Of a DNA stretch of 64,000 nucleotides, positions 1 through 64,000 are shown in pieces; position 1 is the first letter of the stretch; every line of letters begins with the position of its first letter. The position numbers were made by a program, and so were the translations under genes. Origin of the DNA: an uncultured Peptococcaceae bacterium (GTDB lineage Bacteria; Bacillota; Dehalobacteriia; UBA4068; UBA4997); assembly GCA_947625705.1 (NCBI GenBank), contig CANQPG010000003.1, forward strand, positions 1 to 64,000. The letters are read 5' to 3'. The notes below the pieces were generated by a model. It did no database searches and was not told where the DNA came from. It saw nothing but the letters and a program-made list of their open reading frames with translations.

Positions 1-3000
1 GTGACGGTTTGCGTGTCGCCGGTGACCTTGACGCCGTCCCGGTAATACTCGACGGTGTAGGAAATAGCTTTCGTCTGCCCGTCGTCTTTGACGTAATACA
101 CGTTGATGACGCCGCCGTCGGCGATCATGTCCGGGATATCCGCCGCGAGAGTGGTGCATTTATAGCCGATGTACTTGTCGGTGATGTTGATCTTGCTCTT
201 ATCCACGGTCAGGGTATCGGGCTGCAACACCTGCACGGTTTGCCTAAAGGTCTGCGTGTCGCCGGTGACCTTTACGCCGTCCTTGTAATACTCCACGGTG
301 TAGGAGATTTCTTTGGTCTGCCCGTCGTCCACCTCATAATAAAGGTTCAGCACGTTGTCGGCGTCGGTAATGCGCAGGGTTGCCTTATCGGCGTGGCTGA
401 ATGTATATCCGGTGATAGCAACCGCTTCACTTGCGGCGGCAATTTCCGTGCCGTAAGCCTGCGGTTCGCCCGTTTTGGCGGGTTGCAGGACTTTGCCGGT
501 GCCGTTCTCCAGATAGTTGACGGTGTAGGCATACGTGTTCTCGCCATACGATACGTTGCTGTAAACAAGGGTATCCTGCTGGCTGGGTACGCCGATGTCG
601 TGCGTTACGCTGAGGCCGTTTGTGGCCGGCTGGGTCAGCTTGGCTTTTTCTGCCTCCGGTATGCTGGGCGAGGTGACTGCCGCCGTGGCCGTCACGCTTT
701 GCTCATAGCCGAGGATAGTTTCCTCCGCCACGGTATACGTTGTGCCGCGCGGCAGCTCTTTGATGGTGATGATCTCGCCGCCCGCCAGCTTAAGCCCGTT
801 CGTTTCCGTGTTAAAATGCGTGTCGTTTGCCGTCATGCTCGCGATATGATAGCCGTCACCCGCCGCGTCCGCCTCGATGGTGAGCGTGCCGGTCTCTGTC
901 GCCGTGCCGCCGTTGGTGATGGTGTAAGCATATTCGCCCGCAAGCTCCGGCGTCATGTCGATATCGCCGATGGTGTTTCGGGGGCGCTCGACGGAGCCGG
1001 TAACTTCCGGTGCGTCATATGTGAAGCCGATGGAGAAATTGAACGGCTGGCTGGCCTGCCGTGCGGCGGGCGCGTCGCTGACCTGCTTTGTGATGACCAG
1101 ATCGCCCACGGCGGTGCTGGCCACGCGCACGATGGTGCTGCCGCTGAACAGGCCGTTCAAAATCTTATTGCCGAAGCTGGTGTAGCCGTTGGAGGTATCA
1201 AATTTGTCATCTTGTTCGTCACTTTCCAGCGTAGGCAGCGCCGTTTTTGTGCGGATCTCATCATTAATGGCGGCCAGCTTCTCCTCATTCCCGACCGCGT
1301 TTAATTCTTTCAGCAGCTCAGAATAGTGCATACCGGGGTCATAAATGCCGTAATAATTCTGGGTGATCAGATCCCAGTTCCAGCCGCTGGCCGATACATA
1401 ACCGTAGGGGTTTTCCTTATCGTCCAGTGGGTTTGTTTCGCCGAGGATATCGAAGTCATCCTCGACGGTGGAATACTGCATGCGGGCTTCCGTGTCATAT
1501 CTGCGCCATTTGCGCTGCAAGTTATAGTCGTTGGTGTTGACCTGTTCCCAGCTGAGCTTGCCGTCAGTTTCGGTGCCTTTGGCGCGCAGCGCGTAAATAT
1601 CCGTCAGCGTGGTGTCGATCATGCCGGCGGAACCAAAATTGGCCATCGTGCTGACCAGCCTGCCCACGCCCACCAGCACGGAAATACCGTCGCCGTCGCC
1701 TTTGGCCACGCCCTTGTCGGGGTCAATGACCTCGGCGCCCGCGCCGTCCAGCAGGGGTTGGCCCGCATAGGCGTGCACGCCGTTTTCGTCAACGATGACC
1801 TTGACCAGCCGTTGGTTCGGCGCATAGCCGACGGGAGCCTGCGTCTCCTGCAAATAATAGACGCCGGTGGCAAGGCCGTGGAACGCCGTGCCGCCGCCCA
1901 GCGTAACATGCGAGCCCAAAACGCCCTGCTCCAGGTCGCTGGTGTGGTTAGCCTTATACACCGGCTGTGCGCCCGCTTTCAGCGTTAAGGTATCTTCGTC
2001 CACGGCGTCCTGTTTATAAAGCGCAAATTCCGCGTCGCAGATGGTGTTGCCCTGCGCGTCCAGCCGCTGCACCATCAGGCGGTTTTGAATATTCGGCACG
2101 CCGATGGTGGCGCCGAAGTTACGTTGAAAGCCGCTGCCCCTGTGGTCGATGCGGAAAGTCTGGTTGCCGTCCATTTGCTCCGGGTCGTCCGCCGTAGAGA
2201 AATAGAACGTTGTGGTGTATTTGATTTTAGCCAGCTTGGCGTCTAATTCCGCTTGCTGTTCAGCGGTCATCAAGGCCAAGTCTTCGGCGTCATGCTGACC
2301 GTCTTTGTTTAAGTCCTCAATGATATTGCCTTTTTGGTCGGCAATCATAAAATAATAGCTGTCAATTTCGCCGGGCAGGTTGCTGATCTCGGCGTTATAG
2401 CTGCCGGAGGCCGTGGGCTCAAACGGATAGATAAAGCCGTCCGTGCTGCCCTTGTTCCGGCGGGCATATTCGCCAATGGCCGCGCCCAGCGCTTTGGCGT
2501 AATCGTATTCATTCTTTTCCAAATCCAGCTTTTCTATCGTCCAGCCGGTTTCCGGGCTGCCGTAAACGGGCGCCCAGTTCTCCTCAACACCAATCGTCGC
2601 CATCGTGGGCGTTCCCTTGCCGACCCAGGCCAGCACCACGGCGAACAGCCCCACCTTGTTCTCATATTCCTGGTCGCTCAGGTGGATTATAGTAGGCTCG
2701 CGGTCGCGGGGGTCTGGAACGAGCCTGATATCGAAGGATCTGATCTCTTCAGGGGCGGAGACCACGGCCAGCGGCGTGGCGTAAACGCCGTTGTTCCAGC
2801 GGTCGTTAGAGCGCAGGATATAGGTGCCGTTGATGTTTTCCAGACGCAGCGAGGTCGCCTCCGCGTGGCGGTATCCGGCCAGCGCCGCGCTGTGTTTGCC
2901 GGTTTCTTCCGCTTCGCGCAGTTCCAGCAGCAGGGCATTTTCATATTCCAGCCCGCCGGAGGAGATGACTTTATTCACCGTATACTGCTGATAGCTGGTG

Positions 3001-4535
3001 AAAATATCGGCCAGGCTGGCCATTTTATCCGCTTTCGCGCCCATATTTTCGCTGTATCGCAGCGTCAGCATACCGTCCGCGTCGGTTGTGCCGGTGGCCA
3101 CCTTTTCGACGTCTGTAATGTTGGTTTTGTCGGTGTTGGTGTCCCATTTCTCGGTGTCGTTGGTCGGCCTCACCACGCAAAGGTCAAACTGCACGTCCGC
3201 GATCGGATTGCCGTCCTGATCGACCTTGTGAATGTAGGTGGGGGGAATTTCCTCCAGGTTGAATTGCAGGTTCATGTTAGAGCCGCCCGCGCCGCGCTCC
3301 AGGAAGAAAAAGTCCAGCGTGTGATAGGTACCGTCGGCAAATGTCCACTTGGTTTCGCCGCCGTCGGTCGTTTTCTGAAAGATGTGTGTGTTTGCGCCGT
3401 TTCGCACCTTGATGATATTTGCGTTGGGGTCGTCTTTTGTTGTATTCGTATCGCTGACGCTTTTGCCGTCAAAGGTGGAAACGCGAACCCAATATGTCAC
3501 ATTTTCTTCGCCTACTGCATTGATGTATTGCTGCAAAAGGGTGGAGGCGTTATCGTTGTCTGGAGTTTTGCTGGCGTCGGCGTTCAGATAATAGGATATA
3601 TCGCCGCTGGCAAAGTCGATCCTTACTTGGGCGGGGTTGTGGATACCGCCCACGTCGCCCACCAGTATGCCGTCAATGAAGATCCAAACGTCATCGTCGC
3701 CGACAAATTCATAGGTTACGGGGGTTTGGCCGTCCTTGGTCAGGCCGTCCTCCGACTGCACAAACTGCGTCGTCATATGCGCGCCGAAGAAGTGGTTGAT
3801 GTCCTCGCTTTCCTTAACGCCGTTCGGTGCGGTTGTGTTGTTTATAACTGTTCCATCGCTTTTCACATAGCCCTGGCCGTTCTTGTCCAGCGTGTTAAAC
3901 GGAAAGAAGCCCGTGGAGTTTTCGAGCAGGCCATCGGCAAAATCTATCAGTGTGAACGAATTGTCAGGGTTAAGCTGTGCGCCGGTTTTGTTGCTGTCAA
4001 AATAATAATAGCCGGTGTTGTCAACCTGAAACAGGCCGCTTACGTTGTTACGTACGGTTTTGCCAACAACGCTGGTGTCGTCATCAAACAGGTAGGCGAG
4101 GGACTCATTGCCTGCGGTCGTAGTGCCCAAGCCGGTATCCAAGTCCTTTTACAAAACGGGGTAGTTATCCGCGCCCAGCTTGTTTTGCACAATGCCGCGG
4201 AATATAGCGCCGCGGTCTCCTGTCCAGACATTCATGTGATTTTTAGGTTCCGGGCCGGTGTACCAGAATTTCAGCGGGCTGTACTGGTTGATACCTCGGG
4301 TTGCATTAGCGCTATCATAATATTTTAAAATATCGTTAGGTTTGTCCGGGTTCACCCAATAATCGAACAGGTCGATGGTGGTGCCCACTGGCGTCACGCC
4401 GGTAATTGCTTTGGTTTGGGGCGGGTCAGCTTCGTCCGCCGCATAGGCGGTATGTAGGTTGGCCGGCATTTGCCCCAGCACCAGCGCCAATATCAGGCAC
4501 AGGCTTAAAAGACGCTTCAGCTTTTTCATGATCAT
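1..4535 (-). pseudogene. Very large secreted fibro-slime / SpaA-Cna_B-like surface adhesin, 3' part beyond window; one in-frame TAA at 4149-4151
   Basis: Signal peptide MIMKKLKRLLSLCLILALVLGQMPANLHTAYA at 4535. The same minus frame stays open after the TAA to position 1: KDLDTGLGTTTAGNESLAYLFDDD...YEFVGDDDVWIFIDGILVGDVGGIHNPAQV...YTVEYYKDGVKVTGDTQT. The downstream ORF is not in the track, presumably because it runs off the window edge. Confidence 0.85.
3..331 (-). repeat. Two copies of an adhesin repeat (ISYTVEYY[K/R]DGVKVTGDTQT...), period about 240 bp
   Basis: Near-identical DNA around 9-93 and 257-331 (tgcgtgtcgccggtgacct...tacgccgtcc...taatactc.acggtgtagga). Confidence 0.75.
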
Positions 4536-4554
4536 TATCCTTTCCTATGCCGTG

Positions 4555-5286
4555 TTATTTGGATACGACTTGCTTCAGCGGCATCTGCTGTTCGATCACC
4601 CTCAGGCGGTAGCGCGCCATCTTTTTGGCTTTATAGCGGCCGGTGCAGACCGGGCAGCCGCTTTTGTGTGAGCCCAGCCCCGCCCGCGAATAAACCACCG
4701 TCTGCCAGACGTGGCCGCTGCTGCACTGCCACCAAACCTTTTTGTGGCTGCCGATCGTCACTTGCTCCGGCGTGAGGTCGCCGTTCAGCGTCGGGTGCCA
4801 TTCCGCCGCGATCTTCGGCTCCAGCGTCGCCAGGTCGTTGAACCCGGGCAGCACCTTTTTGTTGGCGCAGTAAGGGCAGCCGCTGCCGCTGACGCGGGAT
4901 TTTACCATCGCCTGCCACTCATGCCCTTTGTCGCATATCCACCAGGCTGCGTAATGGCTGCCCTCCAGCACGTCTTTGGGGGTAACATTGCCATTTTTAG
5001 TGGAGTGCCATTCGGCGGCAAGATCCGGCCGGCGCGACGCCAGATCGCTTTCACCCGGCCAGGGCTTTTTGCCGGTGCAGTAGGGGCAGCCGCTGTCGGC
5101 GCCGGTGCGGTTGAACACAACGGAGTTCCAGGCGTGCCCATGCTCACAGCGCCACCAGACTTTTTTCTTGCTGCCGTAGGAGATCTGTTTTGGCGTGAGT
5201 TCACCGTTAAGCTTTTGGTGCCACTCCTTAAGCAGGTATTGCTGGCCGTTTTCCCGGCAATAGTCATACAAACTTTTCTTCATCAT
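4555..5286 (-). CDS. Treble-clef / zinc-ribbon repeat protein (DUF4379-like), 3 repeats
   Basis: Three repeats of LAAEWHxxxNGxLTPxxVxxGSxxKxWWxCxxGHxWxxxVxxRxxGxGCPxC; 19 bp upstream of the adhesin start on the same strand. Confidence 0.85.
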   Translation of the reverse strand: MMKKSLYDYCRENGQQYLLKEWHQKLNGELTPKQISYGSKKKVWWRCEHGHAWNSVVFNRTGADSGCPYCTGKKPWPGESDLASRRPDLAAEWHSTKNGNVTPKDVLEGSHYAAWWICDKGHEWQAMVKSRVSGSGCPYCANKKVLPGFNDLATLEPKIAAEWHPTLNGDLTPEQVTIGSHKKVWWQCSSGHVWQTVVYSRAGLGSHKSGCPVCTGRYKAKKMARYRLRVIEQQMPLKQVVSK

Positions 5287-5349
5287 TCATCACCACTTCC
5301 GGACCTTGGCCACACCGGAGCAGGCAGCCGTGCGAGCGCCCCGATATGG

Positions 5350-5367
5350 ACAAAATACACATTTTGT
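5350..5367. repeat. Left recombinase-core-like site ACAAAATACACATTTTGT
   Basis: Dyad GACAAAAT-ACAC-ATTTTGTC with an asymmetric 4-nt centre; inverted partner at 5613-5630, 17/18 identical. Confidence 0.75.
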
Positions 5368-5415
5368 CATGTCAATACCGCGCACAAGTTCTGCACGGCT
5401 ACATAACTTATTAAA

Positions 5416-5444
5416 ATTGTAGCACATTTTTATCCGAAGCGCAA
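5416..5444 (-). promoter_or_regulatory. Predicted promoter TTGCGC-N17-(TGc)TACAAT inside the invertible segment, reading toward the zinc-ribbon/adhesin genes
   Basis: Minus strand: TTGCGC (5444-5439), 17 nt, TACAAT (5421-5416), extended -10 TGc. Same hexamers and spacing as the predicted recA promoter at 56915-56943. Confidence 0.6.
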
Positions 5445-5473
5445 TAATCTTATTGCTTTTTGAACGCGAAAAT

Positions 5474-5507
5474 CCAAGCCGCTAAAAATGTGTTTTTGGC
5501 AGCTTGG
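5474..5507. other. Imperfect 15-bp stem-loop CCAAGCCGCTAAAAA-TGTG-TTTTTGGCAGCTTGG
   Basis: 13/15 complementary arms with a 4-nt loop. Confidence 0.6.
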
Positions 5508-5515
5508 TTATCTAC

Positions 5516-5555
5516 GGTCTTTTTGCCCATATGGGTGGCAAAAAGACCTTTTTTT
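5516..5555 (+). terminator. Rho-independent terminator within the invertible segment
   Basis: GGTCTTTTTGCC / GGCAAAAAGACC perfect 12-bp stem followed by T7. Confidence 0.85.
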
Positions 5556-5612
5556 GTCTGCTTAAAGACCCTAGACATACTTATCCGCCAGGTCGCATAT
5601 ACAGGAACAGTC

Positions 5613-5630
5613 ACAAAATGTGTATTCTGT
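5613..5630. repeat. Right recombinase-core-like site ACAAAATGTGTATTCTGT, inverted relative to left site
   Basis: Reverse complement ACAGAATACACATTTTGT matches 5350-5367 at 17/18 positions; ends 1 bp before the recombinase stop codon. Confidence 0.75.
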
Positions 5631-5631
5631 T

Positions 5632-6483
5632 TTATGACACTAACCCCAGACGGTCAAGCTGTCGTCGGTGCTCTGCGCCGGATGTCAGAAGATAGATGCG
5701 CGTGGTTTCAATGCTGGAATGACCAAGCACGTCGGCCAGCCGCACGATATCCTTGCAGGCACGGTAAAACGCCGTGGCGAACAGGTGCCGCAGGTTATGG
5801 GGGAACACCTTGCTCGGCTCGACGCCGGCGTATTTGCACAGCGCTTTCATCTCCGCCCAAATTTGGCGGCGGGAAAGCGGTTTGCCGCCTCTGGTGAGAA
5901 AGATCTCGCCGGAAGCGGTTTTTTGTTTCTTGGCGTATTTCAACAGCTTGCGGCAAAGCTTCGCGGGGAGTATTATCGTGCGTATCTTGCCCTTAAGCGA
6001 GATTTCCGTGCGCCCCCGCCGCTCTGCTTCCACTGTGATATACTTTAGCTCGGAGACGCGGATCCCCGTGGCGCAGATGGTCTCCATCAACAGACCAAGA
6101 CGAGCCTGCCCGCGTGCTTCGGCGGCGGCGACCAGCGCGTCATAATCGCTCCGCGTCAGCTCGCGGCGGGGCTCCCGAAACAGCCGCCGCTGCACTTTTA
6201 AGAATCTGGCGCGTAAGTCCTCCCGCCCGATAAAGCGGAACAGGCCGTTCAACGCGGCCAGCATACCGTTAATGGTGACGGGCGCGTAATTTTTGGCCAG
6301 CAAGACATCTTTCCACTCGTTCACGGCCTCCCGGGTCACGTTTTGCCCCGCCAGCCAGGCGGCAAAAGCGCGGATATCCCGCAGGTATTTTGTCACCGTG
6401 CCGGGGGCGCGCTGCTCGGCTTGAAGTTCTCCGGCATAGGCGGCAATGGCCGCTTCGGTCAGTATAAATTCGTTCATGTCCAA
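5632..6483 (-). CDS. Tyrosine recombinase / phage-integrase family site-specific recombinase
   Basis: N-terminal SAM-like domain (APGTVTKYLRDIRAFAAWL), catalytic motifs ATGIRVSEL...HNLRHLFATAFY...LGHSSIETTRIYL. Confidence 0.93.
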   Translation of the reverse strand: MDMNEFILTEAAIAAYAGELQAEQRAPGTVTKYLRDIRAFAAWLAGQNVTREAVNEWKDVLLAKNYAPVTINGMLAALNGLFRFIGREDLRARFLKVQRRLFREPRRELTRSDYDALVAAAEARGQARLGLLMETICATGIRVSELKYITVEAERRGRTEISLKGKIRTIILPAKLCRKLLKYAKKQKTASGEIFLTRGGKPLSRRQIWAEMKALCKYAGVEPSKVFPHNLRHLFATAFYRACKDIVRLADVLGHSSIETTRIYLLTSGAEHRRQLDRLGLVS

Positions 6484-6726
6484 ACCTCCTTGACGGAAAG
6501 TATAATGAGCTTATTGTACCATGAACGATGTGCGGATATACAAGAAATTTGTCGGAGGAGAGACGTTTTTTCTACGGTTTCCAACATTTTTTTTGCTGAC
6601 AAAACCCCAGCTATGCGGCATGATGGGTCAATGTTGGTTTGTATATCCTTTTAGGATTTTTACCGCAAAAAATTTTTTTTCGAGCATGGGGTTTTTGGCA
6701 GTAATTGCGCTGTGAAAGGCGATAAT

Positions 6727-6770
6727 AAAAAAAGCGTTTCCGAGCTGCTTAATGCAGCGGAAACGCCTTT
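6727..6770. terminator. Terminator-like hairpin between recombinase region and tcdA
   Basis: AAAAAGCGTTTCC...GGAAACGCCTTTT. Confidence 0.75.
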
Positions 6771-6790
6771 TCAGTTGGATATGCGGTTTT

Positions 6791-7513
6791 TCAGCGGCTG
6801 AAACCGGCCAGATCCCTGATCGCTTCGCCCGCCAGGATCAGGCCGGCCGCGGCGGGTACAAAAGCACAGCTGCCGGGGGCGTGGCGGCCGGGGGCGGAAT
6901 CTGCCGCCACCGCGGCGCATGGCTCCTCGCGGGAATATACCACCTTAAGCGCGGTGACGCCGCGTTTTTTCAGCTCGCGCCGCATAACCTTGGCCAGCGG
7001 GCAGACGGCGGTCTGGTAAATATCCGCCACCTCAAAGCGGGTGGCGTCCAGCTTGTTGCCCGCGCCCATGCAGCTGATGAGCGGCGTTTGCGCCGCCTGC
7101 GCCGCCAGGATCAGCGCGATTTTGGCGGTGACGCTGTCGATCGCGTCCACCACGTAATCGTAGGCGGCAAAATCAAAGGCGGCGGCGTTTTCCGGGCTGA
7201 AAAATTCCTGCCGCCGGGTGATATGAAGCCCCGGGTTGATGGCCAGCAGACGTTCTGCCGCCGCGTCCACCTTGGGGCTTCCCACCGTGGCGCGGGTGGC
7301 AAAAAGCTGGCGGTTCAGGTTGGAGAGCGCCACCGTATCGCCGTCCACCAGCGTAAGATGGCCGACGCCGCTTCTGGCCAGCGCTTCCGCCGCGTGGCCG
7401 CCCACGCCGCCCAGACCGAAAACGGCTACATGCGCCTGTTGCAGGCGTTCTATGGCTGCGCCGCCCAAGAGCAGGGCAGTGCGGCTTAACTGTTCCTGTA
7501 ATGTTTTGTCCAT
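6791..7513 (-). CDS. tcdA: tRNA threonylcarbamoyladenosine dehydratase (ThiF/HesA family)
   Basis: MDKTLQEQLSRTALLLGGAAIERLQQAHVAVFGLGGVGGHAAEALARSGVG...; start moved to the internal ATG because the ORF-track extension overlaps the SRP RNA. Confidence 0.88.
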   Translation of the reverse strand: MDKTLQEQLSRTALLLGGAAIERLQQAHVAVFGLGGVGGHAAEALARSGVGHLTLVDGDTVALSNLNRQLFATRATVGSPKVDAAAERLLAINPGLHITRRQEFFSPENAAAFDFAAYDYVVDAIDSVTAKIALILAAQAAQTPLISCMGAGNKLDATRFEVADIYQTAVCPLAKVMRRELKKRGVTALKVVYSREEPCAAVAADSAPGRHAPGSCAFVPAAAGLILAGEAIRDLAGFSR

Positions 7514-7530
7514 AACATGCTCCTTGCTAT

Positions 7531-7760
7531 AAAAAAAGGCCGCGTCCCAGCCGGAAAACAGGACGGCGGACGCTGGGCTCAGCCCCGGTTTGCCCGCGGC
7601 ACCCAGAAAATACCGCTTAGTGCTGCTGCCTTCCGACCCTGACACGGTTCACGGTTTTCTGCTGCGCGGGGCCGGGGCGTCAACACCCATGCCCGGCGCC
7701 CTGCTTTCAGGCCGGCGGCGTGGCCGGTGTGAAAGCGGGCTTAGCCGCCTTATGGCGGCG
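7531..7760 (-). ncRNA. ffs: Signal recognition particle RNA, large type (approximate ends)
   Basis: Minus strand GAACCGTGTCAGGGTCGGAAGGCAGCAGCACTAAG matches the conserved SRP domain IV/adjacent sequence; long flanking complementary arms; T-run at 3' end. Confidence 0.85.
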
Positions 7761-7769
7761 CTAAATTAT

Positions 7770-7798
7770 ATTTTATCGGAAACCAAACGGTTTGTCAA
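7770..7798 (-). promoter_or_regulatory. Promoter of SRP RNA, TTGACA-N17-TAAAAT
   Basis: Read on minus strand directly upstream of the SRP RNA. Confidence 0.65.
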
Positions 7799-7801
7799 TG
7801 C

Positions 7802-9625
7802 TTATTTTTGGCCGCGCTTCAGCTGCTTCATGCGCTGGGCGTGGTCAAGCTCTTTCTTGCGGATACGGATATTCTGCGGCGTGACCTCCAGCAGATCGTC
7901 CTCCTGAATGAACTCCAGGCATTGCTCCAGGCTCATCTGTACGGGCGGGGAGAGGTGCAGCGCTTCGTCCGAGCCGGCGGCGCGGGTGTTGGTGGCCTGC
8001 TTCTTCTTGCAGACGTTCACCACCAGATCCTCCGCCTTGGGGGAGGCGCCCACCACCATGCCGCCGTATACCTGCACGCCGGGGCCGATGAACAGGGTGC
8101 CGCGCTCCTGCGCGTTAAACAGGCCGTAGGTGATAGACTCGCCGCGCTCAAACGCGATCAGGCAGCCGTTGGCGCGCTTGGTGATCTCGCCTTTTAAGGG
8201 GCCGTAGCCGGAGAAAATGTAATTCATAATGCCCTCGCCCTTGGTATCGGTCAAGAACTCGCCGCGATAGCCGAACAGCCCCCGCGTCGGTATGATATAC
8301 ACCAGCTTCATGCGGTTGCCGGCTTTTTCCATCGACTGCAATTCGGCTTTGCGGAGCCCCATTTTCTCCATGACCGGCCCCATGCTTTCCTCCGGCACGT
8401 CGATGGTCAGCTCCTCATAAGGCTCCTGCTTAACGCCGTCAATTTCGCGGATCAGCGCCCGGGGCGTGCTGACCTGGAACTCATAGCCCTCGCGGCGCAT
8501 GGTCTCGATCAGAATGGAGAGGTGCATTTCGCCGCGCCCCAAGACGAGAAACGAATCGCTGCTGTCGGTGTCCTGCACGCGCAGGGAAACGTCTTTCAGC
8601 GTCTCCTTGTACAAACGGTCGCGCAGCTGGCGCGAGGTGACGAATTTGCCCTCCTGGCCGGCAAACGGGCTGTCGTTGACGGAGAACGTCATCTCCACCG
8701 TCGGCTCGGATATTTTGACGAACGGTATCGGCTCCGGGTGGCCGGGCGCGCAGACGGTGTTGCCGATGGTGACGTTTTCAATGCCGGAAAAGGCAATGAT
8801 ATCGCCGACCTTGGCCGTTTCCACCGGGGTGCGCTTCAGACCGTCAAACTGGTAGATGGCCGTTACCTTGGCGCGCTGGTTGATGGCCGTGTCGTGGTAG
8901 TCGCAGAGGACGATCTCCTGGTTCTGCGTGATCTCGCCGCGCTCAATGCGGCCGACGGCAATACGGCCGACATAATCGTTATAGTCGATGGAGGAGACCA
9001 GCACCTGCAGGTCGCCCGCCTCGTCGCCGGTGGGGGCGGGGATATAATCCAAAATGGTGTCCAGCAGCGGCTGCATATTATCGGCGGGGTTGTGCCAATC
9101 CTTGCCCGCAATGCCTGTCCGCGCCGAGCAGAAGATGAACGGGCTGTCCATCTGCTCGTCGGAAGCGTCCAGCTCCATAAACAGCTCCAGCACCTCGTCC
9201 ACGATCTCGTCGGGGCGGGCGTCGGGGCGGTCGATCTTGTTGATGGCTACGATGACGCGCAGGTTCAGCTCCAGCGCCTTTTGCAGAACAAAGCGCGTCT
9301 GCGGCATGGGCCCTTCAAACGCGTCCACCAGCAGCAGCACGCCGTTGACCATTTTCAAAACGCGCTCCACCTCGCCGCCAAAATCGGCGTGGCCGGGGGT
9401 ATCCACAATATTGATCTTCACGCCCTTATAGGTGGCGCTGGTGTTTTTGGCCAAAATGGTGATACCGCGCTCGCGCTCCAGGTCGTTGCTGTCCATAACT
9501 CTGTCCTGCACCGTCTGGTTGGCGCGGAACGTGTCGCTCTGCTTCAAAAGCTGATCCACCAGCGTAGTCTTGCCGTGATCGACGTGGGCGATAATGGCGA
9601 TGTTGCGTAAATCCTCTCGCTGCAT
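7802..9625 (-). CDS. typA: Translational GTPase TypA/BipA
   Basis: MQREDLRNIAIIAHVDHGKTTLVDQLLKQSDTFR... full-length 607 aa. Confidence 0.95.
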   Translation of the reverse strand: MQREDLRNIAIIAHVDHGKTTLVDQLLKQSDTFRANQTVQDRVMDSNDLERERGITILAKNTSATYKGVKINIVDTPGHADFGGEVERVLKMVNGVLLLVDAFEGPMPQTRFVLQKALELNLRVIVAINKIDRPDARPDEIVDEVLELFMELDASDEQMDSPFIFCSARTGIAGKDWHNPADNMQPLLDTILDYIPAPTGDEAGDLQVLVSSIDYNDYVGRIAVGRIERGEITQNQEIVLCDYHDTAINQRAKVTAIYQFDGLKRTPVETAKVGDIIAFSGIENVTIGNTVCAPGHPEPIPFVKISEPTVEMTFSVNDSPFAGQEGKFVTSRQLRDRLYKETLKDVSLRVQDTDSSDSFLVLGRGEMHLSILIETMRREGYEFQVSTPRALIREIDGVKQEPYEELTIDVPEESMGPVMEKMGLRKAELQSMEKAGNRMKLVYIIPTRGLFGYRGEFLTDTKGEGIMNYIFSGYGPLKGEITKRANGCLIAFERGESITYGLFNAQERGTLFIGPGVQVYGGMVVGASPKAEDLVVNVCKKKQATNTRAAGSDEALHLSPPVQMSLEQCLEFIQEDDLLEVTPQNIRIRKKELDHAQRMKQLKRGQK

Positions 9626-9830
9626 AAAATTTCCTCCAAAGCTTGCAAATATGTCAAATCTTCAACTTTTCTATTATAAATTATCCGGGCGGCAGATGTA
9701 AAGAGTTTTGGCGCAAAAAGTTGTGAAAAATAGCGCCGGGGCAAGTCTATACAAGCGCGGCAAATTTTGGTATAATAAACTTATGAGTAAAAATACGCCA
9801 CAAAAATCTGAATGAGAAAGGGTGTTTTAT

Positions 9831-11099
9831 ATGCTGAAAGGCAACGCGCTGATCGCGCAGTCCGGCGGGCCGACCGCCGTTATCAACAGCAGCGTCTGCG
9901 GGGCGGTGCAGACATGGCTCGCACTTTCCGAGCAGCCCGGCAAAATCTACGCCGCGGTTTCCGGTATCAAGGGCTTTCTGGAAGAGGATATTATCGATTT
10001 GGCCGCCCAGGATCCGGCGGTCATCGACGCTTTAAAATGGACGCCGGGCGCGGGGCTGTTCTCCTGCCGCTATAAGGTGAGCGAGGCGGAATACCCCCGG
10101 CTGGTGGAAATCTGCCGAAAGTATGATATCCGCTACTTCTTCTATAACGGCGGCAACGATTCGATGGATACCTGCAACAAAATGAGCATCGCCGCCGCAA
10201 AGCTGGGCTATGAAATGCGCGTGATCGGCATACCCAAAACGGTGGATAACGACCTGCCGATCACCGACCACTGTCCCGGCTATGCCAGCGCCGCCAAGTA
10301 TCTGGCCGCGACGGTGATGGAATGCGGCATTGACCTGGCCAGCGTGGCGACGAAGAACAAGGTCTGCATTATCGAGGCGATGGGGCGGAACGCCGGCTGG
10401 CTGACTGCCGCTGCCGCGCTGGCAAAGCGCTATGAGGTGGCGGCTGACGGCACGGTAAGCCTGCCCGCCGAAACCTGCGACGACGCGCCGCATTTGGTAT
10501 ATCTGCCGGAGGTGCCGTTTGACACCGAGCAGTTTTTGGCGGACGTTAAGAGCGTTTATGACCGCCTGGGGCATTGCTTTGTGGTGGCCAGCGAGGGCAT
10601 TATGGATAAGGACGGCAACTACATCGCGGCGGACGGCAAGGTTGACGCGTTTGGCCACGTGCAGCTTTCCGGTGCGGGCGAAACGCTGAAAAATCTGGTG
10701 GAGGAGCGCCTGGGCTTAAAAGCCCGCTGCAACACCCTCGGCACGGCGCAGCGCAGCGCCGCGCATTTTGCAAGCCTTACGGACGCGGACGAAGCCTACG
10801 CCACCGGCAAACGCGCGGTGGAGCTGGCGCTGGCCGGCAAAACCGGCGTAATGGTGACGCTGGATCGCCAGCCGGGCGAGCCGTATGTCTGCACGCTGGG
10901 CGAAGCGCCGCTCGCCAACGTGGCGAATGTGGAGAAGAAAGTGCCGCGCGAATGGATCAACGCGGCGGGCAATTTTGTTACCGAGGATTTTATCCGTTAT
11001 GCCCAGCCGCTGATCGAGGGAACCCTCCCCGTGCCGACGCAGAACGGTCTGCCCTGCTATACGAAAATTGACGCCAGCCTGGGGCGCGTCAAAAAATAA
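9831..11099 (+). CDS. 6-phosphofructokinase, probably PPi-dependent type
   Basis: LKGNALIAQSGGPTAVINSSVCGAV...YNGGNDSMDTCNKM...IGIPKTVDNDLPITDHCPGYASAAKY. Confidence 0.88.
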   Translation: MLKGNALIAQSGGPTAVINSSVCGAVQTWLALSEQPGKIYAAVSGIKGFLEEDIIDLAAQDPAVIDALKWTPGAGLFSCRYKVSEAEYPRLVEICRKYDIRYFFYNGGNDSMDTCNKMSIAAAKLGYEMRVIGIPKTVDNDLPITDHCPGYASAAKYLAATVMECGIDLASVATKNKVCIIEAMGRNAGWLTAAAALAKRYEVAADGTVSLPAETCDDAPHLVYLPEVPFDTEQFLADVKSVYDRLGHCFVVASEGIMDKDGNYIAADGKVDAFGHVQLSGAGETLKNLVEERLGLKARCNTLGTAQRSAAHFASLTDADEAYATGKRAVELALAGKTGVMVTLDRQPGEPYVCTLGEAPLANVANVEKKVPREWINAAGNFVTEDFIRYAQPLIEGTLPVPTQNGLPCYTKIDASLGRVKK

Positions 11100-11119
11100 T
11101 TATATAAGGAGAAAAGAAG

Positions 11120-11647
11120 ATGACTGAGAAGAAAAATCCGCTGGTGACGATCGAGATGGCCGACGGCGCCAAAATTCTGGTGGAGCTGCTGCCGGAATAC
11201 GCGCCGAACACCGTGAACAATTTTATCAGCCTGGTGCAAAAGGGCTTTTACGACGGCTTGACTTTTCACCGCGTGATCCCCGGCTTTATGATCCAGGGCG
11301 GCGACCCGAAAGGTATCGGCGTCGGCGGCCCCGGCTATGCGATCCGCGGCGAGTTTGAGCAGAACGGTTTTAAAAATGACCTGCACCATGCCGAGGGCGT
11401 CATTTCGATGGCGCGGGCAATGCCGCCCAATTCGGCGGGCAGCCAGTTCTTCATCTGCGTGGCCGACTGCGGCTTTTTGGATAAGCAGTACGCCGCGTTT
11501 GGCCGGGTGATCGAGGGGCAGGAGCACTGCACCGCCATTGCCGAGGTGGAGCGCGACCGCAACGATAAACCGCTTTCCCCTGTGGTGATGAAGCAAGTGA
11601 CCGTGGAGCTTTTCGGGGTGGATTATCCCGAGCCGGAAAAATTCTGA
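11120..11647 (+). CDS. Peptidyl-prolyl cis-trans isomerase, cyclophilin type
   Basis: GFYDGLTFHRVIPGFMIQGGDPKGIGVGGPGYAIRGEF...SQFFICV. Confidence 0.93.
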   Translation: MTEKKNPLVTIEMADGAKILVELLPEYAPNTVNNFISLVQKGFYDGLTFHRVIPGFMIQGGDPKGIGVGGPGYAIRGEFEQNGFKNDLHHAEGVISMARAMPPNSAGSQFFICVADCGFLDKQYAAFGRVIEGQEHCTAIAEVERDRNDKPLSPVVMKQVTVELFGVDYPEPEKF

Positions 11648-11745
11648 GTTTGCTGCCCCCGCCCAACGGCGGGGGTATTTTTTGGTATAATTCCGCCCGC
11701 CCCGGCATACATTAAGCCGTTAACAAAGTTTATGGGGGCGGCGAG

Positions 11746-12738
11746 ATGGCGCAGGATAATATTACGGATAATATAATAGAAGAAAAATTTCGGCTGGCCG
11801 ACGCGCACTGCGACACGGCGACGGTGCTTACGCCCTGGCGGCTGGCGTTTGGGGGACGCGAAAGCCAGCTGGACTTGGCGCGTTTGATCGGGCGGAGCAA
11901 GCTGCAGTTTATGGCCTGCTGGCTCTCCGGCGGCGCGGATCTGACACCCGATGAGGCTATGCGCAGGCTTAGACAGCATTTGCTTGACCTGCGTTATGCG
12001 GCGGCCTTATCCGGTGAAGCCGAGCTTTTGGGCGATTTGAGCGCGGCGGGGGAGAGCGGCAAAGTGCAGCTGCTGCCCGCGCTGGAGGGGTTGGACTATC
12101 TGGGCGGCGACTGGCGGCGGGTGGATAAGCTGTACGAATGGGGCTTCCGCAGCTTCCGCAGCTTCGGCCTTTTTTGGAACCACGACAGCTTTTTGGGCTG
12201 CGGCGCGGCGGCCAACCAAACCCCGGCAAAAGACCACGGATTGACTGCGGCGGGGCGGGAGCTGGTGCTGCATTTGGCGCTGGAGGAACGGCTGGTCGAT
12301 TTGGCGCACGCTTCGGAGCAGAGCTTTTGGCAGGCGGCGGAGCTGCTGCAAAGCAAAAGCCGCCCGCTGTTCGTCAGCCACGCCTGCTGCCGGGCGCTTT
12401 GCGGGCATTGGCGCAACCTGACCGATGAGCAGCTTCGGGCGGTGGGCGAGAGCGGCGGCATGGTGGGTATCGCGCTGGTGCCGCAGTTTTTGCAGGCAAG
12501 CGGGGCGGCCGATATCTCCGACTGGGCGCGGCACGCGGCGCACGCGGCGAAGCTTGCGGGCGCGGAGCATGTCTGCCTGGGCAGCGATTTTGACGGTGTG
12601 GATCGGCTGCCTGCCGGTATCGGCGGCGTGGAGGACGCCGGGGTGCTGTATCGGGCGCTGCTTTCGGCGGGTTTTGACGCGGCGGGAGCGCGCGGCGTGA
12701 TGGGCGAAAACCTGCTGCGGTTTTTGCGGCGGTATTAG
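11746..12738 (+). CDS. Membrane dipeptidase family (M19) metallopeptidase
   Basis: ADAHCDTATVL...LTAAGRELV...VSHACCRAL...CLGSDFDGVDRLPAGI. Confidence 0.88.
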   Translation: MAQDNITDNIIEEKFRLADAHCDTATVLTPWRLAFGGRESQLDLARLIGRSKLQFMACWLSGGADLTPDEAMRRLRQHLLDLRYAAALSGEAELLGDLSAAGESGKVQLLPALEGLDYLGGDWRRVDKLYEWGFRSFRSFGLFWNHDSFLGCGAAANQTPAKDHGLTAAGRELVLHLALEERLVDLAHASEQSFWQAAELLQSKSRPLFVSHACCRALCGHWRNLTDEQLRAVGESGGMVGIALVPQFLQASGAADISDWARHAAHAAKLAGAEHVCLGSDFDGVDRLPAGIGGVEDAGVLYRALLSAGFDAAGARGVMGENLLRFLRRY

Positions 12739-12784
12739 GAAAATATTAACGCGTGGGGCTTGACACGGCCGGGCGTTTGTGTTA

Positions 12785-12975
12785 CTATAATATAGCGTTT
12801 GCGGCGGTTATGCCGCAGACGGAACAACTAAAGCAGAAGTTTCGCTTCTCACCTGGCCGGCCAAAGGCTGGCGGGTAAATCCGTCAAATCAAGGCGCAGG
12901 CCGGCTTATCGCAAGCGGCCGGCGGGCTTGATTGGAATGTGAGGAGTGGGATTTCTTCCCACTTTTTTTATGCCC
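12785..12975 (+). promoter_or_regulatory. infC-rpmI-rplT leader RNA (L20/IF3-leader-like) with intrinsic terminator at 12945-12969
   Basis: ~190-nt structured leader including AGAAGTTTCGCTTCT hairpin and AGTGGGA-TTTCT-TCCCACT-TTTTTT terminator upstream of infC; preceded by TTGACA...TATAAT. Confidence 0.65.
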
Positions 12976-13012
12976 GGAGACGGGCGCGGTCAAACGATGG
13001 AGGTGAAAGGTT

Positions 13013-13522
13013 ATTTTTAAGGAGTTGCGAATCAACGAGGAGATCAGAGCGGCAGAAGTTCGTTTGGTTTCCAACGATAACGACGAGCAGTTGGGTATCG
13101 TGGCCACCAAGGACGCATTAAGAACGGCGCACGAGCGGGAGCTGGATCTGGTGGAAATTGCGCCGAATGCCAAACCCCCGGTGTGCAAGCTGATGGATTA
13201 CGGCAAGTATCGCTTTGAACAGCTGAAACGCGAGAAAGAAGCCAAGAAAAACCAGCGCACGATCAGCCTGAAAGAAGTGAAGCTGCGTATCAACATCGAA
13301 GCGCACGACTTTGAGGTCAAGGCCAAAAACGCCGAGAAGTTTCTGGCCGGGCGTGACAAGGTCAAGGTCACTATCATGTTCCGTGGGCGCGAGATCACTC
13401 ACCCGGAGCTTGGTATTGAGGTCTGCCAGAAGATGGCGGAACGCTTGGCCGACGTTGCCACGGTGGAAAAGCCCGCCAAGGTTGAAGGTCGCAATATGAC
13501 AATGATTTTGGCACCGAAATAA
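13013..13522 (+). CDS. infC: Translation initiation factor IF-3, predicted AUU start
   Basis: INEEIRAAEVRLVSNDNDEQLGIV...APNAKPPVCKLMDYGKYRFEQ; GGAGGTGAAAGG SD positioned for ATT at 13013. Confidence 0.93.
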   Translation: MFKELRINEEIRAAEVRLVSNDNDEQLGIVATKDALRTAHERELDLVEIAPNAKPPVCKLMDYGKYRFEQLKREKEAKKNQRTISLKEVKLRINIEAHDFEVKAKNAEKFLAGRDKVKVTIMFRGREITHPELGIEVCQKMAERLADVATVEKPAKVEGRNMTMILAPK

Positions 13523-13562
13523 GTTTTGACACAAAAATATTTGCTTTAACAGGAGGAACATT

Positions 13563-13760
13563 ATGCCTAAGATGAAAACGCGCCGTGCTGCGGCCAAGAG
13601 ATTCAGCGCCACCGGCAGCGGCAAACTCAAGAGAAACCACGCTTACACCAGCCATATTCTGGAGACGAAAAGCCCCAAGAGAAAGCGCAACCTGCGTAAA
13701 TCCGCGGTGGCCACTTCCGCCGACGTTAAGCGTTTGAAGGATTGCCTGCCTTATCTTTAA
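13563..13760 (+). CDS. rpmI: 50S ribosomal protein L35
   Basis: [32 protein letters not shown]. Confidence 0.96.
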
Positions 13761-13803
13761 TAAGCGCGGCTTTGCAAATTGAAATTTCAGGAGGATTATA
13801 TAA

Positions 13804-14160
13804 ATGACCAGAGTTAAAAAAGGCTTTACGAAGCATCAACGTCATAAGAAGATTTTGAAGTTTGCCAAGGGCTATCGCGCTTCCAATTCCAAGCTGTTCC
13901 GCGTAGCCAATCAGCAGGTCATCAAGGCGATGAACGACAGCTTTGCCCACCGCCGCAAGAAGAAGGGCGATTTCCGCAAGCTGTGGATCACCCGTATCAA
14001 CGCCGCCGCGCGTATGAACGGCCTTTCTTACAGCCGCATGATGAACGGCCTGAAAAATGCCGGTATCACCATCAACCGCAAGGTGCTGGCCGACCTGGCC
14101 GTAAACGACGCCGCGGGATTTGCCGCCGTCGCCGAACAGGCCAAGGCAGCCCTGAGATAA
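13804..14160 (+). CDS. rplT: 50S ribosomal protein L20
   Basis: [42 protein letters not shown]. Confidence 0.97.
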
Positions 14161-14179
14161 AAACTGTAACTGTGTATCT

Positions 14180-14992
14180 ATGGCAGAACCGATGACAAAC
14201 GCCGTCATAACCTCCCGGGATAACCGTTACGTGAAGCTGGCGCGCGCCCTTGCCGCCAAAAAGCAGCGGGAGGCCGCGGGGCTATTTCTCTCGGAGGGGC
14301 TGAACAACGTGCGCGAGGCTTTGCAGTCCGCGCTTACGCCCGCTTTTCTGCTCTATGACGCGGAGCGGGCGGACGAGCCCCGTATCGCCGAGCTTTTGCG
14401 GCTGGCCGGTGCCAAGAACTGCCCGACCTATGCCGTGGCGGGGGCGGCGCTGCAAAGCGTCTCCCCGGCGGAGACTTCGCAGGGCTTGCTGCTGGCGGTA
14501 AATCTCCCGCAAACTTCCCTCGAGGATTTCGCCGAACAGGCGGCGGGCAGAAGCATTGCCCTGCTGGACGGCCTGCAAGACCCCGGCAATGTGGGGACGA
14601 TACTGCGCACCGCCTGGGCGGCGGGGCTTGGTGGCGTGCTGTTGGCCAACGGCTGCGCCGACCCCTTTGCGCCGAAAGTGGTGCGGGCGGCAATGGGCGC
14701 GGTCTATCATCTTCCGGTGCTGGCCTGCGGGAACGAACAGGCGGAGGAGCTGCTCCAAAAGCTTGGCCTGCCGCTTTGGGCGGCGGACGCGGGCGGCGAG
14801 GACTTCCGCCGGGTGAGCGCGGCTGGCTCGGTCTGCTGGCTGCTGGGGCGGGAAGCCACCGGCCCTTCGGCCTTTTGGCGGGGGCGGGCGGCCAAAACCG
14901 TCGCCATACCAATGCAGCCGGGGGTGGATTCGCTGAACGTGGCGGTGGCGGCCGGCATTTTGTTTTTTGCCGGCGTGGAGGAGCGACGCTGA
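14180..14992 (+). CDS. TrmH/SpoU-family RNA 2'-O-methyltransferase
   Basis: ITSRDNRYVKLARALAAKKQREAAGLFLSEG...LLDGLQDPGNVGTILRTAWAAG. Confidence 0.92.
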   Translation: MAEPMTNAVITSRDNRYVKLARALAAKKQREAAGLFLSEGLNNVREALQSALTPAFLLYDAERADEPRIAELLRLAGAKNCPTYAVAGAALQSVSPAETSQGLLLAVNLPQTSLEDFAEQAAGRSIALLDGLQDPGNVGTILRTAWAAGLGGVLLANGCADPFAPKVVRAAMGAVYHLPVLACGNEQAEELLQKLGLPLWAADAGGEDFRRVSAAGSVCWLLGREATGPSAFWRGRAAKTVAIPMQPGVDSLNVAVAAGILFFAGVEERR

Positions 14993-15141
14993 ACCTCGAC
15001 ATATTAAGACAAAACTACCAATCTTTTACCCTTGCCGCGGGGCTTTGCCTCGTGTTATACTAAACCCAGCGAGGGAGTTTCCCGGGCGCTTTTTGAATAA
15101 AACGACGCGCCCCGCCGGGGCGAGGGAAAGAGGGGATTGCA

Positions 15142-15249
15142 ATGCTTTTGCCGGAGGCGTTATCCGCCGAAGCGATTTGGCGTTTGTTTGAGGAGACCGG
15201 CTCGCCGTCGGCCTATGTGTGCTATTGCAGCGTCTGCCAAAAGCAATAA
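15142..15249 (+). CDS. Short YqzL-like protein (35 aa)
   Basis: MLLPEALSAEAIWRLFEETGSPSAYVCYCSVCQKQ; SD-like GAAAGAGGGG upstream; below the ORF-track length cutoff. Confidence 0.55.
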   Translation: MLLPEALSAEAIWRLFEETGSPSAYVCYCSVCQKQ

Positions 15250-15271
15250 CAGCCCGAATTTTGATACACAA

Positions 15272-15328
15272 GCATTTTTATCCCAAGCGAACAGGCTGCT
15301 TTGGGGTGAAAATGCTTTTCTATTATTT
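15272..15328 (+). terminator. Long stem-loop between the YqzL-like ORF and pheS (terminator or attenuator)
   Basis: AAGCATTTTTATCCCAAGC...GCTTTGGGGTGAAAATGCTT followed by TTCTATTATTT. Confidence 0.6.
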
Positions 15329-15341
15329 ATGAGGTGCAATT

Positions 15342-16364
15342 ATGTTAGAAAAAATCAAGGAAATTCGCGAGGCGATGGAGCAGGAGCTGCGGGAAGCGGC
15401 CTCCGGCGACCAGCTGCGCGAACTCAAGGTGAAATATCTCGGCAAAAAGGGTTCCATTTCCGAGCTTTCCAAGGGCATGGGCAAACTGCTGCCGGAGGAA
15501 CGCCCCAAGGCCGGCCAGCTGGTGAACGAGCTGCGCGTGAAGCTGGAGGAAAGTTTGGCGGCCAAGCAGCAGGAGCTGGCCGACAAGGCGATGGAACTCA
15601 AAATGGCGCAGGAAAAGCTGGACGTGACGCTTCCCGGCAGCGCCGTGAAACTCGGCAGCCGCCACCCGTTAACGCTGGTGACCGACGAGTTGAAGGAGAT
15701 CTTCCTCGGCATGGGTTATACCGTGGAGGAGGGGCCGCAGGTGGAGCTGGACTATTACAACTTTGAACGCATGAACCTGCCCGCCGACCACCCGGCGCGC
15801 GATATGCAGGATTCGTTCTATATCGACGCCAAACGGCTGCTGCGTACCCATACCTCGCCGGTGCAGGCGCGCGCGATGGACAGGCTCTGCCCGCAGGCGC
15901 CGGTGAAAGTCGTCTCGCCCGGCGCGGTATACCGCCGCGACGATGACGCGACCCATTCCCCGATGTTCCACCAGATGGAGGGCTTGGTGGTGGACGAGGG
16001 CATTTCGCTGGCCGACCTGAAAGGCACACTTTTGAACTTTGTGCGCCAGATGTTCGGCGAGGAGCGCGAAATTCGCCTGCGCCCCAGCTTCTTCCCGTTC
16101 ACTGAGCCGAGCGTTGAGGTGGATATCTCCTGCATGCTCTGCGGCGGCAAGGGCTGCCGCACCTGCAAGGATACCGGCTGGATCGAGATATTGGGCGCGG
16201 GCATGGTTCACCCCAACGTGCTGAAAATGTCCGGCTATGACCCCGAGCGTTACACCGGCTTTGCGTTTGGCTGCGGCATTGAACGCATTGCCATGCTGAA
16301 ATACGGCATTGACGATCTGCGGGTGATGTTTGAAAACGACGTGCGCTTTTTGCAGAAGTTTTAA
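15342..16364 (+). CDS. pheS: Phenylalanyl-tRNA synthetase alpha subunit
   Basis: Full-length 340 aa; [19 protein letters not shown]...[19 protein letters not shown]. Confidence 0.97.
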
Positions 16365-16387
16365 GCCGGAATTGGGGAGGATAAATT

Positions 16388-18820
16388 ATGCTGGTATCTT
16401 ATGAATGGCTGAAAAGATATGTTGATATTAACGTTTCCGCCGAGGTTCTGGCCGAAAAGCTGACGCTGGCCGGCATCACGGTGGATCTGGTGCATCACCC
16501 CGGGGCGGAGCTGGCCAATATCCGCGCGGGGCGTATCATGCAGATCGATCCGCACCCCGACGCCGATAAGCTGGTGGTCTGCCAGCTGGATATGGGGCCG
16601 GACTACGATGAATTTTTGAATGAGAACGGCTGGCTGCAGATCGTGACCGGCGCCAAGAATGTACGCGTCGGCCAGATCGTGCCGGTGGCGCTGCATAACT
16701 CGTCCGTGGTGGGCAAGAAAATTAAAAAATCGAAGCTCAGGGGCGTGCCCTCTTTCGGCATGATGTGCTCCAAGGAGGAGCTGAACGTGCAGCCCGCCCT
16801 GACCGACGAAGACGGTATTTGGATATTGGACGAAAGCATTGAGCCGGGCACGGACTGCATTAAGGCGCTTTGGCTGGACGACCCGGTGCTGGAGCTGGAT
16901 CTGACGCCCAACCGCACCGATTGCCAGGCCGTGGTGAACCTGGCGCGCGAGGTGGCGGCCGTGCTGCACACCGACCTGCACCTGCCGGAGATCAAATACA
17001 CCGAGACGGAACGCAAAATCAGCGATCTGGCGACGCTGGAGGTGCGCGACCCCGACCTTTGCCCGCGTTATCTGGCGCGTATGATCGAGGATTTGCAAAT
17101 CGCGCCCTCGCCGTACTGGCTGCAGCATTTTTTGAACTGCTCCGGTGTGCGTTCCATCAACAACGTGGTTGACGTCAGCAACTTTGTCATGCTGGAATAC
17201 GGTAACCCGATGCACACGTTTGATTATGACACCCTGCAGGGGCACGGCATTATCGTGCGGCGCGCCAAGGCGGGGGAGAAGATTGTGACGCTGGACGAGC
17301 AGGAGCGCGAGCTCTCCGAGGATAACCTGCTGATCTGCGACGCGGGCGACCGCGGCGTTTGCGTGGCCGGTGTGATGGGCGGCCTGAACACCGAAATTAC
17401 GCCCGAGACGAAGAACGTCTTTTTGGAGGTGGCGGCGTTTGACCACGTTTCCATTCGCCGCACCGCGCGGGCGCTGGGGCTGCATACCGAGGCTTCGCAG
17501 CATTATGAAAAGGGCGTGAACGCACAGCTTTTGGACGACGTTTCCCGCCGCACCATTCAGCTTTTGGCCGAGCTTTGCGGCGGCAAGCCCGTGGCAGGCG
17601 CACTGGACTGCAATGTCACAACGCCGAAACAAATTAGGGTGCAACTGCGTCCCGCCCGCGTCAACGCCGTGCTGGGCACCAACTTCACCGAAAACGAGAT
17701 CGTCGGCGCGATCAAAGCGCTGCAATTCAATATCGCCAAAGACGGCGACGGCTATCTGGTGGATATCCCGGCGTACCGGCAGGATATCGAGCTGGAAGTG
17801 GATTTAATTGAGGAAGTGGCGCGTCTGCTGGGGTTCGACCGTATCCCCACCACGCTGCCGCATGGCGCGATGACCGAGGGCAAGCGCACCGCCAAGCAGC
17901 GCTTTTTGGAGAAAACCAAGGCGGCGCTGGTGCGCCTTGGTGCCAACGAGGTCATCAACTATGGTTTCATCAGCCCCAAGGAGTGGGAACGGCTGCGCCT
18001 GCCGGCGGACGACAAGCGCCGCGACACGCTGCACATTTTAAACCCGCTGAACGAGGAGCAGAGCATTATGCGGACGACGCTGGCGCCCGGCCTTTTGAAG
18101 GACGCCGCGCGGAATTTGAGCCGCCGCAGCAGCGATCTGCTGCTGTTTGAGCAGGGCGTGGTGTTTATCCCGCAGGGCGAGGAATTGCCGAATGAGGTGA
18201 ACACGCTGGGCGTTTTGGCGACGGGGCAGCAGCCGCATGGCTGGAACACCGCCGCCGCGCCCTATGATTTCTTCGCTCTGAAAGGGCTGGCCGAGGCGCT
18301 GTTGGCCGAGCTTAAGGTGAGCGACGCGGAATTTAAGGTTTGTGACGATATGCCTTATATGCACCCCGGGCGCACGGCGGCGCTTTACGCTGGCGGCGAA
18401 TACGCGGGCTATCTGGGCGAGCTTTCGCCCGCCGTGCAGGCGGCTTACGGCATTAAGCAGCGGGTCATGCTGCTGGAGATCGATCTGGACGTGCTGTTTG
18501 CCCACCGCGGTGAGATCGCGCAGTATCAAAGCCTGCCGAAGTTCCCGGCGGCGGTGCGGGATATTGCCGTGGTGCTGGATAAAGAGGTCAGCTTTGCCGA
18601 TCTGGCGCGGGTCATCAAGGGCGCGGGCGGCGAGTATCTGACGGAGATCAGCCTGTTCGACGTGTATGAGAACCCGGTGCTGGGGCTGAACCGCCGCAGC
18701 CTCGCCTATAATCTGACGTTCCAGTGCGCCGAGCGGACGCTGACGGTGGACGAGGTAAACGCCGCGTTTAACGACATTGTCGGCGCGATCGAGGCGCTGG
18801 GCGGCGAACTCCGCGCCTAA
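16388..18820 (+). CDS. pheT: Phenylalanyl-tRNA synthetase beta subunit
   Basis: MLVSYEWLKRYVDINVSAEVLAEKLTLAGITVD... 810 aa, immediately follows pheS. Confidence 0.97.
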   Translation: MLVSYEWLKRYVDINVSAEVLAEKLTLAGITVDLVHHPGAELANIRAGRIMQIDPHPDADKLVVCQLDMGPDYDEFLNENGWLQIVTGAKNVRVGQIVPVALHNSSVVGKKIKKSKLRGVPSFGMMCSKEELNVQPALTDEDGIWILDESIEPGTDCIKALWLDDPVLELDLTPNRTDCQAVVNLAREVAAVLHTDLHLPEIKYTETERKISDLATLEVRDPDLCPRYLARMIEDLQIAPSPYWLQHFLNCSGVRSINNVVDVSNFVMLEYGNPMHTFDYDTLQGHGIIVRRAKAGEKIVTLDEQERELSEDNLLICDAGDRGVCVAGVMGGLNTEITPETKNVFLEVAAFDHVSIRRTARALGLHTEASQHYEKGVNAQLLDDVSRRTIQLLAELCGGKPVAGALDCNVTTPKQIRVQLRPARVNAVLGTNFTENEIVGAIKALQFNIAKDGDGYLVDIPAYRQDIELEVDLIEEVARLLGFDRIPTTLPHGAMTEGKRTAKQRFLEKTKAALVRLGANEVINYGFISPKEWERLRLPADDKRRDTLHILNPLNEEQSIMRTTLAPGLLKDAARNLSRRSSDLLLFEQGVVFIPQGEELPNEVNTLGVLATGQQPHGWNTAAAPYDFFALKGLAEALLAELKVSDAEFKVCDDMPYMHPGRTAALYAGGEYAGYLGELSPAVQAAYGIKQRVMLLEIDLDVLFAHRGEIAQYQSLPKFPAAVRDIAVVLDKEVSFADLARVIKGAGGEYLTEISLFDVYENPVLGLNRRSLAYNLTFQCAERTLTVDEVNAAFNDIVGAIEALGGELRA

Positions 18821-18837
18821 GATAAATCAAGCATTTG

Positions 18838-18882
18838 CAGAAGCGCAACGACACCGCATTAACGTGCTGTTGCGCTTCTTTA
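18838..18882 (+). terminator. Intrinsic terminator after pheT
   Basis: AGAAGCGCAACGACACCGCATTAACGTGCTGTTGCGCTTCTTTAT. Confidence 0.75.
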
Positions 18883-18895
18883 TCGAGGAAGCAAA

Positions 18896-21337
18896 ATGGC
18901 TGAACAAGCGAGAAATCCGGAAATTTTAGCCCCGGCGGGCAGCCGCGAGGCGTTTTTTGCCGCCGTTCACAGCGGGGCAGACGCCGTCTATCTGGCCGGC
19001 AAGCAGTTCGGCGCGCGGGCTTATGCCGCCAACTTTGACCTGGACGAGCTCTCCGGGCTGCTGCGCTATGCCCATTTGCGGGGCGTGGCCGTCTATGTGG
19101 CGGTGAACACGCTGCTGAAAGACAGTGAGCTCTCGGCGGCGCTGGAATTCTGCCGCAAGCTTTATGAAATTGGCGCGGACGCGCTGATCGTGCAGGACGT
19201 GGGGCTGGCGGCGGAGCTTGCCGCCCTCTATCCGCAGATACCGCTGAACGCCAGCACCCAAATGACGCTGCACAATTCCGCCGGGGTGCGGTTTATGGAG
19301 CGTTTCGGGTTCCGCCGCGCGATCCTGGCGCGGGAGGTGAGCCTCTCGGATATCCGCGCCGTCTGCGCCGCAACGGATATGGAAATTGAGGTGTTTGCGC
19401 ATGGGGCGCTCTGCATTTGCTTTTCCGGTCAATGCCTGTTCAGCAGCCTGATCGGCGGCCGCAGCGGCAACCGGGGGCGCTGCGCCCAGCCCTGCCGCCT
19501 GCAATATGAGCTGATCGACGGCGAGGGCAATACGGCGGCCTGCGGGCATTTGCTTTCGCCGCGCGATTTGAATACGATTGAACTGCTGCCGGAGCTGGCC
19601 GAGGCGGGCGTGGTCTCGCTGAAGCTGGAGGGTCGCATGAAACGACCGGAATATGTGGCGGCGGTGACGGCGGCCTATGCGGCGGCCAAGCGCGGCGAAC
19701 CTCACAATGCGGCGGCTCTGGCGCAGGCGTTTAACCGCGGCTTTACGCAGGCGTACCTCGCGGCCGACCCGGGGGCGGACATGATGAGTTATGACCGCCC
19801 CAACAACCGGGGCACGCGCCTGGGGCGCCTTGAGAGCGTGGAGCGGGACGCGCTGGTGCTGAAGCTGGACGCGCCGCTTGCCCCCGGCGACGGGGTGGAG
19901 ATTTGGGTCAGCCGCGGCGGGCGGCAGGGCTTTGAGGTGAAAACGATCGAAGAAATCGCGCCGGGGCGGGTGCGCCTACCCCTTGCCGGCATTGCCTTGC
20001 AGGTGAAAAACCTGCGCCCGGGCGACCGCGTGTTCAAGACGTATGACAGCGTTTTGGCCGGGGAGTATGCCGGGAATTTTGCCGCGCGCGACGATCTGCC
20101 GCTTAAGCTGCATTTCGTGGGGCGGCTGGGCGAGCCGCCGCATTTGACGGCATATTATAAGGAAGCTTCCGCCGAAGTGACAGCGGATTATATCATACCG
20201 CAGGCGAAGAGCCGCCCGGCGGACTGGGACTTGCTGCGGAAGCAGCTGGGACGCCTGGGCGGCAGCGGCTGGCATTTGGCCGATTTGGACGGCGAGCTGG
20301 CGGCCGGCGTAATGCTGCCCGCGAGCGTCCTCAATAACCTGCGGCGCGAGGCTGTGCAGACGTTGGAGGATAAGCTGCTGGCTCCGTGGCAGCGGGAAGA
20401 ACTGCCGCGCCCTAAAGCGCAGACGACGCTTACGGCGCATGCCATGCCGCCGAAAAAGCAGGCCAGGCTCGCGGCGGCGGTGGACGGCATAGCGCAGGCC
20501 GAGGCGGCGGCAGCGGCAGGCGCGGATATCATTTATTGGTGCGGCTGGCGCTGGCGTTTCCGGCCGGAGCCGACGGACGAGCAGTTAAAACATCTGGCGG
20601 GGCTGGGCGAACACGTACTGGCCATGCTGCCCGCTATCGCGCTGGAGGACGAGCTGCCGCTGTGGCGGCGGCGCTTACAGGCGTATCGGGCGGCGGGGTT
20701 TGCCGGTGTCGTGGCGGCCAACCCCTGGGCGTTCACGCTGCTTTCGGAGCTTAACTGGCCGGCGGAGATCGTGGCCGACCAGGGGCTTAACTGCCTGAAC
20801 GCGGCTGCGGCGGCGGCCTATGCCGACGCGGGAGCCAAGCGCGTTACACTGCCGCTGGAATTGAACGCAGGCGAAATTGCGGCGTTTACGGCGGCTTTGC
20901 CGGGCGTGGCGACGGAGGTGCAGGTGTTCGGTAATCTGCAAGTTATGCAGAGCCGCCATTGCCCAATTGGGGCGCTGTTGGGCGGCAAGACGGCGGCCAG
21001 GCCGTGTTCCGGTGCCTGCCGGGCGGGCGGCTTCCGTCTGCGGGACGCCAAAGGCTTTGAGTTTCCGATATATACCGACGAATTCTGCCGCAGCCACATT
21101 TATAACGGCCATCAGCTGTGCCTGCTGGAGGAGACGCCGCGGCTGGCGGCGGCGCATGACGTGCTGCGGCTGGACTTGCTGCATTATACGGAGGCTTTGG
21201 CGGCCAAGATCACGGCGGCGTTTGACCGGGCGCGGCAGGGCGCGGCGGACGATGAATTGGCGGCGGCGAAAGAGCGCCTCTCTGCACTGACCGGTCAAAA
21301 GCTGACCAAGGGGCATTACTTCCGCGGCGTAGAATAA
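18896..21337 (+). CDS. U32 family peptidase (with C-terminal extension)
   Basis: NPEILAPAGSREAFFAAVHSGADAVYLAGKQFGARAYAANF...EVFAHGALCICFSGQCLFSS...NRGRCAQPCRLQYEL. Confidence 0.92.
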   Translation: MAEQARNPEILAPAGSREAFFAAVHSGADAVYLAGKQFGARAYAANFDLDELSGLLRYAHLRGVAVYVAVNTLLKDSELSAALEFCRKLYEIGADALIVQDVGLAAELAALYPQIPLNASTQMTLHNSAGVRFMERFGFRRAILAREVSLSDIRAVCAATDMEIEVFAHGALCICFSGQCLFSSLIGGRSGNRGRCAQPCRLQYELIDGEGNTAACGHLLSPRDLNTIELLPELAEAGVVSLKLEGRMKRPEYVAAVTAAYAAAKRGEPHNAAALAQAFNRGFTQAYLAADPGADMMSYDRPNNRGTRLGRLESVERDALVLKLDAPLAPGDGVEIWVSRGGRQGFEVKTIEEIAPGRVRLPLAGIALQVKNLRPGDRVFKTYDSVLAGEYAGNFAARDDLPLKLHFVGRLGEPPHLTAYYKEASAEVTADYIIPQAKSRPADWDLLRKQLGRLGGSGWHLADLDGELAAGVMLPASVLNNLRREAVQTLEDKLLAPWQREELPRPKAQTTLTAHAMPPKKQARLAAAVDGIAQAEAAAAAGADIIYWCGWRWRFRPEPTDEQLKHLAGLGEHVLAMLPAIALEDELPLWRRRLQAYRAAGFAGVVAANPWAFTLLSELNWPAEIVADQGLNCLNAAAAAAYADAGAKRVTLPLELNAGEIAAFTAALPGVATEVQVFGNLQVMQSRHCPIGALLGGKTAARPCSGACRAGGFRLRDAKGFEFPIYTDEFCRSHIYNGHQLCLLEETPRLAAAHDVLRLDLLHYTEALAAKITAAFDRARQGAADDELAAAKERLSALTGQKLTKGHYFRGVE

Positions 21338-21355
21338 GATAATTATGGTGACGAT

Positions 21356-23725
21356 ATGACGACTGAAATGGATTTTGCGGCCAAATACCGCGAAAAGCTG
21401 GAATTTCCCAAGATAATCGCGCGGCTGGCCGGGCTGGCGGCGTTTGCGCCCAGCCGGGAGCTGCTGCTGGCGCTGGCGCCGAAAAAAACGCCGGCGGAAG
21501 CAGAGCGGGCGATTGCCGAGACGACCGAAGCCGCCGAGCTGCTGCGGCTTTATCCGCTGTTCAATGTGGGCGGCTGCCGCGATATCCGCGAGGCGCTGCG
21601 CCTGTTGGAGCTGGGCGGCGTGCTGAACGCCGAGCAGCTGGTGGCGGTGGCCGACACCTGCCGCGCTTCGCGCGAGTGCAAGGATTTCTTCTCGCACGTT
21701 AAGGGGCACTTTCCGCAGCTGATCGAGCGCGCCAAACGGCTGGGGCTGTTCCGCACGATCGAAACGGCGGTGGAGAAAGCGATCGCACCGGACGGGCAGA
21801 TCGCCGACGGGGCGAGCGACCGTCTGGCCAATATCCGCCATCGCATGCGTATGTATGAGCGGCAAATTCAGGATCGGCTGGATAATTTCATCAAAAACCC
21901 CAACACCGCCAAGTTTTTGCAGGAACCGATCGTGACGGTGCGTGACGGGCGGTTTGTCGTCCCCGTGAAGCAGGAATACCGCAGCAGCGTGGCGGGCGCG
22001 GTGCATGACGTATCGGCCAGCGGGGCGACGCTGTTTGTGGAGCCGCTCGCCGTTATGCAGACGAATAACGAGCTGGCGCGGCTGCGGCTGGAGGAGGAGG
22101 ACGAGATCGCGGCGATCCTCCGGGCGCTCTCACTGCTGGTGGCGGGCTCGCGTGAGGAGCTGGAGCACACGCTTTGGGGGCTGGCGCAGTTGGATTTTGC
22201 GCTCTGCAAGGCCAAGCTGGCGGCGGATATGCGCGCCGTGCCTGCCGCGCTTAACCAGACGGGGCAGATCAACCTGAAGCAGGCGCGTCACCCGCTGATC
22301 GGCGCGGGCGTGGTGCCGGTGGACGTGAAGTTATCACCGAAGCTGAAGATCATGGTCATCACCGGCCCGAACACCGGCGGCAAGACGGTCACGCTGAAAA
22401 CGGTGGGGCTGCTCACGCTGATGGCGCTTTCCGGCCTGCATATCCCGGCAGAAGCGGGCTCGCAGCTGGCATTTTTCTCGCAGGTGTTTGCCGATATCGG
22501 CGACGAACAGAGCATTGAGCAGAGCCTCAGCACCTTTTCGGCGCACCTGGGCAATATCGTGCAGATCATCAGCCGGGCAGACGAAAACTCGCTTGTCCTG
22601 CTGGACGAGCTGGGCAGCGGCACCGACCCGACGGAGGGCGCGGCGCTCGCCATGAGCATTTTGGAGCAGCTGTATAAGCGGGGGGTCAAGACCCTTGCTA
22701 CCACGCATTACAGCGAGCTTAAAAGCTTTGCCTACAACAAGGAGGGCTACACCAACGCCAGTGTGGAGTTTGACGTGGAAACGCTGAGCCCCACGTATCG
22801 CCTGCTGATGGGCATACCAGGCAAAAGCAACGCGTTTCAGATCGCGGAAAAGCTGGGCTTGCCCGGCGAGATCATTGACCGGGCGGGCGATTTTCTGACG
22901 GCGGACGAGCAGCAGGTGGCCGACCTCATCAGCTCGCTGGAGGAGCACCGCTTGCAGGCGGAGCAGGCCAGCCATGAGGCGGATCTGCGCCTGGCCGAGG
23001 TGGTGGAGCAGCAGCGGCGGCTGAAAAATCAGGAGCTGGAGCTATCGAACAAAGAGGCCGATATCCTGAGCAAGGCGCGTTTGCAGGCGGCGGAGATCGT
23101 GAAAGACAGCCGCCGCCAGGCCGAGGAGCTTTATCAGCAGATGAAGCAGGAGCTGAAAACCGCCGGCCTCCAGAACAAGGAGGTGCAAGCGGCGCGCAGC
23201 AAGCTGCAAAAATTGCAGGAGAAGCTGCAAACCAACCTGCCCGCCAAAAAGTATCAGGGCGACGCGCCCGCCAAGGTGGAGATCGGCCAGACGGTGGAGG
23301 TGCCCAAACTGCGCCAAAGCGGCATTGTGGCCAGCCTCCCCAACGAAAAAGGCGAGCTTCAGGTGCAGATCGGCGTGATGAAGGTGGGCGTAAAGCTGAC
23401 GGATCTGCGCATTGACGTGCAGCACGTGCAGCGGGAGCGCACGGCTTCCACCCGCCACATGATGCAGGAGAAATCGCGCTATATCAGCCCGGAGATCGAC
23501 CTGCACGGCCTGACGGTGGAGGAGGCCATCTACGAGCTGGATAAATACCTTGACGATGCGTTTCTGGCGAGCCTCAGCCAGGTGCGCGTCATTCACGGGC
23601 GCGGCACCGGGGCGCTGAAAGCCGGGGTGCTGGAATATCTGAAAAATCACCGCCTGGTGGCGGGGATCGAGCCGGCACCGTTCAACGAGGGCGGCTTCGG
23701 GGCGACCATCGTTAATCTTAAATAG
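21356..23725 (+). CDS. mutS2: Endonuclease MutS2
   Basis: ITGPNTGGKTVTLKTVGLLTLM...LDELGSGTDPTEGAALA...C-terminal Smr domain DLHGLTVEEAIYELDKYLDDAF...VRVIHGRGTGALK. Confidence 0.95.
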   Translation: MTTEMDFAAKYREKLEFPKIIARLAGLAAFAPSRELLLALAPKKTPAEAERAIAETTEAAELLRLYPLFNVGGCRDIREALRLLELGGVLNAEQLVAVADTCRASRECKDFFSHVKGHFPQLIERAKRLGLFRTIETAVEKAIAPDGQIADGASDRLANIRHRMRMYERQIQDRLDNFIKNPNTAKFLQEPIVTVRDGRFVVPVKQEYRSSVAGAVHDVSASGATLFVEPLAVMQTNNELARLRLEEEDEIAAILRALSLLVAGSREELEHTLWGLAQLDFALCKAKLAADMRAVPAALNQTGQINLKQARHPLIGAGVVPVDVKLSPKLKIMVITGPNTGGKTVTLKTVGLLTLMALSGLHIPAEAGSQLAFFSQVFADIGDEQSIEQSLSTFSAHLGNIVQIISRADENSLVLLDELGSGTDPTEGAALAMSILEQLYKRGVKTLATTHYSELKSFAYNKEGYTNASVEFDVETLSPTYRLLMGIPGKSNAFQIAEKLGLPGEIIDRAGDFLTADEQQVADLISSLEEHRLQAEQASHEADLRLAEVVEQQRRLKNQELELSNKEADILSKARLQAAEIVKDSRRQAEELYQQMKQELKTAGLQNKEVQAARSKLQKLQEKLQTNLPAKKYQGDAPAKVEIGQTVEVPKLRQSGIVASLPNEKGELQVQIGVMKVGVKLTDLRIDVQHVQRERTASTRHMMQEKSRYISPEIDLHGLTVEEAIYELDKYLDDAFLASLSQVRVIHGRGTGALKAGVLEYLKNHRLVAGIEPAPFNEGGFGATIVNLK

Positions 23726-23752
23726 GGTCAATCTAAAATAGTAGTGTTCGTA

Positions 23753-23796
23753 TAAAAAAGCAAGCCTGAGCCAAACTCAGACTTGCTTTTTTGCTT
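23753..23796. terminator. Bidirectional terminator between convergent mutS2 and argH
   Basis: AAAAAAGCAAGCCTGAGCCAAACTCAGACTTGCTTTTTT. Confidence 0.9.
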
Positions 23797-23805
23797 GCGG
23801 TTATG

Positions 23806-25194
23806 TTACTTTTGCGCGGCCAGCCAGTTTTCGCCGCTCTTGATGGCCGCTGCCACGGCGGGGAGCGCCGGCCCCCCGGGGATATTGCGCGCCGCCACGC
23901 AGTTTTCGATTTTGATATAATCGTAAACGTCCTCGCCGAACACGGGGGAGAACCGGTGGAATTCGTCCAAACTCAAATCCTCCAACCCCACGCCCTTATC
24001 CTCGGCGTATTTCACGAGACGCCCGATGACGGCGTGCGCCTCGCGGAACGGCACCCCGCGCGCCGCCAGATAATCCGCCGCGTCCGTCGCGTTAATGAAG
24101 CCGCCCTTGGCGCGTTCGTGCATTTTGCTCACGTTGACCCGCATGGTGGCGAGCATCGGCGCGAACACCAGCAGCGATTTTTTGACGGTGTCCACCGTGT
24201 CGAAAAGCGCTTCCTTATCCTCCTGCATGTCTTTGTTATAGGCCAGCGGCAGCCCTTTCAGCATGGTGAGCGTCCCCAGCAGGTGGCCGAACACGCGTCC
24301 GCTGTTGCCGCGCACCAGCTCGGCCACGTCGGGGTTTTTCTTCTGCGGCATGATCGAGGAACCGGTGCTGTAACCGTCGTCCAGCGTGATGTAACCGAAT
24401 TCGTTGGACGACCACAGCACAATTTCCTCGGAAAGGCGGGAGAGGTGTACCATAATGAGCGCCGCCGCGTTGATGAATTCCACGATGAAGTCGCGGTCGC
24501 TGACGCCGTCCAGGCTGTTTTCGCAAATGCCGGCAAAGCCCAGCTCGTCCGCCACGAATTGGCGGTCGATCGGGAAAGTGGTGGTGGCGAGGGCGCAGCT
24601 CCCCAGCGGCAGCAGGTTGGTGCGCTTTTTGCAATCGGCCAGCCGCTCATAATCGCGGCGAAACATCTGGAAATACGCCAGCATATGGTGGCCGAACGTG
24701 ATGGGCTGCGCCTTTTGCAGGTGGGTATAGCCCGCCATCACGCTGGCCTTATGCTCGGCGGCCAGATCCAGCAGCACGCGCAGGAGCTTCAGCAAAAGCT
24801 GCTGCACCGCGTCGGTCTCCGCCATCAGATAAAGGCGGATATCCAGCGCCACCTGGTCGTTGCGGCTGCGGGCGGTGTGCAGTTTTTTGCCCACCTCGCC
24901 GACGCGCTCGGTCAAAATCTTTTCGATATTCATGTGGATATCCTCGGCGCCGACCTCAAATGCCACTTTCCCCGCGTCGATATCCGCGAGTATCTCCTTT
25001 AGCCCCTGCGTCAGCCGCGCGGCTTCGTCCGCGCTGATAATGCCCTGCCTGCCCAGCATGGCGGCGTGGGCGATCGACCCCGCGATGTCGTATTTATACA
25101 GAATTTGGTCGAAGCTGATCGAGGAATGGAAGTCCTCCACCAGCTTGTCGGTGGATTTGGCGAAACGTCCGCCCCAAAGCTTGCTGTCTGTCAT
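23806..25194 (-). CDS. argH: Argininosuccinate lyase
   Basis: MTDSKLWGGRFAKSTDKLVEDFHSSISFD...GSSIMPQKKNPDVAELVRG. Confidence 0.96.
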   Translation of the reverse strand: MTDSKLWGGRFAKSTDKLVEDFHSSISFDQILYKYDIAGSIAHAAMLGRQGIISADEAARLTQGLKEILADIDAGKVAFEVGAEDIHMNIEKILTERVGEVGKKLHTARSRNDQVALDIRLYLMAETDAVQQLLLKLLRVLLDLAAEHKASVMAGYTHLQKAQPITFGHHMLAYFQMFRRDYERLADCKKRTNLLPLGSCALATTTFPIDRQFVADELGFAGICENSLDGVSDRDFIVEFINAAALIMVHLSRLSEEIVLWSSNEFGYITLDDGYSTGSSIMPQKKNPDVAELVRGNSGRVFGHLLGTLTMLKGLPLAYNKDMQEDKEALFDTVDTVKKSLLVFAPMLATMRVNVSKMHERAKGGFINATDAADYLAARGVPFREAHAVIGRLVKYAEDKGVGLEDLSLDEFHRFSPVFGEDVYDYIKIENCVAARNIPGGPALPAVAAAIKSGENWLAAQK

Positions 25195-25259
25195 GGCAAA
25201 ATGCACCTCGTTTATGCTGTAATATTAATATTGTAGCACAAACCGGGGTGCGCCGCAAG

Positions 25260-25688
25260 CTAAAACACGCCGATTATACCGCCCAGCGCCCCCAAGAGCG
25301 CCAATATCAGCATTTTCACGACGAGCGTCAGGTTGAGCGCGAGGCCTGCGCCCAGCGTGACGTTCCAGAGCACCAGCAGGACGAGCAGCCCCGCCGCCAG
25401 CATCAGGCCGGAGGCCAAACCGCGGCTGCCCGCTTTTTTGGCGGTGACGAAGCCGCCGATCAGCGCGGCCAGCCCCAGCAGCACCAGCTGCAATACATGC
25501 GCGGTGGGTGAAGTCAAATCAGTGAACGTGTAGGCGGCGGCCAGCGCGAGTGACCCGGCCAGCAGTACTATCAGCGCGGCGATCATGCCGCGCAGCAGCG
25601 CAGCGGCACGGGAGGTGCTTCTAATGGAGCTCCCGGCGGCGGAGCCCACGGCCAAAACCTGTTCTTTCAGGCGCGCAGCGTTTTTCAT
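25260..25688 (-). CDS. TIGR04086-like integral membrane protein
   Basis: 142 aa, four hydrophobic segments, pattern LRGMIAAL...GLAALIGGFVTAKKAGSRGLASGLMLAAG. Confidence 0.65.
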   Translation of the reverse strand: MKNAARLKEQVLAVGSAAGSSIRSTSRAAALLRGMIAALIVLLAGSLALAAAYTFTDLTSPTAHVLQLVLLGLAALIGGFVTAKKAGSRGLASGLMLAAGLLVLLVLWNVTLGAGLALNLTLVVKMLILALLGALGGIIGVF

Positions 25689-25750
25689 GGCAAAAATCCC
25701 CTCTTAAATAGGCTTTGCCAATCTATATGCCGCGGCGTTCGGCGATATGC

Positions 25751-26440
25751 TTAAGCCTCAAACGCGCGGGCGAGCTTTTGCAGCGCCTTTTTTTCAATGC
25801 GGCTGACATAGGAGCGCGAAATGCCCAGCTCCCGGGCGATCTCCCGCTGGGTGCGCTCATCATTGCCGTCCAGTCCATAGCGGCGGATCACGATATAACG
25901 CTCCTTGGGCGAGAGAGTGCGCAGGCTTAGCCTGAGCAGCCGCTCGTCGTCGCGGCTTTCCACCGCGTCCAAAATCTCGCCGCCGTCGGTGCCGAGCGTT
26001 TCCAAAAGTGTCAGCTGGTTGCCCTCCTTATCGGCGCTCACCGGGTCGTCCAGCGAAATCTCCGTGCGGCTGTTCTTGGTGGCTCTGAGGTGCATCAGCA
26101 CCTCGTTTTCGATACAGCGGGCGGCGTAGGTGGTCAGCTTGATGTTCTTTTCCGGGTTGAACGTGTTGATGGCCTTAATCAGGCCGATGGTGCCGATGGA
26201 AATTAAATCCTCGCGATCGGGGCCGGAATTTTCAAACTTGCGCACAATATGCGCCACCAGCCGCAGGTTATGCTCGATCAGGCGGTTTTTCGCCGCCGCG
26301 TCGCCCGCCGCCATCGCGCTGAGAGCCTGCGCCTCTTCCTCCGGTGCGAGCGGCTTCGGGAAAGCGTTGCTGTTCAGATAACCCAGCAGAAAGCCCAGCC
26401 CCGGCACCAGCGTGCCGAACAGATACAAAAGTTCCCACAT
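25751..26440 (-). CDS. sigK: RNA polymerase sporulation sigma factor SigK
   Basis: Hydrophobic pro-sequence followed by NSNAFPKPLAPEEE...AAKNRLIEHNLRLVAHIVRKFENSGPDREDLISIGTIGLIKAI...TQREIARELGISRSYVSRIEKKAL. Confidence 0.9.
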   Translation of the reverse strand: MWELLYLFGTLVPGLGFLLGYLNSNAFPKPLAPEEEAQALSAMAAGDAAAKNRLIEHNLRLVAHIVRKFENSGPDREDLISIGTIGLIKAINTFNPEKNIKLTTYAARCIENEVLMHLRATKNSRTEISLDDPVSADKEGNQLTLLETLGTDGGEILDAVESRDDERLLRLSLRTLSPKERYIVIRRYGLDGNDERTQREIARELGISRSYVSRIEKKALQKLARAFEA

Positions 26441-26517
26441 AATAAGCAGCCTCCGTTATGCTTCAAATTGTTAAAGCATATGCGAAGGCTGCCATTTCAT
26501 GCCGAAAAGCGGGCGGG

Positions 26518-28236
26518 CTAGACGCTGCTTTGGTTGGCGATACCCTCCAGCAGCGCGATTTTTTCCGCCGCTTCGCGGCAGACGGAGCCCGCGTCGCCGC
26601 CGCCGCTTTCGCCGTCTGCGATATAGACGGACATCGCCCAGCGCGGCTCGTCCGCCGGGAAAAAGCCTGCAAACCACACGCCGAAGTTCTGGCTGGTGCC
26701 GGTTTTACCGGCGATCTTGATAAGCCCGCTGTTCACCGGCTTGCCGGTGCCATCGGTGACGGCGGCGGTGAGCATTTGTCTGAGCTTCCGGGCGCTTTCC
26801 GGTTTCACGACCTGACGCGGCGCGGCGCTTGCGATACTTTGCACCGTGCGCCCCGCGGCGGTCTCCAGGCTTATCACCAGCCGCGGCTCCACCAGTTTGC
26901 CGCCGTTGGCGACCGCTGCCAGCAGACGCGCCAGCATTAACGGCGTGGCGCGGATACCCTTTTCGCCGATCGAGACATTGGCCACGTCGGCGGGGACGGC
27001 GGGGGAGAAATCGAGCATATTCTGCGATTTAACGTCCAGCCCGCGCAGCACCTGCTCCGTCATGCCCAGCCGCCAGGCGTATTCCGCGATCAGGTCGCCG
27101 CCCAGGCGCTGCCCCAGTGTGATGAAATACGGATTGCAGGAGTTGGCCAGCGCCGCCTGCATATCCTCCGCGCCGTGGCCTTTTTCCTGCCAGCAGTTCA
27201 CGGTGTGGCCGTTCGGAAGCGTTATGCCGCCGGTGCAGGCAAAATTTTCATTGTCGATACTGATACCGTTATCCAGCGCCGCCAGCGCCAGCACCAGCTT
27301 GAACACCGAGGCGGGCGGGTAATAGCAAAGCGCCTTGTTCAGGTAAGCGTCGCCCGCCGCCGCCGGTTGGCCGACGCTTTGATCGAAGCCGGGGGCGCTT
27401 ACCATTGCCAGCACGTCGCCGTTAGCAACGTCCAGCAGCACCGCCGCGCCGTTCTTGCTCCGCATGGCCTCCTCGCATATCTGCTGATAAGCCGCGTCCA
27501 GCGTCAGCCGCACATTCAGGGCGGTATCCTGGCCGCCGGGGGGAATTTCCCGGAGGTTGCTTGCCGCCAGCCGCCCTTGCTCGTCCACCGCCGCCGCGAT
27601 CTGCGCCGCGGGACGCCCGCGCAGCAGCGTGTCATATTGCTGTTCCAGCCCGCATTTGCCGATATATTCCGGATTGGCCAGCCCGGCAGACGCCAGGCGC
27701 TCCTGCTCCGCTTCGCTGCTGGGGCCGACATAGCCCAACAGGTGCGCCGCCGGGGAACCCTCGGCATAGCGCGGCTGATAAACGCAGACGAAAATACCGA
27801 AAAGCCCCCGGGTGCGCTCGTTGATCTGCTGCTCCTGCGTTTCGCTCAAATTACGCGCCAGCAGAAACGGCTCGTCCGCCGCCAGCTTGGCCGGCAGATT
27901 GGCGGCGGCAGGGGCGGGGGAGAGGTTCAAACTGTCCAACAGAGCGTCCAGAAACGTCTGGTAATAGGCCGCGTCGTGCTGTTTGTCCTGCCGCGCGAGA
28001 CTGGGGAAGACGAGCAGGCAGCGTTCCGCCCGGTTGGTGAAGCTTCGGCCGTTTCTGTCCAGAAAATCGCCGCGCTGAAATTCCCGTTCGCTCACGGTGA
28101 GCAGCCGCTGGTTCTGCGCCAGCGCGACAAAATCCGCGCCCCGCCAGCAGTTCAGCCACCAAAGCCGGGCAAAAAGCAGCAGAAAGACCAGCAGCAGCAG
28201 GCCGGATAGACGCCGCAAACGCTCGCAAGAGAACAA
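26518..28236 (-). CDS. Penicillin-binding transpeptidase (PBP2/FtsI-like, no PASTA), TTG start
   Basis: SxxK motif PPASVFKLVLA, KTGTSQNFGVWFAGFFP; single N-terminal TM; TTG start preceded by GAGGTGATTTTT. Confidence 0.88.
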   Translation of the reverse strand: MFSCERLRRLSGLLLLVFLLLFARLWWLNCWRGADFVALAQNQRLLTVSEREFQRGDFLDRNGRSFTNRAERCLLVFPSLARQDKQHDAAYYQTFLDALLDSLNLSPAPAAANLPAKLAADEPFLLARNLSETQEQQINERTRGLFGIFVCVYQPRYAEGSPAAHLLGYVGPSSEAEQERLASAGLANPEYIGKCGLEQQYDTLLRGRPAAQIAAAVDEQGRLAASNLREIPPGGQDTALNVRLTLDAAYQQICEEAMRSKNGAAVLLDVANGDVLAMVSAPGFDQSVGQPAAAGDAYLNKALCYYPPASVFKLVLALAALDNGISIDNENFACTGGITLPNGHTVNCWQEKGHGAEDMQAALANSCNPYFITLGQRLGGDLIAEYAWRLGMTEQVLRGLDVKSQNMLDFSPAVPADVANVSIGEKGIRATPLMLARLLAAVANGGKLVEPRLVISLETAAGRTVQSIASAAPRQVVKPESARKLRQMLTAAVTDGTGKPVNSGLIKIAGKTGTSQNFGVWFAGFFPADEPRWAMSVYIADGESGGGDAGSVCREAAEKIALLEGIANQSSV

Positions 28237-28267
28237 AAAAATCACCTCATTTATAAGGTGATTTTTT
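28236..28267 (-). promoter_or_regulatory. Perfect 12-bp hairpin overlapping SD of the PBP gene (terminator-like / SD sequestering)
   Basis: Minus: AAAAAATCACCT-TATAAATG-AGGTGATTTTTT then TTG start. Confidence 0.75.
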
Positions 28268-28311
28268 GCGGGGAGGATTATGCTAAAAATATAAATTAAA
28301 GCAAAATTTTC

Positions 28312-28380
28312 GCGGGCATTGATAAAACTTTCCGCTTCATGACCTGCGCAAATTACGCGGAAAGTATTATCAATACCCGC
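28312..28380 (-). other. Structured element copy B: 24-bp imperfect inverted repeat
   Basis: GCGGGCATTGATAAAACTTTCCGC vs reverse complement of 28357-28380, 22/24 matches; loop contains AGGTCATGAAG on the minus strand. Confidence 0.75.
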
Positions 28381-28384
28381 TTTC

Positions 28385-28458
28385 GGGCTGGGACTCAGAT
28401 AATACTTTCCCACTTCATGACCTTCGTTAAATCAGTGGAGACGTATTATACGAGCCCG
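28385..28458 (-). other. Structured element copy A: related hairpin, direct copy of copy B
   Basis: CGGGCT/AGCCCG, ATAATAC/GTATTAT and CCACT/AGTGG stems around the same AGGTCATGAAG loop. Confidence 0.7.
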
Positions 28459-28465
28459 CCGGTTA

Positions 28466-29578
28466 TTATAAGGTAATTAAATCTTTCGGGAAGTGGGTGA
28501 GCGGCTCAAGGCCGTTTGCGGTGACGATACAGGAATCCTCAATGCGCAGCCCAAAACGCCCGGGAAGATAGACGCCCGGTTCCACCGTGACCAGAAAGCC
28601 GGGGGCGAGGGTGGTTTTGTCGCTGGGCGAGAGCGCCGGGGCTTCATGGATATTCAGCCCCACGCCGTGCCCCAGCGAGTGCGAGAAATATTCGCCCAGG
28701 CCGGCCTGGCGGATAACGCGGCGGGAAATTTCGTCCGCTTCGGCGCAGGTCATGCCGGGGCGTATGTTTGCCACGCCGGCCAGCTGCGCCGCCAGCACCG
28801 TTTCATATGCCGCCCGCTGCTCGTCGGAGATTCTGCCGACGGCAAAAGTGCGGGTGCAGTCGCCGCAGTAATTCTGCCAGCGGCAGCCGAAGTCGATGGT
28901 CACAAAATCACCGGGCTGCACGGCATAGTCGGAGGGGATAGCGTGCGGCTTGGCGCTGTTGACCCCCGCCGCCGCAATGGTGGGGAAGCTTAAACCCTCG
29001 CCGCCCGCCGCGTGCAGCGCTTGCTCCAGCTGCCAGGCGATCTCGCGCTCCGTCACGCCCGGCTTGATATACGGCAGCGTCGCTTCCAACGCTTTATCGG
29101 CAATTTCGCCGCATTTCCGCAGGCAGAACTGCTCGTATTCATCTTTGACCAGACGCGGCGCCAGCGGCAGCTCGCCCGCCGGGTCAACTGCCAGCTCCGG
29201 CAGGTAAATGAGCAATAAACCGGACATGGCCGACCACGCCGCATAGCTTAACGCGCCGCCCTCAAAGCCCAGGCGTTTAACGGGCTTGCCCTCCAGCGCC
29301 TGAACCAGCATAATATCAAGCGGCTGGCCGTTCGTGCGGCAGAGGAATTCGGCGTCCGGTGCTTCGGCCGCCGCCTGCGCGATAAACCGCCCGTCGGAGA
29401 GCAGATAAGCCGTCTCGCCGATCAGCAGCAGCCGGCTGTCGTCCCCGGCAAACCCGGAATAGTAATAGATATTTTTGCGGTCGGAAAGCACCAGTGCGTC
29501 AAAGCCGGCCTGCCGCATATCCGCCGCCAGGCGTTCGCGCCGTGCCTTGGTCAATTCACGCCTATCGGGCAAATTCAT
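28466..29578 (-). CDS. M24 family Xaa-Pro peptidase
   Basis: DFVTIDFGCRWQNYCGDCTRTFAVG...HSLGHGVGLNIHEAP...VTVEPGVYLPGRFGLRIED. Confidence 0.93.
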   Translation of the reverse strand: MNLPDRRELTKARRERLAADMRQAGFDALVLSDRKNIYYYSGFAGDDSRLLLIGETAYLLSDGRFIAQAAAEAPDAEFLCRTNGQPLDIMLVQALEGKPVKRLGFEGGALSYAAWSAMSGLLLIYLPELAVDPAGELPLAPRLVKDEYEQFCLRKCGEIADKALEATLPYIKPGVTEREIAWQLEQALHAAGGEGLSFPTIAAAGVNSAKPHAIPSDYAVQPGDFVTIDFGCRWQNYCGDCTRTFAVGRISDEQRAAYETVLAAQLAGVANIRPGMTCAEADEISRRVIRQAGLGEYFSHSLGHGVGLNIHEAPALSPSDKTTLAPGFLVTVEPGVYLPGRFGLRIEDSCIVTANGLEPLTHFPKDLITL

Positions 29579-29598
29579 AGCGTCAACCCTCCGTTTTG

Positions 29599-30771
29599 TT
29601 ATTCGATGCCGCCGAAGCTAGAGAGCGGGAACAGCCGCCAGACGGCCTGCCCGCGTATTTCGTCAAAGGCTATGCAGGCCACGTCGCTGTCGCGGCTGTC
29701 GTGGCTGACGGTGCGGTTATCGCCCAGCACGAACAGGCTTTCCGCCGGCACCACGGTGTTGACGTAGCCCTCGGTGGCGAGGCCGTTCAGATACGGTTCG
29801 GCCAGCTTTTCGCCCTCGATGTAGACCGCGCCGTCCTCGATCAGCACATGCTCACCCGGCAGCCCCACCACGCGCTTCACGTAATAGACGCCCTCCGGTT
29901 CGCTCGGCGCCTGGAACACGATGATGTCGCCGCGCTGCGGCTCGCCCCACAGGTAAGGCAGCGGGCTGGTCAGCAGCTTATCGTGCGGCTCCAGCGTGGG
30001 CTGCATGGAGGTACCGGAAACCTCGGTGGGCATCAGCACCCAGGTGCGGATAGCGAACGCCAGCCCCACCGCGACCGCAATACAGGCAACATAGCTGAAA
30101 ATGGTTTTGGCGAGTGAGGGCTTCGGCGCGGGCGCGGGCATTGCCGCCGCATCTTCCGCCGGCGTATCGTCGGTTGGCGGCTGCTCCGCCGGGCGCAGCT
30201 TCAGCGCCGTGTGCTGCTTTTTCTCCCAAAAGTCGGCGTTGGCGTGCGCCTTACCGCTGTTTGCGGCAGATGAGTTTGGCTGCTGCTCCTGCGGGGTAAG
30301 CTCCGCCAAATCGGGCAGATCGGACGTATCTTCCGCTGCCAGACGCGCCAGCACCGCCTGCTGCTTCTGGTGGAAGAAGCGCTGCTGCTGCCAGCGCGTC
30401 ATCACGTCTTTGGCCTGCTGCTGCTGATCGGCCAACTCGGCGTGTTCGGCGTCCAGCTTGGCGCGGAGAGCTTTCACGTCCTCCAGCTTGGCGTTATACA
30501 GCTGCATGGCGCGGTCGGATTTATCCTTGGCGGCGGCCAGATCGCGCAGGGCATGGCGGCTCACTTCCTCCAGCTGGTTCAATTTGGCCTGCTCGGCGGC
30601 TATCTGCGCCTCGGTGTGGCGGGTCATGCCGCTTGCCGCGGCAAGCAGACTTTGCTGGCGCTGGATCTCGCGGTAAAGCGCCTGCGTCTGCTCGCGGCTT
30701 TTTTCGGCCAGCTCGGCCAGCTCTTTTTGGTAGGCGGCCGGGTCGGCTGTTGTTGTCTTTTGATTGCTCAA
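29599..30771 (-). CDS. lepB: Signal peptidase I with long N-terminal coiled-coil extension
   Basis: C-terminal half EVSGTSMQPTLEPHDKLL...RGDIIVFQAP...VYYVKRVVGLPGEHV...LFVLGDNRTVSHDSRD; N-terminal ~200 aa is Gln/Ala/Glu-rich heptad-like. Confidence 0.9.
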   Translation of the reverse strand: MSNQKTTTADPAAYQKELAELAEKSREQTQALYREIQRQQSLLAAASGMTRHTEAQIAAEQAKLNQLEEVSRHALRDLAAAKDKSDRAMQLYNAKLEDVKALRAKLDAEHAELADQQQQAKDVMTRWQQQRFFHQKQQAVLARLAAEDTSDLPDLAELTPQEQQPNSSAANSGKAHANADFWEKKQHTALKLRPAEQPPTDDTPAEDAAAMPAPAPKPSLAKTIFSYVACIAVAVGLAFAIRTWVLMPTEVSGTSMQPTLEPHDKLLTSPLPYLWGEPQRGDIIVFQAPSEPEGVYYVKRVVGLPGEHVLIEDGAVYIEGEKLAEPYLNGLATEGYVNTVVPAESLFVLGDNRTVSHDSRDSDVACIAFDEIRGQAVWRLFPLSSFGGIE

Positions 30772-31053
30772 TGTTTCCTGCCCTCGTTAAATGGTTTAAA
30801 ATCAAACGGCTTCGCAATAAAACGGCTCTAATAGGTAAAATGACTAAAAATCGGGAAAGAGGTTTAACTAAACGTAAATTTATGGTACAATAGCTTTATA
30901 AGCGCCTGGATCCTTTAGCAAAAACAGCCGCCCGCCGGTTAAGGCAAGCGGCTCAAACTAATTTGATTATAGCATTTGGGCGGCTTGCCGTCAAGTTTTT
31001 GGCGGGGCGGGCGCAGTGAAATTTTCCCAAGGGACGGCAAGGAGGACAAGCGT

Positions 31054-31506
31054 TTGGCGGAATATCTTTCCGGCGTCATCATCTACACCGACGGCGCCTG
31101 CTCCGGTAATCCGGGGCCGGGCGGCTGGGGTGCGGTGCTGCGCTTCGGCGATAAAACGCGGGAGATGTCGGGCTATGCGCCCAGAACTACGAATAACCGC
31201 ATGGAGATCATGGCCGCCATTGCCGCGCTGGAGGCGTTGAAGCGCCCCTGCCGGGTGGAGCTTTTCAGCGACAGCGCTTATCTGGTGAACGCGTGGCAAA
31301 AAGGCTGGCTGGCTAACTGGCAGCAAAACGGCTGGCAGAACGCGCAGAAAAAGCCGGTGGAGAATAAAGACCTTTGGCAGCGGCTTTTGCAGGCGGCCGG
31401 GCGGCACCGGGTGAACTGGCACAAGGTGAAAGGCCACGCGGATAATCCCTGGAACAACCGCTGCGACGAGCTGGCCGTGGCCGAGGTGAAACGTCATCAA
31501 TCATAG
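31054..31506 (+). CDS. rnhA: Ribonuclease HI
   Basis: [27 protein letters not shown]...[15 protein letters not shown]...[13 protein letters not shown] start with GGAGG SD. Confidence 0.93.
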
Positions 31507-31568
31507 TTTGGTGGCGGAACGCCGGTTTATGCGGCTGATGTTTTTGAATATGGAGGCAGATATTTTAT

Positions 31569-33434
31569 ATGAAGTTAAGAAAAAAGACCATGGCGCTGCT
31601 GCTGTTTTCAGCGGCCTTTATCTGTTCGGTGGGCGTTTCCGCGTTTGTGCTGTGGCAGACGGACGTTTTGAACCTGCCCAATCAGCACGAGCCGGTGACG
31701 GCTCCGGTTGAGGAGCGTCTGACGCTTTATCCCGCCCCCGCGGCGGATGGGCGCTGGGGCTACATCAACGGCGAGGGCGAGGTGGTTATCCGCCAGGTTT
31801 ATGAGGACGCGCTGCCGTTTTTCGGCAAGGCGGCCTGGGTGAAGCAGGACGGCCTTTGGGGCGCGGTGGACGCGGCGGGCAGCTTTATCGTCGCGCCGGA
31901 ATATGCCGAGATCGCCGTCTATGAATATGAGGCCAACCGCTTTATCTGCGCCACCGGCAGCAATGTATCGACGGCGCCGCAGAACTCGTCGCTTTATGAT
32001 GTGAACGGCCAAAAGCTGTTTGGCCTGGCGGGCGAGCTTCGGCCGATGTCCAGCGGGCTGATGGCGTTTTCCCGCACCAAGAACGACGTGACCACCTGGG
32101 GCTATATCAATGCGCACGGTGAAATCATCATCGAGCCGATATATGCCGCCGTGGGCGAGGTCAGCGGCAATTACGCGCTGGTGCGCGATACGGCGGGGCA
32201 GACCCTGCTGCTGAATATCTATGCGCAGGCGGGCGTGCCGGTTTCCGGTGTGGCCGGGCTGGACGCGGTGGGCAGCCGCATGGTGCTGCTGCAGGACGCC
32301 GCAAGCGGGCTTTACGGCTATCAGGACGTGAACGGCGAGCTGGTGATCGATTATACATTCACGGCGGCGGAGCCTTTCCGCGGCGGCGCGGCGCTGGCGG
32401 CGACGGACACGGGCACCGGTCTTTTAACACCGGAGGGCGTTTGGGCGGCGGAACCGGTCTACGCCGAGGGGCAGTATCTTGACCACGGCGTGTATGCGCT
32501 GAAGCATACGGGCGAGCCGGGCTATCTGCTGGTGAACGAGCTGGGCGAGCCGGTGACGGCGGATATCGTCTATGGCTGGGAGGAATGGCAGAACGGGCTT
32601 TTGGCCTGCCACACGGCGGCGGCGACGCTGTTTATCAACCGGGACGGCGAATTGCAGCCGGGGCTGGAGCTTCCCATATCCCCCGGCGTGTTCCGTCTGG
32701 GCAAGCTTTACGGCGTGCAGGACGAAAACGGCTTAAGCTGGTTTGACGACGCGGGGCGCACGGTGTACAGCGCGGGGCGCGACCGCGAGCTTTCCGATGA
32801 GGTGCGGCTGCTGACGGTGCTGGAAAACGCGGACGTTAATTATCTGGTCTATTATCCGCAGGCGGAGGCGGCGGCGGGCGATTTAAACAGCACGTGGCGG
32901 CGGCTCAATCAGGCGCTTGCCGATAACGCGCTCGGCGAATATTACGACAGCTATACTTCCGGGGGCGAACTGAAATTTGCCGTGCGGGGCAGCTGCCGGC
33001 TGCTGACGGCGGGCGGCGTGATCAGCGCCGTGCAGACGCTGACGCTGGACGACTCCTGGGAGGCCGAGGGCGGCGTGGAGGAAGCCGTGCATACGGTCTG
33101 CTTTGACGCGGCCACCGGGCGGCAGTATCGCCTGGCCGACCTTTTTGCCGATACTGTGAACTGGCGGCAGGAGCTTTTGGAGCCGGCGCGGGCGAGTTAT
33201 CTGCTGCTTCATGCGGCGGGCGCCCCGGAGCAGCCGGAAATGCAGGAGATACTCGCCAAGCGGCTCTCCCGCAATCTGGATTTTTCGCTCTCGGCAGAGG
33301 GGCTGACGCTGTATTTCAGCTTGTCCAACGGCACGGTGCAGCCGGTCGCCATAGCGTATCGGGATATTGAGGCGCTGCTGGATAAGGAGGGCGCGCTCTG
33401 GCAGAACTTGCAGGGCATAACGCGGGCAGAATAG
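31569..33434 (+). CDS. WG-repeat protein with C-terminal DUF3298/RsiV-like domain, membrane anchored
   Basis: N-terminal TM; repeats RWGYINGEGEVVIRQVYEDALPF, LWGAVDAAGSFIVAPEYAEI, TWGYINAHGEIIIEPIYAAV; C-terminus YRLADLF...FSLSAEGLTLYFSL...VAIAYRDIEALL. Confidence 0.8.
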   Translation: MKLRKKTMALLLFSAAFICSVGVSAFVLWQTDVLNLPNQHEPVTAPVEERLTLYPAPAADGRWGYINGEGEVVIRQVYEDALPFFGKAAWVKQDGLWGAVDAAGSFIVAPEYAEIAVYEYEANRFICATGSNVSTAPQNSSLYDVNGQKLFGLAGELRPMSSGLMAFSRTKNDVTTWGYINAHGEIIIEPIYAAVGEVSGNYALVRDTAGQTLLLNIYAQAGVPVSGVAGLDAVGSRMVLLQDAASGLYGYQDVNGELVIDYTFTAAEPFRGGAALAATDTGTGLLTPEGVWAAEPVYAEGQYLDHGVYALKHTGEPGYLLVNELGEPVTADIVYGWEEWQNGLLACHTAAATLFINRDGELQPGLELPISPGVFRLGKLYGVQDENGLSWFDDAGRTVYSAGRDRELSDEVRLLTVLENADVNYLVYYPQAEAAAGDLNSTWRRLNQALADNALGEYYDSYTSGGELKFAVRGSCRLLTAGGVISAVQTLTLDDSWEAEGGVEEAVHTVCFDAATGRQYRLADLFADTVNWRQELLEPARASYLLLHAAGAPEQPEMQEILAKRLSRNLDFSLSAEGLTLYFSLSNGTVQPVAIAYRDIEALLDKEGALWQNLQGITRAE

Positions 33435-33443
33435 CCGCAGGGG

Positions 33444-34676
33444 GTGAGGACGCCGGTGCTTAAGGATATCGCTTTCAAATCGCTGTATCTGCACCTGCCG
33501 TTTTGTTTAAAGCGCTGCAATTATTGCGACTTCCTCTCGCACACCTACGCGGAGGTTAAGGCGCAGGCGGCGGCATACCCGGCGGCGCTGCGGCAGGAAA
33601 TGCGCATGTATCGTGCCTATGCCGGGGAGCTTAGATCGGTCTATTTCGGCGGCGGCACGCCCACTGTGCTGCCGGCGGCGGAGCTTTGCGGTCTGCTGGA
33701 TTTTATCGGGCGCACTTTTACGCTGGCCGACGACGCGGAAATCACGGTGGAATGTAACCCGGCCACGGTGGACGCCAAATATCTGGCGGAGCTTCGGGCG
33801 GCGGGCTTCAACCGCCTTTCCATCGGTGCGCAGAGCTTTCAGGACGCCGAGCTTAAAATGCTGGGGCGGCTGCATGACGCGGCGGCTGTTCGCGATTGTG
33901 TGGCGGCGGCCAGGCAGGCGGGCTTTGATAACATCAGTCTGGATATAATTTACGCCCTGCCCGGCCAGACGCTGGCCGATTTGCAGTATAACCTGCTGGC
34001 GGCGCTGAAACTCTCGCCGGAGCATATTTCGCTTTACTCATTGCAGCTGGATAACGACAGCATTTGGGGGCGCGAGTATGCGGCGGGGAAGCTGCTGCCG
34101 GCGGACAAGGACTTGGAGGCGGATATGCTGCAAATGGCGCGCGGTATGCTGCGGGAGCAGGGCTTTGTGCAGTATGAGATCGCCAATTTTGCCAGACGCG
34201 GCGAGCGCGACTTCCGCAGCCGCCACAACCGCCTGTATTGGCAGCGGGAGGATTACCTCGGCGTGGGGCTGGGCGCGGCCAGCTGCCTGTTCATGACCCG
34301 CTGGCAGAACGTGGGCACGCTGGACGCATATATCGAAGCGCTTGCCAAGCTGCACCGCCCGCCGGTGGAGGAGGAGCAGCTCACCATGGCGCAGGCGATG
34401 AGCGAGGTGATGTTCATGGGGCTGCGCCAGACGGCGGGTGTGGACATTTACCCGGTGATTGACCGTTACCGCGTCGATCCGCTGCGCTTTTACGACTATG
34501 AATTGCAGGGCTTGTTCGCGCGCAGTCTGGTGGAATACGTCGAGGACGCGCACAGCCTGCGCCTGACCGAGCGCGGCATGATGCTGGCCAATCAGGTGTT
34601 CTTGGAGTTCATCAAGGACGAGACGGAGGATATGCAGCTGTTATCGCGGCAGGACGAGCCGTTTCTGGAAATTTGA
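33444..34676 (+). CDS. hemW: Radical SAM HemW / coproporphyrinogen III oxidase-like
   Basis: SLYLHLPFCLKRCNYCDFLS...YFGGGTPTVL...IGAQSFQDAELKMLGRLHDA. Confidence 0.93.
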   Translation: MRTPVLKDIAFKSLYLHLPFCLKRCNYCDFLSHTYAEVKAQAAAYPAALRQEMRMYRAYAGELRSVYFGGGTPTVLPAAELCGLLDFIGRTFTLADDAEITVECNPATVDAKYLAELRAAGFNRLSIGAQSFQDAELKMLGRLHDAAAVRDCVAAARQAGFDNISLDIIYALPGQTLADLQYNLLAALKLSPEHISLYSLQLDNDSIWGREYAAGKLLPADKDLEADMLQMARGMLREQGFVQYEIANFARRGERDFRSRHNRLYWQREDYLGVGLGAASCLFMTRWQNVGTLDAYIEALAKLHRPPVEEEQLTMAQAMSEVMFMGLRQTAGVDIYPVIDRYRVDPLRFYDYELQGLFARSLVEYVEDAHSLRLTERGMMLANQVFLEFIKDETEDMQLLSRQDEPFLEI

Positions 34677-35398
34677 CAGGGGATAGTGTGATAGATATGC
34701 AGAATGTGATCGGCTGGTTTGGGCGCGGCGGGCGGCTGCGCCGCGTTTTGGGGATATTGCTGGCGCTTATGGTGTTCGGCGCGGTGTGGGCGCTGGGCGT
34801 GAATTTTTACGTGCAGCACAGCGGCGGGCGGAATATCGTCACGGCCGACGCGGCGGCGGCGCTTTCGGATATCGACTGTATCATCGTGCTGGGCTGCAAG
34901 GTGGAGGCCGACGGCCGGCCTGCCCCCATGCTGACTGACCGTCTGGAGACGGGGATCGCGCTCTATCAGGCGGGGGCTGCCCCCAAAATGTTGATGAGCG
35001 GCGACCACGGGCGCGTGGAGTATGACGAGGTGAACGCGATGAAGCAATACGCGATCGACGCGGGCGTTCCCTCCTCCGACATTTTTATGGATCACGCCGG
35101 GTTTTCCACCTACGAGACGATGTATCGCGCGCGGGCGGTGTTCGGCGCCGAGCGGGTGCTGGTGGTGACGCAGGAATATCATCTGTACCGGGCGCTGTAT
35201 CTGGCGCGGGCGCTGGGCTTGGAGGCTTACGGCGTGGCGGCGGATCAACGCGCATATCCCGGCGCGGCTTACCGTGAATGCCGCGAAATCCTGGCGCGGA
35301 ACAAGGACTTTTTGACCGCCATATTCCAGCCGCAGCCCACATATCTGGGCGATATGATACCGGTCTCCGGCGACGGCGACCAAACCAACGATACATAA
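34673..35398 (+). CDS. YdcF/ElyC/SanA family (DUF218) protein
   Basis: DCIIVLGCKVEADGRPAPMLTDRLETGIALYQ...LMSGDHG...VVTQEYHLYRALYLAR. Confidence 0.88.
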   Translation: MTGDSVIDMQNVIGWFGRGGRLRRVLGILLALMVFGAVWALGVNFYVQHSGGRNIVTADAAAALSDIDCIIVLGCKVEADGRPAPMLTDRLETGIALYQAGAAPKMLMSGDHGRVEYDEVNAMKQYAIDAGVPSSDIFMDHAGFSTYETMYRARAVFGAERVLVVTQEYHLYRALYLARALGLEAYGVAADQRAYPGAAYRECREILARNKDFLTAIFQPQPTYLGDMIPVSGDGDQTNDT

Positions 35399-35406
35399 AC
35401 GTAGTT

Positions 35407-35440
35407 AACCCCGCCTTGCCGCAGGCGGGGTAATTTTTAG
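35407..35440 (+). terminator. Intrinsic terminator
   Basis: CCCCGCCTTGCCGCAGGCGGGGTAATTTTT. Confidence 0.8.
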
Positions 35441-35471
35441 CCGAATTGGCAAAAATTATTGCTACTATATA

Positions 35472-35500
35472 TTGACAAATGGTTCGGCGAGTGCTATTCT
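35472..35500 (+). promoter_or_regulatory. hrcA operon promoter TTGACA-N17-TATTCT
   Basis: Directly upstream of CIRCE. Confidence 0.8.
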
Positions 35501-35504
35501 ATGG

Positions 35505-35531
35505 TTAGCACTCGAGGAGGTTGAGTGCTAA
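35505..35531 (+). promoter_or_regulatory. CIRCE element (HrcA operator)
   Basis: TTAGCACTC-N9-GAGTGCTAA, perfect consensus. Confidence 0.97.
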
Positions 35532-35581
35532 CAAGTGATTTGGAGCGGTTTATACCGCAATTCTTTAAGGAGGAAGCCGCG

Positions 35582-36640
35582 ATGGACGAACGTAAAAAGC
35601 AAATTCTGCACGCCGTTATCCGTGATTACGTCGATGTGGGCGAGCCGGTGGGCAGCCGCACCATCGCCAAAAAGTATGACTTGGGCGTTTCTCCGGCCAC
35701 TATCCGCAACGAGATGTCTGACCTGGAGGAAATGGGCTTCATTCGCCAGCCCCACGCCTCGGCGGGACGCGTTCCCTCGGATAAGGGCTACCGCTATTAT
35801 GTCGATAACCTGATGGAGCCGGAAGAAAAGCTGCTCTCCGACGAGGAGCAGCAGCAGGTGGCTGATTTCTTCCAAAACTGCGCCGCCGAAATGGAGCAGC
35901 TGTTTCAGCAGAGCTGCCGGCTGCTTTCCAGCATGACCAATTACACCGCCATGCTGGTGAAGCCCCGCCTGGCGGACAGCGTTCTGGAGCGCTTCAAGCT
36001 GGTGCGGCTGAACGAAAACCAGCTTTTGGCCATCATGATCACCGACGACGGCAAAATTCATAACAAGATAATGAACGTGGCGGCGGCGCTTCCGGACGCC
36101 AAGCTGGCGGAGCTGGAGGCCGTTTTGCAGGAGCGTCTGCTGGGGCGGTCTCTCGCCGATGTGACGGATTCGCTGGTGGCCGAGGCGGCCAAACACCTGC
36201 TGGAGCAGCAAAACCTGCTGCGTCAGACGTTTGACCTGCTGCGGGAGCTGCTGTTTGATTACCGGGACGAGGGCAGCCACAACAAACCGCTGATCCAGGG
36301 GACGCTGAACCTTTTGAAGCAGCCGGAGTTCCACGACGTCGACACCGTGCGGGAATTGTTCTCCGCGCTCGAGACCGACGACGTGGTAAAAGAGCTGCTG
36401 CTGATGGCGTCGGAAAAGCGGCGCGGCACGGTGGTGTATATTGGCGACGAGTTAAGCCCGCAAGGCATGTCCGCATGCAGCATGGTGACGACGCCGTATT
36501 ACGTGAACGGCGAGAAAATGGGCAGTATCGGGGTGCTCGGGCCAACCCGTATGCCGTACCCCAAGGTGATCGCGCTGGTGGAGCAGATCGGCGCGGAGGT
36601 GAGCCGCAAAATGGGCGGCAAGGCAGAGGGCGGCCAGTAG
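35582..36640 (+). CDS. hrcA: Heat-inducible transcription repressor HrcA
   Basis: MDERKKQILHAVIRDYVDVGEPVGSRTIAKKYDLGVSPATIRNEMSDLEE; TAAGGAGGAAG SD. Confidence 0.96.
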   Translation: MDERKKQILHAVIRDYVDVGEPVGSRTIAKKYDLGVSPATIRNEMSDLEEMGFIRQPHASAGRVPSDKGYRYYVDNLMEPEEKLLSDEEQQQVADFFQNCAAEMEQLFQQSCRLLSSMTNYTAMLVKPRLADSVLERFKLVRLNENQLLAIMITDDGKIHNKIMNVAAALPDAKLAELEAVLQERLLGRSLADVTDSLVAEAAKHLLEQQNLLRQTFDLLRELLFDYRDEGSHNKPLIQGTLNLLKQPEFHDVDTVRELFSALETDDVVKELLLMASEKRRGTVVYIGDELSPQGMSACSMVTTPYYVNGEKMGSIGVLGPTRMPYPKVIALVEQIGAEVSRKMGGKAEGGQ

Positions 36641-36663
36641 CCGCCGCCTGAGAAGAAATTGAG

Positions 36664-37302
36664 GTGAATGTTTTGGAGCATAAAAACCAGCCGTTGGAAG
36701 AACAAATAAAAGAAGAACAAATGCAGGAAGAAATGAACGAAACTGCCGAAGCGGCCGATACCGCGGAAGCAGCTGATACCGCGGCAGACGCGGCAGAGCC
36801 GGACGAGGCGGAAATGCCGCCGGAGGAGGCTCTGGCGACGCTTTCTGCCGCCTACGCTAAATTGGAGGCCGAAAAGCAGGCGCTGGATAACCAGCTGCTG
36901 CGTTTGCAGGCCGATTTTGACAACTTCCGCCGCCGCACGCGGGCGGAAAAAGAGGAATGGAACCAAAACCTGACCGCAGGCTTCTGCGGCGAGCTGCTGC
37001 CGGTTATCGATAACTTTGGCCGGGCGCTGCTGGCTCTGAAAGCCAGCGGCGCGGACGAAAGCCATTTGCAGGGCGTGGAAATGATCGCCCGGCAGCTGGG
37101 TGAGCTGCTGATAGGTAAGGGCGTGGAGCGCATTGCCACCGTCGGCGAGCCGTTTGACCCTAAGTGGCATGAGGCCATCGGGCAGACGCCGGTCACGGAC
37201 GAAGCGCAGGTGGGCATGGTGACGGAGGAAATTCAGGCCGGCTATAAGCTGGGCGGGAAGCTCCTCCGCGTCGCGATGGTGCATGTGGGCGCCAAACAAT
37301 AA
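36664..37302 (+). CDS. grpE: Nucleotide exchange factor GrpE
   Basis: RLQADFDNFRRRTRAEKEEWNQ...GVERIATVGEPFDPKWHEAIGQ. Confidence 0.94.
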   Translation: MNVLEHKNQPLEEQIKEEQMQEEMNETAEAADTAEAADTAADAAEPDEAEMPPEEALATLSAAYAKLEAEKQALDNQLLRLQADFDNFRRRTRAEKEEWNQNLTAGFCGELLPVIDNFGRALLALKASGADESHLQGVEMIARQLGELLIGKGVERIATVGEPFDPKWHEAIGQTPVTDEAQVGMVTEEIQAGYKLGGKLLRVAMVHVGAKQ

Positions 37303-37343
37303 TAATTTCGGCAAAAAATATTTTTAGCATATAAAAAGCGTAA

Positions 37344-39224
<1,881 letters not shown>

Positions 39225-39260
39225 AGCCGGGAAATTTAAGGGATCCGGGTGGATTAATCA

Positions 39261-40439
39261 ATGAGCAATAAGGATTATTATGCAGTTCTCGGCGTCTCCA
39301 AGGGCGCGACGGACGAGGAGATAAAAAAGGCCTACAAGCAGCAGGTGAAGAAATATCACCCCGATTTAAACCCCGACAGCAAGACCGCCGAGGAGAAGAT
39401 GAAAGAGGTCAACGAGGCGTATGAGGTGCTCTCCAACAAGGAGAAGCGCGCCCGCTATGACCAGTTCGGCGCGGACGGCGTGAACGGCAATTACGCCGGG
39501 GGCGCGGGCTATGGCGGCGCCGGCTTCGGCGGGGCTGATTTCGGCGATATCTTTGATATGTTCTTCGGCGGCGCGGGCGGGCGCGGCGGCGGCGCACGGC
39601 GGCAGAATATGGCGCGTCAGGGCGACGATCTGCGGCTGGACGTGAAAGTGAGCTTTGAGGAAGCCGCCAAAGGCACGACGCGCGAAGTGCCGCTGACCAG
39701 AAGCGAAGCCTGCCCCGATTGCAAGGGCACCGGCGCCAAAGCCGGTACCGGGCGCGTCACCTGCCCGCAATGCGGCGGCAGCGGCCAGGTCAGCACGGTG
39801 CAAAGCACGCCGCTGGGGCAGTTCCAGACGGTGAAGACCTGCCCGCGCTGCGGCGGCCGGGGCAGCGTGGTGGAAACGCCTTGCCCGGGCTGCAACGGCA
39901 GCGGCCGGGTGCGTAAGCAGCGCAAGATCAAGATCAACATTCCGGCGGGCGTGGATAACGATTCGCGGCTCCGTATGTCCGGTGAGGGCGAGGGCGGCTA
40001 TAACGGCGGCCCCGCGGGCGATCTTTACATCTTTGTGACGGTGGAGCCGCACAAATACTTCCGCCGCAACGGCGACGATATCCTCTGCGACCTGCCCATC
40101 GACATGGTGCAGGCGGCGCTGGGCGACGAGGTTGAGGTGGAAACGCTGGACGGCAAGGTGAAGCTGACGATCCCCGAGGGGACGCAGAGCGGCACTTCTT
40201 TCCGCCTGCGCGGGCGGGGCTTCCCGAAGCTGCGCGGCTACGGCAAGGGCGACCAGAACGTGCGGGTGAACGTCATCACGCCGAAAAACCTCTCGCCGGA
40301 GCAAAAAGAGCTGCTGCGTAAGTTTGCGGCCAGTCTGGGCGCCAAACCCGGCGGCGGCACGGGCGGCGGCAGCGCCAAGCCCAAGGATAAAGATAAACCG
40401 AAAGGGTTTTTCAATAAACTTAAAGACAGCATAAGCTAG
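39261..40439 (+). CDS. dnaJ: Chaperone DnaJ
   Basis: KDYYAVLGVSKGATDEEIKKAYK...four CxxCxGxG motifs. Confidence 0.97.
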   Translation: MSNKDYYAVLGVSKGATDEEIKKAYKQQVKKYHPDLNPDSKTAEEKMKEVNEAYEVLSNKEKRARYDQFGADGVNGNYAGGAGYGGAGFGGADFGDIFDMFFGGAGGRGGGARRQNMARQGDDLRLDVKVSFEEAAKGTTREVPLTRSEACPDCKGTGAKAGTGRVTCPQCGGSGQVSTVQSTPLGQFQTVKTCPRCGGRGSVVETPCPGCNGSGRVRKQRKIKINIPAGVDNDSRLRMSGEGEGGYNGGPAGDLYIFVTVEPHKYFRRNGDDILCDLPIDMVQAALGDEVEVETLDGKVKLTIPEGTQSGTSFRLRGRGFPKLRGYGKGDQNVRVNVITPKNLSPEQKELLRKFAASLGAKPGGGTGGGSAKPKDKDKPKGFFNKLKDSIS

Positions 40440-40442
40440 GAC

Positions 40443-40492
40443 AAAAAGCGACCGGAGTACACCCTCTTTGGGGGTACTCTGGCGCTTTTGTT
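40443..40492 (+). terminator. Terminator after dnaJ
   Basis: AAAAGCGACCGGAGTACACCCTCTTTGGGGGTACTCTGGCGCTTTTG. Confidence 0.75.
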
Positions 40493-40514
40493 TGTTTAAG
40501 AGGGGTAAAATGCG

Positions 40515-41513
40515 ATGATTTGGTTAGAGGCGAAAATTACGACGACGCAGGCGGGCGCGGAGCGCCTGGCGGGCGAGCTGCTGCGCCTTGGCGTGGCGGG
40601 CTGGCAGCAGGAGAGCGCCCCGGAGCTTAGGGCGTATCTGAACGACCCACAGGCTCCGTTTGATTACGCGGACGCAGCACTTGCCGCGAGCGCCGAGGGC
40701 GAGGGCGTGACGCTGACCCTCTATTTGGCGGAAGATGAGCAGGGCGCGGGTATTATTGCGGCGCTGGAGGATTTGCTGCCCCGGCTGAAGCAGGCGGACG
40801 CGGCGGGCGCGTGGGGCGAACTGACGCTTGCTGTGCGGCGGCGCAATTCCGAGGAGTGGGAGGATAACTGGAAACAGTATTACAAACCGTTCAAAATCGG
40901 GCAAAGGCTGGTCGTCTGCCCCTCGTGGGAGGAATACGCGCCCGCGGCGGGCGAAAAGCTGCTGCTGATCGAGCCGGGCGGCAGCTTCGGCACCGGCCAG
41001 CATTATACCACCCGGCTTTGTCTGGAGCTGCTGGAGCAGTTTCTGCCGCCATCTGCCAAGCTGCTTGATCTCGGCTGCGGCACCGGTATTTTATCCATCG
41101 GGGCGCTGCATTTGGGGGCAGATATGGCCGTCGGCGTGGATATTGAGGAGCACGCGGCCAGGGCTGCGGCGGAAAACGCGGCGCGAAACGGCTATGCTGC
41201 GCCGCAATACCGGGCGCTTTGGGGCGATATTCTGGCGGACGAAACACTGCCGCCCAAACTTTTGGGCTATGCAGCGGGCGGCGGATATGATATAATTACG
41301 GTGAACATTGTGGCCGACGTGATCATGGCGATGAGCGGCCTGTTTGCCGGGCTGCTGGCGGGCGCGGGGCTGGTGATAGCCTCCGGTGTGATCGATAGCC
41401 GCCGGGCGGAAGTGCTGCAAACCATGCGTGGGCAGGGATATGACTTGCTGGCGGAGCGGGAGGAAAACGGCTGGTGCGCGTTCGCGTTCCGCCTGGCTGA
41501 AAAGGAGGCGTAA
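40515..41513 (+). CDS. prmA: Ribosomal protein L11 methyltransferase
   Basis: LLIEPGGSFGTGQHYTTRLCLELLEQ...LLDLGCGTGILSIGALHLGA. Confidence 0.93.
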   Translation: MIWLEAKITTTQAGAERLAGELLRLGVAGWQQESAPELRAYLNDPQAPFDYADAALAASAEGEGVTLTLYLAEDEQGAGIIAALEDLLPRLKQADAAGAWGELTLAVRRRNSEEWEDNWKQYYKPFKIGQRLVVCPSWEEYAPAAGEKLLLIEPGGSFGTGQHYTTRLCLELLEQFLPPSAKLLDLGCGTGILSIGALHLGADMAVGVDIEEHAARAAAENAARNGYAAPQYRALWGDILADETLPPKLLGYAAGGGYDIITVNIVADVIMAMSGLFAGLLAGAGLVIASGVIDSRRAEVLQTMRGQGYDLLAEREENGWCAFAFRLAEKEA

Positions 41514-41514
41514 T

Positions 41515-42807
41515 ATGGCTATCATTTTTCGCAACGTGCGGTATCTGACGCCCGATTTTACCGTGGCCGAGGGTACGGTGGGGGTGCAGGGCAAGGATAT
41601 CGTTTACATCGGCGCGGAGCCGCCGCAAAACCTTGACCCCGCCGCCACCATCATTGACGGGCGGGGCAGGCTGCTGCTGCCGGGGCTGTGCAATATCCAC
41701 ACCCACCTGGCGATGGATCTGCTGCGCGGCTACGGCGAAAACCTGAGCTTACAGGACTGGCTGTTCACGCGCATTTTCCCGTTTGAGGCGAAACTAAGCT
41801 CCAACGCGATCTACTGGGGCGCGCAGCTCGCGATCGCGGAGAGCCTGCGCTTCGGCGTGACGGCGGCGACGGATATGTATATGGACGTGGACGCGGTGTG
41901 CCGGGCGGCGGCGGCAAGCGGCTTTAAGCTGAACGCGGCGCTGATGGCTCCGGTCGGCGCGGATAAAACCGGCGAGCAGCCGTTCCCCGGCGCTATGGCG
42001 GCGCTGGAAAGATGGCATAATTACGACGGCGGTCGTATCAAGATCGACAGCTATATTCACGCGGAATACACCACCGACGAGGCGACCTGCTTACTTATGC
42101 GGGATATCGCCAAGGCGCACGGCCTGAATATGCACCTGCACCTTTCCGAAACCAAGCTGGAGCATGAGGAGTGCAAGGGGCGGCACGGCGGGCTTACCCC
42201 CGCTGGCTGGTTTGCACGGCTGGGCGTGTTCGACGTGCCCACCACCGTGGCTCATGCCGTTTGGGTGGACGACGCGGATATTGAAGTTTTGGCGGCGCAT
42301 GGCGTGACTGTGGCGCATAACCCGGTCAGCAATTTGAAACTGGCCAGCGGCATTGCCCCGGTGCCGCAAATGCTGGCGGCGGGCGTGAACGTCGGCCTGG
42401 GGACGGACAGCTCGGCCAGCAACAACAACCAGAACCTCTGGGAGGAAATGAAGCTGATGGGGCTGCTGCACAAAGCGAATACCGGCGATCCCACGGTCAT
42501 CACGCCGCGTGAGGTTTTGCAGGCGGCCACATTGAACGGCGCAAAGTCGCAGGGGCGTGAAGATACCGGCGTCATCGCGGTGGGCAAGCGCGCCGACTTA
42601 CAGCTTTTGAACATCGACCAGCCGCATTACGCGCCCTGCTATGACTGGCTGAACAATCTGGTCTTCGCCGCGCAGGGGGCGGACGTGGTGCTGACGATGG
42701 TGGACGGCCAGATACTTTACCGTGACGGCGAGTATCCGACGCTGGACGTGGAGCAAATCGTCCATGAGGTGGAGCAGGAGCGCCGGCGTATTCTGGCGGA
42801 ACTGTAA
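41515..42807 (+). CDS. Amidohydrolase, 5-methylthioadenosine/S-adenosylhomocysteine deaminase family
   Basis: LLLPGLCNIHTHLAMDLLRGYGENLSLQDWL...HLHLSETKLEHEEC...VAHNPVSNLKLASGIAPV...GLGTDSSASNNNQNLWEEM. Confidence 0.93.
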   Translation: MAIIFRNVRYLTPDFTVAEGTVGVQGKDIVYIGAEPPQNLDPAATIIDGRGRLLLPGLCNIHTHLAMDLLRGYGENLSLQDWLFTRIFPFEAKLSSNAIYWGAQLAIAESLRFGVTAATDMYMDVDAVCRAAAASGFKLNAALMAPVGADKTGEQPFPGAMAALERWHNYDGGRIKIDSYIHAEYTTDEATCLLMRDIAKAHGLNMHLHLSETKLEHEECKGRHGGLTPAGWFARLGVFDVPTTVAHAVWVDDADIEVLAAHGVTVAHNPVSNLKLASGIAPVPQMLAAGVNVGLGTDSSASNNNQNLWEEMKLMGLLHKANTGDPTVITPREVLQAATLNGAKSQGREDTGVIAVGKRADLQLLNIDQPHYAPCYDWLNNLVFAAQGADVVLTMVDGQILYRDGEYPTLDVEQIVHEVEQERRRILAEL

Positions 42808-42817
42808 AAAACAGCAT

Positions 42818-42860
42818 ACAAAAACCGCACTACTCAAAGTAGTGCGGTTATCTTTTTACA
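42818..42860. terminator. Bidirectional terminator
   Basis: AAAAACCGCACTACTCAAAGTAGTGCGGTTATCTTTTT. Confidence 0.85.
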
Positions 42861-42863
42861 GCA

Positions 42864-43115
42864 TTAACCGGGCAGGCCGCGCGATTGTCTGTCCATATCC
42901 TCAACGACAATGTCATAAATCTCGCCGAGGGTGGCGGCGTATGCCAGCAGCAGCCAAGGCTTGTTGGTGTGAAAGTGTATTTTGATCAGCGAACTGTCAC
43001 CGACGGCCAACAGGCTGTCGCCCGCAAAATGCTCACGTATATACTGATTGATCGCGTCCTCGTCCAAATCGTGCCCGTCGATCAAAAGCTGTGTGTCATA
43101 TCTGAATTCCAGCAT
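42864..43115 (-). CDS. Stand-alone small protein resembling the DegV-partner FakA/YloV middle/C-terminal domain
   Basis: FRYDTQLLIDGHDLDEDAINQYIREHFAGDSLLAVGDSSLIKIHFHTNKPWLLLAYAATLGEIYDIVVEDMDRQ matches the pattern (GDSLLVVGDxxLIKVHVHTxxPxxVLxYAxxxGxLxxIxIxNMxxQ). Confidence 0.6.
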   Translation of the reverse strand: MLEFRYDTQLLIDGHDLDEDAINQYIREHFAGDSLLAVGDSSLIKIHFHTNKPWLLLAYAATLGEIYDIVVEDMDRQSRGLPG

Positions 43116-43124
43116 AGTAACTCC

Positions 43125-43865
43125 TCAGTTGTTCATAAACCGCGAAAGGAATTCCTTGGTGCGCGGGTTCTGCGGGTTGGTGAATATCTGCTGCGGCGAG
43201 CCTTCCTCGGCGATCACGCCCTTATCCATAAAAATGGTGCGGGTGCTGACGTCGCGGGCAAACGCCATCTCGTGCGTCACGATGATCATCGTCATGCCCT
43301 CCTGCGCCAGGGTGCGGATAACGTCCAGCACCTCGCCGACCATCTCCGGGTCAAGCGCGGAAGTCGGCTCGTCGAACAGCAGCACCTCGGGCTGCATGCA
43401 CAGCGCCCGCGCGATGGCCACACGCTGCTTTTGGCCGCCGGAAAGCTGCTTCGGCCGCGCGTTGATGTAAGGCTCCATGCCTACCTGCGTCAGATAGCGG
43501 AGCGCCAGCTCGTGCGCGTAATTCTTGTCCTTTTTCAGCACCTTGGTCACGCCGATGGTGCAGTTGTCCAGCACCGACATGTTATCAAACAGGTTGAAGC
43601 TTTGGAACACCATGCCCACCTTGGCGCGGTAGGCGGTGACGTTGTTCGCCTTATCCAGAATATTCAGGCCGTTGTGCAGGATCTCGCCGCCGCTGGGGCG
43701 TTCCAGCACGTTGATACAGCGGAGCAGGGTGCTTTTGCCGCTGCCGGAAGCGCCGATAATGCTGGTGATGTCGCCGGGGTAAATGGTGAAATCAATGTCT
43801 TTCAGCACGTTGTTCTTGCCAAAGGATTTTTGCAGGTGGCGTATCTCCAAAATTGCCTCGCTCAT
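43125..43865 (-). CDS. Polar amino-acid ABC transporter ATP-binding protein
   Basis: [21 protein letters not shown]...[43 protein letters not shown]. Confidence 0.95.
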
Positions 43866-44671
43866 GCCGGATCACCGTCCTTCGGTTCGTTGGGGTATTT
43901 CACCATGCCGCTGGTGTGCGCCAGCGTGTCGGTGGTCGCCAGGTCATAGCTATCCGCGCCGTCGATGTGCTTCTCCATCAGCCGCAGCAGGCGCGAGCAG
44001 ACAAACGTCAGCGTCAGGTAGATCAGGCTGACGATAGTGAAAGACTCAAACGTGGTGTAATAGGTACCCGCCACCGCCTTGCCGTGATACATCAGCTCGC
44101 AGACGGAGATGACCGACAGCACCGAGGTATCCTTGATGTTGATGATCAGGTTGTTGCCGATCTGCGGCATGATGTTGCGGATCGCCTGCGGCAGGATAAC
44201 GTAAAGCATGGTCTGGAAGTGGGTCATGCCGATGGCTTTCGCGCCCTCCGTCTGGCCTTTATCCACCGAGAATATGCCGCCGCGCATGGTCTCAGCCATG
44301 TAGGCGCCGGTGTTGATGGAGACGACCACAATACCCGCCAGCGTCGTGGTGGGGCGGTACGAGGTGTATTGAATGAAGCCGTAATAGAACAGCATGGCCT
44401 GCACCATCATCGGCGTGCCGCGGAAGAACTCCACATAGACGTTCAATACCAGCTTGGCCAGCTTAACGAAAAAGCGTTTGGGCGCGCTGTCGTTTTTCGA
44501 TACGGGGATCGTCTGCACAATACCGCAGACAAAGCCGATCAGGCAGCCAAACGCCGTGCCGACCAGCGCGATCAGCAGCGTCAGCTTCGCGCCCGCTAAG
44601 TAAGCCGAGCCGTAATGGTCGGCCAGATAGAGAACTTTGCCGATAAAGCTCTCCGGTAAAACTGAGGTCAT
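43862..44671 (-). CDS. Amino-acid ABC transporter permease (HisM/GlnP family)
   Basis: [18 protein letters not shown]...[47 protein letters not shown]. Confidence 0.93.
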
Positions 44672-44787
44672 AACAGCAAATCCTTTCAGCAAATCCTATC
44701 AAGGGAAAAAACTGCCGTACCGCCAAAAAGAGGGGCTTTGGCAGCCCCTCTCCGGCCGGCGGATAACAGCCGAAAGTTTATTTCCGA

Positions 44788-45654
44788 TTATTCATTGGTC
44801 AGCGGCTGCACCTTGATGGCTTCGTCCATCATCTCGGTGAAGTCGTCGGCGGTCAGCTGCTCCAGCTCCGCGTTCAGCTTGTCCAACAGCTCCGTATTGC
44901 CCTTGGCCAGCGAGATACCGATGTTGATGTCTTCCTCGGAAGCCTCGAAGTCAGCGCCCTCTTCCATCTCCAGCAGCACGAAGTTGGGGTATACGAGCTC
45001 CGCCGCCATCGCGGTGGGCATATCGGTGACTACCAGATCGACCGCGCCGGAATTCAGCGCCACCAGCATCTGCGGGGCGGACTCGGTGGCCGGCTGGATC
45101 TTGGCGTCGGGGATCTGCGGCAGCATGGTGTCATACCACACGGTGTTGATCTGGCTGGTGCAGACGGCGCCCGCCAAATCGCTTACCTTGGTGGCCGCGG
45201 CATAATCCGTGTCGTCACGGGTAACGGCCACGATGGAAGCATAGTAATAGGGCAGGGTGAAATCGACCGTTTCCAGACGCTTGGCAGTGATGCTTTGGCC
45301 GGCGATCACGCAGTCAACCACGCCGGACTGTACGGCGATCGGCAGGCTGTCCCAGTCGATCTTGTAAATTTCCAGATCATAGCCGATCTTGTCGGCCAGA
45401 TATTTGGCCATCATCACGTCATAGCCGTTGGCATACTGCGGCGAGTCTACGATCGGCACCGCGCCGTTGCTGACATCGTCCTGCGCCCAGTTGTAGGGGG
45501 CATAACCACATTCCATGCCGACGCGCAGCACGGGCTTTTCGCCCTCGTTGCCGCCGTTAGCCGGCTGCTGATCATCGCCGCCGCAGGCTGAAAGGCCTGC
45601 CAGCATGCCGCAAAGCAATGCGGCCGTTAAAAGCAAATTGAGCAGTTTCTTCAT
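44788..45654 (-). CDS. Amino-acid ABC transporter substrate-binding lipoprotein
   Basis: MKKLLNLLLTAALLCGMLAGLSACGGD lipobox; VLRVGMECGYAPYNW...; internal ATG preferred over the ORF-track start. Confidence 0.92.
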   Translation of the reverse strand: MKKLLNLLLTAALLCGMLAGLSACGGDDQQPANGGNEGEKPVLRVGMECGYAPYNWAQDDVSNGAVPIVDSPQYANGYDVMMAKYLADKIGYDLEIYKIDWDSLPIAVQSGVVDCVIAGQSITAKRLETVDFTLPYYYASIVAVTRDDTDYAAATKVSDLAGAVCTSQINTVWYDTMLPQIPDAKIQPATESAPQMLVALNSGAVDLVVTDMPTAMAAELVYPNFVLLEMEEGADFEASEEDINIGISLAKGNTELLDKLNAELEQLTADDFTEMMDEAIKVQPLTNE

Positions 45655-45934
45655 CGTTGTTTCCAACCCTTTCTTTTCTTTTTTAATGATTTTGCGCCGA
45701 AAAGCCGCCGCCGAAACGGGGATACTCGGCAAAATCTGTACAAAAATCCGTACAATTTGATTTTAACTTGATATTTTCTTGATGTCAAGGGGGAAGAGCG
45801 GCAAAACTGCCCAAAACACGACAAAAGGCGAAAGTACTTTGTATTCTGAATAACGGACGAACGGATTGTATTTTGCCGCGCGATGTGATAGTATATATAA
45901 AAGTAGTTTTTTAGCTGAAACGGAGGGACATATT

Positions 45935-46459
45935 ATGGGTTTTATGGACAAAGCAATGGACGCGGCCAAGAGTTTGGGTCAGGCGGCGGGCGATCTTGCC
46001 AAGACTGCCGGGGATAAGGCGCAGGATCTGGCGCAGGCCGCCAAGGAGAAAACGGCTTATCTGAAAGAGGTCTCGGCGCTGAAGAACGCTATCCGCGACC
46101 AAAAGGGCGTCATCGCCAGCAGCAAAATGGCGATCGCCGAACGTATGCTGGAGCTTTTGGACGCCGGCGAGGCCAATATCCCCGACGATATCAAGGAGCT
46201 GGGGGCTAAGGTGAAAGACGCGCTGGCCAAGATCACGGCGCTTGAGGGGCAGATCGAGGAGCTGAAAGCCGCGGCTGCCGCCAAGAACCCCGAAATGGAG
46301 CAGGAGCTTTCCAAGGCCATTGCCGAAATTGACAAGGAGCAGGCGGTGGATATCCAGCCGGAACAGGCTGCGCCGGCGGCGGCGGAAACCCCGGCGGAAA
46401 CCCCCGCGGAAACCCCGGCAGCAGCAGATACTGCGGCAGAGGAAAAACCGGCGGAATAA
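45935..46459 (+). CDS. Coiled-coil protein with Pro/Glu/Ala-rich C-terminus, unknown function
   Basis: MGFMDKAMDAAKSLGQAAGDLAKTAGDKAQDLAQAAKEK...; SD CGGAGGG; promoter TTGTAT-N17-TAGTAT upstream. Confidence 0.75.
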   Translation: MGFMDKAMDAAKSLGQAAGDLAKTAGDKAQDLAQAAKEKTAYLKEVSALKNAIRDQKGVIASSKMAIAERMLELLDAGEANIPDDIKELGAKVKDALAKITALEGQIEELKAAAAAKNPEMEQELSKAIAEIDKEQAVDIQPEQAAPAAAETPAETPAETPAAADTAAEEKPAE

Positions 46460-46590
46460 ACGTTTTTGCGAAAAAGCGCAAAAATTTCTGGAAAATGACG
46501 AGATTCTCTTGATTTTTTGGCCGGATATTGCTATCTTTATAATAGTAGGTTAGCTTTAACAAGAGATTATTTACTTAGGGGGTATCTGCT

Positions 46591-46758
46591 ATGATGAAGA
46601 TTTCTGAGGAATGTATCATGTGCGGCACTTGCGCTTCCGTTTGCCCGATGGGCGCGATCAAGGAAGGCGACGGCAAGTACGAGATCGACACCGACGTCTG
46701 CGTGGAATGTGGCGCCTGCATGGCCAACTGCCCGGTCGGCGCGATCAAGCAGGAATAG
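46591..46758 (+). CDS. 2[4Fe-4S] ferredoxin (55 aa)
   Basis: MMKISEECIMCGTCASVCPMGAIKEGDGKYEIDTDVCVECGACMANCPVGAIKQE; below ORF-track cutoff. Confidence 0.95.
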   Translation: MMKISEECIMCGTCASVCPMGAIKEGDGKYEIDTDVCVECGACMANCPVGAIKQE

Positions 46759-46831
46759 TTCCGGCGGAAAATTGCATCAAAGCCCTCGTCGGTTTGCCCG
46801 GCGGGGGCTTAGGTATATAAGGTGACGTTTG

Positions 46832-47602
46832 ATGAATATGGATTATGTGGCGAAGCTGGAAGCGGCGACCGGCCTGAAATTTGACCCGGCCAAGCTCCCC
46901 CGGCATATTGCTATCGTGATGGACGGCAACGGCCGCTGGGCGAAGCAGCGCGGGCAGGAGCGTTCCTCCGGCCACCGCGCGGGCGTGGAGGCGCTGGAGG
47001 ACGTGGTCATCGCCTGCCGCAATTTAGGGGTAGGGTATCTGACGGTCTATGCGTTCTCTACCGAAAACTGGAGCCGTCCCGCCGCCGAGGTGGGCACGCT
47101 GATGAGTTTATTGAGCGAGTTTGCCGCCAGCAAGCTGAAACGTCTGCACGACAATCAGGTGGAGGTGCGGGTGCTGGGCAATTTTGCGGGGCTGCCCGTG
47201 CTGCAGCGGGCGGCGCTGAACCGTTTGATGGCCGCCACCAATAACGTGCGGACGGCGGACGAGGGGCTGGTGCTGAACCTGGCGCTGAATTACGGCGGCC
47301 GGGCGGAGATCCTCGCAGGGCTTAAGCGGGCGGCGGCGGAGTTATCGCCCAAGGAATTGCAGGAGCTGACGGAGGAGCGCTTCGGCGATTTCCTCACCAC
47401 AGCCGGCCAGCCCGACCCGGACTTGCTGATACGCACCTCCGGGGAGCTTCGGCTCAGCAATTTTCTGCTGTGGCAGCTGGCTTACGCCGAGTTTTACTTC
47501 ACCGAAACGCTCTGGCCGGATTTTGATGCGGCGGAGCTGTTCCGTGCCGTCTGCGCTTATCAGCAGCGGGATCGCCGCTTTGGCGCGGTGCGGAGCGAGT
47601 AA
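46832..47602 (+). CDS. uppS: Isoprenyl transferase (undecaprenyl diphosphate synthase)
   Basis: LPRHIAIVMDGNGRWAKQRGQERSSGHRAGVEAL. Confidence 0.96.
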   Translation: MNMDYVAKLEAATGLKFDPAKLPRHIAIVMDGNGRWAKQRGQERSSGHRAGVEALEDVVIACRNLGVGYLTVYAFSTENWSRPAAEVGTLMSLLSEFAASKLKRLHDNQVEVRVLGNFAGLPVLQRAALNRLMAATNNVRTADEGLVLNLALNYGGRAEILAGLKRAAAELSPKELQELTEERFGDFLTTAGQPDPDLLIRTSGELRLSNFLLWQLAYAEFYFTETLWPDFDAAELFRAVCAYQQRDRRFGAVRSE

Positions 47603-47644
47603 CGAAAAGGGTTCCAAATAGGGTACGAAAGGGGCGGTTGCCCG

Positions 47645-48442
47645 GTGTTTCAGGAAAGAGTTTTAAGCAGCGTGGCCATTGTGGCGCTGATCTTCACCGG
47701 CATGTTTATCGGCGGCTGGCTGTGGGTCGGTCTCGTCATGCTGCTTATCCTCGGCGCGCAGAAAGAATACGCCGATATGCTGCGGCTGAAAGGCTATACC
47801 GTGCCGCTGCCGCTGCTCTCCATCTTGGCGGTGGTGATGGTCGGCATGCAGAATTACAACATCGGCATTATCAGCGAGCTGGCGCTGGTCATCTCGTTTG
47901 TGGCGCTGATCGTCTGGCTGATCAGCACGCAGGACGATTTTGCCAACTATGCTTACGGACTGGTGGGTTATATGATGCTGGCCTGGGCGTTATCTTTTCT
48001 GGTGTGTCTGCAAAACATTTACGAGGGCTGGCTGATCACGCTGCTGGCGTTTCTGATCGTGTGGACGACGGACGCGGGGGCGTATTGTATCGGTATGCTG
48101 ATCGGGCGGCATAAAATGGCGCCCGTCATCAGCCCCAAGAAATCGTGGGAGGGCGCGATCGGCGGCACGCTTTGCTGCCTGATCGTGGTCAGCGTCTATA
48201 ACCATTTTCTGCTGCAATATCCGTGGTGGTTTGTGGCCATGGTGGCGCTGTTCTGCTCGGTAGCGGGGCAGGTGGGCGATCTGCTGGAAAGCTGGCTGAA
48301 GCGCTGGGTCGGCGTCAAGGATTCCGGCGATCTGATCCCCGGCCACGGCGGTCTGATGGATCGCTTCGACAGCATGGTGATGGTGGCGCCCACGCTGTAT
48401 TATTTGCTGGTGCTGTATCATAGTATTAGTATCTATTTTTAA
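47645..48442 (+). CDS. cdsA: Phosphatidate cytidylyltransferase
   Basis: VISPKKSWEGAIGGTLCC...GDLLESWLKRWVGVKDSGDLIPGHGGLMDRFDSM. Confidence 0.95.
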   Translation: MFQERVLSSVAIVALIFTGMFIGGWLWVGLVMLLILGAQKEYADMLRLKGYTVPLPLLSILAVVMVGMQNYNIGIISELALVISFVALIVWLISTQDDFANYAYGLVGYMMLAWALSFLVCLQNIYEGWLITLLAFLIVWTTDAGAYCIGMLIGRHKMAPVISPKKSWEGAIGGTLCCLIVVSVYNHFLLQYPWWFVAMVALFCSVAGQVGDLLESWLKRWVGVKDSGDLIPGHGGLMDRFDSMVMVAPTLYYLLVLYHSISIYF

Positions 48443-48475
48443 CGCGGGCGGGCTATACGCGTTCGAGGTGGTCTG

Positions 48476-49360
48476 ATGCTGGCGGCGTATTTGATGCCGT
48501 TTCTGCTGGCGCTGCTGTTTTCGCTGCTGCTGGAAGCGCCGATAAAATGGCTGACGGGCGTTTTCGGAAGCCGCCGCCCGGCTGCCCGCTGTGTGTTCGG
48601 TTTGTTTTTATCGCTGGCTCTGCTGGCGTTTGGGCTGGGCTTTTCGCGTCTTTTGGCCGAGGCGGAGCATTTGCTGTTTTATCTGGCGTCGTTTGACTGG
48701 CCGCAGGAGCTGCTGCCGCTGGGTCTGGAGAATTACGGGCTGGAGCTTCTCTCGGCCGGGACGCGGTTTCTGCGCGCCACACCGGAGGTGCTGCTCGGCT
48801 TCTTCGTCACGCTGTTTGCGACGTATTATCTGGCATTGGAGCCTGATCTGCCGGTGCGGGCGCTCTCGCTTATTCTGCCGTCCCGTTTCTATACGCGGCT
48901 GGCGGTGGTTTATGCCAAGGCGCTGGCGGCTTTTGCGGCATATCTGCGGGCGCAGGCGGCGGTGGTGTTATGCACCACGCTGCTATCTATGCTGGGGCTA
49001 AAGCTGCTCGGCGTGGATTATGTGCTGCTGCTGGCGCTGGTGCTGGGGCTGCTGGATCTTTTGCCGATGCTGGGGCCGGGCACGCTGCTGCTCCCGTGGG
49101 CGGCGCTTTCCTATTGGCGGGGCGAGGCGGAGCTGGCGCTGGGTCTCCTCTTACTGTACGGCGTGATTATTCTGGTGCGGCAGCTGGTGGAGCCGCGCAT
49201 TATGGGCGCTGGGCTGGGGCTGCACCCTTTGGCGGCGCTGGCCGCCGGGTTTTTGGGGCTTTCGTTGTTTGGGGCGTTCGGCCTGCTGTTGGGGCCGCTT
49301 TTGGCCAGCCTCAGCTATTTTGTCTTTTGTGAGAGCCGCCGGGAAAAGGCGGCGGTTTGA
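48476..49360 (+). CDS. AI-2E family / YtvI-like membrane protein
   Basis: ~294 aa polytopic; LGLLDLLPMLGPGTLLLPWAAL...ILVRQLVEPRIMGAGLGLHPLAALAAGFLG. Confidence 0.8.
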   Translation: MLAAYLMPFLLALLFSLLLEAPIKWLTGVFGSRRPAARCVFGLFLSLALLAFGLGFSRLLAEAEHLLFYLASFDWPQELLPLGLENYGLELLSAGTRFLRATPEVLLGFFVTLFATYYLALEPDLPVRALSLILPSRFYTRLAVVYAKALAAFAAYLRAQAAVVLCTTLLSMLGLKLLGVDYVLLLALVLGLLDLLPMLGPGTLLLPWAALSYWRGEAELALGLLLLYGVIILVRQLVEPRIMGAGLGLHPLAALAAGFLGLSLFGAFGLLLGPLLASLSYFVFCESRREKAAV

Positions 49361-49380
49361 GTTTGGGAGAATTATTCAAT

Positions 49381-50541
49381 ATGAAGAAAATCGTGGTTTG
49401 CGGCTCTACCGGGTCGATCGGCCGCCAGACTCTGGAGGTCTGCGCCTGGTTTCCGCAGGATTTGCAGGTGGCGGCGCTCACCGGCGGCGGCAATGTGCGG
49501 CTGCTGGCCGAGCAGGTGAAAAAATTTCACCCGCAGGCGGTGGCGCTGGCGGACGAGAGTAAATATGCCGAGCTGAAAGAGCTGCTTGCCGGCGAAAAAG
49601 TCGAAATACTTGTCGGCGAGGCGGGCGTCTGCCAGGCGGCGGCCTGGCCGGGGGCGGATTTGCAGGTGGCGGCTATTTCCGGGCTGGCCGGGCTGAAACC
49701 GACGCTTTGCGGCATAGAAGCGGGGCTGGATATTGCTTTTGCCAACAAAGAGGTGCTGGTGGCGGGCGGCGAGCTGGTCATGCGGCAGGTGCGGGAGCGC
49801 CAAGTGGGTTTCTTCCCGGTGGACAGCGAACATTCCGCCATCTGGCAGTGTCTGGACGGACGCGGCCGGCCGGAAGCGCTGGTGCTGACCTGCTCCGGCG
49901 GGGCGTTGAAAGACAAAACGGCGGCGGAGATATACCACGCCACCCCGCGGGAAACATTAAAACACCCCACATGGCAGATGGGCGCGAAGATCACGGTCGA
50001 TTCCGCCACGCTGATGAACAAGGGGCTGGAAATTATTGAGGCGCATTGGCTGTTCGATATGCCGTATGCTAAGATCAGCGCCGTTATCCACCCGGAGAGC
50101 ATTATCCATTCGATGGTGCAGTACGCCGACGGCTCGCTGCTGGCGCAGCTGAGCTATCCCGATATGCGGCTGCCCATTCAGTTTGCGCTGTTCTATCCGG
50201 AGCGCAAAGCGAACCCGTTAAAGCCGCTGGATTTTCCAACGCTTGGCAGCTTAACATTCCGGGCGCCTGACGAGGAGCGTTTTCCATGTCTTAAGCTGGC
50301 ACGTTTGGCGGGCGAGGCGGGCGGCACCATGCCCGCGGTGCTTTCCGGCGCCAATGAGGTGCTGAACGCGGCGTTTTTGGCGGAGCAAATTCCGCTGGGG
50401 CAAATCTATGAGGGCGTGGTGGCGGTGTTGGCCGCGCATAAAAATACATCGGCGGCCAGTCTGGAAAATATTGCGGCGGCGGACGCCTGGGCACGGCGCG
50501 AGGCGGCGCTGTGGCTGCAAAAGCAGGCCGCAAAAAATTAA
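49381..50541 (+). CDS. dxr: 1-deoxy-D-xylulose 5-phosphate reductoisomerase
   Basis: MKKIVVCGSTGSIGRQTLEVC...FFPVDSEHSAIWQCL...MGAKITVDSATLMNKGLEIIEAHWLF. Confidence 0.96.
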   Translation: MKKIVVCGSTGSIGRQTLEVCAWFPQDLQVAALTGGGNVRLLAEQVKKFHPQAVALADESKYAELKELLAGEKVEILVGEAGVCQAAAWPGADLQVAAISGLAGLKPTLCGIEAGLDIAFANKEVLVAGGELVMRQVRERQVGFFPVDSEHSAIWQCLDGRGRPEALVLTCSGGALKDKTAAEIYHATPRETLKHPTWQMGAKITVDSATLMNKGLEIIEAHWLFDMPYAKISAVIHPESIIHSMVQYADGSLLAQLSYPDMRLPIQFALFYPERKANPLKPLDFPTLGSLTFRAPDEERFPCLKLARLAGEAGGTMPAVLSGANEVLNAAFLAEQIPLGQIYEGVVAVLAAHKNTSAASLENIAAADAWARREAALWLQKQAAKN

Positions 50542-50618
50542 CGGCAAAAAGGTGTTTGCAAACGCGATAATTTATTGTATACTTATAAGATAGTGTATTG
50601 TGATACGGAGGCGTTATT

Positions 50619-51641
50619 TTGAGCATAGTCTACACATTGATCATACTGTGCGTGCTGGTGCTGGTGCATGAGTTTGGGCATTTTATCGTGGCCAAAAAGT
50701 GCGGCGTGCTGGTGGAGGAATTTTCCATCGGCATGGGGCCCAGGCTCGGCGGCTGGCAGCGCGGCGAGACGACGTATTCCGTCCGCGCCTTTCCCATCGG
50801 CGGCTTTGTCAATATGCTGGGCGAGGCGGAGGGCAGCGATAACCCCCGCGCGTTCTGCAACAAAAGTGTTTGGGCGCGTATGGCGATCACGTTTGCGGGG
50901 CCGCTGATGAACCTGCTGGTGGCGGTGGTGTTCTTCCTGGTCGCGTTCATGTATTTCGGCACGCCCGCCGCGAACGGCCTTGTCGGCACGGTGGGGGAAA
51001 ACACCCCGGCAGCCGTGGCGGGGCTGGCTTCCGGTGACGTGATAGTTTCCTTGCAGGCGGAGGGCGGGCAGCCTGCCGCCATTGCCGGTTGGGACGATAT
51101 TTCCGCTTTCATGGCGCAGGTTCAGCCGGGCGATACGGTGACGGTGGGCTATCAGCGCGGCGGCGCGGCTTTTACGGCGAGCCTTGTCACCGCCGCCAAC
51201 GAGAACGGCGGCGCTATGCTCGGCGTGACGCAGGGCATACAGCGGGCGGATATTTTGGGCTCGCTCTCATTGGGGTTTGCCACCACGGTAAACTTCACGG
51301 TGCTGGTGCTGCAATCGCTGTGGGAAATGATTACGGGCGCAGCCCCGGTAGAGGTGGCCGGCCCGGTGGGCATGGTGACGCTGGTGGGCGAATACGCCGA
51401 CGTGGGGCTGATGTATCTCTTTTTGTTCGCGGGTATGCTCTCGGTGAACCTGGGCGTGATGAACCTGCTGCCGATCCCGGCGCTGGACGGCGCGCGGCTG
51501 CTGTTCCTGCTGGTGGAGGCGGTGCGGCGCAAGCCGGTCGACCGCGATAAGGAAGCGATGGTCAACATGATCGGCTTCATGCTGCTGATGGGCTTAATGC
51601 TGCTGGTGACGTATTTTGATATAACCAAACTGATAAATTAG
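50619..51641 (+). CDS. rseP: RIP metalloprotease RseP
   Basis: LVLVHEFGHFIVAKKCGVLVEEFSIGMGP...NLGVMNLLPIPALDGARLLFLLVEAVRRKPVD. Confidence 0.94.
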   Translation: MSIVYTLIILCVLVLVHEFGHFIVAKKCGVLVEEFSIGMGPRLGGWQRGETTYSVRAFPIGGFVNMLGEAEGSDNPRAFCNKSVWARMAITFAGPLMNLLVAVVFFLVAFMYFGTPAANGLVGTVGENTPAAVAGLASGDVIVSLQAEGGQPAAIAGWDDISAFMAQVQPGDTVTVGYQRGGAAFTASLVTAANENGGAMLGVTQGIQRADILGSLSLGFATTVNFTVLVLQSLWEMITGAAPVEVAGPVGMVTLVGEYADVGLMYLFLFAGMLSVNLGVMNLLPIPALDGARLLFLLVEAVRRKPVDRDKEAMVNMIGFMLLMGLMLLVTYFDITKLIN

Positions 51642-51653
51642 CGGAGAAAATTT

Positions 51654-52715
51654 ATGTTGGAAAGAAGAAAAACCCGCCAAATCATGGTGGGCAATGTGCC
51701 GGTTGGCGGCGGCGCCCCGATCGCCATTCAGTCGATGACCAACACCGACACGGCGGACGCGGCGGCGACATTGGCGCAGATACGGCGGCTGGCGGAGGCC
51801 GGCTGCGATATCGTGCGGCTGACGGTGCCGGACGCGCGGGCGGCGGCGGCTTTAAGCGATATCATACCTGAAAGCCCCGTGCCGCTGATCGCGGATATCC
51901 ATTTTGATTATAAGCTGGCGCTTGCCGCATTGGATAAGGGTATCGCGGGTCTGCGGATCAACCCCGGCAACATCGGCAGTGCGGAAAAAGTGCGCGCAGT
52001 GGCGCGGGCGGCGAAAGAGCGCGGCGTGCCGATACGTATTGGCGTGAACAGCGGCTCGCTCGGCAAAGATATTCTGGCCAAACACGGCAATGTCTCGGCG
52101 GCGGCGCTGGTGGAGAGTGCCATGCAGGAAATTGCGGCTTTGGAGGCCGAGGATTTTTACGACATCAAAATCTCGCTGAAGGCCAGCAATGTGCCGTTAA
52201 TGCTGGCAGCTTACCGCGAGCTGGCAAAAATGGTGGATTATCCCTTTCATATCGGCGTGACGGAGGCGGGCACGCCCCGCCGCGGCAGTATCAAATCCGC
52301 CGTCGGTATCGGGGCTTTGCTGGCCGAGGGGTTGGGCGATACGCTGCGCGTGTCTTTGACCGGCGACCCGGTGGAGGAGGTCTTCGTCGCCAAGGAGATA
52401 TTGCGGAGCCTTGGCCTTTATGATAAGGGCGTGAATTATATCGTCTGCCCCACCTGCGGGCGCACGAAGATCGACCTGCCGCGTATCGCGGCGGAAATTG
52501 AACGCCGGGTGGAGGCGCTGCACATTGAAAAGCCGCTGACGCTGGCGGTGATGGGGTGCGTGGTGAACGGCCCGGGCGAGGCGCGCGAGGCTGATTTCGG
52601 TCTGGCGGGCGGCGATGGCGAGGGCCTCATCTTTACCAAGGGTGAGGTCATCGGTAAATACCCGGAAGCGTTGCTGGTGGACAAGTTTATGGAGCTGATT
52701 CAGCAGGCCATATAA
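51654..52715 (+). CDS. ispG: 4-hydroxy-3-methylbut-2-en-1-yl diphosphate synthase
   Basis: RKTRQIMVGNVPVGGGAPIAIQSMTNTDTADAAATLAQI...VMGCVVNGPGEAREADFGLAGG. Confidence 0.96.
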   Translation: MLERRKTRQIMVGNVPVGGGAPIAIQSMTNTDTADAAATLAQIRRLAEAGCDIVRLTVPDARAAAALSDIIPESPVPLIADIHFDYKLALAALDKGIAGLRINPGNIGSAEKVRAVARAAKERGVPIRIGVNSGSLGKDILAKHGNVSAAALVESAMQEIAALEAEDFYDIKISLKASNVPLMLAAYRELAKMVDYPFHIGVTEAGTPRRGSIKSAVGIGALLAEGLGDTLRVSLTGDPVEEVFVAKEILRSLGLYDKGVNYIVCPTCGRTKIDLPRIAAEIERRVEALHIEKPLTLAVMGCVVNGPGEAREADFGLAGGDGEGLIFTKGEVIGKYPEALLVDKFMELIQQAI

Positions 52716-52754
52716 ATTTTTGTACATATATAATGTATTTGGGAGGACGAATTG

Positions 52755-54470
52755 ATGAAAGCAAGCAAAATGTTGGCGCCCACGCTGCGCGAGGTGCCGG
52801 CGGAGGCCGAAATTGCCAGCCACAAATTAATGCTGCGGGCGGGCATGATGCGGAAAGTGGCGTCCGGTGTGTACACGTATCTGCCGCTGGCGTGGCGCTC
52901 TATCCGCAAAATCGAGCAGATAATCCGCGAGGAGATGGACGCCAAGGGCGGGCAGGAGCTTTTAATGCCCGCGGTGCAGCCCGCCGAGGTCTGGCAGGAG
53001 AGCGGGCGCTGGGGCGTTTACGGCGCGGAGCTTTGGCGGGTCAAAGACCGGAACGGCCGCGATTTCTGCCTTGGCCCCACGCACGAGGAGCTGATCAGCG
53101 TGACGGTGCGGGGCGACGTGCGCTCGTATAAGCAGCTGCCCCTGCTGCTTTACCAAATTCAGACGAAATATCGCGACGAGCGCCGCCCGCGCTTTGGGCT
53201 GATGCGCAGCCGCGAGTTCATTATGAAAGACCTCTATTCGTTCGACGTGGACGAGGCGGGGCTTTCGGAGAGCTATGCCAAGATGTATGACGCCTATTCC
53301 CGGGTATTTACCCGCTGCGGGCTGGATTTCCGCCCGGTGGAGGCGGACAGCGGTGCGATCGGCGGCAAAGGTAGCCATGAGTTTATGGCGCTGGCGGAGG
53401 CGGGCGAAAGCGCGATTTTGTACTGCGATACCTGCGATTACGCGGCCACCGACGAAATTGCCGGGCGCGAACCGCTGCCCGTTGAACCGGAGGAAATGCT
53501 GCCGATCGAGAAAGTGGATACCCCCAACTGCGGCACGGTGGAGGACGTGGCGAAGTTCTTGAATGTTCCCACCAACCGCATTGTCAAAACGATGTATTAT
53601 CAGGCGGACGACGAGCTGGTCATCGTGCTGATCCGCGGCGACCGCCGTATCAACGAAATCAAATTGCAGGGTCTCTTGGGCTGCAACGAGCTGGCGCTGG
53701 CCGATAACGCCAAGATCGAGCAGGGCGGCAGCAAGGTGGGTTACCTGGGGCCGGTCGGCGTGGAAAATATCAGGATATTGGCGGACGCCGAGGTGCCGCC
53801 GATGTTCAACGTCATCGTGGGCGCCAACGACGGCGAACGCCATCTGCTGAACGTCAACTTCCAGCGAGGTGATTTCCGCATTGACCAGGTGGCCGATCTG
53901 CGCTATCTGGAGGAGGGCGAGCAATGCCCGCATTGCGGCGGCCACCTGAAGCTGGCGCGCGGCATTGAGGTGGGGCAGATATTCAAGCTGCACACCAAAT
54001 ACAGCGACAGCCTGCACGTCAACTATGCCGCCGAGGACGGCGCCGAGCGCCCGATGGTGATGGGCTGCTACGGTATCGGCGTGGGGCGCACGATGGCCGC
54101 GGTGATCGAGCAGAGCCACGACGACGACGGCATTATCTGGCCGGTGGCCGTCGCTCCCTATCATGTGGTGATCATTCCGGTGAACGACCGCGAGCAGGCG
54201 CTGGTGGACACGGCGGCGAAGCTATATGACGAAATGACGGCGGCAGGGCTGGAGGCCGTGCTGGACGACCGGGGCGAGCGCGCCGGCGTGAAATTTAAGG
54301 ACGCCGACCTGATCGGCTATCCCGTGCGGATAACCGTGGGAGCGAAGTCGCTGGCCAAGGGCTGCGTGGAAGTCAAGATACGCAAGACGGGCGAAATGCA
54401 GGAGATACCCGTGGGCGACGTGACCGCCTGGCTGCATGATTTTGTGCAGGCCGAACTGGCTGTGAAATAA
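52755..54470 (+). CDS. proS: Prolyl-tRNA synthetase
   Basis: MKASKMLAPTLREVPAEAEIASHKLMLRAGMMRKVASGVYTYLPLAWR...; 571 aa. Confidence 0.97.
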   Translation: MKASKMLAPTLREVPAEAEIASHKLMLRAGMMRKVASGVYTYLPLAWRSIRKIEQIIREEMDAKGGQELLMPAVQPAEVWQESGRWGVYGAELWRVKDRNGRDFCLGPTHEELISVTVRGDVRSYKQLPLLLYQIQTKYRDERRPRFGLMRSREFIMKDLYSFDVDEAGLSESYAKMYDAYSRVFTRCGLDFRPVEADSGAIGGKGSHEFMALAEAGESAILYCDTCDYAATDEIAGREPLPVEPEEMLPIEKVDTPNCGTVEDVAKFLNVPTNRIVKTMYYQADDELVIVLIRGDRRINEIKLQGLLGCNELALADNAKIEQGGSKVGYLGPVGVENIRILADAEVPPMFNVIVGANDGERHLLNVNFQRGDFRIDQVADLRYLEEGEQCPHCGGHLKLARGIEVGQIFKLHTKYSDSLHVNYAAEDGAERPMVMGCYGIGVGRTMAAVIEQSHDDDGIIWPVAVAPYHVVIIPVNDREQALVDTAAKLYDEMTAAGLEAVLDDRGERAGVKFKDADLIGYPVRITVGAKSLAKGCVEVKIRKTGEMQEIPVGDVTAWLHDFVQAELAVK

Positions 54471-54521
54471 AACGGGCATTTTGGGAAGCCCGGGGCGATA
54501 GATTAGTATTGGGTGATTTTT

Positions 54522-55316
54522 ATGGATTTGGCGCAAAAGGCCGAGCTGGCAGCGCGGCTGCTTAAAGTGCGCTCTGCTGTGGCGCGGGTTTTTCTGCCGC
54601 TGGCGGAGCGTCTGCCGGCGCAGGTTTTGCCCGGGGCGGGCTGGCCGGAGCGGGAAATGCTGCCCACGCTGGTGCTGCTGCCGCAGGCGGCGGGGAACAT
54701 AGCGGCATGGGCGCGGGCAGAAAAACTGGCGCTGGCGCTGGAGCTTAGCTTCCTGGCCGGGCGGGTGCATGACAATACCGCGGCGGCGGATAATATCCAC
54801 GGGCGGGCGATTTTGGCGGGCGATTATCTTTATGCCCAAAGCGCCCTGACCTTGACCGACTGCGGCTTCGACGGCTGGCTGGGTAAGGTCGGGCGGCAGC
54901 TGGCGCGGCGCAGCGAGGCGCGGCGCGAGCGGCTGGACTGGCAGGGGCGCGCCTTTGTACCGGAGGCGGAAAAGCTCGCCAATCTGCCGAAAGAAAACGG
55001 CGAGGGCGTATCCTTGGCGGCGGCAATGGCGGCGGAGGCGGCGGGCATGGCGCCCAAAGCAGCGGACGCCTACGCCGAGTTTGGCTTTTACCTCGGCATT
55101 TTGCAGGGGATAATTCTTTCCGATTACACACGGGGCGCGGCGTTTGCCGAGGCACTTGCGCAGGCGCGGGGCGCTCTGTTACATATCCCGCAGCTCTCTG
55201 AGGCGGCGGAACAAACGCTGCTGGCTAAACTTACCGGCGGCGGGCAGGAGGAGGAACGGCGGTGCGGCAGGGAAGAGCGGTGCGAAAGGCCGCAGACAGT
55301 CGGCAGCAATGGCTGA
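54522..55316 (+). CDS. Polyprenyl-synthase-like protein lacking the DDxxD motif (possible regulatory small subunit)
   Basis: LSFLAGRVHDNTAAADNIHGRAILAGDYLYAQ resembles the first Asp-rich region (HDD...GDYL) but is degenerate; overlaps the next gene, a canonical polyprenyl synthase. Confidence 0.6.
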   Translation: MDLAQKAELAARLLKVRSAVARVFLPLAERLPAQVLPGAGWPEREMLPTLVLLPQAAGNIAAWARAEKLALALELSFLAGRVHDNTAAADNIHGRAILAGDYLYAQSALTLTDCGFDGWLGKVGRQLARRSEARRERLDWQGRAFVPEAEKLANLPKENGEGVSLAAAMAAEAAGMAPKAADAYAEFGFYLGILQGIILSDYTRGAAFAEALAQARGALLHIPQLSEAAEQTLLAKLTGGGQEEERRCGREERCERPQTVGSNG

Positions 55317-56266
55317 AGCAGGAGCTGGCGCCGCTGGAGGATTACCTGCGCGGCGCGGTAAGCTCCGATGACGCGCTGATCCATGGCGCGGCGCTCTCGC
55401 TGATCGAAGCGGGCGGCAAACGCCTGCGCCCGGCGCTGGCGTATCTCACCGGGCGGATCTACGGGGCGGACTGGGAGCAAATGCTGCCGCTTTTGGCCGC
55501 GCTGGAGCTGATCCACACCGGCAGCCTCGTCCATGACGACGTGATCGACCAAGCGGCGCTGCGGCGGGGACGCCCCACGGTGAGCTACGTGCATGGCGAC
55601 GCGGCGGCGCTGTACGTCGGGGATTTTCTGATCGGGCGGGCGCTGGAGCTGGTGGCGGTGTATCAAAACCCGCGCATTGACCGGGCGCTGAACCGCACGG
55701 TGCTGCAAATGTGCCGCGGGGAGCTTGGGCAGGAGCGCGATTTCTTCAATCTTGCGCAGGGGACGCTGGCCTATTTTTACCGCATACGCCGCAAAACGGC
55801 GCTGCTGTTCGCGGGGAGTTTGGAGTGCGGCGCGGCTTTGGCCGGGGCGCAGGAAGCGGCGGTGGACGGCTGCTGGCGGCTGGGCTATAACCTGGGGCTG
55901 GCGTTTCAGATCATCGACGATCTGCTTGATCTGCTGGCCGACGAACAGACGATCGGCAAACCGGCGGGCAACGATTTACGCCAGGGCAACCTGACGCTGC
56001 CGGTGCTGCTGGCACTCCGGGGCAATGCGGGGGACAAGCTGGCTAAAGCGGTGCGCGGCATACAGCAGGGCGAGCCGGGTGCGCTGGCGGAAGCTCTCTC
56101 GCTGGTGCGCGGATCGGACGGCGGGGCGCAGGCGGCAGACGTGGCACGGCGGCTGCTGGGGCGTGCCGAACAGGAATGTCACCGGCTGCCGCCCGGGCGC
56201 GAACGCGAGCATTTGGCCGGCGCTTTACACAGCTTTGATAAGCAGCTTTCGCGGCTGCTCAAATAA
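55262..56266 (+). CDS. Polyprenyl diphosphate synthase
   Basis: LIHTGSLVHDDVIDQAALRRGRPTV...FQIIDDLLDLLADEQTIGKPAGNDLRQGNLTLPVL. Confidence 0.93.
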   Translation: MRQGRAVRKAADSRQQWLKQELAPLEDYLRGAVSSDDALIHGAALSLIEAGGKRLRPALAYLTGRIYGADWEQMLPLLAALELIHTGSLVHDDVIDQAALRRGRPTVSYVHGDAAALYVGDFLIGRALELVAVYQNPRIDRALNRTVLQMCRGELGQERDFFNLAQGTLAYFYRIRRKTALLFAGSLECGAALAGAQEAAVDGCWRLGYNLGLAFQIIDDLLDLLADEQTIGKPAGNDLRQGNLTLPVLLALRGNAGDKLAKAVRGIQQGEPGALAEALSLVRGSDGGAQAADVARRLLGRAEQECHRLPPGREREHLAGALHSFDKQLSRLLK

Positions 56267-56289
56267 TACATATAACAGGAGGCTTGACA

Positions 56290-56871
56290 ATGATGGTAAA
56301 AAAGTATCTGGAGCATTTGCCGAAGATCGACCCGGTGACTTATGTGGACGACTCGGCGGTAATTATGGGCATGGTGGAGCTGGCGAAGGGCGTCAGCGTC
56401 TGGCCGAACGTCACCATTCGCGGCGATGTGAACTTCATCAGGATCGGCGAGTACAGCAATGTGCAGGATAACGCCATGGTACACGTGGCAGCGCAGCCCT
56501 GCCCGACGATCATCGGCTCGCACGTAACCATCGGCCACAGCGCGGTGGTGCACGCCTGCGTGATCGAGGACAACTGCCTGATCGGCATGGGCGCGGTGGT
56601 GCTGGACGGCGCGCTCATCGGCCACGGCTCGATCATCGGCGCGGGCGCGGTGGTGCCGCCGGGCAAGATCATTCCGCCGTATTCCAAGGTGGTGGGTATC
56701 CCCGGCAAGGTGGCGGCCACCATGACCGAGGAGGACGAGCAGGCGCGTATCCGCCATGCGCGGCGCTATTGGAACCTGGCGGCCTGCTATATCGAGGGCG
56801 GCGAAAAGTATATGCTGGACGAGCCGAAAATCCCCATGCTGACTACCGAACCGTACCAAAAATACCTATAA
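56290..56871 (+). CDS. Gamma carbonic anhydrase family protein
   Basis: Left-handed beta-helix hexapeptide pattern; VWPNVTIRGDVNFIRIGEYSNVQDNAMVHV...IGSHVTIGHSAVVHACVIEDNCLIGMGAVVLDGA. Confidence 0.92.
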   Translation: MMVKKYLEHLPKIDPVTYVDDSAVIMGMVELAKGVSVWPNVTIRGDVNFIRIGEYSNVQDNAMVHVAAQPCPTIIGSHVTIGHSAVVHACVIEDNCLIGMGAVVLDGALIGHGSIIGAGAVVPPGKIIPPYSKVVGIPGKVAATMTEEDEQARIRHARRYWNLAACYIEGGEKYMLDEPKIPMLTTEPYQKYL

Positions 56872-56914
56872 TATAAGCGGCGCAAAAATTTTGCAAAAAA
56901 TTTGCCCAAAACCC

Positions 56915-56943
56915 TTGCGCTTTGGCGGGAAATGTTGTACAAT
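56915..56943 (+). promoter_or_regulatory. recA promoter TTGCGC-N17-TACAAT
   Basis: Read directly upstream of LexA box and recA. Confidence 0.7.
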
Positions 56944-56956
56944 CTAAACAACAAAG

Positions 56957-56970
56957 CAAACAAATGTTCG
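56957..56970 (+). promoter_or_regulatory. Candidate LexA/SOS box CAAACAAATGTTCG
   Basis: 12/14 match to Firmicutes CGAACATATGTTCG, just downstream of the predicted -10. Confidence 0.7.
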
Positions 56971-56999
56971 GTCTGGTGGCCGGGGTTGGAGGTTGACAA

Positions 57000-58037
57000 A
57001 TGGCAGAAAGAGCAGCGACAGACAGAGCCGCGGCGTTGGAGGCCGCGCTGGCGCAGATTGAAAAGAATTTCGGCAAAGGCTCGATCATGAAGATGGGGGC
57101 TTCGGCCGCGCAGGGTATTGAGGTGATCCCCACCGGCTGTTTGCCGTTGGATATCGCGCTCGGCGTGGGCGGTATTCCGCGCGGGCGTATTGTGGAGATA
57201 TACGGGCCGGAATCCTCCGGCAAGACCACGGTGGCGCTGCATATTGCGGCCGAGGCGCAGAAAATGGGCGGCACGGCGGCGTTCATTGACGCGGAGCACG
57301 CGCTTGACCCGGTCTATGCGCACAATCTGGGCGTTAATCTGGACGAGCTGCTGGTCTCGCAGCCCGATACCGGCGAACAGGCGCTGGAAATCGCCGAAGC
57401 GCTGGTGCGCTCCGGTGCGGTCGATCTGGTGGTGGTGGACTCGGTGGCGGCGCTGGTGCCGCGGGCGGAACTTGAGGGCGACATGGGCGACGCGCACGTG
57501 GGCTTGCAGGCGCGTTTGATGAGCCAGGCGCTGCGCAAGCTGACCGGCGCGGTGAACAAAAGCCGCTGCGCCATCGTGTTTATCAACCAGCTGCGCGAAA
57601 AAGTCGGCGTGATGTACGGCAACCCGGAGGTCACCCCCGGCGGCCGTGCGCTGAAGTATTATGCCACCGTGCGTATCGACGTGCGCCGGGTGGAGACGCT
57701 GAAGCAGGGCGGCGACAGCGTGGGTAACCGCACCAAGGCCAAGATCGTCAAAAACAAGGTGGCGCCGCCGTTTAAAATGGCGGAGTTCGATATCGTGTTC
57801 GGCGAGGGCATTTCCCGCGTCGGCTCGCTGCTGGACTTGGGCGTCAATCTGGACGTTATCGACAAGAGCGGCTCCTGGTTTGCCTATAAGGGCGAGAAGA
57901 TCGGCCAGGGGCGCGAGAACGCCAAGAAGTATCTGAAAGAAAACCCGGAAGTTTTCGCCGAGGTGGAAGCCAAGGTGCGCGAGCTTTCGGTGACTTCCAA
58001 CCGTCTCGCTTTCGGCACCACCGACGACGAGGCGTAA
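57000..58037 (+). CDS. recA: Recombinase RecA
   Basis: [26 protein letters not shown]...[13 protein letters not shown]...[16 protein letters not shown]. Confidence 0.98.
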
Positions 58038-58069
58038 TAGACCGTAAAAAACATATTAAAATATCAGAC

Positions 58070-58104
58070 ATAACCTCTCTCCTGGCGGAGAGAGGTTTTT
58101 TTGC
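58070..58104 (+). terminator. recA terminator
   Basis: AACCTCTCTCCTGGCGGAGAGAGGTTTTTTT. Confidence 0.92.
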
Positions 58105-58357
58105 GCCCTTTTGGCGGCGGCGGTGGGGAAAGAGGGGGAGGTTCAAAAAAAGTGAAAAAATTTTTTTAGCCGAAATTTGGCGAAATTTACCAATCCAAAA
58201 ATTTTCCACACCAACAGCTGGGCAAAATTGGCGTTCCTGCTACCACAATTTGTGTTTAAGGCCGTTTAGAGGGCAAAACAGGGCGGTTTTTGGCTTGGTC
58301 AGGCGGTTGAAAAAAGTTGTAAAAGGCTATTGATTTTTTCTAAAAACTCGGTTAAAA

Positions 58358-58414
58358 TGGTGCCAAGGTGCAAAAAAGTGGTAAACAAGTGCATCTTGGT
58401 GTTAAAAAGTGGAT
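58358..58414 (+). promoter_or_regulatory. Candidate MraZ operator: GTG-containing repeats at ~10-bp period
   Basis: GTG at 58360, 58368, 58378, 58389, 58399, 58409: GGTGCCAAGGTGCAAAAAAGTGGTAAACAAGTGCATCTTGGTGTTAAAAAGTGG, directly after a TTGATT-N17-TAAAAT promoter-like sequence. Confidence 0.65.
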
Positions 58415-58476
58415 AGTTTGTTAGCTGTGATTTTGGGCGGCCAAAGCGCCGGGCACAAGGCGGGAGGTGAGAGCAG

Positions 58477-58929
58477 ATGACTTTTATGGGAACGTATCAG
58501 AATAACGTTGACCCCAAGGGGCGCGTCAGTATTCCCGTAAAGTATCGTGAGGCTCTCGGCGAACGCTTTTATGTGACGAAAGGCTTTGACCGCTGCATTG
58601 ATATCCACACGGTGGCCGGCTGGGAAAAGCTGGCGGGCAAATTGCACAAGCTTTCCGTTACCAAACGGGATATGCGTGATTTTGTGCGCTTCGTTTTCGG
58701 CAACGCCACCGAAGTCGAGCTGGACAAGCAGGGGCGGATATTGCTGCCCGCGCTGCTCCGCGAGACGGTGGGTATCGAAAAAGAGGTTATTGTGATGGGC
58801 GTGGGCGATAAGATCGAGATCTGGGATAAGGCGGCATGGGAGAAGCACCAGCAGGAGCTTAGCCAGCATATCGCCGATATTTCCGAAAACGTCGGCGCGT
58901 TTGACGTCGACGTGGATATCGATTTGTAG
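58477..58929 (+). CDS. mraZ: Transcriptional regulator MraZ
   Basis: MTFMGTYQNNVDPKGRVSIPVKYREALGERFYVTKGFDRCIDIH. Confidence 0.96.
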   Translation: MTFMGTYQNNVDPKGRVSIPVKYREALGERFYVTKGFDRCIDIHTVAGWEKLAGKLHKLSVTKRDMRDFVRFVFGNATEVELDKQGRILLPALLRETVGIEKEVIVMGVGDKIEIWDKAAWEKHQQELSQHIADISENVGAFDVDVDIDL

Positions 58930-58994
58930 GCGGCCCCGCAGTGTGGCAGGTATGGTGGTGTGTGTAGAGTGATCTGACAAAACGGCGGCGGGGA

Positions 58995-59954
58995 GTGAGC
59001 ATGACGACAACGGCACGGGAATTTAAGCATTTGCCGGTTTTGTTTGCCGAGGTCATGCAAAGCCTGAACCCAAAGCCCGGCACGGTTTTTGTGGACGGGA
59101 CTTTGGGCGGCGGCGGCCACACCGAGGGCATTTTGCAGCGGACGGCGCCTGACGGCGTGGTCATCGGTATTGACCAGGACGCGGACGCGCTGGCGGCGGC
59201 AAGCGAGCGGCTTGCCCCATACGGCGCGCGGTTCCGCCCGGTGCGGGCAAATTTTGCCGGGCTCTCCGATGTGCTGCGCGAGCAGAATATCCCGCAGGTG
59301 GACGGCGTTTTGTTGGATATCGGCGTTTCCTCTTATCAGCTGGACACGCCGGAGCGCGGTTTTTCCTATATGAGCGACGGCGCCCTCGATATGCGTATGG
59401 ACAGACGCGGCGGGGCGACGGCGGCGGACTTGTTGGCGCAATTATCAGCCGAAGAGCTGGCGGACATTATCTATAAGTACGGTGAGGAGAAGTTTTCCCG
59501 CCGCATTGCCCAAAGGATCGTGGCGGCAAGAGAGCAGCAGCCGATAACCGGGACTTTGCAGCTGGCCGAGATCGTGGCGGGTGCGATACCGCCCAAGGCG
59601 CGGCGGGCTGAAAAGCAGCACCCGGCCAAACGGACGTTTCAGGCGCTGCGCATTGCCGTAAACGACGAGCTGGGCGTGCTGGAGCGCGGCCTGGCCGCAG
59701 GATTTGCGGCGCTTAAGCCGGGCGGCAGGCTGGCGGTGATCACTTTTCATTCGCTGGAGGATAGAATTGTTAAAACGTATTTCGCCGCGCGGTGTCAAGG
59801 GTGCATTTGCCCACCGGAGTTTCCCGTTTGTGTATGCGGGCGGCAGCCGGAGGGGAAGCTCTTGCAGCGCAAGCCGATAACGGCGGGCGAGGCGGAACTT
59901 GCCGCCAACCCCCGTGCCCGCAGCGCTAAACTGCGGGTGATCGAGAAATTATAA
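58995..59954 (+). CDS. rsmH: 16S rRNA (cytosine1402-N4)-methyltransferase
   Basis: [38 protein letters not shown]...[12 protein letters not shown]-like block [15 protein letters not shown]. Confidence 0.96.
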
Positions 59955-60013
59955 AAAAACCGCGCCGTGTGACGGATTGGGATTTAAAGACGGCGGAAAG
60001 GAAGTGACCGGAT

Positions 60014-60592
60014 TTGCAGGCAGCTACGGCAAAACGCAAAATGACGGAGGCCGAACAAAGACGCTATGCCTTTCGGGTATACGAGAACGCCGACGACGCC
60101 ATGGCGGAGGCCAGGGCGAAAGCCAAGCAGCAGGCTGCGGCCGACCGCCGCGCCAAGGTGAAGCTGCTCTTTGGGGTGTTCGCGATCTTCCTGCTGGGCA
60201 TGGGTTACATGCTGCTGAACACGCAGGTCACGGTCATCGGTTATGAAATCAACCAACAGATGGCGGCCAACGATAAATTGGCCAACGACAACACCCGCCT
60301 GGTGTTGGAGATCGAACAGGCCACCAGTCCGGAAAAGGTGGCGGGATTTGCCGTCGAGCATTTTAATATGGTGACGGCGACGGAGGACTCAGTTATCTAT
60401 TACGACGCGGCGGCCGCCGAAAACTCGGCGGGCAATATCCGCACCGGCATGGCAGTAGATCAGGCGGCGCTGGGCTTCGGCACGCTGGAGGTCATTGACG
60501 ACAGCGGCTCAGGAAGCCTGATTGAAAGCATCGGCACGTTTTGGCAGCAGTTAACTTCCGGCGGCGGCGTGCAGCTCGGTATGCGTGATTAA
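60014..60592 (+). CDS. FtsL/DivIC-like cell division protein
   Basis: Single TM (LLFGVFAIFLLGMGYMLLNTQVTVIGYEI) followed by short coiled coil; position between rsmH and PBP in the dcw cluster. Confidence 0.75.
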   Translation: MQAATAKRKMTEAEQRRYAFRVYENADDAMAEARAKAKQQAAADRRAKVKLLFGVFAIFLLGMGYMLLNTQVTVIGYEINQQMAANDKLANDNTRLVLEIEQATSPEKVAGFAVEHFNMVTATEDSVIYYDAAAAENSAGNIRTGMAVDQAALGFGTLEVIDDSGSGSLIESIGTFWQQLTSGGGVQLGMRD

Positions 60593-60774
60593 GTTGAATA
60601 AGCGATGAAATAAAGCCAGCGCCAGCAGCCCCGGCTTTATTTCTCTATTCTGAACAAGTTAAAAATCGGGGCGAAAAAGTGCAAAATCGCCCGGCGGCGT
60701 ATATTTGCCGCCATGGTTAATATATATTTGGTAAGCGTATCAGGCGGAATTTGCGGGAGAGGAGGCGGCAGATC

Positions 60775-62934
60775 ATGCGGCGCAGCAATTATGTGGCCGG
60801 CAAAAAGCTGACATATGTGTTTTTCTTTTTGGCCGTCTGCTTTCTGGTGGTGGCGGCTGGCTTGGCATACCGCACGCTGGTGCAGGGGGCGGAGCTTCAG
60901 GCCAAGGCGGAAAATTCCCGCACCCGCTCGGTGACGGTGGCGGCCAACCGCGGCACGATCTATGACCGCACCGGCTCGGTGCTGGCCGTCAGCGTCAGCA
61001 CGGATTCCGTGGCCGTCAACCCCAGCCAGATCGAGGACGCCGACGTACCGGAGGTGGCCGAAAAGCTGGCGGCTATTTTGGGCGTGGATTATGACACCAT
61101 TTACCAGCGCATTACCAAAAATTCTTACTTTGAGTGGGTGAAGCGCAAGGCCGATTTTGACGTGGTGGCCGATTTAACGGTGGAGATGAAAGAGGATAAC
61201 CTGCCCGGCGTGATGTTGGTGGAGGAAACGCAGCGTTATTATCCCAAGGTGGAGCTGGCGGCCAATCTGCTGGGCTTTGCCGGTATCGACAACCAGGGTC
61301 TGGAGGGCGTGGAATATTCCTACGACGAAATTCTGAAAGGCGTGGACGGCAGTATCGTCACCGAGTATGACAGCAACAACAACATCGTGCAGCAGGCCAT
61401 TCAGGAATACAACCAGCCGCAGGACGGCTATAATATTTATCTGACCATTGACGAGAACATTCAGTATTTTGCCGAGCGCGAGCTGGACGCGCTGATGGCG
61501 AGCGAGAACCCGCCCAAGGCGGCGGCGGTGCTGGCGATGGCGCCGCAGACGGGGGAGATCCTCTGCTGGGCGAACCGCCCGACTTATGACCCCAACCATT
61601 ATCAGGACTATGACCAAAGCTGCCGGCGCAACATGCTGATCACGGATACCTATGAACCCGGCTCGGTGTTCAAGATCGTGACGGCTTCGGCGGCGCTGGA
61701 TTCCGGTGCGGCCACGCTGAACGACCGCTTCTATGACCCCGGTTACATTCAGGTCTCCTCGCACAAGATCAAATGCTGGCGCTCCTATCGCCCGCACGGC
61801 AGCCAGAGCTTTGCCGAAATTATCCAGAACTCCTGCAACCCGTGCTTCGTCAATCTGGTGCAGAAAATGGAGGCCATGCAGAAAGGCACGTTCTATAAGT
61901 ATATCGACGCTTTCGGCTTCGGCAATATCACCGGGCTGGGCTTGCAGGGCGAGGCCAAGGGCATTGTCATTGACGAGGACGTAGTCAGCCAGCTCGATCT
62001 GGCGACGATGTCGATCGGCCAGAGTATCGCGGTGACGCCGCTGCAAATGGTGACGGCGGTATCGGCGGTGGCCAACGGCGGCACGCTTTTGCAGCCTCAG
62101 ATCATTCACCACATCACCGACAACGCGGGCAACGTGGTGCAGGAATACGAGCGCAAAGAGGTGCGCCGCGTCGTTTCCGAGGAAGTGGCGAACGAGGTCT
62201 GCCTGATGTTGGAAAACGTGGTCAATAAAGGCACCGGCTCCAAGGCGTATGTGGACGGCTATCGCGTCGGCGGCAAAAGCGGCACGGCGCAGAAACCGGG
62301 CGTGGGCGGCTATCAGGAGGGCAAATATATCGCCTCGTTCTGCGCCGTCGCCCCGGTGGACGACCCGCAGGTGGTCATGCTGGTGATGATCGACGAGCCG
62401 AGCGGCGCGCTGTATCAGGGCGGCCAGGTGGCGGCGCCGGTTTTGCAGAAAATTATGGCCGATACCCTGCGTTACCTCGGCGTGGTGTCGCAGGTGACGG
62501 ATATCAAATCCGATAAGATCGAGGTCAAGGTGGAACAGCAGACCTCCGTACCGGACGTGAGCAACCTCTCGGTTGAGGAGGCCAAAAAGGTTATCGGCGT
62601 GGCCGGGCTGGAATATGAGCTGGACGGCAGCGGCGTTTACGTGGGCAGCCAGACCCCGGCCGCGTTCAGCCAGGTGCCCGTCGGCACCAAAATTCTGCTG
62701 AAAACGGTGGGCAGCGCCGCGGACGATACCGTCACCGTGCCCGACCTCACCGGCAAATACGTACGCGAGGTGGCGGAGATATTGAACGCCATGGGCTTAA
62801 AAGTGAAAACGGAGGGCAGCGGCACGGCGTTTGAGCAAAACCCGGTGCCGGGTGCGAAAGTGCAGCGCGGCGACGTCATCACCGTGCAGTTTAAGGAGGA
62901 AAACGCGGCGGACGGACAAATCGAGCCGTATTAA
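60775..62934 (+). CDS. PASTA-containing penicillin-binding protein 2 (FtsI/SpoVD type)
   Basis: NRGTIYDRTGSVLAVS...EPGSVFKIVTASAALDSG...KSGTAQKPG...two C-terminal PASTA domains. Confidence 0.94.
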   Translation: MRRSNYVAGKKLTYVFFFLAVCFLVVAAGLAYRTLVQGAELQAKAENSRTRSVTVAANRGTIYDRTGSVLAVSVSTDSVAVNPSQIEDADVPEVAEKLAAILGVDYDTIYQRITKNSYFEWVKRKADFDVVADLTVEMKEDNLPGVMLVEETQRYYPKVELAANLLGFAGIDNQGLEGVEYSYDEILKGVDGSIVTEYDSNNNIVQQAIQEYNQPQDGYNIYLTIDENIQYFAERELDALMASENPPKAAAVLAMAPQTGEILCWANRPTYDPNHYQDYDQSCRRNMLITDTYEPGSVFKIVTASAALDSGAATLNDRFYDPGYIQVSSHKIKCWRSYRPHGSQSFAEIIQNSCNPCFVNLVQKMEAMQKGTFYKYIDAFGFGNITGLGLQGEAKGIVIDEDVVSQLDLATMSIGQSIAVTPLQMVTAVSAVANGGTLLQPQIIHHITDNAGNVVQEYERKEVRRVVSEEVANEVCLMLENVVNKGTGSKAYVDGYRVGGKSGTAQKPGVGGYQEGKYIASFCAVAPVDDPQVVMLVMIDEPSGALYQGGQVAAPVLQKIMADTLRYLGVVSQVTDIKSDKIEVKVEQQTSVPDVSNLSVEEAKKVIGVAGLEYELDGSGVYVGSQTPAAFSQVPVGTKILLKTVGSAADDTVTVPDLTGKYVREVAEILNAMGLKVKTEGSGTAFEQNPVPGAKVQRGDVITVQFKEENAADGQIEPY

Positions 62935-62966
62935 GCCGGGGATATACAGTGGAGGAGGAACTTGCG

Positions 62967-64000
62967 ATGAGGTTGAGAGATATTGCGGTTTATCTGGGTA
63001 TCGACCCCGAAACCGTACCGGATATCCGGGTGAAAAATTTGCAGTACGATTCGCGCACGGTGCAGCCGGAGGACGTGTTCATCGCCCTGGTCGGGACGAA
63101 CGTGGACGGCCACGATTATATCGAACACGCAGTGGCCAACGGCGCGGTGGCCGTGATCGCCGAATACGCACCGGAAAGTGTGGCGGCGCACACCCCCGTG
63201 CTGGTGGTGAAAGACACGCGCGAGGTCATCTCGCTGCTGGCCGAGCTGCTGTATGACTTCCCGGACAAGAAATTGAACATACTGGGCGTCACCGGCACCA
63301 ACGGCAAAACGACGACGACCAATCTGGTGCGTTATCTCTGGCAGAAGCGGCGCGTCAAATGCGGCCTGATCGGCACCATCTGCAATTACTGCGGCGAGCG
63401 GAAGCTGCCCGCCGGCGCGACGACGCCCGAGCCTCTGCACCTGGCGGAGCTGCTCGCCATGATGGTGGAGGACGAGTGTACTCACGTTGTCATGGAGGTA
63501 TCCTCCCACGCGCTGAAGCAGAAGCGGGTGGACGCGCTGCATTTTAACGGCGCGGTGTTCACCAACCTGACGCAGGATCACCTCGATTATCATGTGACGG
63601 TGGAGGATTATCTGAACGCCAAATTGCAGCTGTTCCGTATGCTGGACAGAAACCAGGCTGCCGAGGGCTTTGCCGTGGTGAATGTGGACGATCCGCACGC
63701 CGAAGACTTTATCAACGCCAGCCATGCCGAGCTTTGGACTTACGGTATCGACAACCCGGCGACGCTGCAGGCGCAGAATTATCATCTGACGGGGCGGGGC
63801 ACGGCGTTTGACGTGCTGTATCAGGGCAAAACTTATCAGGCGGAAATTCCGCTTTCCGGTAAATTCAACGTGTATAACTCGCTGGCGGCGCTCTGCGCCA
63901 TGCTGGCGCAGGGTTTTGAGCTGACCGACCTTTTGAACGATCTGAAAGAGGTGCCGCAGGTGCCGGGGCGTTTTGAGCAGGTGGACTGCGGCCAGGATTT
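62967..64000 (+). CDS. murE: UDP-N-acetylmuramyl-tripeptide synthetase, 3' end beyond window
   Basis: MRLRDIAVYLGIDPETV...YDSRTVQPEDVFIALVGTNVDGHDYIEHAV...LGVTGTNGKTTTTNLVRYLW...FTNLTQDHLDYHVTVEDY; open to window edge. Confidence 0.95.
   Translation, partial: MRLRDIAVYLGIDPETVPDIRVKNLQYDSRTVQPEDVFIALVGTNVDGHDYIEHAVANGAVAVIAEYAPESVAAHTPVLVVKDTREVISLLAELLYDFPDKKLNILGVTGTNGKTTTTNLVRYLWQKRRVKCGLIGTICNYCGERKLPAGATTPEPLHLAELLAMMVEDECTHVVMEVSSHALKQKRVDALHFNGAVFTNLTQDHLDYHVTVEDYLNAKLQLFRMLDRNQAAEGFAVVNVDDPHAEDFINASHAELWTYGIDNPATLQAQNYHLTGRGTAFDVLYQGKTYQAEIPLSGKFNVYNSLAALCAMLAQGFELTDLLNDLKEVPQVPGRFEQVDCGQD

Follow-up and report, generated by a model that had tools for sequence, protein, structure and literature searches.

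A predicted promoter-inversion cassette beside a tyrosine recombinase gene, and helical phasing of site spacing among its relatives

In the window, the 64,000-nt stretch of DNA analyzed here, a tyrosine recombinase gene (5632..6477, minus strand) adjoins a short segment bounded by inverted repeats, which raises the question of whether this segment is flipped by its neighbor and, if so, what such a flip would switch. The reading that we favor, at a probability of about 0.9, is that the locus is a self-contained promoter-inversion (phase-variation) cassette, phased by torsion and flipped by the adjacent recombinase. The genes that would be switched lie to the left on the minus strand, the first being a DUF4379 gene encoding three treble-clef zinc finger domains (4555..5286), followed by a gene for a large adhesin-like surface protein (1..4535) that extends beyond the window. 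The adhesin frame is open over 4535 nt except for a single in-frame TAA (4149-4151, minus strand, codon 129), which may leave the downstream product broken.

The left recombination site (5350..5367, plus strand) reads ACAAAAT-ACAC-ATTTTGT, with quasi-palindromic half-sites around an asymmetric 4-nt spacer. The right site (5613..5630, plus strand), ACAAAAT-GTGT-ATTCTGT, is an inverted copy of it, its spacer GTGT being the reverse complement of ACAC. These 18-nt arms are complementary at 17 of 18 positions, as in invertons with short segments, and between them lie the 245 nt of the invertible segment (5368..5612). Related loci were collected by retaining 80 of 309 relatives found in genome contigs and adding further loci from same-genus and whole-genome searches, and removal of identical segments left 118 distinct loci with a paired-site segment, mostly in Oscillospiraceae-type genomes. 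The 18-nt sites have the form ACAAAAT-N4-ATTTTGT, and both sites in the window are close to consensus. The pair finder behind the 118-locus set itself demands reverse-complementary spacers, so that only a scan blind to N4 counts as evidence on this point, and in that scan each of the 54 loci had paired sites whose spacers were full reverse complements of one another. A barcode role for the 4-nt spacer, separating cassettes within a genome, was rejected, as pairs of cassettes sharing a spacer show no avoidance (7 of 111, where 3 would be expected).

The recombinase begins with ATG and matches PF02899 as well as PF00589, the latter with an E value of 6e-25, which places its catalytic domain in the Phage_integrase family. 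It is full length, and alignment with XerA/XerD reveals ATGIR, HNLRH, LGHSS, and RIY motifs, so that the R, HxxR, H, and Y signatures are kept. It is the probable invertase of the segment. The same integrase fold could also belong to a mobile-element integrase whose repeats are attachment sites, with no expression switch, and the copy in Dysosmobacter, 75% identical to the window cassette, suggests that the cassette seems to have moved between distant lineages, as a mobile element might. That explanation is nevertheless highly improbable, since the sites are inverted and in most loci enclose only ~190–275 nt directly behind the recombinase stop codon, since a conserved promoter and hairpin (described below) lie inside the segment, and since the best match in annotated phage records is only 49% identical. 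A phage origin was rejected on this last figure from the annotated phage records.

Evidence that inversion has taken place comes from the genome itself, in which the recombinase is present as three copies, in the window cassette (C3) and in cassettes C12 and C9. The flanks of C3 and C12 align in the same direction at 80–82% identity right up to both sites, whereas the segment aligns only in reverse (73%), with the change of direction falling at the two sites; a segment reversed between collinear flanks means that inversion has happened. By the direction of the predicted promoter, C3 is read as ON and C12 as OFF. The earlier note had claimed an invertible segment with an outward promoter that is ON in this assembly and that, once flipped, would aim its promoter antisense into the 3′ end of the recombinase gene, and the reversed C12 paralog together with ~70 relatives bears out the first part, while the second arrangement is found in C12 and in 53 of 72 relatives. 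The paralogs, and the terminator-like hairpins, TATGTA element, and helical phasing described below, come in addition to that note. Both orientations therefore occur as in an inverton, at the level of paralogs in one genome and of relatives.

Whether the window segment still flips is a separate matter. The promoter could be real and the segment frozen, with relic sites and an orientation fixed in this strain; there is one assembly of the locus, and the adhesin stop and a single-site cassette (C9) could signal decay. This seems very unlikely, however, when the recombinase is full length with its catalytic motifs, the sites are near consensus, and C12 is flipped, and continued inversion by the adjacent recombinase remains the preferred reading. 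In C9 (L008, 8923-8940) one site joins the recombinase-side and gene-side flanks and the segment is missing, an arrangement that simple inversion does not explain; contig C41 probably continues this cassette. The adhesin of the C12 paralog likewise shifts frame early, and its frame change and the stop in the window could reflect decay, an assembly error, or separate genes.

The predicted promoter lies at 5416..5444 on the minus strand, where 5444..5416 reads TTGCGC TTCGGATAAAAATGTGC TACAAT, with a 17-nt spacer and TGC forming an extended -10, confirming the position, hexamers, and spacing that had been described from the sequence beforehand. It reads leftward to the DUF4379 gene and the adhesin, with a predicted transcription start at ~5408-5410 (minus strand). 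A generic sigma-70 scan of the window did not detect it, as TTGCGC is identical to TTGACA at only three of six positions. The comparison drawn in the earlier note with a candidate recA promoter (56915..56943, plus strand) holds in part. The hexamers and spacing are exactly equal, and the ORF 3′ of the match encodes RecA (GPESSGKTT motif), but there TTG precedes TACAAT, so that the extended -10 is absent. The pattern TTGCGC-N17-TACAAT occurs twice in the window, against 0.06 expected from shuffles. Genome-wide, with one mismatch allowed, the TTGCGC/TACAAT pattern gave eight matches, against five in the backward control, indicating that the hexamers alone are near chance; the recA match was consequently downgraded from proof of promoter activity to weak support.

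The prediction instead draws mainly on conservation across the family. In a subset of 64 loci, TTG-N17-TGnTAnnnT was present in 45 segments, compared with a mean of 0.8 and a maximum of 5 in 200 shuffles, and the spacing between TTG and TGnTAnnnT peaked at exactly 17. Among the 118 related segments, 72 carry the pattern on one strand only, and this strict pattern is absent from the other 46. The segment thus appears, from its own sequence and from this conservation, to carry a promoter as invertons do, and the promoter would be expected to fire. Where orientation could be assigned in this way (72 loci, L030-L214), 19 promoters face the downstream gene (ON) and 53 face the recombinase (OFF), an imbalance that may be biological, through antisense transcription into the recombinase or a cost of the ON state, or may come from sampling. 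On the recombinase tree, orientation changed 17 times, against a shuffled mean of 17.0, and this lack of signal is as expected if the segment flips often. The downstream ORFs include surface-type proteins with DUF4379, List-Bact repeat, BspA-type LRR, VWA, SLH, and GLUG matches (one Pfam scan, 72 ORFs). An integrase N-terminal domain was matched by 8 of the 72, for example L032:3939-4400, and some loci may therefore carry a second recombinase after the switch.

Two hairpins share the segment with the promoter. Hairpin B (5474..5507, minus strand) lies upstream of the promoter, and most family segments have a hairpin upstream of the -35 with A-rich and T-rich flanks. In 46 aligned sequences, 83.1% of cells over the eight pairs of its stem are paired, compared with 66.8% when shuffled and at most 51% when slid, and double changes number 65 against 24 in shuffles, so that the stem covaries. 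Although the T tract of the window copy is weak (ATTTT), the family pattern points to hairpin B as a probable bidirectional terminator or insulator of the promoter. The stronger of the two in the window is hairpin A with its T7 tract (5516..5555, plus strand; -19.3 kcal/mol, z -4.5), which resembles an intrinsic terminator, reads rightward in the assembled orientation, and after inversion would stand in the way of read-through coming from the recombinase gene. Such read-through would probably be blocked by the hairpins in either orientation. A further element, TATGTA (5400..5405, minus strand), lies 10 nt after the -10. No other hexamer is as enriched in the family; it is present in 47 of 72 segments, where 2.9 would be expected, its commonest position being 10–11 nt after the -10.

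The cassette is proposed to work as follows. The adjacent tyrosine recombinase would bring together both 18-nt sites of a single DNA molecule and flip the 245-nt segment. In the assembled ON orientation the promoter would drive the DUF4379 gene and the adhesin, and in the OFF orientation it would point antisense into the 3′ end of the recombinase gene while the terminator-like hairpins would halt recombinase-gene read-through before the adhesin. Pairing would require the short loop between the sites to close without over- or under-twist, so that selection, it is proposed, holds the site distance at whole helical turns.

Across the family this distance is indeed strongly quantized in helical turns. 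In the window it is 263 bp, or 25.05 turns of 10.5 bp, and among related loci the distances cluster near 220, 231, 241, 252, 262, 273, and 283 bp. The best period over 5–20 bp is 10.50 bp (n = 112, R = 0.658, phase -0.026 turn; bootstrap 10.35–10.70), and none of 2000 sets in the jitter null was as strong; 100 of 111 loci deviate from a whole turn by no more than 2.6 bp, where ~55 would be expected to do so. The period search was exploratory, with the jitter null, clustering, and nearest-relative contrasts serving as controls. The phasing survives clustering of the recombinases at 65–95% identity (p from 1.6e-6 to 1.4e-21), these Rayleigh p-values allowing only partly for shared ancestry.

Shared ancestry could in principle account for the pattern if a few founding lengths had been copied often, as the predominance of 241 and 250–253 bp and a phylogenetic signal in turn number (49 changes, against 67 shuffled) would suggest. 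Such an accident of descent is unlikely, given that phasing persists at 65% clustering (n = 32, p = 1.6e-6), that distances stay near whole turns even as turn number changes 49 times or more along the tree, and that differences in length between nearest relatives (disjoint contrasts, n = 22), a test that allows for shared ancestry, are themselves phased (p = 0.002). The cuts used in this last test, at a 45-bp difference and at segments <320 bp, were set after a weaker earlier result had been seen, in which differences >45 bp were kept and the mean cosine was 0.23, a value equaled or exceeded by 797 of 20000 jittered sets.

As for the cause of the phasing, we favor torsion of the loop. Torsion may not act alone, in that an accessory protein, or RNA polymerase, may have to be bound on the same face of the helix as the sites, which we consider a tentative possibility, in line with the phasing of the promoter relative to each of the two sites (R ~0.7) and with the fixed place of TATGTA after the -10. 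Against this, rare single-turn indels flanking the promoter would phase it automatically if selection acts on total length only.

Promoter switches of this general type are well known. The fimS switch of Escherichia coli uses two recombinases and the helper proteins IHF and Lrp, whereas the window shows one adjacent recombinase, and the site sequence differs. The fimS switch (FimB/FimE, type 1 fimbriae) has a promoter segment of 314 bp (PMC9993118) and is like the window cassette in that a short promoter segment flipped by a tyrosine recombinase switches a surface adhesin. The flagellar and cwpV switches of Clostridioides difficile (RecV), as described in the excerpts available, share with the window a host from the Clostridia, short inverted repeats, a downstream surface gene, and a tyrosine recombinase. 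In these RecV switches control comes after transcription start, by way of Rho or of a terminator, and the sites on which RecV acts are several and distant, whereas in the window the promoter itself would flip and the recombinase is adjacent.

Closer in appearance is inverton group 139 (invertase group 35) of the hCom2 study, which, in the portions available, comprises 33 invertons, 32 of them from the class Clostridia and nearly all beside a tyrosine-type recombinase, with reads reported in both orientations (PMC11892184). By the coordinates printed there, examples from Intestinimonas butyriciproducens and Clostridium sp. D5 measure 241 and 231 bp from repeat to repeat (PMC11892184), which is 22.95 and 22.0 turns, whole turns as in the family of the window. 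The likeness is one of architecture and spacing (~230–241 bp), and the passages available make no mention of insulating hairpins, TATGTA, or phasing (PMC11892184). A literature search covering mostly titles and the openings of abstracts found no description of helical phasing of invertons and no link between DUF4379 and phase variation. The switch itself is of a known kind, an inverton, and what is unusual is the family-wide spacing rule.

On a broader scale, it is fairly likely that these cassettes are widespread and horizontally spread, that selection keeps their spacing at whole turns, and that the OFF state may stabilize itself through antisense transcription into the recombinase gene. More than 100 natural variants from many genomes, with a clean 10.5-bp periodicity of site spacing, allow natural variation to be used directly to test how helical phase limits short-loop recombination, a question for which designed DNA is the usual material, and whole-turn spacing offers a simple guide to such switches in genomes yet to be read. 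The family also singles out a number of surface proteins of gut bacteria that are probably phase-variable and, if the proposed mechanism is true, would record in natural sequences what DNA looping costs in torsion inside living gut bacteria.
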